A stretch of DNA of 64,000 nt, taken from NCBI RefSeq assembly GCF_016907975.1, contig NZ_JAFBCY010000003.1, positions 558,001-622,000 of the forward strand, written 5' to 3'. This DNA comes from Methylopila capsulata. GTDB taxonomy: Bacteria; Pseudomonadota; Alphaproteobacteria; Rhizobiales; Methylopilaceae. The notes under the pieces are model-generated. The model worked only from the letters and a program-made list of their open reading frames with translations, was not told the DNA's origin and did no database searches. Position 1 is the stretch's first letter. Every line of letters starts with the position of its first letter. Positions 1 to 64,000 of the stretch are shown here, in pieces. Made by a program: the position numbers and the translations under genes.

Positions 1-577
1 TCGGCGCCGTGTGGCCACGCTCGGTCAAAAGACCGTCCAGACGCTGGTCGTAGGCGTCGGTGGGCACGCGCTCCACCTCCTGCGCGGCGAAGGCGAGCCC
101 GACCGCGATGGTCGGCCGCGACGCCCTGAGCTTCTCCAGCGAGCGGTCGTAGAAGCCGCCGCCGTAGCCCAGGCGGAAGCCGCGGGCGTCGAAGGCGGCG
201 AGCGGGGCGAACAGCAGGTCGGGCTCGACCTCCTCGGCGGCATCGCCCGGCTCCAGAAGGCCGAAACGGCGGGTCTCGAGCGGCTCGCCCGGCGCCCAGG
301 CGCGGAACACCAGCGGCGCGTCCTTGCGCGCGATCACGGGCAAGCAGAGGGGGACGCCCATGGCGTGGAGCCGCGCCATCAGCGGCGCGGTCCCGATCTC
401 GCCGCGGATCGCGACGAAGACGGACACGCGCCGGGGCCGCAGTCGGCCCACGAGTTCGGCGCCGATCTCGGCGACCGCCTCCGCCGCCCGCGCGCGTTCG
501 TCGGGCGGAATCGCCGCCCGGCGCGCGAGCGTCTCGGCCCGGAGCGCCGCCTTGAGGGCGGCGGGGTCGGTGGTCAT
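1..577 (-). CDS. fau: 5-formyltetrahydrofolate cyclo-ligase (3' end beyond window)
   Basis: Read on the minus strand, an open frame runs from ATG at 577 off the left edge, giving about 192 residues. It contains the family's C-terminal nucleotide-binding signature, with LGYGGGFYDR and a downstream AVGLAF segment. The enzyme converts 5-formyl-THF to 5,10-methenyl-THF with ATP in the cytoplasm. It lies directly downstream of 6S RNA and zapA, the order conserved from E. coli (zapA-ssrS-ygfA) to alphaproteobacteria. A second in-frame ATG at 589 would add four residues; no clear Shine-Dalgarno decides between them. Only the last few residues and the stop are missing. Confidence 0.93.
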   Translation of the reverse strand, partial: MTTDPAALKAALRAETLARRAAIPPDERARAAEAVAEIGAELVGRLRPRRVSVFVAIRGEIGTAPLMARLHAMGVPLCLPVIARKDAPLVFRAWAPGEPLETRRFGLLEPGDAAEEVEPDLLFAPLAAFDARGFRLGYGGGFYDRSLEKLRASRPTIAVGLAFAAQEVERVPTDAYDQRLDGLLTERGHTAP

Positions 578-602
578 CGTTCGTGTCATGCGAGATGAGA
601 AG

Positions 603-762
603 CGCGGAGCCGCAGAGGCCGTTGGATGTAAGATCCCGGGACACCTACATAGTAGGTGGGCGCCGTTGTGACCAAGACCACGGTCGAGACCAGTGACAGC
701 TCCCGTTCGGAATCGTAAGGGCCCGGGGATTCAAGTCTCCTGACGCACCCCGCAGCACCGCA
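603..762 (-). ncRNA. ssrS: 6S RNA
   Basis: The stretch between zapA and fau has the expected place, strand and length (about 160 nt). Its ends pair: the 5' arm (complement of 743-761) and the 3' arm (complement of 604-622) form a 19-bp terminal stem with a few G-U pairs. The interior holds CCCGGGCCC near the 5' side and GTCCCGGGATC near the 3' side, giving the second closing stem around a large central bubble, as in alphaproteobacterial 6S. Its known role is to bind the housekeeping sigma-RNA polymerase as a promoter mimic. Ends are estimated from the stem and the promoter, so they are good to a few bases. Confidence 0.85.
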
Positions 763-768
763 ACGCCA

Positions 769-797
769 ATGTAAGCGAGCGGAGGGAGAAGCGCCAG
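769..797 (-). promoter_or_regulatory. probable 6S RNA promoter (-10)
   Basis: On the minus strand TTACAT (774 down to 769) lies about 7 bases before the 5' end predicted independently from the terminal stem of 6S RNA. The -35 region about 17 bases upstream is weak, so the call rests on the -10 and its spacing. Confidence 0.4.
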
Positions 798-868
798 TGG
801 CGTCTCGAAGCAAGGCACCAAGCCGACCGAATGCCAAGTCTTGACAGCCTTCGAACGTGCGCCCCGCC

Positions 869-1240
869 CTACTCCCGCCGCACCCCGTCCGACAGCTCCT
901 CCGCCAGCCGCTCCAGCCGTTCGGCGGCGGCGGCGATCTCGTTCGCGACGTCGGCGTGGCGGCCGTCGAGCGCGGCGCCGGCGTCCGCGTGGGCGGCCCT
1001 GAGGCCGGCGATCTCGGCTTCGAGCGCGGCGTGGCGCTTCTTGGCCTCGCTCAGCTCGTCCGCCACCATGATCGCGGTCATGATCGACAGGCGGACGTCG
1101 CCGACCTCGCCGAACGTGCCGCGCAGGTTGGAGAAGCGGCCGTCGACCTCGCGGCCGAGCGCGAGAAGGTGCTCCTCCTCGCCCTCCCCGCAGGCCATGC
1201 GGTAGTCGCGTCCGCCGATCGTGACCTTGACCTGCGCCAC
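869..1240 (-). CDS. zapA: cell division protein ZapA
   Basis: A 123-residue protein starting at GTG 1240 (VAQVKVTIGGRDYRMACGEG). It has the ZapA pattern: an N-terminal beta-rich head with VTIGGRDYR, then EEHLLALGREVDGRF and a long C-terminal helix that forms the coiled-coil dimer. ZapA cross-links FtsZ protofilaments at the midcell Z-ring. The GTG is chosen because it begins the conserved domain and lies 5 nt after the stop of the DUF4164 gene, so the two are probably co-transcribed and coupled. The 6S RNA follows downstream. Confidence 0.9.
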   Translation of the reverse strand: MAQVKVTIGGRDYRMACGEGEEEHLLALGREVDGRFSNLRGTFGEVGDVRLSIMTAIMVADELSEAKKRHAALEAEIAGLRAAHADAGAALDGRHADVANEIAAAAERLERLAEELSDGVRRE

Positions 1241-1245
1241 CGCGA

Positions 1246-1518
1246 TCAGCCCTCCGTCTCGGCGAGCGCGGCGCGCACCGCCTCCATCGCCGCGTCGATG
1301 CGCGTCGCGAGCTCGCGGTCGCCTTCCCCCGCCGCCTCGGCGCGCTGGGCGGCCTGGTCGAGCAGCTCCGCGAGGCGCAGGCGATCGTCGGCGAAGGCGC
1401 CGAGTTCCTCCTCGCGGGCGCGGGCGGCGTCCGCCGCGTCGAGCGCCCGGCCGACCGCCGCCTCGGCCGCGTCGAGCGCGGCGTCGAGACGTTTCAGCGC
1501 GGCGTCCAGCTCGCTCAC
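1246..1518 (-). CDS. DUF4164 family small coiled-coil protein
   Basis: A 90-residue protein made almost entirely of Ala/Glu/Arg/Leu-rich heptads (MSELDAALKRLDAALDAAEA and onwards), so a single long coiled coil is likely. It has no signal peptide or membrane segment. Small proteins of this type (DUF4164) sit immediately upstream of zapA in many Hyphomicrobiales, suggesting a link to the divisome, but the function is unknown. It is the first gene of the unit that continues through zapA, with a good promoter at 1590-1618. Confidence 0.75.
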   Translation of the reverse strand: MSELDAALKRLDAALDAAEAAVGRALDAADAARAREEELGAFADDRLRLAELLDQAAQRAEAAGEGDRELATRIDAAMEAVRAALAETEG

Positions 1519-1589
1519 CCCTTGGCTCCCCCGGCGTCGGCCGCGACCAAACGCGAAAGCGTCGATCAGGCAAGACCTTGCGCGCCCGA

Positions 1590-1618
1590 CTTTAAGAGCT
1601 GCGTCGAAGTTGCGTCAA
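1590..1618 (-). promoter_or_regulatory. promoter of the DUF4164-zapA unit
   Basis: On the minus strand TTGACG (1618-1613) and TTAAAG (1595-1590) are separated by 17 bases, about 70 bases upstream of the DUF4164 start. This is a good match to a sigma-70-type promoter. It is divergent from the tkt promoter in the same 345-bp intergenic region (1519-1863). Confidence 0.5.
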
Positions 1619-1673
1619 TCGCGCGCGCCCCGGCGTCCACGGCTTTCGCGGAAACCACGCCGGCCGCTGCGTA

Positions 1674-1701
1674 TTGACATGTTTGGGCGCCCCTTTAAAC
1701 G
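1674..1701 (+). promoter_or_regulatory. candidate tkt promoter
   Basis: A perfect TTGACA (1674-1679) is followed after 16 bases by TAAACG (1696-1701), inside a small AT-richer patch. It would give a leader of about 155 nt before the tkt ATG at 1864. Nothing else gene-like is seen between 1702 and 1863. Confidence 0.45.
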
Positions 1702-1863
1702 TCCGGGCAACCTCGGCGTCCGCCGCAGTTTCGAGGGCGACGGCGTCTCCCCGGAGCGTCCGTCCGACGACCGCGCGGCCGGTCGACCCGTCTTTCGTAG
1801 GGATCGCTTCGTCCGGCGAAACGTTCTCCGCGGAGACAGAACTCAAGGATCGGATCTCCCACG

Positions 1864-3852
1864 ATGACCGACGCGATCGACACCCGCCGGCTGGCCAACG
1901 CCATCCGCGCCCTCTCCATGGACGCGGTCGAGAAGGCGAACTCCGGCCATCCCGGCATGCCGATGGGCATGGCGGACGTGGCGACCGTGCTGTTCACCAA
2001 GGTCCTGAAATTCGACGCCGCCGATCCGCACTGGTTCGACCGCGACCGTTTCGTGCTCTCCGCCGGCCACGGCTCGATGCTGCTCTATTCGCTGCTGCAT
2101 CTCACCGGCTCCAAGGAGATGACGATCGAGGAGCTGAAGCGCTTCCGGCAGGTCGGCTCGCGCACGCCAGGCCATCCCGAGCGCGGCCACACCGAGGGCA
2201 TCGAGACCACGACGGGCCCCCTCGGCGCGGGCATCTCGAACTCCGTCGGCCTCGCGCTGGCCGAGCGCATCCTCGCCGCGCAGTACCCGACGCTGACCGA
2301 CCACCGCACCTTCGCGATCTGTTCGGACGGCGACCTGATGGAGGGCATCAGCCAGGAGGCGATCGCGATCGCGGGGCACTACAAACTGAGCAAGCTTGTG
2401 TTCCTTTACGACGACAACGGCATCTCGATCGACGGCGAGACCTCGCTGTCCGACTCGGTCGACCAGATCGCCCGCTTCCAGGCCTGCGGCTGGAACGCCG
2501 TCCGCATCGACGGCCACGACGCCGAGGCGATCGAGGCTGCGATCAAGGCGACCGAAGGGTCGGACAAGCCGACGCTCATCGCCTGCAAGACCACGATCGG
2601 CTTCGGCGCGCCCAACAAGGGCGGCACGGAGAAGGTCCACGGCTCGCCGCTCGGCGCGGAGGAGATCGCCGCCGCCCGTAAGGAGCTCGGCTGGGAGTAT
2701 CCCCCGTTCGTGATCCCGGACGACGTGAAGCAGGCCTGGGAAAAGGCCGGCTCGCGCGGCGCCGGCGCCCGCGCCGAATGGGAAAAGCGTCTCGCGGCGC
2801 TCGGCGCCGACGAGAAGGCCGAGTTCCTGCGCCGCCAGCGCGCGGAGCTTCCCGCGGGCTTTGCGAAGGCGATGGCCGACTACAAGGCGAAGCTCTACGC
2901 CGAGCCCAAGGAGATGGCGACGCGCAAGGCCGGCGAGGCCGCGCTGACCGTCGTCTCGCAGGCGCTGCCGGAGTTGGTCTCCGGCTCGGCCGATCTTACG
3001 CCGTCGAACAACACCTTCACCAAGAACATGACGGTGGTCTCCCCCGGGTCCTACGGCGGCACCTTCGTGCACTGGGGCATCCGCGAGCACGGCATGGCGG
3101 GCGCCATCAACGGCATGGCGATCCACGGCGGCCTGCTGCCGGTGGGCTCGACCTTCCTCGTGTTCTCCGACTATTGCCGCCCGTCGCTGCGCCTCGCCGC
3201 GCTGATGAAGCTGCGCGTGGTGCAGGTGTTCACCCACGACTCGATCGGCGTCGGCGAAGACGGCCCGACCCATCAGCCGGTGGAGCACGTCGCCTCCCTG
3301 CGCGCGATCCCGAACCTCAACGTGTTCCGCCCGGCGGACACGATCGAGACGGCGGAGGCTTGGGAGCTTGCGGTCTCGAGCCTGGAGCGCCCGAGCCTGC
3401 TGGTGTTGACGCGCCAGAACCTGCCGCAGCTCCGGCTCGAGGATAAGGGCAACCTGACCGCCAAGGGCGGCTACGAGCTCGCCGCCGCCGACGGCCCGGC
3501 GAAGGTCAGCCTGTTCGCCACCGGCTCGGAGGTCAGCCTCGCGATGGAGGCCAAGGCCAAGCTCGACGCCGCGGGCGTTCCGACCCGCGTGGTGTCGATC
3601 CCCTGCTTCGAGCTGTTCTTCGACCAGCCGGGCGCCTACCGCGCCGAAGTGATCGGCACGGCGCCGGTCAAGATCGCGATCGAGGCCGCCATCCGGCAGG
3701 GCTGGGACGCGATCGTCGGCTCCGACGGCGGCTTCGTCGGCATGTCGAGCTTCGGCGAGAGCGGCCCCTACAAGGAGGTCTACGCGCACTTCGGCATCAC
3801 GACCGAGGCCGTCGTGGCGCTCGCCAACGCGATGGCCGAGACCTCCGCATAA
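1864..3852 (+). CDS. tkt: transketolase
   Basis: The 662-residue length is normal for bacterial transketolase. The N-terminal thiamine-diphosphate domain has [12 protein letters not shown] (about residues 27-38) and the metal/ThDP-binding [13 protein letters not shown] (from about 154). The middle domain has GIREHGM, carrying the catalytic Glu that activates ThDP, followed by the C-terminal transketolase domain. It transfers two-carbon units between ketose and aldose phosphates in the pentose phosphate pathway or Calvin cycle. It is the first gene of a central-carbon cluster with gap, pgk and fba on the same strand; no Rubisco gene is in view, so a pentose-phosphate/gluconeogenic role is the safer reading. 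Confidence 0.97.
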
Positions 3853-3900
3853 TCACGGGCGTGAATGGCGGTCTACGCCAAAACTCATGCGCATTTTTTC

Positions 3901-3952
3901 CCGCGAGGCCCCATATAGGGGCCCGCGGCGGCCCGCGATCCCTCAGGATCGC
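3901..3952. repeat. two inverted repeats between tkt and gap
   Basis: The 177-bp tkt-gap spacer holds an imperfect palindrome at 3901-3928, with arms CCGCG.GGCCCC and GGGGCC.CGCGG around ATATA. A second hairpin follows at 3935-3952, GCGATCC and GGATCGC with a 4-base loop. Neither is followed by a T-run on the plus strand. The second could weakly terminate tkt; the first could be an operator for gap. Both roles are inference. Confidence 0.35.
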
Positions 3953-4029
3953 AGGCCCGCGTCGACAGGGATGACAATCGGGGCGTCGGGCGGACAAGCG
4001 CGGCGCGACAGGGAAGGGAAGACACGACA

Positions 4030-5040
4030 ATGGCGGTGAAGGTCGCGATCAACGGCTTCGGGCGCATCGGACGGCTGGTGCTCCGGGCGATCGTTGAGTC
4101 CGGGCGCAAGGACATCCAGGTGGTCGCGATCAACGACCTGGGGCCGGTGGAGACCAACGCGCACCTGCTGCGCTACGACTCGGTCCACGGCCGCTTTCCC
4201 GCCGAGGTGACCGTCAACGGCGACGTCATCACCGTCGCGGGCCACGGCGACATCAAGGTCACCGCGATCCGCAACCCGGCCGAGCTGCCGCACGCCGAGC
4301 TCGGCGTCGAGATCGCGCTCGAGTGCACGGGGCTGTTCACGGCGAAGGACAAGGCCGCAGCGCACCTGCAGGCCGGCGCGAAGCGCGTCATCGTCTCGGC
4401 TCCCGGCGACGGCGTCGACCTGACGGTCGTGTTCGGCGTCAACGAAGACAAGCTGACGAAGGACCATCTGATCGTCTCGAACGCGTCCTGCACCACGAAC
4501 TGCCTGGCGCCCGTCGCCAAGGTGCTGAACGACGCGATCGGCATCGACCACGGGTTCATGACGACGATCCATTCCTACACCGGCGACCAGCCGACGCTCG
4601 ACACCATGCACAAGGACCTCTACCGCGCCCGCGCGGCGGCCCTCAGCATGATCCCGACCTCGACCGGCGCCGCGAAGGCCGTCGGCCTCGTGCTGCCGGA
4701 GCTCAAGGGCAAGCTCGACGGCGTCTCGATCCGCGTGCCGACCCCGAACGTCTCGGTCATCGACTTCAAGTTCGTGGCCAAGCGTCCGACCAGCGTGCAG
4801 GAGGTCAACGACGCCGTGAAGGCGGCGGCCGCCGGCAAGCTCAAGGGCATTCTCGACGTGGTCGACGCGCCGCTGGTGTCGTCGGACTTCAACCACAACC
4901 CGCACTCGTCGAGCTTCGCGCTCGACCAGACCAAGGTGCTCGAAGGCACCTTCGTCCGCGTGCTGAGCTGGTACGACAACGAGTGGGGCTTCTCGTCCCG
5001 CATGTCGGACACCGCGACCGCGCTCGCGAAGTTCCTCTGA
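4030..5040 (+). CDS. gap: glyceraldehyde-3-phosphate dehydrogenase, type I
   Basis: A 336-residue protein with the complete GAPDH pattern. The N-terminal Rossmann motif is [13 protein letters not shown], the catalytic Cys is in [12 protein letters not shown], and SYTGDQ and WYDNEWGF come later. It oxidises glyceraldehyde-3-phosphate to 1,3-bisphosphoglycerate, or the reverse in gluconeogenesis, in the cytosol. The AIND segment at the end of the second beta strand keeps the Asp typical of NAD use, although the [12 protein letters not shown] stretch resembles alphaproteobacterial enzymes of both glycolytic and Calvin type. A strong purine-rich ribosome site (GGGAAGGGAAG) precedes the ATG. It lies between tkt and pgk. 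Confidence 0.97.
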
Positions 5041-5065
5041 GGCCCGACGCGGCCGAACCGCCGCC

Positions 5066-5094
5066 GTGCGTCCCGGCCCTCGGCCGGGGCGCAC
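5066..5094 (+). terminator. hairpin after gap
   Basis: A 13-bp stem (GTGCGTCCCGGCC pairing with GGCCGGGGCGCAC, one G-U pair) with a 3-base loop lies 26 bases after the gap stop. There is no U-run, so it may stabilise the gap transcript or attenuate read-through into pgk instead of fully terminating. Confidence 0.4.
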
Positions 5095-5164
5095 GTTCGA
5101 GGACTTGCCCGGGTTCTCTGACGACCAATAAAGGCCGAACGGCCGCGCTGGGGGACACAGCCTG

Positions 5165-6364
5165 ATGACCGACTTCAAGACCCTCGACGACGTCGACGTC
5201 GCCGGAAAGCGCGTGCTCGTGCGCGTCGACCTGAACGTGCCGATGGACGGGGCGCGGGTGACCGACGACACCCGGCTGCGGGCGATCCAGCCCACGCTGA
5301 ACGAGCTCGCCCAGAAGGGCGCCAAGACCGTCCTGCTCGCCCACTTCGGCCGGCCGAAGGGCAAGCGCGACGACAGCCAGTCGCTGAAGGTCGTGATCCC
5401 AGCGCTCGAAACGGCGCTGATGCAGGACGTCGGCTTCGTGGACGACTGCGTGGGCGAGGCCGCGGAAGCGGCCGTCGCGCGCATGACGCCGGGCGACGTG
5501 CTGCTGCTGGAGAACGTCCGGTTCCACCCGGGCGAGGAAAAGAACGACCCGGCCTTCGCCGCCGAACTCGCCAAGCTCGGCGACATCTACGTCAACGACG
5601 CCTTCTCCGCCGCGCACCGCGCGCACGCCTCGACCGAAGCCCTCGCGAAGCTGCTGCCGGCCTACGCCGGCCGCTCCATGCAGGCCGAGCTCGACGCGCT
5701 GACCAAGGCGCTCGGCGCGCCTCAGCGCCCCGTGGTCGCAGTCGTCGGCGGCGCCAAGGTCTCGACCAAGCTCGACCTGCTCGGCAACCTCGTCGCCAAG
5801 GTCGACTACCTCGTGATCGGCGGCGGCATGGCCAACACCTTCCTCGCGGCCGACGGGGTCGACGTCGGCAAGTCGCTGTGCGAGCGCGACCTGCTCGACA
5901 CCGCGCGCGAGATCACGGCCAAGGCCGCCGCGGCGGGCTGCCGGATCGTGCTGGCGAGCGACGGGCGGCTGTCGAAGGAGTTCAAGGCCAACGCCGAAAA
6001 CCGCGTCGCGCCGGTGACCGACGTCGCCGCCGACGAGATGATCCTCGACATCGGGCCGGACGGCGTGGCGGAGGTGTCCGCCGTGCTGGAGACGGCCAAG
6101 ACGCTGGTGTGGAACGGCCCGTTCGGCGCCTTCGAGATCGCGCCGTTCGACGAAGGCACGGTCGCGGTCGCCCGCAAGGCCGCGGAGCTGACCGACGAAG
6201 GCCGTCTTCTGTCCGTCGCCGGCGGCGGCGACACTGTGGCCGCCCTCAACCACGCGGGCGCCGCGGAAAGCTTCACCTACGTGTCGACCGCGGGCGGCGC
6301 CTTCCTCGAATGGCTCGAGGGCAAAGATCTGCCGGGCGTGAAGGCGCTCGCCGCGACAAAATAA
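5165..6364 (+). CDS. pgk: phosphoglycerate kinase
   Basis: The 399-residue length is normal. N-terminal substrate-binding motifs RVDLNVPM and HFGRPKG and the C-terminal nucleotide-binding GGGDTVAAL are all present, with [10 protein letters not shown] in between. It makes ATP from 1,3-bisphosphoglycerate in glycolysis, or the reverse in gluconeogenesis. It follows gap by 124 bp, and the next gene fba starts 51 bp after its stop, so gap, pgk and fba could share transcripts. Confidence 0.97.
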
Positions 6365-6380
6365 GCGTTCTGTTCTATAT
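6353..6380 (+). promoter_or_regulatory. weak candidate promoter of fba
   Basis: GCGACA (6353-6358), 16 bases, then CTATAT (6375-6380), at the end of and just after pgk and about 40 bases before the fba start. The -10 is good and the -35 matches only in GACA. Confidence 0.3.
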
Positions 6381-6415
6381 CAGGCGCAAACCGCGAACCG
6401 AACTTCGAGAGGCCC

Positions 6416-7381
6416 ATGAACGCTCAGACCAAGATCACCCCCGCGACCCATTCGCTCATCACGCCGCGGGTCAAGGAAATCCTGTCCTGGTACGAGAGCG
6501 ACAACCCGGGCACGAAGGCCAACCTCTACAGGCTGCTGATGACCGGCCGCCTCGCCGGCACCGGCAAGCTGGTGATCCTGCCCGTCGACCAGGGCTTCGA
6601 GCATGGCCCGGCGCGGTCCTTCGCGCCGAACCCGGCGGGCTATGACCCGCACTACCACTACCAGCTCGCGATCGACGCCGGCCTCAACGCCTACGCTGCG
6701 CCGCTCGGCATGCTGGAGGCGGGCGCCTCCACCTTCGCCGGCCAGATCCCGACCATCCTCAAGATGAACAGCGCGAACTCGCTGTCGCGCCTCAACGAAG
6801 ACGCCGACCAGGCGGTGACCGCGTCGGTCGCGGACGCTGTGCGCCTCGGCTGCTCGGCGATCGGCTTCACGATCTATCCCGGCTCCGACGCGGCCTACGA
6901 CCAGTTCGAGGAGATCCGCGAGCTGTCGGCCGAGGCCAAGTCGGTCGGCCTCGCGGTCGTGGTGTGGTCCTACGCCCGCGGCGGCACGCTGACGAAGAAG
7001 GGCGAGACCGCCGCCGACGTCATCGCCTACGCCGCCCACATGGCGGCGCTGCTCGGCGCCCACATCATCAAGGTCAAGCCGCCAACGGACCACCTCGAGC
7101 TCGACGCCGCGAAGAAGGCCTACGAGAAGGCCAAGATCCCGGTCTCGACGCTGTCCGAGCGCATCCAGGACGTGGTCAAGAGCTGCTTCGGCGGCCGCCG
7201 CATCGTCATCTTCTCGGGCGGCGAGACCAAGAACGACACCAACGCGCTGCTCTCCGAGATCAGCCAGATCGCGGCCGGCGGCGCCTTCGGCTCGATCATG
7301 GGCCGCAACGCCTTCCAGCGCCCGCGCGACGAGGCGATCGAGCTGCTCGGCAAGATCATCGACATCTACGCCAAGGCGTGA
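6416..7381 (+). CDS. fba: class I fructose-bisphosphate aldolase, DhnA/FbaB type
   Basis: A 321-residue TIM-barrel aldolase of the DhnA family (archaeal-type class I), not the zinc-dependent class II type. It has VDQGFEHGP near residue 58, GFTIYPGSD, and HIIKVKPP, whose lysine is the expected Schiff-base residue. GRNAFQRP near the C-terminus forms the phosphate site. It cleaves or condenses fructose-1,6-bisphosphate. Last of the central-carbon cluster, it is followed by a palindromic repeat (7395-7507). Substrate specificity for related sugar phosphates cannot be excluded, but the neighbours favour FBP. Confidence 0.9.
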   Translation: MNAQTKITPATHSLITPRVKEILSWYESDNPGTKANLYRLLMTGRLAGTGKLVILPVDQGFEHGPARSFAPNPAGYDPHYHYQLAIDAGLNAYAAPLGMLEAGASTFAGQIPTILKMNSANSLSRLNEDADQAVTASVADAVRLGCSAIGFTIYPGSDAAYDQFEEIRELSAEAKSVGLAVVVWSYARGGTLTKKGETAADVIAYAAHMAALLGAHIIKVKPPTDHLELDAAKKAYEKAKIPVSTLSERIQDVVKSCFGGRRIVIFSGGETKNDTNALLSEISQIAAGGAFGSIMGRNAFQRPRDEAIELLGKIIDIYAKA

Positions 7382-7394
7382 TCGACGTCTGACC

Positions 7395-7507
7395 TCATCC
7401 CGGACGTCGCGGCGCGAGCCGCGGCGATCCGGGATCGTCTTTTCGGGATGGCGTTCGTCCGTCCGACGATCCCGGCTCCGCGCCGACGACGCGCGGTCCG
7501 GGATGAC
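7395..7507. repeat. palindromic intergenic repeat, family A
   Basis: Begins TCATCCCGGAC and ends GTCCGGGATGACG, with inner GATCCGGGATCG and CGATCCCGG: a long imperfect inverted repeat of about 113 bp. Related copies lie at 10003-10107 and 36374-36478. It separates fba from the next unit and could fold as a bidirectional hairpin. Confidence 0.7.
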
Positions 7508-7580
7508 GACGCCCCGCCCCGCTTTCGCCACGCTCGGGCGTGAGACAGCGTCCACGCCATTCCCCGCCCGTCCGAGCCCC

Positions 7581-8222
7581 ATGACCCTTCCCCATCGCAC
7601 CCGCCTGATGCTCGTGACCCCGGAGCTCGCCGAGACCGAGGCCTTCGCGCCCGTCTTCGCCGCGGCGCTGGCGGCCGGCGACGTCGCCGCCGTCGTGGTC
7701 CGGCTCGCGGCCGCCGACGACCGCACCCGGATCGCGCGCGCGAAGCCCCTGATCGCGACGGCCCAGGAGGCCGGGGCCGCGGTGCTGCTCGCCGGCGACG
7801 GCGTCGAGGACATCATCGGCAAGGCCGGCGCGGACGGCGTTCATCTCGTCTCCTCGGCGCTGCTGCCCGACATGGTCGAGCGCTTCAGCCCGGAGAAGAT
7901 CGTCGGCTTCGCCGCCCCGCGCTCCCGCGACGCCGCAATGGAGGCGGGCGAGGCCGGAGTGGACTACCTGCTGATCGGCCTCGACGGCGCTGAGCCGTGG
8001 GACGCCGAGACCACCCGCGACCGCACCGAATGGTGGGCCGAGATCTTCGAGGTGCCCTGCGCCGGGTTCGCCGCCACGATCGATGACGTCGCGGCGATCG
8101 CCGCCGCGGGCGCCGAGTTCGTCGCGCTGGGCGACGCGGTGTGGCGCCACGTGGACGGCCCGGCGGCCGGCGTCGCCGCGGCCGGCGCGCAGATCACGCT
8201 CGGCCGGGCCCCGACGCCGTGA
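7581..8222 (+). CDS. thiamine-phosphate-synthase-like protein
   Basis: About 213 residues from ATG 7581, chosen because the upstream extension is repeat DNA and this ATG starts the conserved barrel (MTLPHRTRLMLVTPEL). The fold looks like ThiE: LVTPEL, AGADGVHLVSS, a GVDYLLIGL strand and the C-terminal AAAGAEFVALGDAVW. The pyrophosphate and thiazole-phosphate signatures of true ThiE (QLRxK, ND before GADGVHL, and GPxFxTxTK) are absent or changed. A divergent paralogue of unknown reaction is therefore more likely than active thiamine-phosphate synthase. It overlaps the next start by 4 bases (GTGA). Confidence 0.65.
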   Translation: MTLPHRTRLMLVTPELAETEAFAPVFAAALAAGDVAAVVVRLAAADDRTRIARAKPLIATAQEAGAAVLLAGDGVEDIIGKAGADGVHLVSSALLPDMVERFSPEKIVGFAAPRSRDAAMEAGEAGVDYLLIGLDGAEPWDAETTRDRTEWWAEIFEVPCAGFAATIDDVAAIAAAGAEFVALGDAVWRHVDGPAAGVAAAGAQITLGRAPTP

Positions 8223-9334
8223 GCCCGCGCGCCGCAGGTCTCGCGGCGCTGCTGACGGCTTGTCTCGGGGCCGTCGGGCCCGCGATCGCGCAGCAAAAGC
8301 CGCGGCAGGGCGAGGTCCCCGCGCCGGCCGAGCTTCCGGTGCCCAGCCTGCGCGACATGATGATCACGACGCCGACCCCCTCGGGCGTGCCGAACGCGCC
8401 CGAGGCGAAGAAGGCGCCGGAGCCGCCGGTCGACCCGAACGCCGATCTCGCCTACGGCGCGTTCCAGCGCGGGCATTACATCGCCGCCATGGCGGAGGCG
8501 CGCAAACGCGTCGAGGGGCGCCGCCTCGACCCCGCCGCGATGACGCTGATCGGGAAGCTCTACGCCGACGGCCTCGGCGTCGGCCGCAACGAAGCCGAGG
8601 CCGCGCGCTGGTTCGAGCGCGCCGCGTCGCTCGGCGACCGCGAGGCGATGTTCGCGCTCGGTCTCGCGCGGCTCCAGGGCGTCGGCGGCGAGAAAGACCC
8701 CAAGGAGGCCGCCGACTGGTTCGAAAAGGCGGGCGAGATCGGGCAGTCCGAGGCGCTCTACAATCTCGGCGTGATGCGCCTGCAGGGCGAGAACGGACGT
8801 CCCGACTTCAAGGGCGCCGCCGAGGCGTTCAAGGCGGCGGGCGACGCCGGCCAGGCCGACGCCCAGTACGCCTACGCCGCGCTCCTGAAGGAAGGCCGCG
8901 GCGTCGACAAGAACGTCGAGGAGTCCGTGCGCTGGCTCGCCCGCGCTGCGGCGCAGGACCAGATCGCCGCGCTGGTCGAGTACGGCATCGCGCGCTTCAA
9001 CGGCTCGGGCGTGGAGAAGGACGAGGCCGACGCCGCCCGGCTGTTCGAGCGGGCGGCCGAGCGCGGCAACGCCATCGCCCAGAACCGTCTCGCCCGGCTC
9101 TACGCCTACGGCCGGGGCGTCGGCCGCGACCCCGCCCGCGCCGCGGCGTGGCATCGGATGGCCCGCGCCCAGGGCCTGAGCGACGCCTGGCTGGAAGGCT
9201 TCGTCCAGACGCTGTCGGAGGCCGACCAGGCCAAGGCCGACGAGTTGTCGAAGCGCTGGGAGGCGAGGCTCGGCCCCCTGCCGGCGGCGGAGGCGGCGGT
9301 TGTGGGCTCCGGGTCCCCCGCCCCCAAACCTTGA
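8219..9334 (+). CDS. secreted Sel1-repeat (TPR-like) protein
   Basis: A 371-residue protein from GTG 8219, which overlaps the preceding stop. That start gives a clean signal peptide (hydrophobic LAALLTACLGAVG, cleavage near AIAQ). A proline-rich linker follows, then about six Sel1-like repeats of some 36 residues with the pattern A.RWFERAA..G. and LG.....G.GV. Such proteins act as periplasmic scaffolds or regulators of envelope processes; the partner here is unknown. Translational coupling to the ThiE-like gene is clear from the overlap. Confidence 0.8.
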   Translation: MSPRAAGLAALLTACLGAVGPAIAQQKPRQGEVPAPAELPVPSLRDMMITTPTPSGVPNAPEAKKAPEPPVDPNADLAYGAFQRGHYIAAMAEARKRVEGRRLDPAAMTLIGKLYADGLGVGRNEAEAARWFERAASLGDREAMFALGLARLQGVGGEKDPKEAADWFEKAGEIGQSEALYNLGVMRLQGENGRPDFKGAAEAFKAAGDAGQADAQYAYAALLKEGRGVDKNVEESVRWLARAAAQDQIAALVEYGIARFNGSGVEKDEADAARLFERAAERGNAIAQNRLARLYAYGRGVGRDPARAAAWHRMARAQGLSDAWLEGFVQTLSEADQAKADELSKRWEARLGPLPAAEAAVVGSGSPAPKP

Positions 9335-9421
9335 CGGCGGGCGTCCGCGGGGGCAAACGAGCGCAACCTTTTTTAAACGCCGCGTCCCACGCGCCGCGGC
9401 GCTCGTCCGGAAGACAGCTCC

Positions 9422-9985
9422 ATGAAGATCAACGGCAACCAGATCACCCCCGGCATGGTGCTCGAGCACCAGGGCGGCCTCTGGGCCGCGGTGAAGACCA
9501 ACGCCGTCAAGCCCGGCAAGGGCGGCGCCTTCAACCAGGTCGAGATGAAGAACCTGATCGACGGCCGCAAGCTCAACGAGCGCTTCCGCGCCGACGAGAC
9601 GGTGGAGCGCGTCCGCCTCGAGCAGAAGGACTTCCAGTTCCTCTACGCCGAGGGCGAGGACCTGGTGTTCATGGACACCAGCACCTACGAGCAGATCACG
9701 CTCGCGACCGAGTTCGTCGGCGAGCGCGCGGCCTTCCTGCAGGACGGCATGCAGGTGACAGTGGAGATGCACGAGGAGCGCCCGATCGGCATCAAGCTGC
9801 CCGACCAGGTGACGCTCGAGATCGTCGAAGCCGATCCGGTGGTGAAGGGGCAGACCGCCGCCTCCTCCTACAAGCCGGCCAAGCTTGAGAACGGCCTGCG
9901 CGTGATGGTGCCGCCCTTCATCGGCTCCGGCGAGCGCATCGTGGTCGACACCAACGAAGTGACCTACCTGCGCCGGGCCGACTGA
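9422..9985 (+). CDS. efp: elongation factor P
   Basis: At 187 residues it has the normal EF-P length, with three beta-barrel domains. The loop [10 protein letters not shown] carries the lysine (about residue 34) that is modified by EpmA-type lysylation in many bacteria, and the C-terminal domain has [21 protein letters not shown] rescues ribosomes stalled at polyproline stretches, several of which are encoded in this window (for example in the EAL protein). The gene stands alone between a Sel1 protein and a palindromic repeat. Confidence 0.97.
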
Positions 9986-10002
9986 CGGGCGCCAAGGGCC
10001 GC

Positions 10003-10107
10003 GTCGTCCCGGACAAGCGCCGCCAGGCGCGCAGATCCGGGACCGCACCCAATCGTCCATCCGAGGCGCGATCCCGGCTCAGCGCTTCGCTGCGGCCGGG
10101 ATGACGG
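10003..10107. repeat. palindromic intergenic repeat, family A
   Basis: Starts GTCGTCCCGGACAAG and ends GGCCGGGATGACGGC, with inner GATCCGGGA and CGATCCCGG. Same architecture as 7395-7507. It fills the efp to FMN-reductase spacer and may fold as a transcript-end hairpin for efp. Confidence 0.7.
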
Positions 10108-10131
10108 CTTGAGACCAAGGAGCCCCAGAGC

Positions 10132-10710
10132 ATGCCCCTGACGCTTCCCGTGCTCTACGGCTCCGTCCGGACGGAACGCCAGGGCGTCGTTCTCGCCCGC
10201 TGGATCGCCGAGGCGCTGCGGGCGCGCGGGCATGACGCGCCTCTGATCGATCCGATGGAGCGGCGCCTGCCGCTGCTCGACCGGATGTACAAGGAATACA
10301 AGCCCGACGAGGCGCCGCCCGTGCTTCGGGAGCTCGCCGATCTCTACGGGCAGGCCGACGGCTTCGTGCTGGTCACCGGCGAGTACAACCACGGCGTCCC
10401 GCCGGCGCTGAAGAACCTGCTCGACCACTTCCTCGAGGAGTACTTCTGGCGGCCGTCGGCGATCGTCAGCTACTCGGCCGGCGGCTTCGGCGGCGTCCGC
10501 GCCGCGATGCAGCTCAGGGCGATCGTCGGCGAACTCGGCATGCCGTCGATCCCCTCCATCTACGCCGTGCCGAAGATCGGCCAGGCCTTCGACGACGCAG
10601 GCCAGCCGACGGACGCGAAAGTCGCGACGCGGTTCGACCGCTTCGCCCGAGAACTCGAATGGTACGCCGAGGCGCTGAAGACCAAGCGCGCCGGCGGCGT
10701 GCCGTACTGA
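10132..10710 (+). CDS. NADPH-dependent FMN reductase family protein
   Basis: A 192-residue flavodoxin-like protein. The N-terminal strand and phosphate loop read VLYGSVRTERQG, and the flavin-binding signature GEYNHGVPPALKNLLD lies near residue 83. These proteins reduce FMN or use it to reduce quinones, chromate or azo compounds; the specific substrate cannot be told. No partner monooxygenase is adjacent. It is followed by the inositol monophosphatase gene 54 bp later. Confidence 0.85.
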   Translation: MPLTLPVLYGSVRTERQGVVLARWIAEALRARGHDAPLIDPMERRLPLLDRMYKEYKPDEAPPVLRELADLYGQADGFVLVTGEYNHGVPPALKNLLDHFLEEYFWRPSAIVSYSAGGFGGVRAAMQLRAIVGELGMPSIPSIYAVPKIGQAFDDAGQPTDAKVATRFDRFARELEWYAEALKTKRAGGVPY

Positions 10711-10764
10711 CCTGACCATCCCAGCGCCCTCCCCGGCGGCGCCGACCTGAAAGCGAACTTCCCC

Positions 10765-11550
10765 ATGGCCCGCTCGCCCGTCCTCAACGTCATGGTCCAG
10801 GCCGTCATGAAGGCCGGCCGCTCCATGCGCCGCGACTTCGGCGAGGTCGAGCAGCTGCAGGTCTCCGCCAAGGGCCCGGGCGACTTCGTCACCGCCGCCG
10901 ACCGCAAGGCCGAAGACATGCTGCGCACCGAGCTGCAGCGCGTGCGGCCGGGCTACAGCCTGGTGATGGAGGAGAGCGGCGTGATCGAGGGCACCGACCC
11001 CGACCACCGCTGGATCGTCGACCCGCTCGACGGCACCACCAACTTCCTCCACGGCATCCCGATCTTCGCGATCTCGGTGGCGCTGGAGCGCGCCGGCCAG
11101 CTGGTCGCAGGCGTCGTGTTTAACCCGATCACCGACGAGCTGTTCACCGCCGAGCGCGGCGGCGGCGCCTACCTCAACGACCACCGGCTGCGCGTGGCCG
11201 CCCGCCGCGACATCGTCGAGGCCGTGATCGGCTGCGGCGTGCCGCACCTCGGCCGGCCGAAGCACGACCTGTTCCGCGAGGAGCTGTCGCGCGTGCAGGG
11301 CCGCGTCTCGGGCGTGCGCCGCTTCGGCGCCGCCTCGCTCGACCTCGCCTATGTGGCGGCGGGCCGTCTCGACGGCTTCTGGGAGCGCGACCTGAAGTCC
11401 TGGGACATCGCGGCCGGCATACTGCTCGTGAAGGAGGCTGGCGGCTTCGTGACCGACGCGACCGGCGGCGACGCCATGCTGAAGAACGGCTCGGTGGTCT
11501 GCGGCAACGAGCACATACATCCCGAGCTGCTCAAGCTCGTGAAGGGCTGA
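10765..11550 (+). CDS. suhB: inositol monophosphatase family protein (SuhB-like)
   Basis: A 261-residue protein with both family signatures. WIVDPLDGTTNFLHGIP carries the metal-binding Asp residues, and SWDIAAGILLVKEAGG lies near the C-terminus. The upstream metal ligand Glu is in VMEESG. It hydrolyses inositol-1-phosphate or related sugar phosphates; in E. coli SuhB also joins rRNA antitermination complexes. The next gene ribF begins 14 bp after the stop, suggesting co-transcription. Confidence 0.9.
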   Translation: MARSPVLNVMVQAVMKAGRSMRRDFGEVEQLQVSAKGPGDFVTAADRKAEDMLRTELQRVRPGYSLVMEESGVIEGTDPDHRWIVDPLDGTTNFLHGIPIFAISVALERAGQLVAGVVFNPITDELFTAERGGGAYLNDHRLRVAARRDIVEAVIGCGVPHLGRPKHDLFREELSRVQGRVSGVRRFGAASLDLAYVAAGRLDGFWERDLKSWDIAAGILLVKEAGGFVTDATGGDAMLKNGSVVCGNEHIHPELLKLVKG

Positions 11551-11564
11551 GCGGCGCGGCGGCG

Positions 11565-12533
11565 ATGACCGGTCGGACGCCAGAGCCGCTGATCGACCCC
11601 GCGACGCTGCCGGAGCCTTTGCGTGACGGCCACGTCGTCGTCGGCAATTTCGACGGCGTCCACCGCGGCCACGCCGCGGTGATCGCTCAGGCCGCCGAAC
11701 CCGCCCATGCCGCGGGCCGCCCCGTGGTGGCGCTGACCTTCGAGCCGCACCCGCGCACCTTCTTCCAGCCCGACCGCCCGCTGTTCCGGCTGACCGACTC
11801 CCGCGAGAAGGCGCGCCTGCTGGCGCGCGCAGGCGCCGACGCCACCGTCGTGCTGACCTTCGACGAGCGCCTCTCGCAGATCGAGGCGGAGGACTTCGTC
11901 GCCGAGGTGCTGGCGCGCCGGCTCGGCGCCCACACCGTCGTCGTCGGCTGGGATTTCCATTTCGGCCGCGGCCGGCTGGGCTCGCCCGCCTTTCTCGCGG
12001 AAGCGGGTCCCCGGCACGGCATGTTCGTGGAGGTGGTCCCGCCCCACGGCGGCGCGACGCCGGTCTCCTCCAGCGCGATCCGCGACCTGCTGGCGGCCGG
12101 CGACCTCGCCGCCGCGAACCGCCTGCTCGGGCGCCGCTGGACGGTCGAGACCGAGGTCGTTCACGGCGACAAGCGCGGCCGCGAGCTGGGCTTCCCGACC
12201 GCCAACCTCGTGCTGCCGCCGGAGACCCGGCTGGCCTACGGCATCTACGCCGTGCGCGCGCTGGTCGACGGCGCGATCGTCAACGGCGTCGCGAGCTTCG
12301 GCAGCCGCCCCCAGTTCGACGACGGCGCGCCGCGGCTGGAGGTGTTCCTGCTCGACTTCTCCGGCGATCTCTACGGCAAGCGCCTGCGCGTCGAGCTCGT
12401 CGCCTGGCAGCGCGCCGAGGCGAAATTCGAAAGCGTGGAGGCCCTGATCGCCCAGATGGAGCGCGACAAGGCCGAGGCCCGCCGTCTGCTGACGCAACCG
12501 GAAGACCCGCTCGCGCCGAGCGCGCTGGTCTGA
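11565..12533 (+). CDS. ribF: bifunctional riboflavin kinase / FAD synthetase
   Basis: The 322 residues carry both domains. The N-terminal nucleotidyl-transferase (FAD synthetase) domain has VVGNFDGVHRGHAAVI and a VGWDFHFGRGR loop, and the C-terminal flavokinase domain has GRELGFPTANL and YGIYAVR. It phosphorylates riboflavin to FMN and adenylates FMN to FAD. It is coupled to suhB by a short spacer and followed by a hairpin-forming repeat. No FMN riboswitch is visible here. Confidence 0.96.
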   Translation: MTGRTPEPLIDPATLPEPLRDGHVVVGNFDGVHRGHAAVIAQAAEPAHAAGRPVVALTFEPHPRTFFQPDRPLFRLTDSREKARLLARAGADATVVLTFDERLSQIEAEDFVAEVLARRLGAHTVVVGWDFHFGRGRLGSPAFLAEAGPRHGMFVEVVPPHGGATPVSSSAIRDLLAAGDLAAANRLLGRRWTVETEVVHGDKRGRELGFPTANLVLPPETRLAYGIYAVRALVDGAIVNGVASFGSRPQFDDGAPRLEVFLLDFSGDLYGKRLRVELVAWQRAEAKFESVEALIAQMERDKAEARRLLTQPEDPLAPSALV

Positions 12534-12549
12534 CGTCGAGCGCTGCGGC

Positions 12550-12665
12550 GCCCCGGCCTCCGAGCCGGGGCCGAGATGCGCCTGGAGCGGAATGCCGGGC
12601 GTCCGTCCCGACCAGCCTATGCTTGCTCCGTCGGCGGCTATTGGTCCCGGCTCGGAGGCCGAGAC
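12550..12665. repeat. palindromic element and hairpin after ribF
   Basis: An 8-bp perfect hairpin (GCCCCGGC, loop CTCCGA, GCCGGGGC) lies at 12550-12571. A second block near 12644-12665 (CCCGGCTCGGAGGCCGAGA) is the reverse complement of the first, so the whole 116 bp can fold as one long inverted repeat. It probably ends the ribF transcript. The remaining part of the 364-bp ribF-ileS gap holds only the promoter candidate at 12695-12722. Confidence 0.5.
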
Positions 12666-12694
12666 AAGAACGAGCGCCTTCCGCCCACCCTTCA

Positions 12695-12722
12695 CTTGTC
12701 AGCAAGCCCGACCCTGCTACAA
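12695..12722 (+). promoter_or_regulatory. candidate ileS promoter
   Basis: CTTGTC (12695-12700), a 16-base spacer and CTACAA (12717-12722), close to the alphaproteobacterial CTTGAC/CTATAT type. The leader to the ileS ATG would be about 170 nt. No T-box or other riboswitch fold was recognised in it. Confidence 0.4.
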
Positions 12723-12897
12723 GGCGCGCAACCTCTTCGCCTGAGGCTTGGATCCATGCGCCTGCGTCTGTCTCCCACCTTCCGAATTACCGGCCCGGCC
12801 TTCGCCTGAGCCGCGCGGGTCGCGCGTTGCTCACGCGACGGGCCGGGAGACGACACGCCGCCTGACCGACGCCTCACGAGACACCCGGACGCGCCCC

Positions 12898-15800
12898 ATG
12901 CCCTCCGACGTTAAGTCCTCCGACACGACGCCCCGCGACTACTCCGAAACCCTGTACCTGCCGCAGACCGATTTCCCCATGCGCGCCGGCCTCCCCCAGA
13001 AGGAGCCGGAGCTGCTGAAGCGCTGGGAGCGCATCGGGCTCTACGAAAAGCTGCGCGCGTCCAGCGCCGGACGGAAGAAGTACGTCCTGCACGACGGCCC
13101 GCCCTACGCCAACGGCCACCTGCACATCGGCCACGCGCTCAACAAGATCCTGAAGGACGTGGTGGTGCGCACCCGCCAGATGGCGGGCTTCGACTCGAAC
13201 TACGTGCCGGGCTGGGACTGCCACGGCCTGCCGATCGAGTGGAAGGTCGAGGAGGTCTACCGCGCCAAGGGCCTGAACAAGGACGAGGTGCCGGTCATCG
13301 AGTTCCGCAAGGAGTGCCGGGAGTACGCGCAGAACTGGATCGGGATCCAGTCCGCGGAGTTCCAGCGCCTCGGCGTCACCGGCGACTGGAAGGACCCCTA
13401 CACCACCATGAAGTTCTCGGCCGAGGCGCAGATCGCCCGCGAGATCATGACCTTCGCCAAGTCCGGCCAGCTCTACCGCGGCTCGAAGCCGGTGATGTGG
13501 TCGGTGGTGGAGCGGACCGCGCTCGCCGAGGCCGAGATCGAGTACCAGGAGTTCACCAGCGACACGGTGTTCGTGGCGTTTCCGCTGTCTTCCCCCTCCC
13601 CCCTTGCGGGGGAGGGTCGGGGTGGGGGGTGGTCCAGAACGGAGCGCGACGGCGACGCCGCGAGCGGCGCCATGGGCGCCACGTCCGGCGCCACCCCCAC
13701 CCCTAACCCCTCCCCACAAGGGGGAGGGGAACTGGAGAACGCCTCCGTCGTCATCTGGACGACCACGCCCTGGACCCTGCCCGGCAACCGCGCCGTCGCG
13801 TACTCGCACAAGATCGCCTACGGCCTCTATGAGGTGACCGAGGCGGCCGAGGACAACTGGGCGAAGGTCGGCGCGCGCTACCTCCTCGCCGACGCGCTGG
13901 CCGAGGGCGTGTTCAAGGCCGCCAAGGTCACCGGGTTCTCGAAGGTCCGCGAAGTTTCGGCCGAAGAGCTCGAGGGCCTCGTCGCCGCGCATCCGCTCAA
14001 AGAGCACGGCTACGACTTCGCCGTCCCCCTGCTGCCCGGCGACCACGTCACCGACGACGCCGGCACGGGCTTCGTGCACACGGCGCCCGGCCACGGCCGC
14101 GAGGACTTCGAGCTCTGGATGGACCATCGCTTCGATCTGGAGAAGCGCGGCATCAGCTCGAAGATCCCCTACACGGTCGACGCCGAGGGCTTCCTCACCA
14201 AAGACGCGCCGGGCTTCACCGGCCGCTCGGTCATCACCCACAGGGGCGACAAGGGCGACGCCAACCAGGCGGTGATCGACGCGCTGGTCGCGGGCGGCCG
14301 CCTCGTCGCGCGCGGCAAGCTGCGGCACCAGTACCCGCACTCCTGGCGCTCCAAGAAGCCGGTGATCTTCCGCAACACCCCGCAGTGGTTCATCCACATG
14401 GACCGCGACATCGCCGGCCCCGCGGACACGCTGCGCTCGCGGGCGCTGGCCGCGATCGAGGCGACGGCGTTCTACCCGCCCCAGGGCAAGAACCGCCTGC
14501 GCGGCATGATCGAGGGTCGGCCGGACTGGGTGGTCTCGCGCCAGCGCGCCTGGGGCGTGCCGATCACCGTGTTCGTGCACAAGGAGACCGGCGAGATCCT
14601 GCAGGATCCGCGCGTCGACGCCCGCATCGCGGAGGCCTTCGAGGCCGAGGGCGCCGACGCCTGGTTCGCCGACGACGGCTCGCGCTTCCTCGGCAACGAC
14701 CACGCGCTGTCGGACTACGACAAGGTGCCCGACATCCTCGACGTCTGGTTCGATTCGGGCTCGACCCACGCCTATGTGCTGGACCGTCGGCCCGACCTCA
14801 GCCCGACGCGCATCGTCGACGGCGGCGAGGACCAGGTGCTCTACCTCGAGGGCTCGGACCAGCACCGTGGCTGGTTCCACTCGTCGCTGCTGGAAAGCTG
14901 CGGCACGCGTGGGCGGGCGCCCTACGACGCGCTGCTGACCCACGGCTTCGTGCTCGACGAGCAGGGCCGCAAGATGTCGAAGTCGCTCGGCAACATTGTC
15001 GCGCCGCAGAAGATCATCGAGCAGTCCGGCGCCGACATCCTGCGCCTCTGGGTCGTGCTGTCGGACTACGCCGACGACCTGCGCATCGGCCAGGAGATCC
15101 TGAAGACCGCGAGCGACGCCTACCGCAAGCTGCGCAACACGCTGCGCTGGATGCTCGGCGCGCTGGCGCACTTCCAGGACGGCGACGTCGTCGCGGTCGA
15201 GGACATGCCGGAGCTGGAGCGCTACGTGCTGCACCGGCTGGCGGAGGTCGACACCGAGGTCGAGGCCGCCTACGAGGCCTTCGACTTCAAGCGCGGCTTC
15301 GCGAGCCTGTTCACCTTCCTGACCAACGACCTCTCGGCGTTCTACTTCGACGTCCGCAAGGACGCTCTCTACTGCGACCCGGCGTCGTCGGTGACCCGCC
15401 GCGCCTGCCTCACAGTGATCGACCGCGTGTTCCGCACGCTGGCGACGCGGCTCGCGCCGCTGCTGCCGTTCACCGCCGAGGAGACCTGGCTGTCGCGCTT
15501 CCCCAGCGAGGACGGCTCCGTTCATCTCGAGCTCTACGCGCTGGCCGACAACGCCTGGCGCGACGAGGCGCTGGCGGCGAAATGGGAAAACGTCCGCAAG
15601 GTCCGCCGCGTGGTGACCGGGGCGCTGGAGATCGAGCGCGCGGCGAAGCGCATCGGCTCGTCGCTGGAAGCCGCGCCGGTGGTTCACGTGACCGATCCGG
15701 AGCTCGCCCTGGCGCTGAAGGGCGTCGACCTCGCCGAGGTCGCGATCACCAGCGCCATCAAGGTCGTCTCCGACGAGGCGCCGGCCGACGCGTTCCGTCT

Positions 15801-15972
15801 TGCGGACGTGGCCGGCGTCGCCGTCGTCCCGGCGCGGGCGGAAGGCCGGAAATGCGCCCGCTCGTGGAAGGTGACGCCCGACGTCGGCGCGGACGCCGAC
15901 TACCCCGACGTCACCCCCCGCGACGCCCAGGCGCTGCGCGAGTGGGAAGCCGCCCGGAGCCGCGCGGCGTGA
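12898..15972 (+). CDS. ileS: isoleucyl-tRNA synthetase
   Basis: A 1024-residue class I synthetase from ATG 12898. HIGH is seen as HLHIGHAL (residues about 74-81) and the KMSKS loop as [10 protein letters not shown] (about 690-699). The editing domain has WTTTPWT and [12 protein letters not shown], and [10 protein letters not shown] precedes the second catalytic half. It is longer than usual because a palindromic DNA element is read through in frame at residues about 231-279, inside the editing (CP1) domain just before [11 protein letters not shown]. The C-terminal zinc site appears reduced: only one Cys (KCARSWK) is left where classical enzymes have four. It charges tRNA-Ile. Confidence 0.97.
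13590..13732. repeat. palindromic element inserted in frame within ileS
   Basis: A 143-bp GC-rich inverted repeat with outer arms near TTCCCCCTCCCC and GGGGGAGGGGAA and inner arms GGTGGGGGGTGG and CCACCCCCACCCC. Its translation is low-complexity, beginning [14 protein letters not shown] and ending [11 protein letters not shown], unlike any synthetase sequence. The reading frame stays open through it and the conserved editing-domain sequence resumes immediately after. Related elements lie at 15988-16137 and 45931-45965. Confidence 0.8.
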
Positions 15973-15987
15973 GGCGCGTCAAGCTCC

Positions 15988-16137
15988 TATCCCTCCCCTG
16001 GGACAGGGGAGGGTGGCCCCGCCGCACGGCGGGGTCGGGCGGGGTGGGCCGCAGGGTGGAGCCCCACCCCCAAGGCCCCACCCGACCCTTTGCTCCGCAA
16101 AGGGCCACCCTCCCCACGCCTTCGGCGCGAGGAGGGA
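15988..16137. repeat. palindromic element between ileS and lspA
   Basis: A 150-bp GC-rich inverted repeat. TCCCTCCCC at the left pairs with AGGAGGGA at the right, and inner GGGTGGCCC pairs with GGGCCACCC. It is the same CCCTCCCC type as the one inside ileS and lies 15 bp after the ileS stop. Confidence 0.65.
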
Positions 16138-16165
16138 TCCCCGCGCCCCGTCCGGCGATCGCAGC

Positions 16166-16663
16166 ATGACCCTCGCCTCCCCCGCCCGCCGCGCCTATGC
16201 GCTCGCGATCGTCGTCTTCGTGCTCGACCAGGCGCTGAAGCTCTGGGCGCTGTTCGTGTTCGACCTCGCCGCCAAGGGCCGCGTCGCCGTCGCGCCGCTG
16301 TTCGACCTGGTGCTCGTCTGGAACACCGGCGTCTCCTACGGCCTGCTGCAGCAGGACAGCGATTTCGGCCGCTGGGCGCTGGTCGCGCTCCACGTGGTCG
16401 CCTCGATCGCGATCACGATCTGGATAGCGCGCGAGAAGGACGCGCTGTCCGCCTGGGCGCTCGCGCTCATCCTTGGCGGCGCGGTGGGCAACGGCGTCGA
16501 CCGGGTCGCCTACGGCGCCGTGGTCGATTACGCGCTGCTGCACTGGGGCGAGGTCACCTGGTACGTGTTCAATCTGGCCGATGCGGCCATCGTTGCGGGG
16601 GTCCTGCTGCTTCTGTATGGTGCGCTCCGCGGCTCGAAGGGCGCCACGGGGGTAACTTCGTAG
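16166..16663 (+). CDS. lspA: lipoprotein signal peptidase (signal peptidase II)
   Basis: A 165-residue inner-membrane protein from ATG 16166; upstream in-frame codons lie in repeat DNA. It has four hydrophobic segments and the two catalytic aspartates in GGAVGNGVDRVAYGAVVDY and FNLADAAIVAG. WNTGVSYGLL fits the family's N(T/R)GxxFG position with a variation. It cleaves prolipoprotein signal peptides after lipid attachment. The ileS-lspA order is common in proteobacteria. Confidence 0.93.
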   Translation: MTLASPARRAYALAIVVFVLDQALKLWALFVFDLAAKGRVAVAPLFDLVLVWNTGVSYGLLQQDSDFGRWALVALHVVASIAITIWIAREKDALSAWALALILGGAVGNGVDRVAYGAVVDYALLHWGEVTWYVFNLADAAIVAGVLLLLYGALRGSKGATGVTS

Positions 16664-16718
16664 AGCGTCACGTCCTCAGGACAGGAGCCGCCCGGGTCTC
16701 GGCTGCAAGGACACGTCG

Positions 16719-17372
16719 ATGAAGCGTCAGATCAAAGCCCTCGTCGCGCCTGCCGCGTTTGCGGTCGCCGCGCTCGGCTTGGCTCATCCCGCCCAGGCGG
16801 CGGACGACATGGGCTCCAACCCCATCACCGAACTGTTCGACGCGTTCGGCATGGGCGACAAGGAAAAGCCCGACATCGACTACCGCGAGCGTCCGGCGCT
16901 GGTGCCGCCGCCGGCGGTGGGCCAGTTGCCCCCGCCGCAGGCGAAGGGCGCCGTCGCCCAGTCGACCGGCCAGTGGCCGCTCGATCCCGACGCCGAGCGC
17001 CGCGCCCAGCGCAAGGCCCTCGCCGACGTGCCGCGCACCGAAGAGCGGGACTACCTGCTCGACCGCAATTCGCGCCTGTCGCCGAGCGAGCTGAACCGCA
17101 AGCGCACGGCCGAGCCGGACGCCGCGGGCGTCGCCGGCTATTCGTCGCCGACCTACGACAACACGAACGACCGTCTGAGCCCGAGCGAGCTCAAGGCGCG
17201 CAAGACGCAGACCGCCGAGGCGGTCCCCGCCGGCGCCGAGCCGAAGCGCGCGCGGCTGACCGACCCGCCCTCGGGCTACCGCACCCCGGCCTCGACCGCG
17301 CCCTACAAGGCGCCGGAGGCCGAGGCCTCCTGGTACAAGAAGATCAATCCGTTCTCGAGCGAGGGCCACTGA
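16719..17372 (+). CDS. secreted proline-rich protein, possible BamF-like (DUF3035) relative
   Basis: A 217-residue protein with a signal peptide (cleavage near AQAAD) and no membrane segment afterwards. It contains PDIDYRERPALVPPPAV, a WPLDPDAERR stretch and two similar blocks, RLSPSELNRKRT and RLSPSELKARKT. In other alphaproteobacteria the slot between lspA and the M16 peptidases is held by BamF-type (DUF3035) outer-membrane assembly proteins, which share the RP.LVPP pattern. This one lacks a lipobox cysteine, so the relation is only suggested by context. A strong terminator follows. Confidence 0.6.
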   Translation: MKRQIKALVAPAAFAVAALGLAHPAQAADDMGSNPITELFDAFGMGDKEKPDIDYRERPALVPPPAVGQLPPPQAKGAVAQSTGQWPLDPDAERRAQRKALADVPRTEERDYLLDRNSRLSPSELNRKRTAEPDAAGVAGYSSPTYDNTNDRLSPSELKARKTQTAEAVPAGAEPKRARLTDPPSGYRTPASTAPYKAPEAEASWYKKINPFSSEGH

Positions 17373-17394
17373 GGCCTCTCCTCGTTCCGACCGG

Positions 17395-17429
17395 AAAAAG
17401 GCCGGCCGCTCCTGCGGGCCGGCCTTTTT
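17395..17429 (+). terminator. intrinsic terminator
   Basis: A 13-bp stem (AAAAAGGCCGGCC and GGCCGGCCTTTTT) around a 9-base loop, ending in TTTTTG. It lies 22 bases after the stop of the secreted protein gene and closes the ileS-lspA unit. The A-run on the other side makes it potentially bidirectional. Confidence 0.9.
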
Positions 17430-17475
17430 GTTACGGCGATTTAACCGCCTCATCGGGTCGTGACGTCGACCGCCG

Positions 17476-17504
17476 CTCGTGGCGGATCGCCGGTTCGTCT
17501 ATAT
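17476..17504 (+). promoter_or_regulatory. candidate promoter of the M16 peptidase operon
   Basis: CTATAT (17499-17504) lies about 105 bases upstream of the first M16 gene and directly after the terminator, where a new promoter is expected. The -35 at 17476-17481 (CTCGTG) is weak. Confidence 0.35.
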
Positions 17505-17610
17505 ATGCAGGCGACGCGCCTGCGTCGTCGCGGGCCTCCCGCGGCGATCTCGCGCCCCGGACGCCAACTCTCCCCGGCCGCTTCGCCCGACAAAGGACGC
17601 CGCCCGCCTG

Positions 17611-19053
17611 ATGACCGGCCCCCGCCCGTTCACCCGCTTCTTCGGAGGTTTCGCCGCAACCATGGCCGCTGCAACGCTCGTCGCCTCCCTCGCCGGGCTC
17701 AAGCCCTCCGCCGCCGCGGCGGACCCCGCCCGCGCGTCTGGTCCCGAGGTCTCGACCTTCGCCCTCGCCAACGGCCTCGAGGTGGTGGTGATCCCGGACC
17801 ACCGGACGCCGGTCGTCACGCACATGGTCTGGTACAAGGTCGGCTCGGCGGACGAGCCCGCGGGCGTCTCCGGCATCGCGCACTTCCTCGAGCACCTGAT
17901 GTTCAAGGGCACGGCGAAGCACCCCGCCGGCGCGTTCTCGAAAGTGGTCGCCGAGCTCGGCGGCCAGGAGAACGCCTTCACCTCCTACGACTACACCGCC
18001 TATTTCCAGCGCGTCGCCAAGGAGCACCTCAAGGAGGTGATGTCCTTCGAGGCCGACCGCATGACCGGGCTGCAGCTCACCGACGAGGTGGTGAACCCGG
18101 AGCGCGACGTGATCCTCGAGGAGCGTCGCTCGCGCGTCGACGGCGATCCCTCGTCGCAGCTCTCCGAGGCCGTCGCCGCGGCGCTGTTCGTGAACCACCC
18201 CTACGGGACGCCCATCATCGGCTGGGAGCATGAGATGGAGACGCTGTCCCGCGCGGACGCGATCGCCTTCTACGAGCGCTTCTACACGCCGAACAACGCC
18301 ATCCTGGTGGTCGCGGGCGACGTGGAGCCCGCTGAGGTCAAGGCCATGGCCGAAGAGACCTACGGCAAGGCCCCCCGCCGCGCCGACCCCGGCGCGCGCA
18401 AGCGCCCGACCGAGCCGGAGCCGCGCGCGGCGCGCCGTGTTTCGCTGTCCGACCCGCGGGTGACGCAGCCCTCGATCTCGAAGCAGTTCCTCGCGCCCTC
18501 CTACGAGACCGCGAAGGGCGACCAGGCCTACGCGCTCGATCTGCTGGCGCAGCTGCTCGGCGGCGGCCCCACTAGCCGCCTCTACAAGGCGCTCGTCGTG
18601 GAGAAGGGCGTCGCCGCCAACGCCGGCGCCTGGTACCAGGGCGACGCGCTCGACGACGGCCGCTTCGCGGTCTACGGCAGCCCGCGCGGCGGCGCCTCGC
18701 TCAAGGAGATCGAGACGGCGCTCGACGAGGAGATCGCCAAGATCGTGGCCGACGGCCCGACGCCGGAGGAGCTGGTCCGCGCCAAGACCCGCCTCGTCGC
18801 CGACACGATCTACGCGCAGGACAACCAGGCGACGCTCGCCCGGATCTACGGCGCCTCGCTCGCCACCGGCGGCACGGTCGCCGAGGTGCAGGGCTGGCCC
18901 GACAAGATCCGCGCCGTGACCGCCGATCAGGTGCGGGACGCCGCGCGCGCCGTGCTGCAGCCGCGCCGGGGCGTCACCGGCGAGCTTCTGACCGCAAAGC
19001 CCGCCGCCGTTCCCGTCACCGCCGAGACGGCCGCGCCGGGGGCGCGCCCGTGA
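17611..19053 (+). CDS. M16 family zinc metallopeptidase (catalytic subunit)
   Basis: A 480-residue protein from ATG 17611, with an N-terminal signal peptide (cleavage near SAAAAD). The inverted zinc motif HxxEH is present as HFLEHLMFKG (His91, Glu94, His95), with the third ligand Glu in NPERDVILEER. The C-terminal M16 half has LLGGGPTSRLYKALV. It is related to processing peptidases and PqqF/PqqL-type periplasmic peptidases. It overlaps the following M16 gene by 4 bases, so the two probably form a catalytic/non-catalytic heterodimer. The natural substrate is unknown. Confidence 0.92.
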   Translation: MTGPRPFTRFFGGFAATMAAATLVASLAGLKPSAAAADPARASGPEVSTFALANGLEVVVIPDHRTPVVTHMVWYKVGSADEPAGVSGIAHFLEHLMFKGTAKHPAGAFSKVVAELGGQENAFTSYDYTAYFQRVAKEHLKEVMSFEADRMTGLQLTDEVVNPERDVILEERRSRVDGDPSSQLSEAVAAALFVNHPYGTPIIGWEHEMETLSRADAIAFYERFYTPNNAILVVAGDVEPAEVKAMAEETYGKAPRRADPGARKRPTEPEPRAARRVSLSDPRVTQPSISKQFLAPSYETAKGDQAYALDLLAQLLGGGPTSRLYKALVVEKGVAANAGAWYQGDALDDGRFAVYGSPRGGASLKEIETALDEEIAKIVADGPTPEELVRAKTRLVADTIYAQDNQATLARIYGASLATGGTVAEVQGWPDKIRAVTADQVRDAARAVLQPRRGVTGELLTAKPAAVPVTAETAAPGARP

Positions 19054-20456
19054 CGGGCGGCCTCGCCGCCCCTCGCCTGTCCCGCCGCCTGTCCGGAGTC
19101 TTCGCCGCCGTCATGACCGCAGCCGCCATCGCTCTGCCGACCGCCCCCGCCCGCGCCACCGAGATCCAGCGGGTCCAGACGCCGGCGGGCGCGGAGGCCT
19201 GGCTCGTCGAGGAGAACACGGTCCCGGTGGTCGCCGTTGAGCTCGCCTTCAAGGGCGGCGCGGCGCAGGACCCCGAGGGCAAGGCCGGCCTCGCCCACCT
19301 GATGTCGGCGCTGCTTGACGAAGGCGCGGGCGACCTCGATTCCGAAGCCTTCCAGCAGACGCTGGAGGACAAGGCGATCGAGCTCAACTTCTCCTCGAAC
19401 CGCGACGGCGTGACCGCGAGCCTGCGCACGCTGCCGGAGAACATCGACGAGGCGTTCCGGCTGCTCGGCCTCGCGCTGTCGAAGCCGCGCTTCGAGACGG
19501 CGGACGTCGACCGCATGCGCGGCCAGCTCTCCGCGCAGATCCGCCGCGCCGTGCTCGACCCCGACGACATGGCCGGCCGCACCTTTTTCGCGGAGGCGTT
19601 CCCCGGCCATCCCTACGGCGTTCCGCCGCGCGGCACGGTCGAGACCCTCGGGGCGATCAGCCGCGACGACCTCGTCGCCGGCCATGCGCGCCTGATCGCC
19701 CGCGACAACGTCGCGATCGGCGTCGTGGGAGCGATCACGCCCGAGCGTCTCGCCGGACTGATCGACGGCGTGCTCTCGGGTCTCCCCGCGAAGGCCGGCC
19801 TCGTCCCGGTTCCGACCGTGCAGCCCAAGGGCGTCGGCCGCACCGAGGTGGTCGAGCTGGACGTGCCGCAGACCTCCATCATCTTCGGCCGCGCCGGCCC
19901 GCTCCGGAACGACGACGACTTCATCCCGGCCTATGTGGTCAACCACATCCTCGGCGGCGGCTCGTTCTCGTCGCGGCTGTTCACCGAGGTGCGCGAGAAG
20001 CGCGGCCTGGCCTACGGCGTCTACAGCTACCTCGCGCCCTACGATCACGCCGGCATGGTGCTCGGCGGCGTCGCGACCCGGAACGACCGGGCTGGGCAGT
20101 CGGTCGACCTGATCCGCGCCGAGATCACGCGCATCGCCAAGGACGGACCGACGGCGGAGGAGTTGGCGAGCGCCAAGAAGTACCTGATCGGCTCCTACGC
20201 GCTGCGCTTCGACACCTCGGCCAAGATCGCGAACCAGCTGGTCCAGCTGCAGCTCGACGACCTCGGCATCGACTACATCACGCGCCGCAACGCGCTGGTG
20301 GAGGCGATCACGCCCGAGCAGGTGAAGACGGCGGCGGCGAAGCTGTTCGGCGACGGTTCGCTGCTGATCATCGCGGTCGGCAAGCCGCAGGGCCTCGGCG
20401 ACGTCAACGTGCGCGCGCCGGAAGCCGCCCCGGCCACCCCAGGCGCTCCAGGCTGA
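19050..20456 (+). CDS. M16 family peptidase homologue lacking the zinc motif
   Basis: A 468-residue protein from GTG 19050, overlapping the previous stop (GTGA), with a signal peptide ending near ARAT. It has both M16 halves, including ILGGGSFSSRLFTEVREKRGLAYGVYS. Where HxxEH should be, the sequence is GLAHLMSALLDEG, so zinc cannot be bound in the normal way. It therefore resembles the alpha (substrate-recognition) subunit of a heterodimeric M16 peptidase, with the upstream gene as beta. Confidence 0.9.
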   Translation: MTGGLAAPRLSRRLSGVFAAVMTAAAIALPTAPARATEIQRVQTPAGAEAWLVEENTVPVVAVELAFKGGAAQDPEGKAGLAHLMSALLDEGAGDLDSEAFQQTLEDKAIELNFSSNRDGVTASLRTLPENIDEAFRLLGLALSKPRFETADVDRMRGQLSAQIRRAVLDPDDMAGRTFFAEAFPGHPYGVPPRGTVETLGAISRDDLVAGHARLIARDNVAIGVVGAITPERLAGLIDGVLSGLPAKAGLVPVPTVQPKGVGRTEVVELDVPQTSIIFGRAGPLRNDDDFIPAYVVNHILGGGSFSSRLFTEVREKRGLAYGVYSYLAPYDHAGMVLGGVATRNDRAGQSVDLIRAEITRIAKDGPTAEELASAKKYLIGSYALRFDTSAKIANQLVQLQLDDLGIDYITRRNALVEAITPEQVKTAAAKLFGDGSLLIIAVGKPQGLGDVNVRAPEAAPATPGAPG

Positions 20457-20499
20457 GACCCATCGCCCGCCGCGCGCCGTTCCGCGCACGATGCTAGAG

Positions 20500-20524
20500 T
20501 GACGGCCCGACTCGCGAGCCGTCA
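20500..20524. promoter_or_regulatory. inverted repeat upstream of mutL
   Basis: A perfect 7-bp inverted repeat, TGACGGC and GCCGTCA, 11 bases apart, ends 6 bases before the mutL ATG. It could be an operator or an RNA hairpin close to the ribosome site; no ordinary Shine-Dalgarno is seen. Confidence 0.35.
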
Positions 20525-20530
20525 CATCTG

Positions 20531-22333
20531 ATGCCCGTCCGCCTCCTCACCGACACGGTCGCGAACCGGATCGCCGCCGGCGAAGTGGTCGAGCGCCCCG
20601 CCTCCGTGGTGAAGGAGCTCGCCGAAAACGCGCTCGACGCCGGCGCGCGGCGGATCGAGGTGGTGCTCGAGGGCGGCGGCGCCCGGCTCATCCGCGTCTC
20701 CGACGACGGCTGCGGCATGGACCGCAACGACCTCGTCCTTGCGGTCGAGCGTTTCGCGACCTCCAAGATCGCGTCCGACGACGATCTCGTCGGCGTCGCC
20801 ACCATGGGCTTCCGCGGCGAGGCGCTGCCCTCGATCGGCGCGATCGCCCGGCTCGATATCGCGACCCGCACGGCGGACGCGCCGCACGGCTGGCGGCTGA
20901 CGGTCGAGGGCGGCGCGAAGGGCGAGGTCGAGCCCGCGGCCCTGCCGCACGGCACGCGCATCGAGGTGCGCGACCTGTTCTTCGCGACCCCCGCCCGCGC
21001 CAAGTTCCTGAAGTCCGAGCGCGCGGAGGCGCAGGCCGCGGCCGAGGTGGTGCGCCGGCTGGCGCTCGCCGCGCCGCAGGTCGACTTCACGCTGGTGGTG
21101 GCCGAGCGCACCCTGCGCTTTCCGGCGGTCGCGCCGGACGCCGCCGGCTTCGCGGAGCGCCTCGCGCAGGTGCTCGGAGCCGAGGTCGCCGAGGCGGTGA
21201 TCCCGATCGACGGCCTGCGCGAGAGCGCGCGCCTCGTCGGCCATGTCGGCCTCAGCCACCTGCACCGGGCGACGGCAGGCGCGATCTACCTCTCCGTCAA
21301 CGGCCGCCCCGTCCGCGACCGCCTGCTGGTGGGCGCGCTCAAGGCCGCCTACCAGGACGTCATGCCGCGCGACCGCCATCCCGTGGCGGCGCTCGACGTC
21401 CGGGTCGGCCCCGGCGAGGTCGACGTCAACGTGCATCCGGCCAAGGCGGAGGTGCGGTTCCGCGATTCCGGCCTGATCCGGGCGCTGCTGGTCTCGACCG
21501 TCCGCAGCGCGCTCGCGGCCCACGGCCCCGCGCCTTATGCCGCGGGCGGCGCCGAGATCGCGCGCTTCGTCACGCGCGGCCCCGCGCCGTCGCCCGCCTA
21601 TCGGCCGACCGCAGCGCCCGCGCCGCGGTGGAGCGCGCCCGCCCGCGGCTTCGGCGAAAGCGCGCAGGCGGCGTTCTCGGTCGACCTCGTCGACCTCCCC
21701 CCGCAGGCCGCACCGCACGTGGCCGACGCCGCGCCCGACGGCGCCCGTGACCGCCCGCTCGGCGCCGCCAAGGCTCACCTCCACGACACCTACGTGCTGG
21801 CCGAGACTCGAGATGGCGTGGTCCTGGTCGACGCCCACGCCGCGCACGAGCGCCTGGTCTACGAGGAGCTGAAGCGGTTGCGGGCGACCTCGGGCGTGCC
21901 GCGGCAGGAGCTGCTGGTCCCCGACGTGGTCGATCTCGACCCGGCGGACGCGGAGCGCGTGCTCGCGCACGCCGAGACGCTCGCGACGCTCGGCCTCAGC
22001 GTCGAAGGCTTCGGCCCCGGCGCGCTGCTGGTGCGCGCGACGCCCGCCCCGCTCGGCCCCTGCGACGGCGCCGCGCTGCTGCGCGACGTGGCGGAGGCGC
22101 TGGCCGAAGGCGACGCCGAGGCCGCGCCGCTCGCCCGCAGGCTCGATCACATCCTGGCGACCGTCGCCTGCCACGGCTCAGTGCGCTCGGGCCGCAAGCT
22201 CAAGCCCGACGAGATGAACGCGCTGCTGCGCGCGATCGAGGCCGAGCCCGCCGCCTCCACCTGCAACCACGGCCGCCCCACCTTCGTGCGGCTCAGCACC
22301 GCCGATCTCGAAAAGCTGTTCGGACGGCGGTGA
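20531..22333 (+). CDS. mutL: DNA mismatch repair protein MutL
   Basis: A 600-residue protein. The N-terminal GHKL ATPase has ELAENALDAGARRIEV, SDDGCGM and TMGFRGEALPSI. A proline-rich linker lies at about residues 335-400. The C-terminal dimerisation/endonuclease region has VDAHAAHERLVYEE, the position of the DQHA(X)2E(X)4E motif with Gln changed to Ala, plus ACHGSVRSG and CNHGRPT. This points to a MutL that nicks DNA itself, as expected in bacteria lacking MutH. The next gene's possible GTG start overlaps its stop. Confidence 0.96.
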   Translation: MPVRLLTDTVANRIAAGEVVERPASVVKELAENALDAGARRIEVVLEGGGARLIRVSDDGCGMDRNDLVLAVERFATSKIASDDDLVGVATMGFRGEALPSIGAIARLDIATRTADAPHGWRLTVEGGAKGEVEPAALPHGTRIEVRDLFFATPARAKFLKSERAEAQAAAEVVRRLALAAPQVDFTLVVAERTLRFPAVAPDAAGFAERLAQVLGAEVAEAVIPIDGLRESARLVGHVGLSHLHRATAGAIYLSVNGRPVRDRLLVGALKAAYQDVMPRDRHPVAALDVRVGPGEVDVNVHPAKAEVRFRDSGLIRALLVSTVRSALAAHGPAPYAAGGAEIARFVTRGPAPSPAYRPTAAPAPRWSAPARGFGESAQAAFSVDLVDLPPQAAPHVADAAPDGARDRPLGAAKAHLHDTYVLAETRDGVVLVDAHAAHERLVYEELKRLRATSGVPRQELLVPDVVDLDPADAERVLAHAETLATLGLSVEGFGPGALLVRATPAPLGPCDGAALLRDVAEALAEGDAEAAPLARRLDHILATVACHGSVRSGRKLKPDEMNALLRAIEAEPAASTCNHGRPTFVRLSTADLEKLFGRR

Positions 22334-23151
22334 GCGGAATGAGCGCCCCTGCCGTTCGCGCTGTCCTCATCGGAGTTCTCATCAGCGTTGCGGCGGCGAC
22401 CTGGTTCGATCTGACGTATCCCCCTGTTCTGGGGCGGCTTAAGAACGCCAGCGGTTGGCAAACCTTCAAGGTTTGGTCGTTCTCGTTCCTTCTCCTCGCT
22501 GCGCTTCCGCTCTCTGCGCTCGCGCTCGTGGTTCGGCGTCGTTGGACGGCTCAAACCTTGGGCGTGCATCTGGCGATGTTCGCGGGACTACTTTTCCTGG
22601 CGACGATCGCCAGAAGTCCGAGCCGAAGCTCTCCGGCCGACCTGATAGCGTGCTTGTCCGCGCTAGTGAGCTTCGGAGTTCTTGTTCTCGAGGTTCTCGC
22701 CTTCGTGTGGGCTCTGGCGCTTGGAAAGCGGGCTGGAAGAGCGGCGCCCGCCGTCTCGAGCGTCTGGCTGCTGTCGGCAATTCTGGGCGGCGCCGCGTCA
22801 GGAGCGACGCTTTGGTCACTTCTCCTTCCCCCAACCATCATCGCCGCCGCCGAGGCTGCCGCAGGAGACGATCCGTATTGTGTAATCAATCGCGTCGGCG
22901 CTGCAGGCAGCAACCGCGATCTCACTGGTTTTAGTATGGTGTCTCAGGACGGCTTTGATCCCCACGCGATGCTGGTGATCCGCCGGAGCGACGGCGACGA
23001 GATACGGCACTGGTCCTATCGTCTGGGGCGCTTCGAGCCATTGCCGGAGACGATCAGCCGAAACGTCCTGGTGTCCGAACGCGCGGCATGTCGCCCGCGG
23101 TCTCACGCCACACGGGATTTTGGCTGGGTTCGTTCGCTCGGAAGCGATTGA
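22330..23151 (+). CDS. membrane protein of unknown function, lower GC
   Basis: A 273-residue protein not recognised as any family. It has five likely membrane segments (about residues 10-30, 48-68, 77-95, 107-130 and 142-167). A soluble C-terminal part of about 100 residues follows, containing GDDPYCVINR and SYRLGRFEPLP. GTG 22330 overlaps the mutL stop; ATG 22339 is an equally possible start. Its GC content and codon choice are visibly lower (under 60 % GC in the first 150 bp) than the neighbours' near 70 %, suggesting recent acquisition. Confidence 0.55.
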   Translation: MSGMSAPAVRAVLIGVLISVAAATWFDLTYPPVLGRLKNASGWQTFKVWSFSFLLLAALPLSALALVVRRRWTAQTLGVHLAMFAGLLFLATIARSPSRSSPADLIACLSALVSFGVLVLEVLAFVWALALGKRAGRAAPAVSSVWLLSAILGGAASGATLWSLLLPPTIIAAAEAAAGDDPYCVINRVGAAGSNRDLTGFSMVSQDGFDPHAMLVIRRSDGDEIRHWSYRLGRFEPLPETISRNVLVSERAACRPRSHATRDFGWVRSLGSD

Positions 23152-23233
23152 TCCGGCGCAAGCGGGTTGATCCTCCGGTTACGGTCACGCACACAGGACG
23201 CGTCGACGATCAGATCGAAACGGACAGGCCGCC

Positions 23234-23842
23234 ATGCTTCAACAGACCGCCACCGATCTCGCCCTGCGGCTCGCCGCGGTCTATGCGCTGGTCGGCGTGT
23301 TCGTCGCGCTCACGCTCATCGTCGCGCTGACCATGGCGCGGATCGTGAAGACGCCGCGGGTCATGCGCACCGGCCTCTACGGGCTCTATCTGCTGTCGAT
23401 CCTCGGCCTGATCACGGCCTACGCCGCCGGCGCGCTGACCCCGCCTGGCGACGCCGCGAGCCGCATCGCCGCGACCGCGGAGAGCGCGAAGGCCTTCGAC
23501 GCCCGCAACGCCGCGATCACGCCCGGAGACGCCGAGGCGGCGACGGCGCCTTCGACCGTCGGCACGGTCTACATCCAGGCGCCCGACATGGACTCCCGCT
23601 TCGCCGCCGAGGACCTTTGGCGCGACCTGCGAGCGGCCGGCTTCCAGTCGCCCGGCATCGAACTGGCGCCGGGCCGCGCGCCCTCGACGCCGGAGGTGCG
23701 CTACTTCAATGACGCCGACCGCCCGCTGGCCGAGCAGGTGGCGGCGATCGCGGCCAAGCGTGGGCTTCAGGGTTCGGTGGTGAAGACCATCGCGTCCTAC
23801 AAGGCGCCTCCGGGCCAGATGGAGTTCTGGTACCCTCGCTGA
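23234..23842 (+). CDS. membrane-anchored protein with LytR_C-like domain
   Basis: A 202-residue protein with two N-terminal membrane helices (about residues 10-32 and 45-66), then a linker and a soluble C-terminal domain. The end, EVRYFNDADRPLAEQVAAI followed by GSVVKTIASYKAPPGQMEFW, resembles the LytR C-terminal domain seen in many envelope proteins. Function unknown. It precedes a diguanylate cyclase gene by 22 bp and may be co-transcribed with it. Confidence 0.6.
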   Translation: MLQQTATDLALRLAAVYALVGVFVALTLIVALTMARIVKTPRVMRTGLYGLYLLSILGLITAYAAGALTPPGDAASRIAATAESAKAFDARNAAITPGDAEAATAPSTVGTVYIQAPDMDSRFAAEDLWRDLRAAGFQSPGIELAPGRAPSTPEVRYFNDADRPLAEQVAAIAAKRGLQGSVVKTIASYKAPPGQMEFWYPR

Positions 23843-23864
23843 ACGAGGTGAGGGGGGAGCGACG

Positions 23865-25112
23865 ATGGCGGCGATCCGTCGACCGCTTTCGATCCGGGAG
23901 AGACGTCTTCTCGACGCGATCGCGAGCCCGGTGCTCGTGGTCGCAGGCGACGACGTCCCCGTTCTGGTCGCCATAAACCCGGCCGCCTGCCGCCTGCTCG
24001 GGCGATCCTCCGCGGGACGGCCGACTTTGGAGAGCGCGATCGGCCCCGAAGCCGCGGCGACGCTCGCCAAGGCGATCGCGTCGATGGCGCTGGGCGGGCC
24101 GGGGCCCAGCGTCACGCTCGCCTGCGGCGCGGCGGGGATGATCCGCTTCGATCTCGGCCGGGATCCCCACGACCCCGGCCTGGTCATGATCGCGCTGCGC
24201 AGCGCGACCGATCCCCTGAGCGCGATCGAGGAGCTGGCCCAGATGCGCTCCGTGCTGGAGTCGCTCCCGGTCGGGGTGGAGATTTACGACCGCGACTTCA
24301 ACGCGCTGTTCTACAACGGCGCCTCCGACGCGCTGTTCGACTACGAGGGCGCGGCGGTGCTCAGCCACGACGCCTGGTGGCGGCACGCCTTTCCGGACCC
24401 CGCCTTGAGGCGCGCCGCGCGGGAGGACTGGCGGCGCACCGTCGCCGCCGCCAAGGCCGACCCGTCGCGCGCCCATATGCGGGAGTGGACGGTGCGGGCC
24501 CGGGATGGCTCGATCCGGACGGTGCAGTTCTACTACCGGTTCCTCGGCGACCGCTTCGCGCTCGTGCTGTGGGACGTCACCGAGCAGCGCCGGCTGGAGT
24601 CGGAGCTGCGCGCGGCGGCCCGCACCGACGCGCTGACGGGGGTCGCGAACCGGCGCCGCTTCGCGGAGAGGCTCGCCTACGACATCGCGGCGGCGCGCTC
24701 CAGCGGCAAGCCTCTGGCGCTGATCGCGCTCGACATCGACCACTTCAAGGCGATCAACGATCGGTTCGGGCACGCCGTCGGCGACGAGGTCCTGAAAGCG
24801 GTGGCGAAGCGGGCGTCGGGCGCGCTTCGCCACGACGACATGATCGCGCGGGTCGGCGGCGAGGAGTTCGCCGCCCTGCTGCCGAGGACGACCGGCGAGG
24901 AAGCGAAGCTGATCGCGGACCGCCTGCACAGGGCGATCGTCGGTTCGCCGATCGTCCTCGAAGAGCTGACGCTCGGGGTAACGATCAGCCTCGGCGGCGC
25001 CCTGCTGCGGGCCGAAGACGCCACCCCGGAAACACTGATGGCCCGCGCGGACGCAGCGCTCTATGCGGCCAAGGCCCGCGGCCGCAACCGCGTGTCGTTC
25101 GAAGGCGACTGA
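23865..25112 (+). CDS. PAS-GGDEF diguanylate cyclase
   Basis: A 415-residue soluble protein. An N-terminal region and a PAS-like domain (about residues 125-245, with YDRDFNALFYNGASDALF) precede a GGDEF domain. The active-site motif is intact as GGEEF in ARVGGEEFAAL, and the inhibitory I-site RxxD (RHDD) sits five residues before it. It should make cyclic di-GMP from two GTP, with product inhibition. The ATG at 23865 has a strong G-rich ribosome site. A second GGDEF gene lies just downstream. Confidence 0.92.
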   Translation: MAAIRRPLSIRERRLLDAIASPVLVVAGDDVPVLVAINPAACRLLGRSSAGRPTLESAIGPEAAATLAKAIASMALGGPGPSVTLACGAAGMIRFDLGRDPHDPGLVMIALRSATDPLSAIEELAQMRSVLESLPVGVEIYDRDFNALFYNGASDALFDYEGAAVLSHDAWWRHAFPDPALRRAAREDWRRTVAAAKADPSRAHMREWTVRARDGSIRTVQFYYRFLGDRFALVLWDVTEQRRLESELRAAARTDALTGVANRRRFAERLAYDIAAARSSGKPLALIALDIDHFKAINDRFGHAVGDEVLKAVAKRASGALRHDDMIARVGGEEFAALLPRTTGEEAKLIADRLHRAIVGSPIVLEELTLGVTISLGGALLRAEDATPETLMARADAALYAAKARGRNRVSFEGD

Positions 25113-25275
25113 CGACCCCGAGGCGCGGCGCCAGAGAGCCACAGGCGCCTTCGCCCGACGGTCCGCATCGCCAAGCCGAACGGCGCCGGCGCAAAAGAGG
25201 CCGCTGGCGTTTTCCGCCACGTTTGCTGGTATACGTAATTTTCCAAATGTCCCAGAGCAGAGCCGTCACCGCTTG

Positions 25276-26637
25276 ATGCGCCTCGACGTTCCAACGATGA
25301 TCGCCTGCTCGGCGGTGGTCCTCGCTCTGCTGGGCGCGTCCCTGCTGTTGTCCTGGGCGGGCTCCGGGCGGCCCAAGCGGCTGTGGTGGTGGGCCCTGCC
25401 GTTCCTGTTCGCCGTCGCTTCGGCCGCCCTGCTGGTGGGCGACGGCTTTCTCCTCAACGAGTGGCAGGAGCGGATCGCCGTCGCGGGCGTCCTCCTCGCG
25501 CACGGTTTCGCCTGGCAGGCCGCGCGCGCCTTCGATCGGCGCTCCAACGTCGTCGGAACGGCGTTGGCCATCGCCCTCGGCTGGATCAGCGTCGACGTCG
25601 CGGCGCAGGCCCTCGGCCTGCCGGCCGCCGGCGGCGTGACCCGCACGCTGTGCGTCGCGGCGCTGAACGGGTTGATCGCGTGGGAGTTCTGGCGCGGGCG
25701 CGACGAGGCCCTGCCGTCGCGGCGCCTCATCGTGTCGCTGATGGCGCTCTTCGCCGGCCTCAGCGCGGTCCGCGCCCCGTTCGTCCCGTTCCTTCCCGCG
25801 CCGCTCGGCCTCGGCTCGCCGGAGGTGTGGGCGGTCGTGATCTACAACGCCGCCGTCGTGGCGCAGGCCTCCGCGACCGTCGCCCTCGTCGTCGCCATGT
25901 CCCGGGAGCGCGTCGCGCTCGCAAACTACGAGATGGCGCTGCGCGACCACCTGACCGGCGCGCTGAACCGGCGCGCCTTCGACCAGGAGTTGCTGCTGCT
26001 CGAGAACGAACGCTCCTCCGAGGCCGTGGGCGTCGCGGCGCTGGTGTTCGACATCGACAACTTCAAGGCGATCAACGACCGCTACGGCCATGACGTCGGC
26101 GACGTCGTCATCGTGCAGGCGGCGGCGGCGGCGCAACGCTCGATCCGCGCGCGCGACGCGCTGTTCCGGATCGGCGGCGAGGAGTTCGTCTGCCTGCTGC
26201 CCGGCGCGACGCTGGCGCAGGCGGAGACGGTCGCCGAGCGGCTGCGGCGGTCGTTCGCCGAAACCCGGATCAGGGCCGGCGAGCACGTGGTCCGCGCCAC
26301 TTTGAGCGTCGGCGTGTCCTCGACCGAGCTCGACTGCGTCCATGTGGCCGAGATCGTCTCCTTCGCCGACGAGGCGATGTACGCCGCGAAGAGCGCGGGG
26401 CGGAACCGCACGATCGTCTCCGATCGGCCGAAGATCCGGCGCAGCGACCTGCGTCAGGCCGCGCGCAGCAACGCGATCCGGGTGTCGCCGTACGTGCGGA
26501 TCTCAAGCGGATCGAATCCGGCCAGCGCGATGGCCGCCACGTCCGCCGCCTCTTCCCAGACGACCAGCGCGCCGGGCGCCAGCCAGCCGCCGTCACGCGC
26601 CGAGGACAAGGCGCGCTCGCCCAACCCGCGCCCATAG
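25276..26637 (+). CDS. membrane-bound GGDEF diguanylate cyclase
   Basis: A 453-residue protein from ATG 25276. About six hydrophobic segments span residues 5-215, and the cytoplasmic GGDEF domain follows. Its motif is GGEEF (FRIGGEEFVCL), with an RARD I-site five residues before. The last about 60 residues, after the normal domain end near GRNRTIV, are Ser/Ala/Pro-rich and encoded antisense to rsmD: the two genes overlap tail-to-tail by 184 bp. It is probably an active cyclic di-GMP synthase with an unknown membrane input. Confidence 0.88.
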   Translation: MRLDVPTMIACSAVVLALLGASLLLSWAGSGRPKRLWWWALPFLFAVASAALLVGDGFLLNEWQERIAVAGVLLAHGFAWQAARAFDRRSNVVGTALAIALGWISVDVAAQALGLPAAGGVTRTLCVAALNGLIAWEFWRGRDEALPSRRLIVSLMALFAGLSAVRAPFVPFLPAPLGLGSPEVWAVVIYNAAVVAQASATVALVVAMSRERVALANYEMALRDHLTGALNRRAFDQELLLLENERSSEAVGVAALVFDIDNFKAINDRYGHDVGDVVIVQAAAAAQRSIRARDALFRIGGEEFVCLLPGATLAQAETVAERLRRSFAETRIRAGEHVVRATLSVGVSSTELDCVHVAEIVSFADEAMYAAKSAGRNRTIVSDRPKIRRSDLRQAARSNAIRVSPYVRISSGSNPASAMAATSAASSQTTSAPGASQPPSRAEDKARSPNPRP

Positions 26638-27014
26638 GGCGGATCGGCGAAGACCAGATCGAACGGAGCCGTCGCGCCGACCGGGCCCATGCGGGTGGCG
26701 TCGCGGCGCGCGATGCGCGTCTGCCCGCCGAGGCCGAGCGTCTCCACATTGGCGCGCAGGCAGGCGCGGGCCTCGGCCCCCTCGTCCACGAACAGCGCGA
26801 ACCGCGCCCCGCGCGACAGCGCCTCGAAGCCGAGCGCTCCGGTGCCCGCGAACAGGTCCAGCACGCGCGCGCCGTCGGCCGGATCGCCATAGGCGTGGGC
26901 GAGCACGTTGAACACGGCCTCGCGAAGCCGGTCCGTCGTGGGACGGATCGCGCGCGAGTCCGCGGCCGGGCCCTTCAGGGCGCGGCCCTTGAATTTACCC
27001 CCGACGATCCGCAC
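26454..27014 (-). CDS. rsmD: 16S rRNA (guanine-966-N2) methyltransferase RsmD
   Basis: A 186-residue protein from GTG 27014 (VRIVGGKFKGRALKGP). It has the SAM-binding VLDLFAGTGALGFEALSRGA and the N6/N2-methylase signature FADPPYGRGL. It methylates G966 of 16S rRNA during 30S assembly. The GTG start is preferred because the conserved RIVGGxxKGR begins there; it lies 18 bases inside the end of rluB, a common pairing in alphaproteobacteria. The 3' end overlaps the convergent diguanylate cyclase gene. Confidence 0.93.
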   Translation of the reverse strand: MRIVGGKFKGRALKGPAADSRAIRPTTDRLREAVFNVLAHAYGDPADGARVLDLFAGTGALGFEALSRGARFALFVDEGAEARACLRANVETLGLGGQTRIARRDATRMGPVGATAPFDLVFADPPYGRGLGERALSSARDGGWLAPGALVVWEEAADVAAIALAGFDPLEIRTYGDTRIALLRAA

Positions 27015-28995
27015 CGCCCGGCCGTCCCCTGCCGCCGCCACCGCCCGACGGCTTGAAGCCGCCCGGCTTGCCGCCGGGGCGTCCGCCAGGCTTGCCCGAC
27101 GAACCGCCCGGCTTACCCCCGAAGCCGCCCGGCTTGCCGCCCGACCTGCCGGCCGGCTTGCCGCCAGCGCCGCGCGGAGCGTCGCTGCGAGGCGGCCTGC
27201 TTCCCTGCGGGCGGTCGCCCTGAGGGCGCTCGCCGCGGGGCTTGTCGCCGTACGGCCGGTCGCCGTCGCGGCGCGGCGGACGATCGCCGAACGCCTTTCC
27301 GGCGCCGGACCGCTCCGTCCGCGGGCGGTCGCCCTGCGGACGCGCGCCCTGGGGGCGATCACCTTGGGGACGATCACCCTGGGGCCGGTCGCCGCGAGGC
27401 CGCTCGCTGCGCGGGGCGTCCTCGGAGCGCCAGCGCGGCTCGGACCGGCGGCCGCCCTCTGCGGTCGCCGCAGGCCGCGGCCGGTCGCCGGAGGGCGCAC
27501 GCGCAGGCCGATCTCCAAAGCTCCGCGCCGGGCGCTCGCCACGGTCGGGACGATCGCCGGACGGCGCACGCGCGGGGCGATCGCCAAAGCTGCGCGCCGG
27601 GCGCTCGCCGCGGTCAGGACGATCGCCGGATGGGGCGCGGGCCGGGCGGTCTCCAAAGCTGCGCTGCGGACGATCGCCACGGTCGGGGCGGTCGCCGCGC
27701 GAAGGTCCGCGGCGCTCGCCGTCGGCGCGCGGGCCGCGGGGGCCACGGGCTTCGTCGCCCTCACGCGGCTTGAAGCTCCGGCCGGCGGGCTTGCCGTCGC
27801 GGGCTCCGGGCTTCGCACCGGGACGCGGTGGCCGCGGGGCGCGGCCGGGCGCACCGAAACGTTCGGCGGCCTCGGGATCGGCCTTGCGGGCGCGCCGGGG
27901 CGCGGGCTCGTTCTCGGCGCGGGCCACCCGCTCGACCTTGACGGCGCGGCCCTTGCGATCGGCGACGGCCGGGGCGCGCTTGGTGCGCGTCGGCCGCTCC
28001 TCGGTCTCGCCCTCGGCGAGGGTCGGCGGCGCCGGCACGTCGCGCGGACGCGCCAGCGGGGCCTTGCGGCCGACGCGCTGCGACGGATCCTTGAGACGGC
28101 TCTGGTCGGCGGCGGCGCGCTTGTCCGGCGTCTTGCGCCCGGCGCCGCGACCGCCGGTGACCACCGGCGCGTCCTCGCCATGGCTGACCGCCTCGGCCTC
28201 GAAGTCGCATCCGGCCTCGTCGATCAGACGCTTGCCGAGCTGATCCTGAAGCACGCGCGTGCGCACCTCCTCGACCGCGCCTTCGCCGAGGTCGCCGAGC
28301 TGGAACGGACCGAAGGACACCCGGATCAGCCGGTTCACGGCGAGGCCGAGATGCTCGGCGACGCGCTTGACCTCGCGGTTCTTGCCCTCGCGCAGCCCGA
28401 TCATCAGCCAGACGTTGTCGCTCTGCTGGCGCTCGATGGTCGCTTCGATGCCGCCGTAGGCAAAGCCGTCGATCGTCACGCCGTCCTTCAGCGCGTCGAG
28501 CTTGTCCTGGGTGGTCCGGCCGAAGGCGCGCACGCGGTAGCGGCGCAGCCAGCCGGTCTCCGGCAGCTCCAGAACGCGGGCGAGGCCGCCGTCGTTGGTC
28601 AGCAGCAGCAGGCCTTCGGTGTTGATGTCGAGCCGGCCGATGGTGACCACCCGCGGCATCGCCGGCGGCAGGATCTCGAACACCGTCTCGCGGCCTTCGG
28701 GGTCGTGGGTGGTCGTCACGTAGCCGCGGGGCTTGTGGTAGAGCCAGAGCCTCGTGCGCTCGCGGGCCGGGAGCGGGCGGCCGTCGACGGTGACGGCGTC
28801 CTCCCCGGTGACGTTGCGCGCGGCGCTGTCGATGGTCTGGCCGTTGACCGCGACGCGGCCGGCCTCGATCCAGGCTTCCGCCTCGCGGCGGGAGCCAAGG
28901 CCGGCGCGGGCGATGACCTTCGCCACGCGCTCGCCCGGAGGGGGCGTCGCGGCGTCGTCGGGACTGGCGTCGGGGCGGTCGGTCGAGTCTGTCAT
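26995..28995 (-). CDS. rluB: 23S rRNA pseudouridine synthase RluB with a very long repeat-rich tail
   Basis: A 666-residue protein. An S4 RNA-binding domain (about 22-70) and the RsuA/RluB catalytic domain occupy only the first 250 residues, with the catalytic Asp123 in TIGRLDINTEGLL and GLREGKNREVKR later. About 400 residues of Arg/Gly/Pro/Asp-rich sequence follow, including repeats of FGDRPARAPSGDRPDRGERP and a final GGKPGG-rich stretch. The core makes pseudouridine in 23S rRNA helix 69/89 regions. The disordered, basic tail probably binds RNA or ribosome precursors, as with RGG-type tails. Its 3' end overlaps rsmD. Confidence 0.92.
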   Translation of the reverse strand: MTDSTDRPDASPDDAATPPPGERVAKVIARAGLGSRREAEAWIEAGRVAVNGQTIDSAARNVTGEDAVTVDGRPLPARERTRLWLYHKPRGYVTTTHDPEGRETVFEILPPAMPRVVTIGRLDINTEGLLLLTNDGGLARVLELPETGWLRRYRVRAFGRTTQDKLDALKDGVTIDGFAYGGIEATIERQQSDNVWLMIGLREGKNREVKRVAEHLGLAVNRLIRVSFGPFQLGDLGEGAVEEVRTRVLQDQLGKRLIDEAGCDFEAEAVSHGEDAPVVTGGRGAGRKTPDKRAAADQSRLKDPSQRVGRKAPLARPRDVPAPPTLAEGETEERPTRTKRAPAVADRKGRAVKVERVARAENEPAPRRARKADPEAAERFGAPGRAPRPPRPGAKPGARDGKPAGRSFKPREGDEARGPRGPRADGERRGPSRGDRPDRGDRPQRSFGDRPARAPSGDRPDRGERPARSFGDRPARAPSGDRPDRGERPARSFGDRPARAPSGDRPRPAATAEGGRRSEPRWRSEDAPRSERPRGDRPQGDRPQGDRPQGARPQGDRPRTERSGAGKAFGDRPPRRDGDRPYGDKPRGERPQGDRPQGSRPPRSDAPRGAGGKPAGRSGGKPGGFGGKPGGSSGKPGGRPGGKPGGFKPSGGGGGRGRPGGADRRG
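27481..27680. repeat. 69-bp tandem repeat within rluB
   Basis: Nearly three copies of a 69-bp (23-codon) unit encode the RPARSFGDRPARAPSGDRP block of the RluB tail. Shorter 15-18-bp repeats (encoding PQGDR) follow at about 27320-27395, and GGKPGG-coding repeats lie at about 27040-27150. Such arrays are prone to copy-number change between strains. Confidence 0.75.
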
Positions 28996-29109
28996 GATCG
29001 CCGGGCGATAGCACGCGCAGGCGCGGTTTACGAGCGGTTATCGTCCTGTCGACAGCGGGCGCCCGCGGAGGTTACCTCTCGTGCGCACGCGAACCCGCAG
29101 GAGACGTCC

Positions 29110-29565
29110 GTGACCCCGATGGAGCGCGCCCTCGCCGAGGCGCGGGCCGCCGCCGCCCGCGGCGAAGTGCCCGTGGGCGCCGTCGTCACCCGCGACGGCC
29201 AGGTGATCGCCGCGGCCGGCAACCTGACCCGCGCGCGCAACGACCCGACCGCCCACGCTGAAATCGTCGCGATCCGCCTCGCCTGTGAGGCGCTCGGCGC
29301 GGAGCGCCTCACAGGCTGCGACCTGCACGTGACGCTTGAGCCCTGCCCGATGTGCGCCGGCGCGATCTCCTTCGCCCGCATCCGCCGGCTGTATTTCGGC
29401 GCGGAGGACCCCAAGGGCGGCGCCGTGACCTCCGGGGTGCGGCTCTACGACCAGCCGACCTGCCACCACGCGCCCGAGGTCTACCCCGGCATCGCGGAGC
29501 GCGACGCGGCCGACCTGCTAAGGGTCTTTTTTCAGGGCCTGCGCGATCCCATCTCGGACAGGTGA
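29110..29565 (+). CDS. tadA: tRNA(adenine-34) deaminase
   Basis: A 151-residue cytidine-deaminase-fold protein with the zinc/catalytic motif HAEIVAIR (His and Glu) and PCPMCAGAI (two Cys). It converts A34 to inosine in tRNA-Arg(ACG). The GTG at 29110 (VTPMERALAEAR) is chosen because CAGGAG ends 6 bases before it; ATG 29119 would give a product three residues shorter. The gene is divergent from rluB, with 114 bp between the two start codons. Confidence 0.94.
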   Translation: MTPMERALAEARAAAARGEVPVGAVVTRDGQVIAAAGNLTRARNDPTAHAEIVAIRLACEALGAERLTGCDLHVTLEPCPMCAGAISFARIRRLYFGAEDPKGGAVTSGVRLYDQPTCHHAPEVYPGIAERDAADLLRVFFQGLRDPISDR

Positions 29566-29567
29566 AC

Positions 29568-29589
29568 GAAACGCCGCCCGCGGCGTTTC
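29568..29589 (+). terminator. hairpin after tadA
   Basis: A 10-bp perfect inverted repeat (GAAACGCCGC and GCGGCGTTTC) with a 2-base centre lies 2 bases after the tadA stop. There is only a short T-run inside the arm. Confidence 0.45.
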
Positions 29590-29640
29590 CGACCCGAAGC
29601 CGTCGGCCGTTCCGACGCGCGAGACCCGAGGTGAAACCGC

Positions 29641-29799
29641 ATGGACGTCGTCCGCATCCTGATCGCCATCCTGCTGCCGCCGCTCGGCGTGTTCCTGCAG
29701 GTCGGCATCGGCCTGCATTTCTGGCTGAACATCCTGCTGACGCTCTGCGGCTACATCCCGGGCATCATTCACGCCATCTGGGTGATCATCCGCAAATGA
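29641..29799 (+). CDS. YqaE/Pmp3 family small membrane protein
   Basis: A 52-residue protein with two membrane helices and the family pattern: ILLPPLGVFLQVGIG, then LLTLCGYIPGIIHAIWV. Pmp3-type proteolipids are linked to membrane potential and salt or cold stress. Its stop codon overlaps the start of the DUF4112 gene (ATGA), so they are translated together. It is shorter than usual gene-finding cut-offs, but the match along its full length is clear. Confidence 0.85.
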   Translation: MDVVRILIAILLPPLGVFLQVGIGLHFWLNILLTLCGYIPGIIHAIWVIIRK

Positions 29800-30179
29800 C
29801 CGCCAAGGCCGCCGCCGGCTTCGCCGGGCGCATGGAGCCGCCGTCGCGTCAGACGTCGCTGGACGATCTCGACCGGCTCGCCGATCTGCTCGACACGCGC
29901 TGGCGCATCCCCGGCACCAACTGGCGCTTCGGGGTCGACGCGATCGCCAGCATCGTGCCGGTGGCGGGCGACCTGTCGACGGCGGTGGTCTCGGCCTACA
30001 TGATCAAGCGCGCCCACGACCTCGGCGCGCCGAACCACATTCTGGCGCGGATGGTCGGCAATGTCGCGATCGACACGGTCGTCGGCAGCGTGCCGTTGAT
30101 CGGCACGGTGTTCGACTTCGCCTTCAAAGCGAACCGCCGCAACATGACGTTGCTGAAGAAGCACTTCGCGGGGCGGTAG
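29796..30179 (+). CDS. DUF4112 domain protein
   Basis: A 127-residue protein with the DUF4112 core: LADLLDTRWRIPGTNWRFGV, DAIASIVPVAGDL and VVGSVPLIGTVFDFAFKANRRN. Two hydrophobic segments suggest membrane association. Function unknown. It is coupled to the YqaE gene by a 4-base overlap, which suggests a common envelope or stress role. It converges on the patatin gene 35 bp further on. Confidence 0.8.
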   Translation: MTAKAAAGFAGRMEPPSRQTSLDDLDRLADLLDTRWRIPGTNWRFGVDAIASIVPVAGDLSTAVVSAYMIKRAHDLGAPNHILARMVGNVAIDTVVGSVPLIGTVFDFAFKANRRNMTLLKKHFAGR

Positions 30180-30214
30180 ACCGCGATCGGCCGCGCTGAA
30201 GTCGGGTGGCCGCC

Positions 30215-31051
30215 TTACCCCAACACAGCCTCGATCGCCCGCTTGGTCTCGTCCTTGGCGGCCTCGCTCGCGCGCAGCACCGCGGTGGTCTTCAGGAAAT
30301 CCAGCAGCGTGATCGCCTCGACGTTGGGGCGGATCAACGCCTCGGGCGGCCGGCGCATGAGCTTTCCCGCGACGATGGTCGTCTGCATGATCTGAAGCGA
30401 GCCCAGCGTCGTCTCGAACGCGTTCGGGACGCGGCCTTCGCTCGCGACGGGGCCGCCGGTGACGTCGACGGCGATGACCGCGTCGAGATCTTCCAGAACG
30501 TCGAACGGCAGCGGGTTGGTCATCGCGCCGTCGATCAGCGTCCGGTCGCGATGGACCACCGGTCGGAACAGCCCAGGGATCGCGATCGACGCCGCGACGG
30601 CCGGCCGCAACGGCCCGTCGTCGAAGCGGATCTCAGCGCGTCCGAAGAAATCGGTGGCGACAGCGGTGAAGGGGATCTGCAGCGCCTCGAAGGTCTCGGG
30701 CACGCTCTCCGGCAGGAACTGCGCGAGCAGCCGTTCGGCGTCGACCAGCACCGGGTTCCGCGAACCGGCGCCGAACAGGTCGGACAGCCGGCCGACCCGC
30801 GCCTTCATCAGCTTCGAGAACACCGAGCCGCGGTCGCGCAGCATGGCGGCGGTATGGGCGCGAAGCTCCGCGGCGGACAGGCCCGCAGCGTAGGCGGAGC
30901 CATAGATCGCACCGATGGAGACGCCGGCGATCGCGGCCGGCCGCACGCCCAGTTCGTCGAAGGCCTCGAGCGCATGAAGATGGGCGAGGCCGCGGGCGCC
31001 GCCGCCCCCAAGCGCGAGGCCGATCCTCCGGCCCGTCGGACTGTCCGTCAC
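30215..31051 (-). CDS. patatin-like phospholipase
   Basis: A 278-residue protein from GTG 31051, which overlaps the stop of the upstream hydrolase gene (GTGA). The oxyanion loop is LALGGGGARG, the nucleophile elbow GVSIG (Ser45), and the catalytic Asp is in LIDGAMTNPLP, giving the Ser-Asp dyad of patatin/RssA-type lipases. No signal peptide is seen, so it probably acts on membrane lipids from the cytoplasm. Coupling to a dehalogenase-like hydrolase is unusual. Confidence 0.9.
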   Translation of the reverse strand: MTDSPTGRRIGLALGGGGARGLAHLHALEAFDELGVRPAAIAGVSIGAIYGSAYAAGLSAAELRAHTAAMLRDRGSVFSKLMKARVGRLSDLFGAGSRNPVLVDAERLLAQFLPESVPETFEALQIPFTAVATDFFGRAEIRFDDGPLRPAVAASIAIPGLFRPVVHRDRTLIDGAMTNPLPFDVLEDLDAVIAVDVTGGPVASEGRVPNAFETTLGSLQIMQTTIVAGKLMRRPPEALIRPNVEAITLLDFLKTTAVLRASEAAKDETKRAIEAVLG

Positions 31052-31962
31052 GCGTGATCTCCAAAGAAGGTCAGGAGCGCCTTGGCGGTGGCCTGCGGCG
31101 CCTCCTCCGGCAGGAAGTGGCCGCAGGCCAGCGCCTCCCCGCGCACGTCGTCGGCCCAGTCCCGCCAGACGTCGATCGGCCGCCCGCCGCCCTGGCCGGG
31201 AAAGCCGGTCTCGCCCCACAGCGCCAGGACGGGCGCCACGATGCGTCGACCCGCGGCGTGGTCGGCCTCGTCGGCGGCGACGTCGAGCGTCGCGCCGGCG
31301 CGGTAGTCCGCGCAGGTCGCCGCGACGCGGCCGGGGTCGGCGAAGAACGCGCGGTAGTGATTGAGCGCCTCGCAGCCGAAGGCGTCGAGCGTCTTCGCCG
31401 CAGTCCAGCTCGCGAGCGTCCATTCCAGGAAATAGCTGGGGTCGGCGGCGATCAGCGTCTCGGGAAACGGCGCCGGCTGGGCGAGGAAGGCCCAGTGGTA
31501 GGCCGACAGCGCCCGCGCGCGGCCGAAGCCGGCCCACATCCGCTCGGTCGGCACGATGTCGAGCACGGCGAGCGTCGCGACGCGCTCGGGGTGGTCGAGC
31601 GCCAGGCGATAGCCGACGCGGCCGCCGCGGTCGTGGCCCGCGACGGCGAAACGCTCGTGGCCGAGCGCCCGCATCAGGCCGACCATATCCTCCCCCATCA
31701 CGCGCTTGGCGTAGTTCTCCGGCGTCGGGGGCGGAACGGAGGACCAGCCGTAGCCGCGCAGGTCCGGCAGCACCACGGTGAAGCGCTCCGCGAGCAGGGG
31801 CGCGACATTGCGCCAGCACACATGCGTCTGGGGGTAGCCGTGCAGCAGCAGAAGCGGCGGCCCCTCCCCGCCGACGCGCGCGAACAGCCGGACGTCGTCC
31901 GCGACGTCGACCCAGCGCGGCGCAAAGCCTGGAAACAGGTCGGCGAGCGCGGCCTTGGCCAT
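31048..31962 (-). CDS. alpha/beta hydrolase, fluoroacetate (haloacetate) dehalogenase-like
   Basis: A 304-residue protein from ATG 31962, preceded by GGAGGGG; an upstream ATG at 31980 is less likely. It matches the active site known from Rhodopseudomonas fluoroacetate dehalogenase: nucleophile Asp111 with Arg112 and Arg115 (GHDRGGR), Asp135 (LDIVPT), the fluoride pocket His156-Trp157 and Tyr220 (CADYRAG), and His282 (GHFLPEE). It should displace halide from haloacetates via an aspartyl ester. Whether fluoroacetate is the real substrate is inference. Co-translated with the patatin gene. Confidence 0.85.
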   Translation of the reverse strand: MAKAALADLFPGFAPRWVDVADDVRLFARVGGEGPPLLLLHGYPQTHVCWRNVAPLLAERFTVVLPDLRGYGWSSVPPPTPENYAKRVMGEDMVGLMRALGHERFAVAGHDRGGRVGYRLALDHPERVATLAVLDIVPTERMWAGFGRARALSAYHWAFLAQPAPFPETLIAADPSYFLEWTLASWTAAKTLDAFGCEALNHYRAFFADPGRVAATCADYRAGATLDVAADEADHAAGRRIVAPVLALWGETGFPGQGGGRPIDVWRDWADDVRGEALACGHFLPEEAPQATAKALLTFFGDHA

Positions 31963-32027
31963 CGTCCCCTCCTCCAACACCCCATCCTCCAGTCTAGCGC
32001 GTCGCCCGCGCCGTCAGCCGCCCGCTT

Positions 32028-33491
32028 TCAGCCGAACAGGTCCGACTGCGGCGCGGGCGCGGGCTTGCGCGGCTTCGGCTCCTTGCGCGGAGCGGGTTGC
32101 GCCGCCGGGGCGGTGGGCGGAGGCGGCGTGGCGCCCTCGCCGGCGGTCGCGGCGCGCTCGCCGTCCTGGAACTTCAGGCGCACATGCTCGCCGTCGCCCA
32201 CCTCGGCGGCGCGGCGCAGCACATGGCCCTCGGCGTTCAGCACCAGTGCGTAGCCGCGCTCCAGCACGCCCTCGTAGCTGAGGCTGCGCACGAGCTTCCA
32301 GACCGAGGCCAGCCGGTCGCGACGCTTCTCTGCGAGCGCCGTCGCCGCACGCTCCAGCCGGGCTGAAAGGCCTTCCGCCCGTTCGCGCCCCAGATGCACG
32401 CGCTGGGTCAGGGCCGCTGGCTGGAGCCGCGCCGAGGCGGCGGCGAAGCGGGCGCGGTGGCGGCCGGCGTTGGCGGTGAGCGCCGGGCGCAGCCGGGCCG
32501 CGGCGTGGTCCAGCCGTTGGCGCGGGATCTGGATCAGCGTCTCAAGCGTCGGCAGGGCGCGCGCGGCCGAGCGCAGCTCGGTCCGGCGCGCCTCCATGCC
32601 GCGCAGCGTCGCGGCGCGCAGCCGCGCCCCGCGCTCGGCGGTCGCGGCCAAGAGCTCGGCGCGCACCGGCGTCACCATCTCGGCGGCGGCGGTCGGCGTC
32701 GGCGCGCGGCGGTCGGAGACGTAGTCGATCAGCGTGGTGTCGGTCTCGTGCCCGACGGCGGAGACCAGCGGAATGGCGCTTTCGGCCGCCGCGCGCACCA
32801 CGATCTCCTCGTTGAAGCCCCAGAGATCCTCGAGGCTGCCGCCGCCGCGGGCGACGATCAGCACGTCCGGCCGCGGGATCGGGCCGCCCGCGCCAAGCGC
32901 GTTGAAGCCGCGGATCGCGGCCGCGACCTCGGCCGCGGCGGTCTCGCCCTGGACCCGGACCGGCCACACGATCACCCGCCGCGGAAACCGGTCGGACACC
33001 CGGTGGAGGATGTCGCGGATCACGGCGCCGGTCGGCGAGGTGACGACGCCGATCACCTCCGGCAGATAGGGGATCGGCCGCTTGCGCTCGGCCGCGAACA
33101 GTCCCTCGGCCTGGAACTTGCGCTTGCGCTCCTCCAAGAGCGCCATCAGCGCGCCGACGCCCGCGGGCTCCAGCGTGTCGATGACGATCTGGTAGGCCGA
33201 CTTGCCGGGATAGGTGGTGAGGCGGCCGGTGGCGATCACCTCCATGCCCTCCTCCGGCTTGAACCGGAGCTTGCCGAACGACCCGCGCCAGACCACGGCG
33301 TCGATCTTCGCGCCCTCGTCCTTCAGCGCGAAATAGGCGTGGCCCGACGAATGCGGCCCCCGATAGCCGGAGATCTCGCCGCGCACGCGGACATAGCCGA
33401 AGGTGTCCTCGACCGTCCGCTTGAGCTGCTGGGACAGTTCGGAGACCGAGACTTCGAGGGCGTTGCTGGCGGCGGCGTCGGGCGGGGGCAT
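32028..33491 (-). CDS. xseA: exodeoxyribonuclease VII large subunit
   Basis: About 487 residues from ATG 33491, chosen because the N-terminal OB-fold begins soon after ([16 protein letters not shown]) and the upstream extension is unlike the family. The OB domain has [10 protein letters not shown] and [16 protein letters not shown]. The catalytic domain has [27 protein letters not shown] and [21 protein letters not shown] long Arg/Ala coiled coil precedes a proline-rich end. It degrades single-stranded DNA with XseB, whose gene is not in view. Confidence 0.96.
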
Positions 33492-33735
33492 GGGCCTCGT
33501 TGGGATCGGAGCGGTCGAGAGCGTGCGCGACGTTAGCCGCGTTCGGCGCACAAGGCGACGGCGGCGGTCACGTCTGCGTCAGCCCGGCAAAACTTCCTTG
33601 TCTGTCTTGCCGGCCCTTCTACCTGCCGATCATCGCACGCGGCGTGGGCCTATCCGAGGCCTTCCGCCGCGCGAGGACGGGGCCGCGCCGCGGCGGCCGC
33701 CGACCGCCAAAAGCATCCGCGGCTGAGGACGCCCC

Positions 33736-34098
33736 ATGCGCACGCTCCTGCTCGCCGCCGCCCTGTCCCTCGCCCTGCCCGCCGGCGCCGCCTTCGCCCA
33801 GGCCATCACCGTCGTCGAGCAGGCGCCCGCCGACGCCGTCAAGGTTTCGATCGCCAGCATGGCCTTCGCGAACGAGGAGGTGAAGGTGAAGAAGGGCGGC
33901 AGCGTCACCTGGACGAACGACGACGAGATCGCCCACAACGTCCACTTCCGCAACGGCCCGGCCAAGGGCGACCCGAAGGCCCAGGGCAAGATGCTGAACA
34001 AGGGCGAGAGCTACACCGTGACCTTCGGCGAAGCCGGGACCTATGACTACATCTGCACGCCGCACCCGATGATGAAGGCGAAGGTCATCGTCGAGTAA
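33736..34098 (+). CDS. periplasmic cupredoxin (amicyanin/plastocyanin-like)
   Basis: A 120-residue type 1 copper protein with a signal peptide (cleavage near AFAQ). The His ligand is in AHNVHF, and Cys, His and Met are in CTPHPMM, spaced CX2HX2M as in amicyanin. It should carry electrons in the periplasm; the partner is unknown. A second cupredoxin gene lies 0.5 kb downstream, past an AT-rich region. A large hairpin follows the stop. Confidence 0.88.
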   Translation: MRTLLLAAALSLALPAGAAFAQAITVVEQAPADAVKVSIASMAFANEEVKVKKGGSVTWTNDDEIAHNVHFRNGPAKGDPKAQGKMLNKGESYTVTFGEAGTYDYICTPHPMMKAKVIVE

Positions 34099-34131
34099 GC
34101 CGCATCCGCCGCCCCAACCGCGCCGTTCCTT

Positions 34132-34177
34132 GCGCCCCGTCGCCGCCCGAGAGCCTCTCGGCGCGGCGGTGGGGCGC
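34132..34177 (+). terminator. large hairpin after cupredoxin 1
   Basis: A bulged stem-loop. GCGCCCC pairs with GGGGCGC, with inner CGCCGC/GCGGCG and CGAGAG/CTCTCG pairs, 33 bases after the stop and followed by TCTCGTTTC. Confidence 0.55.
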
Positions 34178-34229
34178 TCTCGTTTCAGCCGCCCGGCCAT
34201 GTCGTTCACGGCCTGCCGATCCGATGACT

Positions 34230-34380
34230 GCAGATTGGCCCTCTAATAAGAACTAATACAAATAGTAGAACGATCCTATTTTATCATTGAACAAGACCAC
34301 CTAAGTCCTTATTCGCTTATTTCATGATCTCGTGAGCGTTCACCACGAGATTTACATTAGAGTGATTAAGGATTGAATAT
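34230..34380 (+). promoter_or_regulatory. AT-rich island with promoter and hairpin upstream of cupredoxin 2
   Basis: About 150 bases that are roughly two-thirds A+T in a 70 % GC neighbourhood. TTGAAC (34288-34293) and TATTCG (34311-34316), 17 bases apart, form a plausible promoter. Just beyond its start point lies an 8-bp perfect inverted repeat, ATCTCGTG (34327-34334) and CACGAGAT (34344-34351), with an alternative inner hairpin GTGA/TCAC. This could be an operator or a leader hairpin. AAGGA follows, serving the small ORF at 34382. Functions are inferred. Confidence 0.45.
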
Positions 34381-34381
34381 C

Positions 34382-34522
34382 ATGATTGAGATGGACGCGC
34401 TGTTCATGCTGCCGCTCGTCCCCGCCGGCGGCTTCGTGGCGTGGAAAGCCTGCTCGGCCGTCCGTCGCACGGTCGCGTCCTGCGGTCATCGCCTGCAGGC
34501 CGACTGGATCGGCCTCGGCTGA
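34382..34522 (+). CDS. possible 46-residue membrane peptide
   Basis: A short frame with an ATG spaced 9 bases from AAGGA. The product begins MIEMDALFMLPLVPAGGFVA, a likely membrane segment, followed by a basic stretch (WKACSAVRRT) with two cysteines. It sits between the AT-rich promoter region and the second cupredoxin gene, so it could be a leader peptide or a small membrane subunit. No relative is recognised; the call rests on the ribosome site and position only. Confidence 0.35.
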   Translation: MIEMDALFMLPLVPAGGFVAWKACSAVRRTVASCGHRLQADWIGLG

Positions 34523-34609
34523 GCCTCGAGCCGCGGCGCTCGAGGCCTTCCGCGGAGCGCCCGCGGCCCCCGTCTCTCCCCGCGGAAGATGTTTCGAGGA
34601 CATCCCCAC

Positions 34610-34981
34610 ATGCGCGCACTTCTGCTCGCGGCGCTTTGCGTCGCGTTTCCGCTCGCCTACGCCCACGCCGCGGCGCTGGAGCTCGTGGCCGACCCGGCGG
34701 CCGCCAACGGCCCGGTGACCGAGGTCGACATCAAGGACATGGCGTTCGCGACCCCCGAACTGACCGTGAAGGCCGGCTCCACCGTCCGCTGGAAGAACCT
34801 CGATCCCATCGCCCACAACGTCCACTTCCGCGGCGGCCCGGCCAAGGGCTGGGACAAGGCGCAGGGCCCGATGCTGAACGAGAACGAGTCCTACGCGATC
34901 AAGTTCAACGATCCGGGGACCTACAACTACATCTGCACGCCGCACTCGATGGTGATGAAGGGCAAGGTCGTCGTCGAGTAA
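34610..34981 (+). CDS. periplasmic cupredoxin with an altered ligand loop
   Basis: A 123-residue protein from ATG 34610 (GAGGA about 10 bases before), with a signal peptide ending near AHAA. It is clearly a paralogue of the 33736 gene: PIAHNVHFRGGPAKG, NENESYAIKF and TYNYICTPH. The C-terminal ligand loop is CTPHSMVMKGK, one residue longer than in the first copy, so Cys-His-Met spacing is CX2HX3M (or CX2HXM) in place of CX2HX2M. This may change the copper site and redox potential. A hairpin follows. Confidence 0.85.
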   Translation: MRALLLAALCVAFPLAYAHAAALELVADPAAANGPVTEVDIKDMAFATPELTVKAGSTVRWKNLDPIAHNVHFRGGPAKGWDKAQGPMLNENESYAIKFNDPGTYNYICTPHSMVMKGKVVVE

Positions 34982-34988
34982 GGTGTCG

Positions 34989-35025
34989 GCGGAGGTCGGC
35001 CCCTCGGCGGGGCCGTGACCTCCGC
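34989..35025 (+). terminator. hairpin after cupredoxin 2
   Basis: GCGGAGGTC pairs with GACCTCCGC, and inner GGCCCC with GGGGCC, starting 8 bases after the stop. There is no U-run. Confidence 0.5.
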
Positions 35026-35082
35026 GCCCGCCTCCGCTAGAAGGGCGCCGACCTCCCCCGTCGACGCCCCTGCGAGGCCTTT

Positions 35083-36360
35083 ATGATCGTCCTTCTCCTC
35101 GGCTCCGGCGGCCGCGAGCACGCGCTGGCCGCGACGCTCGCCAAGAGCCCGAAGCTCACGCGGCTGATCGCGGCCCCGGGCAATCCCGGCATCGCCCGGT
35201 ACGCCGAGCTGCGCGACGTCTCCGTCGACGACCTCGACGGCGTCGTGCGGCTCGCGACCGACGAAAAGGTCGATCTCGTGGTTGTGGGCCCCGAGGCGCC
35301 GCTGGTGGCGGGCGTCGTGGACCGGCTGAAGGCGGCCGGGATCAAGGCCTTCGGCCCGAGCGCCGCGGCGGCCCGGCTCGAGGGCTCCAAGGCCTTCACC
35401 AAGGAGCTGTGCGCCGCGCAAGGCATCCCGACCGCAGGCTTCCGGCGCTGCCGTTCCGGCGAGGAAGGCCACGCCGCGATCGACGCCTTCGGGGCGCCTG
35501 TGGTGATCAAGGCGGACGGCCTCGCCGCCGGCAAGGGCGTCACGGTCGCCATGACGCTCGAGGAGGCGCACGCCGCCGTCGACGACGTGTTCGCGGGCGG
35601 CTTCGGGGAAGCCGGCGCCGAAGCCGTGGTCGAGGAGTTCATGGAGGGCGAGGAGGCCAGCCTGTTCGCGCTCTGCGACGGGACCACCGCCCTCGTGTTC
35701 GGCGAGGCCCAGGACCACAAGCGCGCCTATGACGGCGACGAGGGCCCGAACACCGGCGGCATGGGCGCCTACTCGCCCACGCCGATCCTGACGCCGGCGC
35801 TGGTCGAGAAGGCCATGGCGCAGATCGTGCGCCCGACGGTGAAGGCGATGGCCGAGGCCGGCGCGCCCTTCACCGGCTTCCTCTACGCCGGGCTGATGAT
35901 CGAGGCCAACGCGCCGAGGCTCGTCGAATACAACGTCCGCTTCGGCGATCCAGAGGCCCAGGTGGTGCTGCCGCGGCTGAAGGAGGACCTGCTCGACCTG
36001 CTGGTGGCGGCGGTCGACGGCCAGCTCGCGGGCCGGAAGGCCACCTTCAAGAGCGACGCGGCGCTCACCGTGGTGATGGCCGCGAACGGCTATCCCGGCG
36101 CTTACGAGAAGGGCTCGGAGATCCGCCACCTGGCCGAGGCCGAGGCGCGCCACGACGTCACCGTGTTCCACGCCGGCACCACGACCGACGGCGAGCGGCT
36201 GCTCGCGAACGGCGGCCGTGTGCTCGCCGTCACCGCGACCGGCGCCGACGTGCGCGAGGCCCAGGCCCGCGCCTACACCGCGATCGACGACATCGACTGG
36301 CCCGGCGGCTTCTGCCGCCGCGACATCGGCTGGCGCGCGGTGGCGCGGCTGGAGGAGTAG
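35083..36360 (+). CDS. purD: phosphoribosylamine-glycine ligase
   Basis: The 425-residue length is normal. Family features are LLGSGGREHALA at the N-terminus, VVGPEAPLVAGVVD, the ATP-grasp loop KADGLAAGKGV, NTGGMGAYSP and EYNVRFGDPEAQ. It joins glycine to phosphoribosylamine in de novo purine synthesis. Other pur genes are not adjacent, as is usual in Hyphomicrobiales. A family A repeat follows the stop. Confidence 0.96.
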   Translation: MIVLLLGSGGREHALAATLAKSPKLTRLIAAPGNPGIARYAELRDVSVDDLDGVVRLATDEKVDLVVVGPEAPLVAGVVDRLKAAGIKAFGPSAAAARLEGSKAFTKELCAAQGIPTAGFRRCRSGEEGHAAIDAFGAPVVIKADGLAAGKGVTVAMTLEEAHAAVDDVFAGGFGEAGAEAVVEEFMEGEEASLFALCDGTTALVFGEAQDHKRAYDGDEGPNTGGMGAYSPTPILTPALVEKAMAQIVRPTVKAMAEAGAPFTGFLYAGLMIEANAPRLVEYNVRFGDPEAQVVLPRLKEDLLDLLVAAVDGQLAGRKATFKSDAALTVVMAANGYPGAYEKGSEIRHLAEAEARHDVTVFHAGTTTDGERLLANGGRVLAVTATGADVREAQARAYTAIDDIDWPGGFCRRDIGWRAVARLEE

Positions 36361-36373
36361 GTCCGCAAACGGA

Positions 36374-36478
36374 CGTCATCCCGGACGGCCGAAGGCCGAG
36401 CCGGGATCGTGATCCGGGGAGAGCGCCGTTCAGAACGATCCCGGCTCTGCGCGGCTGCGCCGCTTGGCCGGGATGACG
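36374..36478. repeat. palindromic intergenic repeat, family A
   Basis: Starts CGTCATCCCGGACGGCC and ends TTGGCCGGGATGACGCT, with inner GCCGAGCCGGGATCG and CGATCCCGGCTCTGCG. Third clear copy of the type at 7395 and 10003. It lies between the convergent purD and HAD genes. Confidence 0.75.
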
Positions 36479-36482
36479 CTCC

Positions 36483-37352
36483 TCACCACGTCAGCTTGGG
36501 CGTGACCGCGACCGGCGTGTCGCCATGCTCGGCGAACAGCGCCGCGAGCTTCTCCGGGTCGGGAGCGCCGGGGCCGAGCTCCTCGGCGTGGATGCCGTCC
36601 GCCACGAACAGGCAGTCGATGCCCGCCGCCGCGGCGCCCGCGAGGTCGGTGCGCACGGCGTCGCCGATCGCGATGATGCGGGAGCGGTCGACAGCGCGCT
36701 TGCGGATGTCGGAGGCGACGGCGATCGCGGCGTCGTAGATCGGGGCGTAGGGCTTGCCGGCGTAGTGGGTCTCGCCGCCCAAGTCGCGGTACATGTCGGC
36801 GATCGCGCCGGCGCACCAGATCAGGTCGTCGCCGATCTGCACCACCAGGTCGGGGTTGGCGCAGATCAGCGGCATGCCGCGGTCCTTCAGCTCCTCGAGC
36901 AGCGGGCGGTAGTCCTCCGGCTCCTCGGTCCGGTCGTCGAACAGGCCGGTCACCACAGCGAGCGGCGCCTCCTCCACGCTCACGCGCGCGATGCGCTCGT
37001 CGCCGAACAGCGGCACGTCGCGCATCGGCCCGATGTGATGGACCTTCGCCACGCCCCGCTCCGCCAACATGTGGTGGGTGACGTCGCCCGAGGTGATCAC
37101 CGCGTCCCAGGCGCTGCGCGGCACGCCGTAGCCGTCGAGGTGGTCGATCACCCACTCGCTGTCGCGGGGCGCGTTCGAGATCAGCACCACGACGCCGCCC
37201 TGCGCGCGGAACCGCGTCAGCGCGTCGCCGGCCTCCGCATGGGCCGCGACGCCGTTGTGCAGCACGCCCCAGACGTCGCACAGCGCGACGTCGTAGGCGG
37301 AGGCGAGCGGCGCGAACCGCGCGAAGACGGGGGAGTCGGAGATGTCGGTCAT
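36483..37352 (-). CDS. TIGR01459 family HAD-superfamily hydrolase
   Basis: A 289-residue HAD-IIA protein. Motif I is CDVWGVLHNG (nucleophile and acid/base Asp replaced in the usual DxW pattern of this group), motif II is VVLISNAPR, and the C-terminal IAIGDAVRTDLAGAAAAGID is motif IV. Relatives are NagD/PGPase-type sugar phosphatases; the substrate of the TIGR01459 subgroup is unknown. It converges with purD. The Asp-Val-Trp triplet should be checked for whether activity is kept. Confidence 0.85.
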   Translation of the reverse strand: MTDISDSPVFARFAPLASAYDVALCDVWGVLHNGVAAHAEAGDALTRFRAQGGVVVLISNAPRDSEWVIDHLDGYGVPRSAWDAVITSGDVTHHMLAERGVAKVHHIGPMRDVPLFGDERIARVSVEEAPLAVVTGLFDDRTEEPEDYRPLLEELKDRGMPLICANPDLVVQIGDDLIWCAGAIADMYRDLGGETHYAGKPYAPIYDAAIAVASDIRKRAVDRSRIIAIGDAVRTDLAGAAAAGIDCLFVADGIHAEELGPGAPDPEKLAALFAEHGDTPVAVTPKLTW

Positions 37353-37383
37353 GAGGGCGCCCTAGAGCCGCGGCGGAGCGCCG

Positions 37384-38850
37384 TCAAGCGCGGCGGGGAA
37401 AGGCATGAGGGGTGAACGCGCGGGTGACGCCGTCCGATCCCGCCTCGCCAGCCTCTCCGCCCTCGCCGCGCACTGGCCGCGGCACGCCGAACAGGAAGCC
37501 CTGCGCGGCCTTCACGTCGAGGTCGAGCAGCTCCGGCGTCGTGCGCTCCTCCTCCACATGGGTCGCGATCAGGTCGACGCCGTCGCGGGCGAGCAGGTTG
37601 GGCAGGTCGGCGGGGTGCACCGGCAGGTTCCGCGCCGTGTCCGGGTCGAGCAGCGTCGCCGCCGGAACCTTGACGAAGCGCACGCCGCGGGCGGCGAGGT
37701 CGCGGCCGTCGAGCCGCAGGTTCGAGACCTGGTCGATGGAGAAGCGCACGCCCTTCGCCGCCAGCGCGTCCCGGTTCTCGCGCTCGAGCGCCCCGAGCCC
37801 GTCGAAGGCGGACTGGGTGAGCTCCAGCACGAGCAGCCGCGTGAGCTCCGGCGAGCCGTCGATGTAGGTGGCGACGTCGCGGGCCACGCGGTCGTCGGCC
37901 AGCGTCTCGGCGGCGATGTTGACGAAGATGCGCACGCCCCGCCCGCGGGCGTTGAGGCGGTGGGCGACGCGGGCGGCGCGCTCGATCGCGCGGCGGTCGA
38001 TCTCGACCAGCCTTCCTTCCGCGGCCGCCGCCGGCAGGAACTCCTCGGGCAGCACCAGCCCGTCCGGCTCCCGCAGCCGGGAGAAGCCCTCATAGTGCAG
38101 GATCCGGCGGTTCGGCAGCGCCACCACGGGCTGGAGGTAGAAGTCGACGCGGTCGTCCCGCAGCGCCAGCTCGACGCGCGCCGCGAGGCCGCGGTCGGCC
38201 GCGCCGGCGTAGCCCTGGGTCTCGTCCTCGGCTTCGGCGGGGTCGAACGGGTCCGGGGCCTGCGGCTTCGAGGGCGGGGCCGCAGCCTCCGTCCGGCGCG
38301 CCTTGCGCGGCGGCGCGGGCGGCGGCGGGATCAGCGGGCGGCCCTCGGCGAGGGGATGAGCCGCCGGCTCGGAAACCCGGGCCGGCTGCGCGGGAAGCGC
38401 CTCGGCGGGCGTCGCGAGGGTGGCGACCGGCGCCGGCCGCGGCGTCTTCAGCCGCAGCAGCGCCGCATCGTGCTTGGCGACCTCCTTGGCGACCGAGGTC
38501 ACCAGGCCGCCCAGCGCCGCGATCTCCTCCACCAGCGGCCGGGTCGCGGCCTTGGCGCGGTCGGCGACCGCCGCGTCGAGGGTCGAGAGCCGCACGTCGA
38601 GGGTCTCGATCCGGCTCTGGAGCTCGGTCACCACGCGGTCGAGGTCGTCGATGCGCTCGAGCTCCGCCCCCGGCGCCCGCGCGAAGGCCATGTGGAGCAC
38701 GGCCATCCCGGCCAGCGCCGCGAGCCCGACGAGCATGCCCTCGGCGAGGCCGAAACCGAGGCCGAAACTCGCCATGACGGCGACGCACGCCGCCGTCACC
38801 GTCATGGCGACGGCGACGAAGACATCGGCGGGCTTGAACATTGGCGTCAT
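37384..38850 (-). CDS. membrane protein with a degenerate EAL domain
   Basis: A 488-residue protein from ATG 38850 (38841 is possible). Two membrane helices (about 8-28 and 33-55) lead to a coiled coil (60-130), a long Pro/Ala linker (135-210) and an EAL domain (220-470). In the EAL domain the signature is YEGFSRL, the second metal Glu is lost (ELTQ at 343-346 for ELTE), and the DD pair is SIDQ (371-374). Two metal ligands are thus missing, so it is probably a cyclic di-GMP sensor, not a phosphodiesterase. Divergent from the HMA gene. Confidence 0.85.
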   Translation of the reverse strand: MTPMFKPADVFVAVAMTVTAACVAVMASFGLGFGLAEGMLVGLAALAGMAVLHMAFARAPGAELERIDDLDRVVTELQSRIETLDVRLSTLDAAVADRAKAATRPLVEEIAALGGLVTSVAKEVAKHDAALLRLKTPRPAPVATLATPAEALPAQPARVSEPAAHPLAEGRPLIPPPPAPPRKARRTEAAAPPSKPQAPDPFDPAEAEDETQGYAGAADRGLAARVELALRDDRVDFYLQPVVALPNRRILHYEGFSRLREPDGLVLPEEFLPAAAAEGRLVEIDRRAIERAARVAHRLNARGRGVRIFVNIAAETLADDRVARDVATYIDGSPELTRLLVLELTQSAFDGLGALERENRDALAAKGVRFSIDQVSNLRLDGRDLAARGVRFVKVPAATLLDPDTARNLPVHPADLPNLLARDGVDLIATHVEEERTTPELLDLDVKAAQGFLFGVPRPVRGEGGEAGEAGSDGVTRAFTPHAFPRRA

Positions 38851-38986
38851 CCGGGCAAAAGGCCGTGGCGACCATTGCAGATTCGCGATTCCGCAGCCAA
38901 CCCGTCGTCGCCCGGGAGGCGGTTCCCCACATGATGTGGCGAAGACGGCCGACGGCGTCGGCCAAACGCCCCGAGAGGAGAGACCC

Positions 38987-39193
38987 ATGATCGTTTTGGA
39001 TGTGTCCGGCATGACCTGCGACGGCTGCGCGAAGTCCGTCCAGTCCGCGCTCTCGGCGCGCGATCCCGACGCGGTCGTGGTCGTCCACCGCGTGGCCGGC
39101 CGGGTGTCCGCCGACACCACCCTCAGCGCGGAGGAGGCGATCGCCGCCATCGAGGCCGCCGGCTACGACGCGCAGCTCGCCGTCACAGGCTGA
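38987..39193 (+). CDS. heavy-metal-associated (HMA) domain protein, CopZ-like
   Basis: A 68-residue single HMA domain (MIVLDVSGMTCDGCAKSVQS) with the GMTCxGC metal site, so it should bind Cu(I) or a similar metal. GAGAGGAGAG provides a strong ribosome site before ATG 38987. It is shorter than usual prediction limits but complete. No CopA-type ATPase or CueR-type regulator is nearby; the closest copper proteins are the cupredoxins 4 kb away. Confidence 0.88.
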   Translation: MIVLDVSGMTCDGCAKSVQSALSARDPDAVVVVHRVAGRVSADTTLSAEEAIAAIEAAGYDAQLAVTG

Positions 39194-39297
39194 AACGTGG
39201 CTCGCGCTCACCTTTCGTTTACCCTGTTTCGCCAAGGTGACGCATCGGCGCGCCGCTTCGTGCGCGCTCCAGCGGATCGAGGTTTGCAGGGCATGGC

Positions 39298-40695
39298 ATG
39301 GCTGAGCCGCGCTTAAGCGACTGGAGCGGCGGCCGCCCTCAGGCTCGGCCCGAGGTGCTGCTCGTCGACGACGACGCGGCCTCGCTGCGGGTCGCCACCG
39401 TCGCGGTCGCCACCGCCGGCGGCGAGGTGACCGCCGCGATCGGCGCGCGGGATCTGCCCGCCGCCCCCGGACGCCGGGCGCCCGCCTACGCCGTCGTCGA
39501 CCTTCCGAACCGCGACGCGCTCGACGTCATCGACGCCCTGGTGGCGAGCGGCGTGACGGTGATCGCGACCAGCTGCGCGGGCTCCGTCAGCCTCGCCGTC
39601 GAGGCCATGCGCCGCGGCGCGGTCGACTTCGTCCTCAAGCCCTACACGCCCGACGGCTTCGCCCGCAGGCTCGCCCTGCGCTTCGCCGAGCGCAAGGAGG
39701 CGCCGCCGCCGGCGGCCGCCGTTCCGCAGACCGCCCACGGCTTCGTCGGGCAATCGCCCGCCATGCGGGAGATCTACGGCCAGATCGATCGCATCGCGCC
39801 CTCCCGCGCGCCGGTGTTCATCCTCGGCGAGAGCGGCGTCGGCAAGGAGCTCTGCGCCGAGGCGATCCACGCCCGCTCCGGCCGCGCGCAGAAGCCCTTC
39901 GTGGCGCTGAACTGCGGCGCGATCCCGCGCGAGCTGATGGAGTCGGAAGTCTTCGGCCATGTCCGCGGGGCCTTCACCGGCGCGACCGAGGACCGGATCG
40001 GCGCGGCCGAGGCCGCCAGCGGCGGAACGCTGTTCCTCGACGAGATCGGCGAGATGGAGATGGCGCTGCAGGCCAAGCTCCTGCGCGTGCTGCAGACCGG
40101 AGAGTTCCGCCGCGTCGGCGAGGCCCGGGCGCGCCGCGTCGACATCCGCATCGTCTGCGCCACCCACCGCGACCCGCACGTCGAAATCGCGGCCGGCCGA
40201 TTCCGGCAGGACCTGTTCTACCGGCTGCACGTGCTGCCGATACGCATGCCGGCCCTGCGCGAGCGCGGCGACGACGTCGCGCTTCTCGCGGAGACCTTCC
40301 TCGCGCGCTTCGCCGCGGAAGAGAGCCGCCGCTTCACGGGATTCGCCCCCGAGGCGCTCGACCTCATCCGCGCCTATCCCTGGCCCGGCAACGTCCGCGA
40401 ACTGCAAAACGTCGTCCGCCGCGCCGTGGTGCTGGACGACGGCGACATGGTGACGCCCGACATGCTGCCGGCCGAGGTGCGGGCGGCGACGCCCCTGCGC
40501 GCGTCGGCCTCCGCCGGGCCGGTGGCCGACGCGCCGATCGAGCCGTTCCACATCACCGAGCGCCGGATCATCGAGCGCGCGATCGACGTCTGCGGCGGCA
40601 ATCTCGCCAAGGCCGCGGCCGCCCTCGAGCTCAGCCCCTCCACGATCTACCGCAAGCGCGAGCGCTGGGCGGCCGAGGGTCAGGCTCCGGCGTAA
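39298..40695 (+). CDS. NtrC-family sigma-54-dependent response regulator
   Basis: A 465-residue protein with three domains. A receiver (about 18-130) has an acidic LLVDDDAAS and a likely phospho-Asp in AVVDLPNRD, with Lys in FVLKPY. The AAA+ domain (145-380) has Walker A GESGVGKE, the sigma-54-contact motif GAFTGA and GGTLFLDEIGEM. The C-terminal Fis-type helix-turn-helix is at GNLAKAAAALELSPSTIYRK. It activates sigma-54 promoters. No histidine kinase is adjacent, so its signal and targets are unknown. Confidence 0.94.
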   Translation: MAEPRLSDWSGGRPQARPEVLLVDDDAASLRVATVAVATAGGEVTAAIGARDLPAAPGRRAPAYAVVDLPNRDALDVIDALVASGVTVIATSCAGSVSLAVEAMRRGAVDFVLKPYTPDGFARRLALRFAERKEAPPPAAAVPQTAHGFVGQSPAMREIYGQIDRIAPSRAPVFILGESGVGKELCAEAIHARSGRAQKPFVALNCGAIPRELMESEVFGHVRGAFTGATEDRIGAAEAASGGTLFLDEIGEMEMALQAKLLRVLQTGEFRRVGEARARRVDIRIVCATHRDPHVEIAAGRFRQDLFYRLHVLPIRMPALRERGDDVALLAETFLARFAAEESRRFTGFAPEALDLIRAYPWPGNVRELQNVVRRAVVLDDGDMVTPDMLPAEVRAATPLRASASAGPVADAPIEPFHITERRIIERAIDVCGGNLAKAAAALELSPSTIYRKRERWAAEGQAPA

Positions 40696-40778
40696 GAGGC
40701 GGGTCGGCGCCCGGCGCCGGCTTGACGCGCGATCCGGGATGGGGCCAGCGTCGCCGGCGTCTCACCGGATCCCCACCA

Positions 40779-41906
40779 ATGCCCGACACATTCGATCTCG
40801 CCGTCGTCGGCGGCGGCGTTCTCGGCCTCGCCCACGCGCTCGCGGCCGCCCGCAGCGGCCGGCGCGTCGTCGTCGTCGACCGCGAAGGCCGCGCCAACGG
40901 CGCCTCCGTGCGCATGCCGGGCATCGTCGGCGTCACCGGCCAGCCCTCGGGCGCCGCGTGGCGGCGGGCGAAGCGCTCCCGCGACGTCTGGGCCGACGTC
41001 GCGGCCCAGGCCAGCGTCCGCATCGAGCACGAGGGCCTGGCCATCGTGGCGCGGCGTCCTGAGGCCGCCTCGGCGCTCGAGGCGTTCATGGCGACCGAGA
41101 TGGGCGAGGACTGCACGCTCTACACCGCCGAGGACGGCCATGCGCTGTTCCCGCAGTTCAAGGGCGCGATGTCGGCGGTGTTCTGGAGCCCGCACGAGCT
41201 CCGCGTGGAGGCCAAGAGCGCGATGCCCAAGATCGCGGCGTGGCTGGCGGAGGCCCATGACGTCGCCTTCCGCTGGGAAACGGCTGTGACGGCGATCGAG
41301 GGAACGCGGCTCACGACCTCGCGCGGGACGATCGAGGCCGAGGCGATCGTGGTGTGCCCCGGCGACGACTTCCGGTCGCTGTTCGGCGAGACGCTGGCCA
41401 AGGCCGGCCTCGTGCGCGCCAAGAGCCACATGCTGCGGGTGCGCCCCGAGGAGGGTTTCGAACTGCCCGGCGCGGTCGCGACCGACCTCAGCCTCATCCG
41501 CCTGCCCGGCTTCGCCGAACTGCCGGAAGCCTCCGCCCTGCGCGCGCGGCTCGAGACCGAACAGCCCGAGCATCTGGCGCACGGCGTCGCCCTGATCGCG
41601 ACCCAGTCGGCCGACGACACGCTGGTTCTCGGCGCGAGCCGCCAGGTGGACGCGACGCCCGACCCGTTCCAGACCCAGGCGATCGACGAGCTGATCCTCG
41701 AGGAGTTCGCAGCGGTGTTCGGCAAGCGCCCGAAGGCGGTGCTGTCGCGCTGGACCGGCACCTACGCCTTCAACCCCGAGCGCCCCGTGGTCGTCGAGGC
41801 GCCGGCGCCGAACGTGCGCGTCGTGGTGGCGGCCTCCGGCGCGGGGGCGACCGGGGCCTTCGCGATCGGCGAAGAGACGATCGCCGACCTGTTCGGCAAG
41901 GGCTGA
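40779..41906 (+). CDS. TIGR03364 family FAD-dependent oxidoreductase
   Basis: A 375-residue DAO-type flavoenzyme from ATG 40779. The FAD-binding LAVVGGGVLGLAHALAAARS is followed by DREGRANGASVRMPGIVG, which matches the TIGR03364 (HpnW-type) subgroup often encoded with 2-aminoethylphosphonate degradation genes. The C-terminal region has VVVAASGAGATGAFAIGEE. No phosphonate gene is in the window, so the substrate (an amine or amino acid in the family) is uncertain. Its stop abuts that of the convergent TadG gene. Confidence 0.82.
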   Translation: MPDTFDLAVVGGGVLGLAHALAAARSGRRVVVVDREGRANGASVRMPGIVGVTGQPSGAAWRRAKRSRDVWADVAAQASVRIEHEGLAIVARRPEAASALEAFMATEMGEDCTLYTAEDGHALFPQFKGAMSAVFWSPHELRVEAKSAMPKIAAWLAEAHDVAFRWETAVTAIEGTRLTTSRGTIEAEAIVVCPGDDFRSLFGETLAKAGLVRAKSHMLRVRPEEGFELPGAVATDLSLIRLPGFAELPEASALRARLETEQPEHLAHGVALIATQSADDTLVLGASRQVDATPDPFQTQAIDELILEEFAAVFGKRPKAVLSRWTGTYAFNPERPVVVEAPAPNVRVVVAASGAGATGAFAIGEETIADLFGKG

Positions 41907-43607
41907 TCAGCCGACCAGCGTCGAGCCGTCGCAACGGACCCCGCGCACCTGCACGTCCGCCTCCCCGACCGACACGCCGAGCAGGTCGAGCACCGTGTTC
42001 AGAACGGGGTCGACCAGCCCCGCGACCGGCGCGAGAAGGCCTTTGAGCAGCGTCTTCACGGAGGATTCCGAGCCGAAGGGCGACAGCCCGATCCCGAGGA
42101 GTTTGACCGTGGGATCGAGGCTGGTGATCAGGCTCGACAGCGTCGACTTCGCGACGTCGGTCGTCTTCACCGTCTTCACGGTCTGCGCCGCGATCGCTTT
42201 CGCGTCGAACGGGACCGCCGTCTCGCTGAGGTTGGTCGCCGCCACATGAGCCGAACCGGTGACGCTGAGCAGCAGCAGCACGTTGACGAGCGTCGCCTCG
42301 CCGATCGCCGGCGGCTTCAGCGCGTTCCAGTTCGACAGACTCGTCGGCTCCCCGACCCAGAGATCCGCGGCCGAGGGCGTGACGCCCAGCGTGACCGTCG
42401 CGTCGGTCGCCGGGTTGGCGCCGCAGGACACCGTCGACAGTCGGGCCTTGCCCGAGGCGATGTCGACGGCGATCGGAAGCCGCACCCCGACGCCAAGGAG
42501 GCCGCCGCCGACCTGCGCGATGAGCCGCAGGCGCGTCTGCGCCGTGCTGACCGTCACGTCCTTCTGCCCAATCGAGAGCCAGGGCGAGGACTGCGGCCGC
42601 TCCCCCATGACGAGCGAGGCGGTGAGGCCGAGAAGCCCCGGAACCTGCGCCCCGAGGTCGAGGTCGACCACGTTCGTCCCGTTCGCGATCTGGGCGGAGG
42701 TCGAGAGGAGGTCAAGCAGCGAGACGCTCGTCGCCAGCGCGGACGCTGCGCCGGAGCCCACGGCGAGCGACCCCAGCGGGCCCAGCGACGCCAGCTGGTT
42801 CAGCTTGACCACGGCCGAAATCTTCGCGTTGGCGAGCCGCGTCAGAGTCGCCTTGGTCGTGACGCCGCCGCCTCCCACGTCGGCGAGCGCGCCCGCCACC
42901 TGGCTGATCGTGGCGTTGGCGGCGAGAACCTTGTCGTAGGACCCCGCGGTCGCTCCCGTGCGGATGGCGAGGGCGTCGAGGAAGGTCAACAGGTCGACCT
43001 TCGCCGTCGCCAGCGCGTTGTAGTCCATCACGCTGAGCGAGACCGACCCGCCGACCAGCGACGACAGCAGCGCGTTCGCCACGCCGCCGTTGAGCGAGGC
43101 CAGTCGCGAACCGATGGAGAAGGAAGCGTACTGCGTGCTCGCCGCGACCGCGGAGGCGCGCACGCGCAGCGCCGAGGCCTTGACGAGCCCCCTGCCGAAG
43201 AACAGCCGCGCGTCCGCGCCGAGATCGACTTTGGCGGCGTTGATCGGAGCGACATTGGGCCGGAAGCGCTTCTCCGGAGGCAGGGCGGCGTCGGGCGTGT
43301 AATTGCCGAGCGTGACCGAGAGCGTCTGCGGGACGACCTTGTTCGCAGCGAGCGTAGCCCGCGCCGCGCTCTCGGGCCGGTCGAGGTTCTGGGCGGCGGC
43401 GATGGCGGCGAGATCGACCGCGCCCTGCGCCGTCCGCCGGTCGAGATAGACGCTCGCGAGATCGATCCCGATCGCGAGCGAGGCGACGGCCGCGAGGCCG
43501 AAGGCGCCGGCGAGGATCGCGGCGACGCCGCGTTCGTCCCCGCGGAACGCGCGCAGACGCGCCGCGGCGCGTCGCGCCAGATCCTTCGCCGAAGCCCGCC
43601 GGGCCAT
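41907..43607 (-). CDS. TadG-like protein (DUF2134)
   Basis: A 566-residue protein from ATG 43607. The N-terminal pilin-like anchor is GVAAILAGAFGLAAVASLAI, followed by DLASVYLDRRTAQGAVDLAA, the hallmark of TadG/DUF2134 proteins that help assemble Flp pili. A long periplasmic part rich in Leu, Val, Ala, Thr and Ser follows, with two cysteines near 390-510. It lies one base after the TadE gene. No other tad or cpa gene is in the window, so this is a detached pair. Confidence 0.85.
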   Translation of the reverse strand: MARRASAKDLARRAAARLRAFRGDERGVAAILAGAFGLAAVASLAIGIDLASVYLDRRTAQGAVDLAAIAAAQNLDRPESAARATLAANKVVPQTLSVTLGNYTPDAALPPEKRFRPNVAPINAAKVDLGADARLFFGRGLVKASALRVRASAVAASTQYASFSIGSRLASLNGGVANALLSSLVGGSVSLSVMDYNALATAKVDLLTFLDALAIRTGATAGSYDKVLAANATISQVAGALADVGGGGVTTKATLTRLANAKISAVVKLNQLASLGPLGSLAVGSGAASALATSVSLLDLLSTSAQIANGTNVVDLDLGAQVPGLLGLTASLVMGERPQSSPWLSIGQKDVTVSTAQTRLRLIAQVGGGLLGVGVRLPIAVDIASGKARLSTVSCGANPATDATVTLGVTPSAADLWVGEPTSLSNWNALKPPAIGEATLVNVLLLLSVTGSAHVAATNLSETAVPFDAKAIAAQTVKTVKTTDVAKSTLSSLITSLDPTVKLLGIGLSPFGSESSVKTLLKGLLAPVAGLVDPVLNTVLDLLGVSVGEADVQVRGVRCDGSTLVG

Positions 43608-43608
43608 G

Positions 43609-44046
43609 TCAGAAGCCCCCACGCTGCACCGCCGCGGTGCGGGTGATCGTCTTCGACGGCAGCGGCAGCAGCCCGTCCAGTCCCCAGATCGTGAGCCGGC
43701 TGGCGTCGTAGGACACCGCAACCTCGAACAGGTTCGGATCGGAGGTCGACGGTTTGGCGGTCACGCTGGTCCTTGACGCGTCGATCAGCACGAAGCTCGG
43801 CGCGGCGGCGATCACATGCTGGCGGGCGATCGCCACGCGCTCCGCGTCGCTCAGCCCTGCAATCGAGGCGCGCGCCGCATCCGCGGCAAGCTGTTGGACG
43901 CTGTTCGCCGCGCCGAAATAGACGCCATAGAACACCACGCCAGCAACGATCGAGATAAAAACCGGCGCGATGAGCGCGAACTCGACGGCCATCGACCCGC
44001 CCGACTCCCGACCGAACCGGCGAACGGCATGCTGATCTGCGCTCAT
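43609..44046 (-). CDS. TadE-like pseudopilin
   Basis: A 145-residue protein. A short basic N-terminus and ESGGSMAVEFALIAPVFISI form the class IVb pseudopilin signal and membrane helix, with the conserved Glu of VEFALIAP. The rest is a small periplasmic domain. It is followed after 1 base by the TadG-like gene. Its promoter must lie in the AT-rich stretch upstream (44100-44200), shared with hisS on the other strand. Confidence 0.88.
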   Translation of the reverse strand: MSADQHAVRRFGRESGGSMAVEFALIAPVFISIVAGVVFYGVYFGAANSVQQLAADAARASIAGLSDAERVAIARQHVIAAAPSFVLIDASRTSVTAKPSTSDPNLFEVAVSYDASRLTIWGLDGLLPLPSKTITRTAAVQRGGF

Positions 44047-44383
44047 AGGCCCCCACCCACAGCGAACATTTACCCGCGGCCGCGCAGCGCGCGCTGTTCA
44101 TCCACCGTGACAGGTTGATTACAATTCTATAACGAAACCTTTCTTTGCATGATAAATTTTAGCGTACCGCGATTTTTACTGACACGAAAAAGGTCGTGGA
44201 CTGAGTATTCCCCGCTGATCCGGCAATATCGACCCGCGAGGTATCGTGAGACCTATTGCACCGTCAAGTTGTTCGGCGGTGCAACCTGCTCCGCCGCGGC
44301 CGAACCTCGTCCGTTGCCGCCGGACCCAGGCTGCGCTAGGGAGCGGGTCCGTTTCGCGCCCTTCGCCTTGCTGGACACGCCCG
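44047..44383. promoter_or_regulatory. divergent tadE/hisS regulatory region
   Basis: A 337-bp intergenic region. Positions 44110-44175 are strongly AT-rich (runs such as CAATTCTATAACGAAACC), where promoters for both directions are expected, but no single pair of hexamers stands out. At 44256-44284 TTGCACCG and CGGTGCAA form an 8-bp inverted repeat with a 13-base loop, placed to be a leader hairpin of hisS about 100 bases before its ATG. No T-box is recognised. Confidence 0.4.
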
Positions 44384-45865
44384 ATGAACGCCCGCCGCAC
44401 CGACCTCACCCAGGCGCGCACCCCGCGCGGCTTCGCCGACCGCGGCGCGGCCGAGCTTGCGGCGACCCGCGCCATGGCGGACCGCATCCGCGAGACCTAT
44501 GAGCTCTGGGGCTTCGAGGAGGTGGAGACGCCGTTCTTCGAATACACCGATGCGCTGGGCAAGTTCCTGCCGGACCAGGACCGCCCCAACGCCGGCGTGT
44601 TCTCGCTGCAGGACGACGACGAGCAGTGGATGTCGCTGCGCTACGACCTGACGGCGCCGCTCGCCCGCCACGTGGCCGAGAACTTCCAGAAGCTCGCCAA
44701 GCCCTACCGCAGCTATCGCTTCGGCCCCGTGTTCCGCAACGAGAAGCCGGGCCCGGGCCGCTTCCGCCAGTTCCTGCAGTTCGACGCCGACATCGTCGGC
44801 GCGCCGTCGGTCTCGGCCGACGCCGAAATGTGCATGATGATGGCGGACGCGCTCGAAGCCGTCGGCGTCAAGCGCGGCGACTACGTCATCAAGGTCAACA
44901 ACCGCAAGATCCTCGACGGCGTGATGGAGGCGATCGGCCTCGGCGGCGAGGAGAACGCCGGCCGGCGGCTCACCGTGCTGCGCGCGATCGACAAGCTCGA
45001 CCGGCTGGGTCCGGACGGCGTGCGGGCTCTGCTCGGAGACGGCCGCAAGGACGAGAGCGGCGACTTCACCAAGGGCGCCGGGCTGGATGAGGCAGGCGCC
45101 GCGCGGGTGCTGTCGATCCTCGAGGCCAAGCGCTCGACCAACGCCGAGACGGCGGAAGCGCTCGCCGCCGAGTTCGCCGCCACACCTGTCGGCGCCAAGG
45201 GCGCGACGGAGCTGAAGGCGATCGCCGATCTTCTCGCCGCCGCTGGCTACGACGGCCGCGTCTCGGTCGATCCCTCCGTCGTCCGCGGCCTCGAATACTA
45301 CACCGGCCCGGTCTACGAGGCGGAGCTGACGTTCCAGATCGCCGGCGACGACGGCAAGCCGATCCAGTTCGGATCGGTCGGCGGCGGCGGGCGCTACGAC
45401 GGGCTGGTGGGCCGCTTCATGGCCGAGAACACGCCGGCGACCGGCTTCTCCATCGGCGTCTCCCGCCTGCAGGCGGCGCTCCGCGCTCTGAAGGGCGAGA
45501 CCGCGGAGGCCTCGACCGGCCCCGTCGTCGTGCTGGCGTTCGACCGTGACCGCATCGGCGACTCGATGGCGCTCGCCGCCCGGCTGCGGGCCGCGGGGAT
45601 CAAGGCCGAGGCCTACCTCGGCGGCTCCGGCATGAAGGCGCAGATGAAATACGCCGACCGCCGCAAGAGCCCCTGCGTCGTCATCCAGGGCTCGGACGAG
45701 CGTGACAAGGGCGAGGTCACGCTGAAGGACCTCGTCGAGGGAGCCAAGGCCGCCGCCGCCATCGCCGACCGCGCCGAGTGGACCGAAAGCCGCCCGGCGC
45801 AGGTGACCGTGCCCGAGGCGCGGCTGGTTGAGGAAGTCCAGGCGATCCTCGCCCGCCACCGCTGA
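44384..45865 (+). CDS. hisS: histidyl-tRNA synthetase
   Basis: A 493-residue class II synthetase from ATG 44384, where the family N-terminus begins ([12 protein letters not shown]). Motif 2 is [22 protein letters not shown] and the His-specific block is [16 protein letters not shown]. The C-terminal anticodon-binding domain has [20 protein letters not shown]. It has the longer alphaproteobacterial form, with an insertion around 220-300. A perfect hairpin follows the stop. Confidence 0.95.
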
Positions 45866-45930
45866 GCGGCGGAAGGCTCGACGCTCACATCAGCCTGCGG
45901 AAGCAGCGGGTCTCCGCGCTATTGGAATGG

Positions 45931-45965
45931 CTCGTTCCCCTCCCCCTTGCGGGGAGGGGAACGAG
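45931..45965. terminator. perfect 15-bp hairpin (repeat element) after hisS
   Basis: CTCGTTCCCCTCCCC, loop CTTGC, then GGGGAGGGGAACGAG: a perfect 15-bp stem between the convergent hisS and 45976 genes. Its core matches the GC-rich elements at 13590 and 15988, so a mobile repeat may serve here as a bidirectional terminator. Confidence 0.6.
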
Positions 45966-45975
45966 CGAACGTCCC

Positions 45976-46251
45976 CTACGCCGTCCCCTTCGCGAGCGCC
46001 GCGGCCACGTCCTCTGCGGTCGCCTGCGCCATCGGCATCATGAGCTTCACGGCTTCGGTCTTGGCGCCGGCGCGCATGATGAGGATGACGGTCTCGGCGC
46101 CGCCGCAGGCGGGATCCCCGCAGGCGATCTCGCTCACCGTCACCGCGTCGTCCTCGCCGAGCCCCAACGCCTCGCGGGCGTAGGCGGCCACGCGGCGGGA
46201 GGCGTCGGCGCGGGCGGGATCCTCGGCGCGGGAGCGGAAGAACAGGGCCAT
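45976..46251 (-). CDS. small conserved protein of unknown function
   Basis: A 91-residue soluble protein. The central TVSEIACGDPACGGAETVIL, with two cysteines, followed by IMRAGAKTEAVKLMMPMAQA resembles a small alphaproteobacterial family sometimes labelled nitrate reductase without clear reason. No such function is supported here. It has no signal peptide and no membrane segment. It is transcribed towards hisS and is separated from the upstream racemase gene by 105 bp. Confidence 0.6.
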   Translation of the reverse strand: MALFFRSRAEDPARADASRRVAAYAREALGLGEDDAVTVSEIACGDPACGGAETVILIMRAGAKTEAVKLMMPMAQATAEDVAAALAKGTA

Positions 46252-46356
46252 GGCCGCCTTCTACGCCAGGCGCTCATCCGCGGCCAGAGCCGAAACGGAA
46301 GGAGCGGCCTTGCGGGCCGCCCCGCCCGCTCAATGCCGCAGGGGCGCCTAGAGGAT

Positions 46357-47112
46357 CTAATCGGAACCTAAGATCTCGCGCGCCGCCGGCGGGGCGAACG
46401 GCGACATGACGCCCGCATAGGGCTTGGAGCGCGGCGTCGCGTAGGCGCCGCGCCTGCTCGTCCTGAGGCCGAGCGCCACGAGAGCCTCGGCCTGTTTCAC
46501 AGCGGCCGCCACCCCGTCGACCACGGGCGCGCCGAAGCGCTCCGACAGGGCGGCCGCGAGGTCGGCCATTCCCGCGCAGCCGAGCACGATCGCGTCCGCG
46601 CCGAGGCCGAGCGCGCGGTCGATCTCCGCCTCGAGCCTCGCGCGGGCGTCCGAGCCTGCGTCCTCGAGCGCCAGCACCTCCACGTCGCAGGCCGAGACGC
46701 GCGCGCGGGCAGCGTAGCCGTAGCGGGCGACGATCTCCTCCAGCGGCACGACCGAACGCTCCAGCGTGGTCACGACCGCGATGCGCTTCGCGATCTGGCC
46801 GGCCGTGACGAGGGCGGCTTCGCAGATGCCGACCACGGGGATCGCGACCGCCGCCCGGGCGGCGTCGAGCCCGGTGTCGTCGAAGCAGGCGATGATCGCG
46901 GCGTCCGCGCCGGCGCCTTCGCCCTCCCGGATCGCCGCGATCAGGCCGGGAACCGCGAAGGCCTCGTCGTAGTAGCCCTCGATGGACGCCGGCCCCATGG
47001 CGGAGGTGGCGGCGACGATCTCCGTGCCCGTGGCCGCCGCTGTGCGGGCCGCGGCCGCGATCTTGGCCGTCATCGAGGCGGTGGTGTTGGGGTTGACGAC
47101 GAGCAGCTTCAT
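46357..47112 (-). CDS. Asp/Glu/hydantoin racemase family protein
   Basis: A 251-residue protein starting MKLLVVNPNTTASMTAKI, typical of the HyuE-like family. The two catalytic cysteines are in AAIIACFDDTGLD (N-half) and IVLGCAGMADL (C-half), so cofactor-independent racemisation is possible. Its ATG overlaps the stop of the permease gene by 4 bases, making it the last gene of the ABC importer operon. This suggests it acts on the imported nitrogenous compound, for example a hydantoin. Confidence 0.85.
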   Translation of the reverse strand: MKLLVVNPNTTASMTAKIAAAARTAAATGTEIVAATSAMGPASIEGYYDEAFAVPGLIAAIREGEGAGADAAIIACFDDTGLDAARAAVAIPVVGICEAALVTAGQIAKRIAVVTTLERSVVPLEEIVARYGYAARARVSACDVEVLALEDAGSDARARLEAEIDRALGLGADAIVLGCAGMADLAAALSERFGAPVVDGVAAAVKQAEALVALGLRTSRRGAYATPRSKPYAGVMSPFAPPAAREILGSD

Positions 47113-47936
47113 AGCGGCTTCAAGGTCTTGCGCCGCCGCGCCATGGCCGTCACGGCGACAAGCGCGGCCGCGATCGCGGTGAACGAGACCAGCGTGGTGA
47201 CCGCGCCCAGCGCGTAGAGCACCGGCGTCGTGACGTTGGTGGTCATGCCGTAGATCTCGAGCGGAAGGGTGTTGAAGCTGCCGGCGGTCATCAGGGTGCG
47301 GGCGAACTCGTCATAGGACAGCGTGAAGCCGAACAGGCCGACGCCGACGAGGCTCGGGGCGATGATCGGCAGCACCACATGGACGAAGGTCTGCCAGTTC
47401 GAGGCGCCGAGGTCGCGCGCGGCCTCCTCGTAGGCTGGCGAGAAGCGGTTGAACACCGCGAACATGATCAGCACGCCGAAGGGCAAGGTCCAGGTGAGAT
47501 GGGCGCCGAAGGCCGAGGTCCACCACGTCGGCTGCACGCCGGCCACCTGGAACGCCAGGCCGATGCCGAGGCTGACGAGGATCGACGGCACGACGAGGCT
47601 CGCGACCGTCAGGTAGAACAGCGCGGTCGAGCCGAGGAACCGGCGGCGGAAGGCGAGGCCGGCGCACAGCGACACCGCGACAGTCGTCAGCGTCGTCATC
47701 ACGCCGAGCGCCAGCGAGCGCGCGAAGGAGCCGCCGAAGTCGCCCACCGCCTGTTGCTCGAACAGGTTCTCGAACCAGCGCGTGGAGACGCCGTTCATTG
47801 GAAAGGTCAGGCCGCCGCCCGGCCCCTGGAACGACAGGATCAGGATGGTCGACAGCGGGCCGTAGAGGAACAGGACGAACAGCGCGAAGAACGCCGCCAG
47901 CGCATAGAATTCCAGACCGCGCTTTTCGGCGTTCAT
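47109..47936 (-). CDS. ABC transporter permease, spermidine/putrescine (PotC) type
   Basis: A 275-residue inner-membrane protein with about six helices and the EAA loop EEAARDLGASNWQTFVHVVLP, which docks to the ATPase. Its sequence and partner genes place it in the PotC group. It is the second permease of the operon and overlaps the racemase gene. A 104-bp palindromic repeat separates it from the first permease gene. The substrate is not determined. Confidence 0.9.
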   Translation of the reverse strand: MNAEKRGLEFYALAAFFALFVLFLYGPLSTILILSFQGPGGGLTFPMNGVSTRWFENLFEQQAVGDFGGSFARSLALGVMTTLTTVAVSLCAGLAFRRRFLGSTALFYLTVASLVVPSILVSLGIGLAFQVAGVQPTWWTSAFGAHLTWTLPFGVLIMFAVFNRFSPAYEEAARDLGASNWQTFVHVVLPIIAPSLVGVGLFGFTLSYDEFARTLMTAGSFNTLPLEIYGMTTNVTTPVLYALGAVTTLVSFTAIAAALVAVTAMARRRKTLKPL

Positions 47937-47956
47937 CGCGCCCGCCCCTCGCGATC

Positions 47957-48060
47957 CGTCATGCCCCGGCTTGTCCGGGGCATCCAGCAGCCCGCGGGGC
48001 GGCGCCCAACGATCTGGCCTGGATCCCCCGGCCGCGCGTTTTCCAAACGGGTCCGGACCA
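47957..48060. repeat. palindromic intergenic repeat, within operon
   Basis: Begins CGTCATGCCCCGG, with an immediate hairpin GCCCCGGCTTGTCCGGGGC, and continues to TTTTCCAAACGGGTCCGGAC. It is related to the CGTCATGCC family seen at 52602 and 63783 and lies between the two permease genes. Confidence 0.6.
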
Positions 48061-48063
48061 TCC

Positions 48064-48912
48064 TCACAGCTCCTTGCGGATGTCGACGATGCGCAGCATC
48101 GCGGCCACCATCAGCAGCACGAGCACGAGCACGGCCACGGCGTTCGCCGCCGCCGCGGGGTACTGCAGCAGCGAGATCTCGTTGGCGATCATCAGCCCGA
48201 CCGAGGCCGACTGCCCGCCCGACATGAAGCGCACGGTGACGAAGTCGCCGAGCACCAGCGTCACCACGAAGATCGAGCCGATCGCGATCCCGGGCTTGGC
48301 GAGCGGGATCACGACGTTGGTCAGCGTCTGCCAGCCGTTGGCGCCGGCGTCGCGCGCGGCCTCGATCAGCGCGCGGTCGATGCGCATCAGCGAGTTGAAG
48401 ATCGGCGTGACCATGAACAGCACGTAGAGGTGCGCCATCGCGAGCACGACGGCGAACTCCGAGAACAGCAGGAACTCCAGCGGCGCCGGGACGATCCCGA
48501 GTTCGATGAGCGTCGTGTTCAGCAGTCCGTTGCGGCCGAGAAACGGCACCCAGGAGATCATGCGGATGATGTTCGAGGTCAGGAACGGCACCGTGCAGAT
48601 CAGGAACAGGACCATCTGCATGGTCGTGCTGCGGACATGGAACGCGAGGAAATAGGCGACCAGGAAGCCGACGACGGTCGTGATCGCCCAGACGATCGCC
48701 ACGAATTTCAGCGTGTTCAGATAGGTCTTCCACGTCACCCAGGAGCCGAGCGTCTCGGCGTAGTTGAGGGTGATGAAATCCGGGTAGATCTGGACGCTGT
48801 CGTAGTCCCAGAAGCTCACCGCGACGATGGCGGCGAGCGGCAGCAGCAGGAAGGCGCCGAGGATCAGCGCGAGCGGCGCGGCCTGCAGGTAGGGGGCGAG
48901 ACGGCCGGTCAT
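48064..48912 (-). CDS. ABC transporter permease, spermidine/putrescine (PotB) type
   Basis: A 282-residue protein with six predicted helices and the EAA loop IEAARDAGANGWQTLTNVVIP. The N-terminal helix and WDYDSVQIYPDFITLNYAET region follow the PotB pattern. It pairs with the 47109 permease. The gene lies 100 bp after the binding-protein gene; a short GCGTT/AACGC hairpin (48976-48991) in that spacer could lower permease expression relative to the binding protein. Confidence 0.9.
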   Translation of the reverse strand: MTGRLAPYLQAAPLALILGAFLLLPLAAIVAVSFWDYDSVQIYPDFITLNYAETLGSWVTWKTYLNTLKFVAIVWAITTVVGFLVAYFLAFHVRSTTMQMVLFLICTVPFLTSNIIRMISWVPFLGRNGLLNTTLIELGIVPAPLEFLLFSEFAVVLAMAHLYVLFMVTPIFNSLMRIDRALIEAARDAGANGWQTLTNVVIPLAKPGIAIGSIFVVTLVLGDFVTVRFMSGGQSASVGLMIANEISLLQYPAAAANAVAVLVLVLLMVAAMLRIVDIRKEL

Positions 48913-49012
48913 GAGCGCGCGTCGGGGCGCGCGCGGACGGCGCCCCGCGGTCGAGCCTGGCCTTGCGTGGTCCCGGCGTTCCCCGGAACGCGAGGGCTGC
49001 GCGGCGCGGCGC

Positions 49013-50314
49013 TCACGCGGCGATGAACTCGTTCCACTTGCGGACCATGTAGCGATCCTTGTCCATCACGGCGTTCCAGCACGCGACCTTGCCCATCCGC
49101 TCCTCGAACGAACCGCCGTCGCGCACCGCGCCGGCCTTCTCCAGCACCTTGCCGTCGGGCGACAGGATGTCGGAGACCGCGGGCTTGCCTTCCATCCAGA
49201 AGCCCCACTCGTCCGCCGACATGTGCTGCTTCGCGGTCGACAGGCAGGCGGAGTAGTAGCCCTGGCGGTTGAGATAGGCGCCGCACCAGCCGGACAGGTA
49301 CCAGTTGATGTATTCGTAGGCCGCGTCGAGCACGAGGCCCTTGACGTTCTTGCCGATGCCGAGGCCGCCGCCCCAGGCGCGATAGCCTTCGGCGAGCGGC
49401 TGGTAGACGCAGGGCACGCCCTTCGACCGCACGGCGGTGACGGCCGGCGACCACATCGACTGGATGACGACCTCGCCGGAGGTCATCAGGTTCACGCTCT
49501 CGTCGAAGGTCTTCCAGAACGCGCGGAACTGGCCGGCCTTCTTGGCCTCGATCAGGGTGGCGATCGTCGTGTCGATCTCCGCCTCGGTCATGTTGCCCTT
49601 GTCGCCGTATTTGAGGATGCCCGCGCTCTCGCAGATCATCGCAGCGTCCATGATGCCGATCGAGGGGATATTGAGGATCGACGTCTTGCCCTTGAACTTC
49701 GGGTCGAGAATGTCCTTCCAATTCGTGATCGGCCGGCCGACGAGGTCGGGCCGGATGCCGAGCGTGTCGGCGTTGTAGATCGTCGGGATCAGCGTCATCC
49801 ACTCGGTGGGCGCTTTCGCGAAGGTCTTCGCGCCGGGGCCTTCCACGAAACCGACCGTGCTGGGCGCCGTCCCTTGGGCGACCACGCTGTCGGGCGTCAG
49901 CTTGCCGGTGGTGAAGATCGGGACGATCTGGTCGTAGTACTTGATCTTCTTGACCTCCATCGGCTGCAGCGCGCCGCTCGGAAACACCTTCTTGGCGATC
50001 CAGTACTCGATGTCGGCGATGTCGTAGCTGTCGGGCTGGGTCACCGCGCGCTGGGTGACGCTGTCGCTGTCGAGCGCGGTCATGCGCAGGGTGAAGCCGA
50101 GGTCCTTCTTCACCTGGTCGGCGATGGCATTGAGGTTCGAGACGCCGGTGCCGAACTGGCGCAGCGTCACGTCCTTGATGTTCTGGGCCCAGATCGCCGG
50201 GAACCCGGTCACCACGCCGGAGCCGGCGGCGGCGCCGACCGCGGCCGCCGCGCCTTTCAGAACGGCGCGACGGTCGAAGCCGGTCGTCGGATCGATGGTC
50301 TTAGGATCAGTCAT
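49013..50314 (-). CDS. ABC transporter substrate-binding protein (PotD-type, Tat signal)
   Basis: A 433-residue periplasmic binding protein. The N-terminus has a twin-arginine signal (FDRRAVLKGAAAAVG, Arg15-Arg16), so it is probably exported folded. The mature part has spermidine/putrescine-binding protein features such as TLIPTIYNADTLGIRPD and YEYINWYLSGWCGAYL. The ligand may be a polyamine-like or other nitrogen compound; the racemase at the operon end points away from simple polyamines. It lies 31 bp after the ATPase gene. Confidence 0.88.
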   Translation of the reverse strand: MTDPKTIDPTTGFDRRAVLKGAAAAVGAAAGSGVVTGFPAIWAQNIKDVTLRQFGTGVSNLNAIADQVKKDLGFTLRMTALDSDSVTQRAVTQPDSYDIADIEYWIAKKVFPSGALQPMEVKKIKYYDQIVPIFTTGKLTPDSVVAQGTAPSTVGFVEGPGAKTFAKAPTEWMTLIPTIYNADTLGIRPDLVGRPITNWKDILDPKFKGKTSILNIPSIGIMDAAMICESAGILKYGDKGNMTEAEIDTTIATLIEAKKAGQFRAFWKTFDESVNLMTSGEVVIQSMWSPAVTAVRSKGVPCVYQPLAEGYRAWGGGLGIGKNVKGLVLDAAYEYINWYLSGWCGAYLNRQGYYSACLSTAKQHMSADEWGFWMEGKPAVSDILSPDGKVLEKAGAVRDGGSFEERMGKVACWNAVMDKDRYMVRKWNEFIAA

Positions 50315-50345
50315 GGGCCGGTCCTTGCGTCATGCGGGGTCGGGA

Positions 50346-51440
50346 TCACTGCAGCGAGGGGCGGAGCACGTGGACGTCGGCGAGGCTCCAGGCGAGCGGC
50401 GCGGCCTGACCGATCTCGTGCGGCGCGGCGTCGAAGGCGACCTCGTCGGCGTAGACGGTGAAGTCCTCCACCCCCGGGGCGTCGAGGGTCATCTTCATGG
50501 ACCCGCCGCGGTACTCGACGTTGCGGACATGGCCGGTGAAGCCGAGGCCGAGAGCCGCCGCCTCGCCGATCCGGATGCGGTCGCGTCGCACCGCGGCCTG
50601 CGCGGGGCCGCCGAGCTCCAGATGCGCGGCCGCGGGCAGCCGGAACGCCGCGCCGCCCGAACAGGTGAGGGTCGCGCCGACCTCGTCGAGGGCGGTGACC
50701 TTGCCGGACAGCACGTTGTGCTCGCCCATGAAGCTCGCCACGAAGGCGGTGGCGGGCCGATGGAAGATCTCGCGCGGGGCCGCCGCCTGCTCGATCCGGC
50801 CGTTCGACATCACCACCACCAGATCGGCGAGCGCCATCGCCTCCTCCTGGCTGTGGGTGACGTGGACGAAGGTGACGCCGAGGTCGCGCTGCAGGCGCTT
50901 CAGCTCGGCGCGCATGCGGACCTTGAGGAAGGGGTCGAGCGCCGACAGCGGCTCGTCGAGCAGCAGCGCCTGCGGGCTGGTGATCAGCGCCCGGGCGAGC
51001 GCGACGCGCTGCTGCTGGCCGCCGGAGAGCTGCGCGGGCCGCCGCGAGGCGTACTGATCCATGTGCATCAGCTTGAGCATGCCGAGCGCCCTCTCCCGCC
51101 GCTCGGCCTTCGCCACGCCCTTCATCTTCAGCGAGAAGGCGACGTTGTCGACGAGGTCGAGGTGCGGGAACAGCGCGTAGGACTGGAACATCATCGAGGT
51201 CGCGCGCCGGGCGGGCGGCAGATCCGTCACCACGACGCCGCCGAGGCGGATGTCGCCCGAGGTGACGCTCTCGTGGCCGGCGATCATGCGCAGCGTCGAG
51301 GTCTTGCCGCAGCCTGAGGGACCGAGCAGGCAGCAGTAGGTCCCGGCCTTGATCTTCAGGCTGATCGCGTCGACTGCGACGGCGTCGTCGCCGTAACGCT
51401 TGGTGATCGAGGCGAGGTCGATCTCGGCGGCTTGCGGCAT
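50346..51440 (-). CDS. ABC transporter ATPase, PotA type
   Basis: A 364-residue ATPase from ATG 51440 (the longer frame to 51491 begins in poor context). Walker A is GPSGCGKTS, the signature LSGGQQQRVALARAL, Walker B LLLDEPLSALD, and the switch His is in VTHSQEEA. A C-terminal TOBE domain (about 280-360) is present as in PotA/FbpC. It drives uptake with the two downstream permeases. It follows the GntR regulator gene with a 151-bp spacer that probably holds its own promoter. Confidence 0.93.
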   Translation of the reverse strand: MPQAAEIDLASITKRYGDDAVAVDAISLKIKAGTYCCLLGPSGCGKTSTLRMIAGHESVTSGDIRLGGVVVTDLPPARRATSMMFQSYALFPHLDLVDNVAFSLKMKGVAKAERRERALGMLKLMHMDQYASRRPAQLSGGQQQRVALARALITSPQALLLDEPLSALDPFLKVRMRAELKRLQRDLGVTFVHVTHSQEEAMALADLVVVMSNGRIEQAAAPREIFHRPATAFVASFMGEHNVLSGKVTALDEVGATLTCSGGAAFRLPAAAHLELGGPAQAAVRRDRIRIGEAAALGLGFTGHVRNVEYRGGSMKMTLDAPGVEDFTVYADEVAFDAAPHEIGQAAPLAWSLADVHVLRPSLQ

Positions 51441-51591
51441 CTGGGCTCCGGGCTGGGCCGCAGACGAGCAACGGCCGTGCCAGACGCGCATCGCTCGGAC
51501 CGGACGGGGCCTGCCGCCCGGCAGAGGGACGAGCAGCCTAAAACGGCGTCAACCGCCCAATCGACAAGCAGACGTCGACGGCCACTTGCGC

Positions 51592-52554
51592 TCACGCCAT
51601 CAGGAACGCCGGCGCGGAGGGGCCGCCTTGCGCCCGGAACGCCTCGATGCGCTCCGCCGCCTTGCGCATGCTGGAAAGCAGATGGTCGCTGAGCGCCGCG
51701 GCGGCGCGGTCGCCGTCGTTCGCCTCCAGCGCCGCGAGGATGGCGAGATGCTCGTCCATGAACGGATCGATGCGCGGCGCCTTGGCGATCGCGGCCTGGA
51801 TGTGCTTGCCGACGACGAGCAGGCAGCGCGTGCGCTCGAGCGCGGCCCGCGCCTCCGCGTTGCGGCCGAAGCCGAGGCACGTGACGTGGATGTCCGCCTC
51901 GAGCGCGTCGAGTTCGGCGACGCCGTAGTCCGGCGCCGCCCGGTTCGCGGCGGCGTGCCGCGTCATCATCTCGCGGAGCTGGGCGCCCGGAACGCGGCCG
52001 GCGGCGCTCTTGATCAGGGGCGGCTCCAGCATCAGCCGGAGCTCGTAGAGATCGCTGATGCGGGCTTCGTCCATCGGCACGATCTGCCAGTGGCCGCTGT
52101 CGGTCTTGACCGCGATCCCCGCGCCCTGCGCCCGCAGCAGCAGGTTGCGCGCGACCGTCCGCCCGACGCCGAAGTGGCGCGCCAGCGCGAGCTCGTTGAT
52201 GCGGAAGCGGCCGAAGACGGAGGCCTCGATGACCGCCCGCTCCAGCGCGTAGTACAGCGTGTCCCACGCGTCGTCGCGCGCGGCGCCCGTCGCAAGCCCC
52301 AGGATCTCGGCGGTGAGCGCGACCCGCTTCGGCGGCCCGTCCCCGACGAGAACGCCGCGCCCGTCGAACCGCCGCACCAGCTTTTCCGCCTCGAGCTGCG
52401 CGAAGGCCTGCTTCACCGGCGAGCGGCTGGCGCCGAACAGGCTCGCCAGCACGCCCTCGGCGAGCACCGCGCCTGCCGGCAGCCGCCCCGCGACGATGGC
52501 CTCGCGCAGCGTGTCCGCGATCAGGACGTAAGCCGGGCGCTTGCGTTCGAACAT
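51592..52554 (-). CDS. GntR/FadR-family regulator with two winged-helix domains
   Basis: A 320-residue protein, longer than usual FadR-type regulators (about 230). The first winged helix (about 8-70) has VLASLFGASRSPVKQAFAQL. A second winged-helix-like segment (about 95-160) has ELALARHFGVGRTVARNLLL. The FCD ligand domain (about 165-310) follows. It probably controls the ABC importer and racemase operon directly downstream. The first recognition helix keeps the SRSPVxxAxxxL pattern. Confidence 0.85.
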   Translation of the reverse strand: MFERKRPAYVLIADTLREAIVAGRLPAGAVLAEGVLASLFGASRSPVKQAFAQLEAEKLVRRFDGRGVLVGDGPPKRVALTAEILGLATGAARDDAWDTLYYALERAVIEASVFGRFRINELALARHFGVGRTVARNLLLRAQGAGIAVKTDSGHWQIVPMDEARISDLYELRLMLEPPLIKSAAGRVPGAQLREMMTRHAAANRAAPDYGVAELDALEADIHVTCLGFGRNAEARAALERTRCLLVVGKHIQAAIAKAPRIDPFMDEHLAILAALEANDGDRAAAALSDHLLSSMRKAAERIEAFRAQGGPSAPAFLMA

Positions 52555-52601
52555 GTTCCTACCGACTCACGGGACGATATAGATCGCGCGCGGAACCGTC
52601 G

Positions 52602-52687
52602 CGTCATGCCCGCCTTCGGGCATCCCCGACGTCCTTCCCATGCGCCCCACGTCCAAATCGTGGATGCCCGCGAAGACGGGCATGACG
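52602..52687. repeat. palindromic intergenic repeat, family B
   Basis: Starts CGTCATGCCCGCCTTCGGG and ends with the near reverse complement GACGGGCATGACG; the inner part has CCCCACGTCC and GTGGATGCCCGCG. The same architecture is at 63783-63872. It lies between the UxaA-type gene and the GntR gene. Confidence 0.75.
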
Positions 52688-52715
52688 ACGCCGTTCGACG
52701 TTTTAACGTCCAGCT

Positions 52716-54260
52716 TCAGGTCACGGCGCCGAGCGGCCAGGGGACGAACTCGTTGTCGCCGTAGTCGAAGGTCTCGCTCAAGGACGGCTCGCCGGAGGCC
52801 ACGGCGATGATCTTCTCGAAGATGCGTTCGCCCGCCGCTTCGATGGTGTCGGCGCCGGTGACGATCCCCCCGCAGTTCACGTCCATGTCCTCTTCCATGT
52901 GCTCGTACATGGCGTCGTTGGTCGCGATCTTGATGCAGGGCGCCGGCTTGAAGCCCGAGACCGAGCCGCGCCCGGTGGTGAAGCAGATGACATTGCAGCC
53001 GCCCGCGACCTGGCCCGTGACCGCCACTGGGTCGTAGCCCGGCGTGTCCATGAACACGAAGCCCGTGCGGTCGATCGGCTCGGCGTATTCGTAGACGGCT
53101 TCGAGCGGCATGGTGCCGCCCTTGGCGACCGCGCCGAGCGACTTCTCAAGAATGGTCGTCAGGCCGCCAGCCTTGTTGCCGTGCGAGGGGTTGTTGTTGA
53201 GCTCCGCGTCGTTCTTCGCGGTGTAGTCGCGCCACCACTCGATGCGGTCCATCAGCTTCTGGGCGACCGCGGGCGTCTGCGCCCGGCGCGTCAGCAGATG
53301 CTCGGCGCCGTAGATCTCGGGCGTTTCCGAGAGAACCGCCGTGCCGCCGTGCCGAACGATCAGGTCCGCGGCGTGGCCGAGCGCCGGGTTCGCCGAGATC
53401 CCGGAGTAGCCGTCCGAACCGCCGCACTGGAGCGCGAGCTTGAGCTTCGACAGCGGCTGCGGGGTGCGCTCGGCCGCGTTCACGGTGTCGAGCATGCCAC
53501 GGATCGCCTCCGAGGCCGCCTCGATCGACTTGCGCGTGCCACCCGTGCGCTGGATCGTCATGGTCTTGAGGAACGGCCCTTCCGCGAGGCCCGAACGCTC
53601 CAGCAGCATGTCGATCTGGTTGGTCTCGCAGCCGAGCCCGATCATCAGGATGCCGCCGAAGTTCGGGTTGCGGGCGTAGCCCGCGAGCGTCCGGATCAGG
53701 AAGCGGTAGCCCTCGGAGGCGGTGTTGATCGCGCAGCCGCCGCCGTGGGTCAGCGCGACGACGCCGTCGACGTTGGGATGAGCTGAAAGCCCGCCCTTGT
53801 TGTTGAAGTGGTCGGCGACCGCCTTGGCGACGGTCGCGGAGCAGTTCACGGAGCTCACGATCCCGATGTAGTTGCGGGTGCCGACGTCGCCGTTCGCGCG
53901 GCCGAAGCCCAGAAAGGTGCGCCGCTCGCCCTCCGGCAACAGCGGCGTCGGACGGGCGTCGGCGGCGAAGTGGTGCACCACCTCGCTGTCGTGCATCGCC
54001 ATATTGTGCAGATGCACATGATCGCCCGCCGCGATGTCGCGCGTCGCGTAGCCGATGGTCTGGCCGTACTTGATGACCTCCGCGCCGCTGGCGATGAACC
54101 CCACGGCGACCTTGTGGCCGCGCGGCACCTCGCCCGAGGCCACGACGCCGGCGACGCCGACGGGCGTTCCCGCCGCGACGCCGGAGCGGACCACGGCGAC
54201 GTTGTCAGCGGGATTCAGACGGATGGCCTGGGCCTGACGATCAAGGGTTTCCACCGGCAT
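52716..54260 (-). CDS. UxaA/GarD-family sugar-acid dehydratase
   Basis: A 514-residue protein from ATG 54260. An N-terminal SAF domain (about 1-100, with GHKVAVGFIASG and GDHVHLHN) is followed by the large catalytic domain, with GFGRANGDVGTRNYIGI, VALTHGGGCAI, LQCGGSDGYSGISANPALG and CNVICFTTGRGS. Relatives are altronate (UxaA) and galactarate (GarD) dehydratases. The divergent genes suggest its keto-deoxy product ends as 2-oxoglutarate, so the substrate may be galactarate or a pentonate. Exact specificity is not readable. Confidence 0.88.
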   Translation of the reverse strand: MPVETLDRQAQAIRLNPADNVAVVRSGVAAGTPVGVAGVVASGEVPRGHKVAVGFIASGAEVIKYGQTIGYATRDIAAGDHVHLHNMAMHDSEVVHHFAADARPTPLLPEGERRTFLGFGRANGDVGTRNYIGIVSSVNCSATVAKAVADHFNNKGGLSAHPNVDGVVALTHGGGCAINTASEGYRFLIRTLAGYARNPNFGGILMIGLGCETNQIDMLLERSGLAEGPFLKTMTIQRTGGTRKSIEAASEAIRGMLDTVNAAERTPQPLSKLKLALQCGGSDGYSGISANPALGHAADLIVRHGGTAVLSETPEIYGAEHLLTRRAQTPAVAQKLMDRIEWWRDYTAKNDAELNNNPSHGNKAGGLTTILEKSLGAVAKGGTMPLEAVYEYAEPIDRTGFVFMDTPGYDPVAVTGQVAGGCNVICFTTGRGSVSGFKPAPCIKIATNDAMYEHMEEDMDVNCGGIVTGADTIEAAGERIFEKIIAVASGEPSLSETFDYGDNEFVPWPLGAVT

Positions 54261-54324
54261 GTGCGCGCCTCCTCGGGACGATGCGCCGACCCTGGGTCGC
54301 GCCGGGTCGATCAATTTATTGGCT

Positions 54325-54336
54325 ATTGCGTGCAAT
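54325..54336. promoter_or_regulatory. candidate operator between the UxaA-type gene and the ABC importer
   Basis: A short perfect palindrome, ATTGCGTGCAAT (arms ATTGC/GCAAT), lies in the AT-richer centre of the 278-bp divergent region. TTGACT on the minus strand (54365-54360) could be the -35 for the UxaA-type gene. One of the two GntR regulators is a candidate binder; this is inference. Confidence 0.3.
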
Positions 54337-54538
54337 GTACGACCATGATAGGCGATGAAAGTCAACAGCGACGTCAGAGCGCTGATCATGAGGAAACCGG
54401 ACGGATCGATCATTTCGACCGTCTTCACGTTCTTTCGGCTCGTATTCGCGCCCCTCTGACACAAGACTACGTCGCCATGCGACTTGTCCTGAAGACGAAC
54501 CGTGGATTGACGACAGCCAGTCTGGAACGGATCAAGGA

Positions 54539-55222
54539 ATGGGCTACGAGTTCGACTTCAGTTTTCTGAGCGAGTACGCCCCCGACCTGTGGCGCGGGGT
54601 GTGGCTCACGCTCTGGATGACGGTCGTCTCGATCGTTCCCGGCTTCGTCATCGGAACCCTGTGCGCCATCGGCCGGATCTACGGCTCCACGCCGGTGCGG
54701 CGCGTGGCGACGGTCTACGTCGAGGCGATCCGCAACACCCCGCTCGTCATCCAGGTGTTCTGGCTGTTCTTCGGCCTCGCGGTGCTCGGCGCACGTCTCG
54801 ACGCCTTCACCGCCGCGATCATCGCGCTCTCGATCAACGTCGGCGCCTACACCGCCGAGATCATGCGGGCGGGCTTCGAGAGCATCCCGCGCGGCCAGCG
54901 CGAGGCCGCCTCCTGCCTCGCGCTCAGCGGCCCCCAGCGGGTGCTCTACGTCGAGCTGCCCCAGGCGGTGGAGCGGGTCTACCCCGCGCTCGTCAGCCAG
55001 TTCATCCTGATGATGCTCGCGACCTCGATCATGTCGCAGATCTCGGCCGAAGAACTGACTGGCGTCGCCTACCAGATCCAGTCCTTCACCTTCCGCGGCT
55101 TCGAGGCCTACCTCGTCACCGCCGTGATCTACCTCGCCCTCGTCACCACGCTTCGCCTCACCCTGCACGGGGTCGCGCTCGCCGCGTTCCCGCGGCGGCG
55201 GCGGCTTGGCACGCCGCTTTAG
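54539..55222 (+). CDS. ABC transporter permease, polar amino acid (HisMQ) type
   Basis: A 227-residue membrane protein of the HisM/GlnP family. VEAIRNTPLVIQVFWLFFG is the typical family block, and the EAA loop is QREAASCLALSGPQRVLYVELP. AAGGA precedes the ATG. It is the first gene of the importer, divergent from the UxaA-type gene. Though the family carries amino acids, members in sugar-acid loci may move acidic sugar derivatives; the ligand is unknown. Confidence 0.92.
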   Translation: MGYEFDFSFLSEYAPDLWRGVWLTLWMTVVSIVPGFVIGTLCAIGRIYGSTPVRRVATVYVEAIRNTPLVIQVFWLFFGLAVLGARLDAFTAAIIALSINVGAYTAEIMRAGFESIPRGQREAASCLALSGPQRVLYVELPQAVERVYPALVSQFILMMLATSIMSQISAEELTGVAYQIQSFTFRGFEAYLVTAVIYLALVTTLRLTLHGVALAAFPRRRRLGTPL

Positions 55223-55235
55223 AGGGATCGGCACG

Positions 55236-55880
55236 ATGCTCGGACTGACCATCGACCAACTGCTCTTCCTCGTCCGCGGCGCCGGCTGGACCCTGGTGCT
55301 GTCTCTGCTGGGTTTCGTCGGAGGCACGATCCTCGGGCTGCCGGTGGCGCTCGCCCGCTCGTCGAAGCTCAGAGCGCTACGGATGGTCGCGAGCGCCTAT
55401 GTCCAGCTGATCCAGGGCATTCCGCTGCCGGTGATCATGTTCGTGGTCTACTTCGGGCTGTCGATCGGCGGCTTCGAAGTGCCGGCGCTGGTCGCCGCCG
55501 GGCTCGCGATGACCGCCTACTCCAGCGCCTATCTCGGCGAGATCTGGAAGGGCTGCATCCAGTCGGTGCCGAAGACCCAGTGGGAGGCGGCGGAGTGCCT
55601 CGCCCTGACGGGCACGCAGCGCTTCGTCCACGTGATCCTGCCCCAGGCGCTCAAGATCGCGGTGCCCCCCACCGTCGGCTTCCTCGTCCAGATCGTCAAG
55701 AACACGTCGTATTCGGTCGTGATCGGTTTCTTCGACCTGACCTACTCGGCCAAGGTCCTGAACAACTCGACCTACAAGCCGTTCCTCGTCTTCTCGATCG
55801 CCGCCGCGCTCTACTTCGTCATCTGCTACCCGCTGTCGCTGCTCGCCGGTCGGTTCGAGCGCAAGCTGAAACGCGTCTGA
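55236..55880 (+). CDS. ABC transporter permease, polar amino acid (HisMQ) type
   Basis: A 214-residue membrane protein from ATG 55236, chosen because GAGGG lies about 9 bases upstream; the longer frame would overlap the previous gene. It has VQLIQGIPLPVIMFVVYFG and the EAA loop QWEAAECLALTGTQRFVHVILPQ. It pairs with the 54539 permease, and the next gene starts 13 bp after its stop. Confidence 0.92.
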   Translation: MLGLTIDQLLFLVRGAGWTLVLSLLGFVGGTILGLPVALARSSKLRALRMVASAYVQLIQGIPLPVIMFVVYFGLSIGGFEVPALVAAGLAMTAYSSAYLGEIWKGCIQSVPKTQWEAAECLALTGTQRFVHVILPQALKIAVPPTVGFLVQIVKNTSYSVVIGFFDLTYSAKVLNNSTYKPFLVFSIAAALYFVICYPLSLLAGRFERKLKRV

Positions 55881-55893
55881 GGAGACAACTTCC

Positions 55894-56622
55894 ATGGAGC
55901 CCATGGTCCGCTTCCAGGACGTCCACAAATCCTTCGGCGCGGTCGAGGTGCTGAAGGGGATCACGCTCGACGTCCCCCGCGGCGACGTCGTCGTGCTCGT
56001 CGGGCGCTCCGGCTCCGGCAAGAGCACCGCGCTCCGCTGCATCAACGGGCTCGAGACCGTGAACGGCGGCGAGCTGCACGTCTGCGGCGAGAAGCTCCAC
56101 GACGGCAAGACCGACCTGCGCAAGCTGCGCCAGGAGGTCGGGATCGTGTTCCAGAGCTACAACCTGTTCCCGCATCTCACCGTCGAGCAGAACGTCACGC
56201 TCGCCCCGCGCAAGGTGATGAAGGTCGGCGCGAAAGAGGCGAAGGAGCTCGCCGCCCATGTGCTGGCCCAGGTCGGCCTGTCGGAAAAGGCGCAGAGCTA
56301 TCCCGAACAGCTGTCCGGCGGCCAGCAGCAGCGCGTCGCGATCGCCCGCTCGCTCGCCATGAAGCCGAAGCTGATGCTGTTCGACGAGGTCACCTCGGCG
56401 CTCGATCCCGAACTCACCGGCGAGGTGCTGCGCGTGATCGAGCGGCTCGCCAAGGACGGCATGACCATGGTGCTGGTGACCCACGAGATGGGCTTCGCCC
56501 GCGGCGTCGCCGACCAGATCGTCTTCATGCACCACGGCAAGGTCTGGGAGCGCGGCGGCGCGGAGATGCTGCGCGCGCCCCAGACCGCCGAACTGCAGCA
56601 GTTCGTCGCCACCGACCTCTGA
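55894..56622 (+). CDS. ABC transporter ATPase, GlnQ/HisP type
   Basis: A 242-residue ATPase with Walker A GRSGSGKST, the signature LSGGQQQRVAIARSLA, Walker B LMLFDEVTSALDPE and VTHEMGFA, the classic amino-acid-importer switch region. One feature is odd: the usual Pro in the Walker B DEPTSALD is Val here (DEVTSALD), as in a subset of GlnQ-like proteins. It energises the two permeases encoded just upstream. Confidence 0.94.
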   Translation: MEPMVRFQDVHKSFGAVEVLKGITLDVPRGDVVVLVGRSGSGKSTALRCINGLETVNGGELHVCGEKLHDGKTDLRKLRQEVGIVFQSYNLFPHLTVEQNVTLAPRKVMKVGAKEAKELAAHVLAQVGLSEKAQSYPEQLSGGQQQRVAIARSLAMKPKLMLFDEVTSALDPELTGEVLRVIERLAKDGMTMVLVTHEMGFARGVADQIVFMHHGKVWERGGAEMLRAPQTAELQQFVATDL

Positions 56623-56702
56623 CGTCTCGCGACGTCTTTGACGCGTCGCGCCTTCATTCAATCGGCCGCGGTAAGACGGCCCACCCTCGAGAGGAACCAC
56701 CC

Positions 56703-57509
56703 ATGACCTTCGCCACCGTCTCTCGCCGCTCCGCGCTCGCGCTGGCGCTCGGCCTCGCGGCGTTCGCCGCCCCCGCCCACGCCGGCACGCTCGAGACCAT
56801 CAAGGAGCGCGGCGCGCTCCTGGTCGCGATCGATGTGAGCCACCCGCCCTACGGCATGCTCGACTCCTCCGCCAAGGAGACCGGCTCCGACGTCGAGACC
56901 GCGAAGCTGCTCGCCGACGACCTCGGCGTGAAGCTGCAGGTCGTCCAGGTGTCCGGCGCCAACCGCGTGCCCTTCCTGCTCTCCGGCAAGGCGGACGTCG
57001 TGATCGCCTCGTTCTCGATCACCGAGGAGCGGAAGAAGGTCGTGGCCTATTCGAAGCCCTACGGCGTCGTGCCCGTCGTCGTCTCCGCGCCGAAGGACGC
57101 GACGATCGCAAAGCCCGAGGACCTCGACGGCAAGACCATCGCGGTCGCCCGCGGCACCACCGCCGACATCGAACTGACCAAGGTGACGAAGGCCTCGGCC
57201 CCCGGCGCCCGCGTCGTCCGCTACGAGGACGAGGCCACGGCCAACGCGGCGGTCGCCACCGGCCAGCAGGACATCCTGGCGGCGGCGCTCTCGACCGCGA
57301 ACGCCGTGCGCGACGCCAACCCGGGCAAGAACCTCGAGGTGAAGCTGACCATGGCCGCCTACCCGATGGCGATCGGCCTGCGCAAGAACGACGAGGCGTT
57401 CCAGGCCAAGCTCGACGAGTGGGTGTCGGCGAACCTCAAGAACGGCAAGCTTAACGGCATCTACCAGAAGTACTTCGGCATGGCGCTGCCGGCCGAGTTC
57501 ACCAACTGA
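56703..57509 (+). CDS. ABC transporter substrate-binding protein, family 3
   Basis: A 268-residue periplasmic protein with a signal peptide (SRRSALALALGLAAF, cleavage near AHAG). The family 3 core shows in LLVAIDVSHPPYGMLDSSA, GKADVVIASFSITEERKKVV and LDGKTIAVARGTTADI. It should deliver an amino-acid-like or acidic ligand to the importer. It is 80 bp after the ATPase gene and is followed by a long palindromic repeat. Confidence 0.92.
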   Translation: MTFATVSRRSALALALGLAAFAAPAHAGTLETIKERGALLVAIDVSHPPYGMLDSSAKETGSDVETAKLLADDLGVKLQVVQVSGANRVPFLLSGKADVVIASFSITEERKKVVAYSKPYGVVPVVVSAPKDATIAKPEDLDGKTIAVARGTTADIELTKVTKASAPGARVVRYEDEATANAAVATGQQDILAAALSTANAVRDANPGKNLEVKLTMAAYPMAIGLRKNDEAFQAKLDEWVSANLKNGKLNGIYQKYFGMALPAEFTN

Positions 57510-57531
57510 TTTCATGACGCCCTGAACCCCG

Positions 57532-57630
57532 CGTCATTCCGGGCGAAGTCCCGGACTCCATCAGCCCGCCGGCGAAGACCGATCTCGACCGGCGGGCTGA
57601 TGGGCCCCGGGACAAGCCCGGGGCGACCAT
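57532..57630. repeat. palindromic intergenic repeat with a 14-bp hairpin
   Basis: Begins CGTCATTCCGGGCG and ends CCGGGACAAGCCCGGGG. Inside, CATCAGCCCGCCGG and CCGGCGGGCTGATG form a perfect 14-bp stem with a 16-base loop. It ends the importer transcript or attenuates read-through into the dehydratase gene. Confidence 0.65.
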
Positions 57631-57756
57631 GGAGAGCGGATGACCGCGGGCTCACTGCGCGGCGGCTCCAGCGCAGGGTTATCGCCGGCCGGGGGCGGCC
57701 GTCCCTGCAATCACACGTCCGGCTTCCCCTCTCCGGCGCATTCCGCTATCTCACCC

Positions 57757-57772
57757 TCGAACAAATGTTCGA
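57757..57772. promoter_or_regulatory. operator-like palindrome before the keto-deoxy-sugar-acid dehydratase gene
   Basis: TCGAACAAATGTTCGA has 7-bp arms TCGAACA/TGTTCGA around two bases and lies 16 bases before the ATG. Its minus-strand reading contains CGAACATTTG, which also occurs at 61121-61130 upstream of the GntR gene at 60403, so that regulator may bind both. Confidence 0.5.
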
Positions 57773-57788
57773 TTGAGGATCATTTGAT

Positions 57789-58712
57789 ATGGCCAGCTCC
57801 GCTCCCTATCGCGGCGTGTTCCCCGTCGCCCCGACCGTGTTCGACGCCGACGGGCGGCTCGATCTCGACGGCCAGCGCCGCGCGGTCGACTGCATGATCG
57901 ACGCAGGGTCGGACGGCCTCTGCATCCTCGCCAACTTCTCCGAGCAGTTTGTGCTGACCGACGCTGAGCGCGACCAGGTGCTGGACTGCGTGCTCGAGCA
58001 CGTCGCCGGCCGCGTGCCGGTGATCGTCACCACGACGCATTTCGGCTCCCACGTCTGCGCCGAGCGCTCGAAGCGCGCGCAGGACGCGGGCGCCGCGATG
58101 GTCATGGTGATGCCGCCCTACCACGGCGCCACCTTCCGGGTGCCGGAGCCGCAGATCTACGCCTTCTTCAAGACCGTCTCGGACGCGATCGACATCCCGA
58201 TCATGGTGCAGGACGCGCCGGTGGCCGGCACGCCGCTTTCTGTGCCGTTCCTCGCGAAGATGGCGAAGGAGATCGAGCACCTCTCCTATTTCAAGATCGA
58301 AGTCCCCTTCGCCGCCGCGAAGCTCCGCGCGCTGATCGAAGAGGGCGGCGACGCCATCGTCGGCCCGTGGGACGGCGAGGAGGCGATCACCCTGATGGCC
58401 GACCTCGACGCCGGCGCGACTGGGGCGATGACCGGCGGCGCCTACGCCGACGGCATCCGCCAAATCATCGACCCCTATGTCGCCGGCGACCGCGAGGCGG
58501 CCGCGACGGCCTACGAACGCTGGCTGCCGCTGATCAACTACGAGAACCGCCAGTGCGGGCTCGCCGCCTGCAAAGCGCTCATGAAGGAGGGCGGCGTCAT
58601 CAGGCACGAGACCTTGCGCGCGCCGCTTCCGCCGTTACATCCCGCCACGCGGGCCGGCCTGATCGAGATCGCGAGGCGCCTCGACCCGGTGGTGCTGCGC
58701 TGGGGCAAGTGA
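57789..58712 (+). CDS. DHDPS-family 2-keto-3-deoxy-sugar-acid dehydratase (L-KDA dehydratase-like)
   Basis: A 307-residue TIM-barrel protein. [20 protein letters not shown] at the start, [38 protein letters not shown] and [18 protein letters not shown] (Schiff-base Lys) follow the pattern of Azospirillum L-2-keto-3-deoxyarabonate dehydratase, which makes 2-oxoglutarate semialdehyde. A role as 5-keto-4-deoxyglucarate dehydratase/decarboxylase is possible if the UxaA-type enzyme uses galactarate. The next gene encodes the matching dehydrogenase. GAGGA lies about 9 bases before the ATG. Confidence 0.82.
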
Positions 58713-58764
58713 CGCCGGTCTCCTGAACGATCGCGCGCTCCCGAAACGTCCGAAGGAAAACCAC

Positions 58765-60342
58765 ATGTCCATCACCGGCGAGAACCTGATCGGCGCGAGC
58801 GCCGTCCGCGGAACAGGCGAGAGCTTCCAGGCGATCGAGGCCGCGACCGGCGAGCCGATCGCGCCGGCGTTCGGCGGGGCCTCGCTGGAGGATCTCGACC
58901 GGGCGCTGACGCTCGCGAGCGAGGCGTTCGGGACCTACTCCGAGACGGATCTCGAGACGCGCGCGAAATTCCTCGAGACCATCGCCGACGAGATCCTCGC
59001 GATCGGCGACGAGCTGGTCGAGCGCGCCATGGCGGAGAGCGGCCTGCCGCGCCCGCGGCTCGAAGGCGAGCGCGGCCGCACCGTCGGCCAGCTCAAGATG
59101 TTCGCCGGCGTCGTGCGCGACGGCGCGTTCCTCGACCTCCGGATCGACCCCGCCCTGCCCGAGCGCAAGCCGATGCCCCGGCCGGACCTGCGCCTGCGCA
59201 ACATCCCCGTAGGCCCCGTCGCGGTGTTCGGCGCGTCGAACTTCCCGCTCGCCTTCTCGGTCGCCGGCGGCGACACCGCCTCGGCGCTCGCCGCGGGCTG
59301 CCCCGTGGTGGTGAAGGCGCATCCCGCGCATCCCGGCACGTCGGAGCTGGTCGGCCGCGCGGTGCAGAAGGCGGTCGCAGCCTGCGGGCTGCCGGAGGGC
59401 GTGTTCTCGCTGCTGTTCGACGCCGGCCGGATCATCGGCCAGGCGCTCGTCGCCGACGCACGCGTCGCGGCGGTGGGCTTCACCGGCTCCCGCGCCGGCG
59501 GTCTCGCGCTGATGAAGATCGCCTCGACGCGCGACGTGCCGATCCCGGTCTACGCCGAGATGAGCAGCATCAACCCGGTCGTGCTGTTCCCCGGCGCGCT
59601 CGCCGCCCGCGGCGACGCGATCGCCAAGGCCTTCGCCGGATCGGTCACGCTTGGCGCCGGCCAGTTCTGCACCAATCCCGGGCTGATCCTGGGACTTGAG
59701 GGCGACGCGCTCGACGGTTTCGTCGCAGCAGCGGGCGCGGCGCTGTCGGAGACGCCGGCCTCCACCATGCTGACGCCCGGAATCCATGCGGCCTACGAGA
59801 AGGGCGTGGCGAAGCTCGCCGGCCATGCGGCGGTGAAGGAGATCGCGCGCGGCAAACCCGGCGCCCCGACGGCGGGACAGGCCGGCCTCTACGAGGTCGA
59901 CGCCGAGACCTTCCTGGCCGACCCGGCGCTGCAGGAGGAGATCTTCGGCGCGACCGGTCTCGTGGTGCGCTGCGCAGACCTCGATCAGCTCAGCCGCGTG
60001 CTTGCGAGCCTCGAAGGCCAGCTCACGGCTGCGATCCACATCGACGAGACGGACCACGACGCCGCCCGTTCGCTGCTGCCGCTGCTGGAGCGCAAGGTCG
60101 GCCGCATCCTGGTCAACGGCTTCGGCACGGGCGTCGAGGTGGCGCACGCCATGGTGCATGGCGGGCCCTTCCCCGCGACCTCCGACGGCCGCACGACCTC
60201 GGTCGGCAGCCTCGCCATCAACCGCTTCCTGCGGCCGGTGAGCTACCAGGACCTGCCCGACGATCTGCTGCCGGCTCCGCTGAAGAGCGACAACCCGCTC
60301 GGCGCGCCGCGCCGCGTCGACGGCGGCGCCCCGGCGCGCTGA
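58765..60342 (+). CDS. 2,5-dioxovalerate (2-oxoglutarate semialdehyde) dehydrogenase
   Basis: A 525-residue aldehyde dehydrogenase. The family-specific block [20 protein letters not shown] precedes [20 protein letters not shown]. The catalytic Cys is in [11 protein letters not shown] and the general-base Glu in [11 protein letters not shown]. It oxidises 2-oxoglutarate semialdehyde with NADP+ to 2-oxoglutarate, the last step of pentose Weimberg-type, glucarate/galactarate and hydroxyproline routes. Its place 52 bp after the DHDPS-family dehydratase gene supports the sugar-acid role. It converges on the GntR gene. Confidence 0.92.
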
Positions 60343-60367
60343 CCGCCGACGACGAGACCGACGCGAC

Positions 60368-60398
60368 CGTTCGCCCGCCGTCCACCGGCGGGCGAACG
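60368..60398. terminator. perfect 13-bp hairpin between convergent genes
   Basis: CGTTCGCCCGCCG, loop TCCAC, CGGCGGGCGAACG. It lies between the dehydrogenase stop (60342) and the GntR stop (60403) and could terminate both. Confidence 0.6.
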
Positions 60399-60402
60399 CG
60401 CG

Positions 60403-61089
60403 TCAGGGCTCGAACAGCTCCGCATGGGCCGCCGCCAGCCGCGGCATCGACTCGAGGATGAGCGTGAGGTGCGCGCGCATCGCGCTCTCCGCCGCGTCCG
60501 GATCGGCCGCGATGACCGCCTCGGCGATCGCCGTATGGTGCGCCGCCACGATCGCCATCGGGACGGCCTCGGCCATGTCGATGAAGCGGACGCGGTCCAT
60601 CTGGGCCTTGACGTCCTCCAGGACGTCCCAGGCCGCGGTGCGGCCGGCGATGTCCGCCAGCAGGCGGTGAAAATCCTCGTCCAACGCGAACAGGGCCGCG
60701 CCGTCGCCCGCCGCGACCGCGGAACCCTGCCGTTTCAGGCTCGCCTTGAGCAGGGCGCGCGCCTCCCGGTCGACGCGTTGGGCCGCCTCCCTCACCACGG
60801 CGCATTCGATCGCCTCGCGCACGAAGCGCGCGTTCTCTACGGCCATGCGCGAGATCTTCACCACCAGCGTTCCGCGCTGCGGACGGATTCTCAGCAGCCC
60901 TGCGTCCCCGAGCCGGATGAAGGCTTCCCGAACCGGCGACCGGCTCACGCCGTATCGGGTCGCGATCTCCTGCTCCGAAATCATCTCGCCCGGCCGCAGC
61001 CGCATGGTCACGATCGCGCTGCGCAGCGCGCGGGTGAGCTGCCGGGTCACGGGCACGGCGTCGTCGAAGGCGAAGCCCAGAGCGTTCAT
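60403..61089 (-). CDS. GntR/FadR-family (FCD) transcriptional regulator
   Basis: A 228-residue protein from ATG 61089, chosen because the longer frame begins beyond the probable operator. The winged helix (about 15-80) has ISEQEIATRYGVSRSPVREAF. The FCD domain (about 90-220) keeps the metal-site pattern: Asp and His in DEDFHRLL, His in AAHHTAIAEA and His in MRAHLTLI. It is divergent from the mannitol-dehydrogenase-type gene and convergent with the dehydrogenase gene, so it probably responds to a sugar acid and controls one or both units. Confidence 0.9.
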   Translation of the reverse strand: MNALGFAFDDAVPVTRQLTRALRSAIVTMRLRPGEMISEQEIATRYGVSRSPVREAFIRLGDAGLLRIRPQRGTLVVKISRMAVENARFVREAIECAVVREAAQRVDREARALLKASLKRQGSAVAAGDGAALFALDEDFHRLLADIAGRTAAWDVLEDVKAQMDRVRFIDMAEAVPMAIVAAHHTAIAEAVIAADPDAAESAMRAHLTLILESMPRLAAAHAELFEP

Positions 61090-61110
61090 CACAGGGCCTG
61101 GGATAGATAA

Positions 61111-61130
61111 GTTCGAGAGGCGAACATTTG
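61111..61130. promoter_or_regulatory. candidate GntR operator in the divergent region
   Basis: GTTCGAGAGGCGAAC (5-bp arms GTTCG/CGAAC) followed by ATTTG, 22 bases upstream of the GntR start. The segment CGAACATTTG repeats the minus-strand sequence of the palindrome at 57757. TTGATA and TACCATACTAG (61150-61169) further right may belong to the promoter of the 61202 gene. Confidence 0.4.
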
Positions 61131-61201
61131 CATCCGGTGGTGGTTGCCGTTGATAAACTACCATACTAGCATAGCGAAAAGCTCTCTCTGGGAGGAGCGT
61201 C

Positions 61202-62722
61202 ATGACGCCGAATACGGCGCATAAAATCGACGGCGGCGCTGCGCCGAAGGCGCGGCTGAACGCCGACGCGCTCGCCCTGCTGCCGGCGCAGGTTGGGCGG
61301 CCCTCCTACGAACGCCGCGCCGTGTCGACAGGCATCGTCCATCTCGGCGTCGGCGCGTTCCACCGCGCGCACCAGGCGGTTTATACGGACGACCTGCTGG
61401 CGCGGGATCCGAACTGGGGCATCACCGCCGCAAGCCTGCGCAATCCCGACACCCGCGACGCCCTTGGGCCCCAGGACGGGCTCTACACGCTGCTGGTCCG
61501 CGACGGGGCGGGCGACGCGCCGCGGGTGATCGGGTCGATCACCCGCCTGCTCGCCGCTCCCGACGACCGCGAGGAGCTGCTCCGGACCATGGCCGACCCC
61601 GGCGTCCGGATCGTCAGCCTGACCGTCACCGAGAAGGGCTACTGCCATCGGCCCTCCACGGGAGAACTCAACGAAGACCACGCCGACATCCGCCACGATC
61701 TCGAAAATCCGCACGCGCCGCGCTCGGCGCCGGGGATCATCGTCGAGGCGCTGCTGCGGCGGCGGAAGGCGGGCGCGGCCCCGTTCACGGTGCTCGCCTG
61801 CGACAACCTTCCGTCGAACGGGCGCGTGGCGAAGCGCGTGATCGCGCGGCTCGCGGCCTTGCGCGACGCCGGTCTCGGCGCCTGGGTCGAGAGCGAACTC
61901 GCCGCGCCCTGCACCATGGTCGACCGCATCGTGCCCGCAACGACGGACGCGGACCGCGCTCGCGTGGCCGAGGCGCTCGGGGTCGAGGACGCCTGGCCGG
62001 TCACGGCCGAGCCGTTCTCGCAGTGGGTGATCGAAGACCGCTTTCCGACGGGGCGCCCGGCGTGGGAGACGGTGGGCGCGGAGATCGTCGCCGACGTCGA
62101 GCCCTACGAGAACATGAAGCTGCGGCTGCTCAACGGCAGTCATTCGATCATGGCCTACCTCGGCTACCTCATGGGCTACGAGACCATCGCGGAGGCCGCA
62201 TCCGACGAGACCCTCGCGGCCCTCGTCGGCGCCTACATGGACAACGAGGCGACGCCGACGATCGCCGTGCCCGCCGAGGCGGACGTCGAGGCCTACAAGC
62301 GGGCGCTTTTCAAGCGCTGGCGCAATCCGGCGCTCCGGCACCGCACCTGGCAGGTCGCCATGGACGGCTCGCAGAAGCTGCCGCAGCGGCTTGTCGCCGT
62401 GGCGCGCGAGCGCCTCGCGGCGGGCGCGCCGATCGACGCCTCCGCCCTCGGGCTCGCCGCCTGGATGCGCTACGCGACCGGCGTCGACGAGCGGGGCGCG
62501 CCGATCGACGTGCAGGACCCGCTCGGGCCCCGGCTCCGCGCCATCGCCGACGCTGCGGGTCCGGTCGCGGAACGGCTCGCGCCCGCGATGATCGGCGTGC
62601 GCGAGGTGTTCGGCGACGACCTGCCACGCGATCCACGCTTCGTCGAGGCCGTCACCCGCGCCTTGGCCCGGCTCTACGACCGCGGCGCCGCCGCGACCGT
62701 CGCGGCTTACGGAGGCGCCTGA
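61202..62722 (+). CDS. mannitol dehydrogenase family protein (fructuronate reductase or polyol 2-dehydrogenase)
   Basis: A 506-residue long-chain polyol dehydrogenase. GIVHLGVGAFHRAHQAVYTD is the nucleotide-binding start. The catalytic triad pattern KX4NX2H is in NMKLRLLNGSHSIMAYLGYL. The family covers mannitol 2-dehydrogenase and the hexuronate enzymes UxuB and UxaB. With a TRAP transporter next and a UxaA-type dehydratase nearby, D-mannonate/D-fructuronate is a fair guess. GGGAGGAG precedes the ATG. Confidence 0.88.
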   Translation: MTPNTAHKIDGGAAPKARLNADALALLPAQVGRPSYERRAVSTGIVHLGVGAFHRAHQAVYTDDLLARDPNWGITAASLRNPDTRDALGPQDGLYTLLVRDGAGDAPRVIGSITRLLAAPDDREELLRTMADPGVRIVSLTVTEKGYCHRPSTGELNEDHADIRHDLENPHAPRSAPGIIVEALLRRRKAGAAPFTVLACDNLPSNGRVAKRVIARLAALRDAGLGAWVESELAAPCTMVDRIVPATTDADRARVAEALGVEDAWPVTAEPFSQWVIEDRFPTGRPAWETVGAEIVADVEPYENMKLRLLNGSHSIMAYLGYLMGYETIAEAASDETLAALVGAYMDNEATPTIAVPAEADVEAYKRALFKRWRNPALRHRTWQVAMDGSQKLPQRLVAVARERLAAGAPIDASALGLAAWMRYATGVDERGAPIDVQDPLGPRLRAIADAAGPVAERLAPAMIGVREVFGDDLPRDPRFVEAVTRALARLYDRGAAATVAAYGGA

Positions 62723-62789
62723 CCTTCCAGCTTCGCTTCACGCGTCAACGAACGCGGCAGACCAAAAAAGAACACCTGAGGGAACGCCA

Positions 62790-63764
62790 ATGATGAAACG
62801 CACGCTCGCCGCGCTCGGCGCGGCCTTCGCCATGCTATCGGCCGGGCCGGCCACGGCCCAGACCGCGCTGAAATGGGCGCATGTCTACGAGTCCACGGAG
62901 CCGTTCCAGACCGAGTCGGTCTGGGCCGCGGAGGAAATCAAGAAGCGCACCAACGGGCGCTACACGATTACGGTCTATCCCGCTTCTCAGCTTGGCAAGG
63001 AAGCAGACATCAACCAGGGCCTCACGCTCGGCACTGTCGATATCATCATCTCCGGCTCGAGCTTTGCCGCCAAGGAGTACAAGCCGATCGGGGTGACCTA
63101 CTACCCCTACATCTTCCGCGATCCGGCCCATCTCATCGCCTACACGAAGAGCGACGTCTTCCGGAAGCTCGCCGCGGGCTACGAGGAAGCGACCGGCCAC
63201 CACATCCTGGCCGCCACCTACTACGGCACACGCCAGACGACGACCTCGAGCCGGGTGGTCAAGACCTGCGCGGACCTCAAAGGCCTGAAGATCCGCGTGC
63301 CGGACGCGCCGGCCTACCTCGCCATGCCGCGGGCCTGCGGCGCCAACACCGCGCCGATCGCCTTCGCCGAGGTCTACCTCGCGCTGCAGAACGGCACGGT
63401 CGAAGGGCAGGAGAACCCGCTGACCGCGATCGACGCCAAGAAGTTCTATGAGGTCCAGAAGAACGTCATCCTGACTGGCCACATCACCGATCACCTCAAC
63501 ATCATCATCTCCCAGAGCCGCTGGGCTTCGCTCTCGGACGAAGACAAGAAAATCTTCACCGAGGTGACGCAGCAGGCGGCGGAGCGGGCGACCAAGATCG
63601 TCGAGGAGCGCGAGGCCAAGCTGCTGACCGCCTTCAAGGAGCGCGGCCTCAACATCGTCGAAGTCGACAAGAAGGACTTCGAGAAGACGGTGCTCGAGAA
63701 GGCGCCGGTCGAGATGTACGGCTACCGGAAGGAAGACTACGACGCGATCCGCGCTGTGAAGTGA
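62790..63764 (+). CDS. dctP: TRAP transporter substrate-binding protein DctP
   Basis: A 324-residue periplasmic protein with a signal peptide (cleavage near ATAQ). DctP-family blocks are present: LKWAHVYESTEPFQTESVW, GLKIRVPDAPAYLAM (the Arg that binds the ligand carboxylate) and PIAFAEVYLALQNGTVEGQE. It delivers an organic acid, here probably a hexuronate or sugar acid, to the DctQM permease. It follows the dehydrogenase gene by 67 bp. The permease genes start after the repeat at 63783. Confidence 0.93.
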   Translation: MMKRTLAALGAAFAMLSAGPATAQTALKWAHVYESTEPFQTESVWAAEEIKKRTNGRYTITVYPASQLGKEADINQGLTLGTVDIIISGSSFAAKEYKPIGVTYYPYIFRDPAHLIAYTKSDVFRKLAAGYEEATGHHILAATYYGTRQTTTSSRVVKTCADLKGLKIRVPDAPAYLAMPRACGANTAPIAFAEVYLALQNGTVEGQENPLTAIDAKKFYEVQKNVILTGHITDHLNIIISQSRWASLSDEDKKIFTEVTQQAAERATKIVEEREAKLLTAFKERGLNIVEVDKKDFEKTVLEKAPVEMYGYRKEDYDAIRAVK

Positions 63765-63782
63765 GGGGCGTCCCCCCACCTC

Positions 63783-63872
63783 CGTCATGCCCGTCTTCGG
63801 GCATCCACGACTTTCTTGAGCGCCCGCTCGACGCCGAAGTCGTGGATACCCGCGAAGACGCGGGCATGACGG
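63783..63872. repeat. palindromic intergenic repeat, family B
   Basis: Starts CGTCATGCCCGTCTTCGGG and ends GACGCGGGCATGACGG, with inner CATCCACGACTT and AAGTCGTGGATACC. Close relative of 52602-52687. It separates dctP from the next transporter gene. Confidence 0.75.
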
Positions 63873-63921
63873 ATTCATGCATCCGCCTACGCCGAGCCTT
63901 CTGCCCTCCCGGATCCCGCCC

Positions 63922-64000
63922 ATGTCAGCCGATCTCGCCCAGCCTCACACGCCCGTCACGGCGGAAGAGCTCGCCCACGCCTTCGAGGACCAGCCGGCCG
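63922..64000 (+). CDS. start of a gene cut by the window edge, probably the TRAP small permease (DctQ)
   Basis: Only 26 codons are present from ATG 63922, giving MSADLAQPHTPVTAEELAHA and a few more residues, with no membrane segment yet. The call rests on position: DctP genes are normally followed by DctQ and DctM. The acidic soluble N-terminal extension is a little unusual for DctQ, so another gene is possible. Confidence 0.4.
   Translation, partial: MSADLAQPHTPVTAEELAHAFEDQPA

Follow-up and report, generated by a model that had tools for sequence, protein, structure and literature searches.

An in-frame palindromic repeat in the ileS gene of Methylopila capsulata very probably occupies a tolerant protein loop shared by unrelated palindromes within the genus

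The ileS gene of Methylopila capsulata contains a G+C-rich palindrome that is read in frame, and this insert is very probably a copy of a dispersed repeat (family A) lodged in a disordered, tolerant loop of isoleucyl-tRNA synthetase (IleRS), one of several protein loops that are shared by unrelated palindromes. The DNA analyzed here (the window) is a stretch of 64,000 nucleotides (contig NZ_JAFBCY010000003.1, positions 558,001 to 622,000), and its features are listed in Table 1. The initial annotation had described an inverted repeat that interrupts ileS without breaking the frame. Both points held: the two arms are 36 nt each and 78% complementary, no stop codon occurs within the element, and 48 residues are added before WTTTPWT. 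The loop has 54 residues here and 8 at the empty site of the close relative G011, which makes a net gain of 46 residues. The RNA fold of the palindrome had an energy of -103.3 kcal/mol, compared with a mean of -77.1 for shuffled sequences (z = -5.8), and none of 200 dinucleotide shuffles folded as well. Family A copies are ~140 bp in length, start approximately with TTCCCC and end approximately with GGGGAA, and are built from two inverted arms, each bearing a hairpin, that flank a variable centre. A genome search with the element indicated that it is dispersed, as had been proposed, with at least 56 matches in the same genome (both strands counted; 40 of 305 candidates scored). No Rfam match was obtained for positions 12400–16400 at E-values up to 0.1.

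Table 1. Coordinates of the ileS insert, its parts, and the neighboring palindromes in the window, with the elements found at the same spacers of other genomes of the genus.
Feature	Position	Strand	Remarks
ileS, isoleucyl-tRNA synthetase, 1024 aa	12898..15972	+	HIGH 76-79, WTTTPWT 287-293, KMSKS 692-696 present
Family A palindrome, 143 bp, in frame	13590..13732	+	IleRS residues 231-278 (48 residues)
Left arm of ileS palindrome	13593..13628	+	own hairpin CCCTCCCCCC TTGC GGGGGAGGG
Right arm of ileS palindrome	13694..13729	+	hairpin CCCCTCCCC ACAA GGGGGAGGGG
WTTTPWT editing motif, downstream of ileS insert	13756..13776	+	
Family E palindrome, ribF-ileS spacer	12546..12669	.	G007, G005: family C; G011: CGTC-type (F)
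Family C palindrome, ileS-lspA spacer	15986..16141	.	G011: CGTC dimer (B); G005: E; G007: B with nested D
Single-hairpin remnant, family A	45935..45961	.	full A element in same spacer of G007
CGTC-REP dimer (family B), spacer	10001..10106	.	G007: F element there
CGTC-REP dimer (family B), spacer	36370..36484	.	G007: same family; none in short G011, G005 stretches compared

Palindromes break assemblies, and the independent assemblies of G009 and G010 have contigs that end inside a family A element at the corresponding position of ileS, with a tail in G010 (L162, G010:C4, 1-60) that we take to resemble a sequencing adapter. Such breaks would be compatible with a sequencing or assembly error, but the insert lies 570 kb into its contig and is in frame, and the site is also filled in other genomes. 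The gene is located at position 570,898 of a contig of 995,166 nucleotides, i.e., mid-contig, and therefore the insert is not a contig-end artefact; an error was rejected as having a negligible probability. The gene is also single-copy, with one full-length match in its own genome among the matches listed and the next listed match being 27% identical.

A census of the same genome, which was conducted over 857 kb by using BLAST with family seeds (the D seed being derived from glyS of G007), identified 51 elements belonging to six families (A 15, B 12, C 12, D 3, E 1, and F 8); the family labels follow the best-scoring BLAST hit or, at several coding loops, inspection by eye, and variants were lumped. 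Forty-eight of the 51 elements were intergenic, and the remaining three were located in genes, all in frame. Approximately 86–87% of the censused DNA was called coding by a gene caller made for this analysis, and elements are strongly depleted from genes. The three genes were ileS (A), glyS-beta (A), and a methyltransferase gene (PF02636; C) to which we have assigned the name midA. A strict regular-expression census yielded 39 clusters, including three in genes. A family-blind scan for long gapless arms detected eight places, none of which was in a gene, and was replaced by the seeded BLAST search because it had missed ileS and most of the other elements. An estimate of the share of copies that are both open and divisible by three came from few copies (14 A, 18 B, 6 D, and 7 C) and was left out of the argument. 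The initial annotation had also placed the ileS repeat type at two positions between genes. This was correct in part: the more distant position carries a one-hairpin remnant of family A, in which a deletion inside the palindrome is suggested by the full copy present in G007, whereas the element between ileS and lspA belongs to a different family (C).

A search of 866 kb of G007 with the elements of this census and the D seed yielded 61 elements, including five within genes and one at the end of a gene. The genes were ileS (B), glyS (D), the midA-like gene (A), the linker of a permease-ATPase (D), and a gene that we read as ureF-like (D). In the ureF-like gene, the element is probably located upstream of the true start, as the match from the window's genome begins only after the element. 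The ileS, glyS, and midA-like genes were hit in both G000 (the window's genome) and G007, and in each of the three the two genomes carry elements of different families in the same loop. A second sample of 20 places, most of which were fetched because of earlier search matches and which is thus not random, contained 38 elements (33 intergenic, four within genes, and one at the end of a gene). Three of the in-gene elements were from the window's genome, namely in cobN (C), in the N-terminal tail of uvrB (A), and at the C-terminal end of a 398-residue protein. The fourth was an in-frame A element in a 1258-residue protein of G012 (L358, G012:C1:470000-478000, 3904-4048), where two codons read X.

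At the protein level, the HIGH, KMSKS, and WTTTPWT motifs and the HTAPGHG region were all present and largely invariant in an alignment of 48 IleRS, and the insert mapped between residues 215 and 224 of S. aureus IleRS (1ffy alignment). An AlphaFold2 model of IleRS built with 48 sequences (mean pLDDT of 86.8; TMt of 0.92 to 8c9f and 0.86 to 1qu2) placed residues 234-275 in a coil with pLDDT <50, between the confidently predicted strands 214-230 and 282-288. The connection between the conserved F and W that includes this site ranged from 13 to 59 residues (median, 17.5) among 80 wider alphaproteobacterial IleRS, and this length variation among relatives identifies the site as a naturally indel-tolerant loop. 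In a survey of 108 loops from 110 sources (the two missed being contig-end pieces), the loops of G000, G002, G005, G007, and G012 beat all 60 shuffles with arm scores of 12–18, as did three of the 80 wider loops (L034, L055, and L059; 15–17 residues, arm scores of 8–11). The view that the element can be tolerated in a loop is supported by the model, as the insert falls in a segment predicted to be disordered and the catalytic and editing motifs are intact. On the other hand, the further suggestion of a functional gain for IleRS editing through a novel loop was not supported: the site is length-variable among the 80 relatives, it is short in five of 13 congeners, including G011, of which the IleRS is 96–97% identical to that of the window, and the inserts show no sequence relationship from one species to another. 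The data can be accounted for by loop tolerance, without a gain of function.

The comparison set consisted of 13 genomes of the genus (G000 to G012), and the ileS loop was found in several states. Family A was present in four genomes (G000, G009, G010, and G012, by reading the sequences), CGTC-REP dimers (family B) in three (G002, G005, and G007), an unrelated loop of ~33 residues in one (G001), and a short loop of 8–10 residues in five (G003, G004, G006, G008, and G011). The family B elements at ileS carry the CGTC tag, have AT at the start of the stem, and form a head-to-head dimer (CGTCATCCCGG...CCGGGAYGACG). In the ileS tree, of which some nodes are weak (34, 40, and 56%), G007 adjoins G000, and the former holds B and the latter A. 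A single ancient insertion that was inherited in the genus and then diverged would explain why many congeners have something at this site, but it was rejected as highly improbable because the families are unrelated, short sites lie between them on the tree, and at least six changes are required at ileS. The same segment in all relatives with no palindromy at the DNA level, which would have spoken against a mobile element, was looked for among the relatives and was not found. Exchange between species, in which homologous recombination in the conserved flanks would move the loop with its element, appears unlikely. Outside its own genome, the insert had its best listed match in the ileS insert of G009 (87%), despite the gene tree placing G000 beside G007; however, the centre of the G000 insert scores 30 against G009 and 29 against another copy in G010, and the post-insert codons LENAS match G007 and not G009 (LERAS).

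The occupation of protein loops extends to four other genes. The glyS loop contained A-type elements in four genomes and D elements in three, and was short or non-palindromic in six (by reading), whereas the midA-like loop contained C in two genomes (that of G001 being called by peptide only, at an assembly gap), A in one, and B in one, and was short in nine. In cobN, 11 of 13 genomes were filled, by C in G000, G007, and G009 (at a contig edge) and by CGTC-type elements in eight (seven called by pattern and G011 by eye); all 11 filled loops beat 100 shuffles, whereas the two short ones did not. The uvrB tail was filled in seven of 13 genomes: A was found in G000 and G007, a CGTC-type element in G001 (by eye), and a composite in G002, G006, G009, and G012 that consists of a CGTC dimer followed by only the right arm of an A-type element (the CGTC part of G009 being assigned by eye). 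The uvrB element of G000 failed the inverted-repeat shuffle test (15 of 100 shuffles were as good), and that of G009 tied once with shuffles. In the N-terminal tail of uvrB (L401, L402, L405, and L406), the CGTC dimer looks like an overwrite of the A left arm. Two additional variable places were observed in GlyRS-beta (glyS L257, L259, L265, L255, and L254), one near residue 290, with an A-like peptide in G012, and one near residue 507, with long segments in G001, G004, G006, and G009.

G000 and G007 carry the same family at cobN and uvrB, and they thus differ at three of the five coding sites. In total, 36 of 65 gene-by-genome cells were filled, by four classes, with seven of the 13 genomes filled at ileS, seven at glyS, four at midA, 11 at cobN, and seven at uvrB. 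On the ileS tree, the five coding loci together require no fewer than 28 state changes (minimum of 6 at ileS, 8 at glyS, 4 at midA, 4 at cobN, and 6 at uvrB), a count that treats composite and long non-palindromic loops as states. No coding locus among the five showed significantly fewer changes than shuffled labels on this tree. These loci were chosen because G000 has an element there, and cobN and uvrB came from chosen places. Domestication of the loop, with the palindrome peptide being selected to tune IleRS editing or tRNA binding, would be in line with the location of the insert directly before the editing motif and with the presence of some palindrome at the site in seven of 13 species. 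It is nevertheless very unlikely, considering that the peptides of different families have no evident shared sequence, that the loop is minimal in five of 13 species and predicted to be disordered, and that the same occupation is observed in four unrelated proteins.

We favor the tolerant-loop reading stated at the outset, which could have come about as follows. A family A copy would have landed in frame, with no stop codon, in an indel-tolerant loop of the editing (CP1) domain of IleRS, and the insert is predicted to be translated as an inert segment of the enzyme. Several repeat families may keep moving and insert repeatedly. Most coding insertions would disrupt the reading frame or the protein fold and be purged for that reason, so that the few tolerant places, namely spacers downstream of stop codons and certain loops or tails of proteins, would become shared docking sites. 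Replacement might take place partly in situ, with a new element entering and overwriting the old one, as in uvrB, where the CGTC dimer with only the right A arm in four species is the remnant expected from overwriting. Certain protein loops thus appear to serve as places where one piece of selfish DNA can be swapped for another.

Among known systems, Rickettsia palindromic elements (RPEs) are the closest in behavior. According to the available text of PMC2229807, RPEs are stem-loop repeats of 105–146 bp that occur between genes and in frame inside conserved proteins, and the one tested product that it names, gmk, was translated and active, with a changed substrate affinity. The ileS insert is similar in size and in its stem-loop (143 bp, z = -5.8), and the 51 elements of the six families are likewise found both inside genes (3) and between them (48). 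The parallel with RPEs that had been drawn at the outset is thus apt for in-frame occurrence in coding DNA, as a likeness of behavior. In contrast to RPEs, the families described here are G+C-rich, the named relatives of the genus are mostly Hyphomicrobiales, and sister species have unrelated families re-occupying one and the same loop.

CGTC REPs of Alphaproteobacteria, as described in the available text of Di Nocera 2013 (PMC3733652), have a terminal CGTC tag, an 8–9 bp stem starting with AT, and a CCA tail; they have been reported inside genes, including tRNA synthetases and uvrB of R. conorii, with no dedicated transposase. Family B, family F, and the related elements in cobN and uvrB look like head-to-head dimers of this type, whereas the family A insert in ileS has no CGTC tag. 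The same text notes that recB of two Xanthomonas carries different REPs at nearly the same position and that, in the other genes of the functional category of recB, REPs lie at different sites. Its discussion leaves undecided whether the CGTC families are disappearing or continue to be mobilized. Compared with that recB case as it is presented there, five coding sites are shared here. REPs inside genes, plus one published remark on recB, were thus already on record in the text available, and what is new is that unrelated palindromes have repeatedly re-occupied the same coding sites in a single genus. Among the papers listed by a literature search, which reached few subscription papers, no other described coding loops that are re-occupied again and again.

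The elements also resemble GTAG REPs in being high-copy palindromic repeats that are located mostly in spacers. RAYT is the transposase type proposed for GTAG REPs. Unlike these, family A has no GTAG end, and a domain of the RAYT type (Y1_Tnp, PF01797) was found in only one of the 13 genomes of the genus, the window's genome being without it, whereas the same search was positive in five of 14 control genomes. RAYT mobilization was rejected, as no Y1_Tnp was found in 12 of 13 genomes. The ileS insert further resembles MITEs, since it is short and multicopy and has terminal inverted arms. In contrast to MITEs, no target-site duplication was detected in A or B: no excess over mismatched flanks was observed in A (52 readings) or B (33), where some elements were counted on both strands, and none above mismatched flanks was found in C (8 readings) or F (9). 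As to a parent transposon, the search covered Y1_Tnp, with the result given above.

Turnover was also evident between genes. When the 51 elements were looked up in G007, 23 had the same family, 11 a different family, and six none at the corresponding place, and 11 were unplaced; in the reverse look-up of the 61 G007 elements, 26 had the same family, 11 a different one, and 24 none. Different families were thus found at 11 of 34 occupied orthologous loci of these two sister species, which argues for recent movement. Across 496 syntenic spacers out of 745 examined between G000 and G007, spacers with an element not shared by family held another family in G007 in 8 of 14 cases, whereas 13 of the 461 spacers that were empty in G000 were occupied in G007 (Fisher p = 9e-9). 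The excess was confined to codirectional spacers (8/13 vs. 8/311; convergent, 0/1 vs. 5/66). With divergent spacers excluded and lengths matched, it amounted to 8/13 vs. 12/243 at 20–1500 bp, 6/9 vs. 11/188 at 40–300 bp, and 4/6 vs. 10/164 at 60–300 bp, and it was weaker at a net length of 100–400 bp, with divergent spacers again excluded (3/6 vs. 10/119, p = 0.015).

This re-occupation above background would be expected if insertion were directed to the site, i.e., if it recognized a feature there, in the simplest case an existing palindrome or cruciform, so that palindromes replace palindromes and tolerance alone were not the reason. In the ileS-lspA spacer of G007 (L166, ~15965-16229), a CGTC dimer of family B has a D palindrome nested between its two arms; the CGTC dimer with its residual A arm in uvrB of four species and the 5' junctions of different families, which are a few bases apart in ileS and midA, point in the same direction. 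However, the scarcity of tolerant spacers and loops alone raises the rate of coincidence, the B/D pair in G007 is the one clear nested pair among those listed in the two censuses, and the C/D double labels in G007 look like cross-matches. Site-directed insertion is therefore possible, if somewhat doubtful. The wider reading, in which docking sites that include parts of CobN, UvrB, and essential enzymes such as IleRS and GlyRS-beta are emptied and refilled by unrelated REP-like families via an activity recognizing existing palindromes, and thereby serve as interchangeable loop modules, is offered tentatively and is rather unlikely in our estimate; if it were true, selfish DNA would supply such modules to proteins.

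These results indicate that palindromic repeats turn over between sister species at fixed sites, both inside essential genes and between genes, in a genus for which the search yielded no RAYT in 12 of 13 genomes. They also provide a natural series of one enzyme with short, A-filled, and CGTC-filled loops, in which the cost of inserts is directly testable. Both spacers flanking ileS contain differing palindrome families in several of G000, G011, G007, and G005. At ~47940-48060, between two aligned blocks, the window's genome has ~130 extra bases with a CGTC-like repeat relative to G007.
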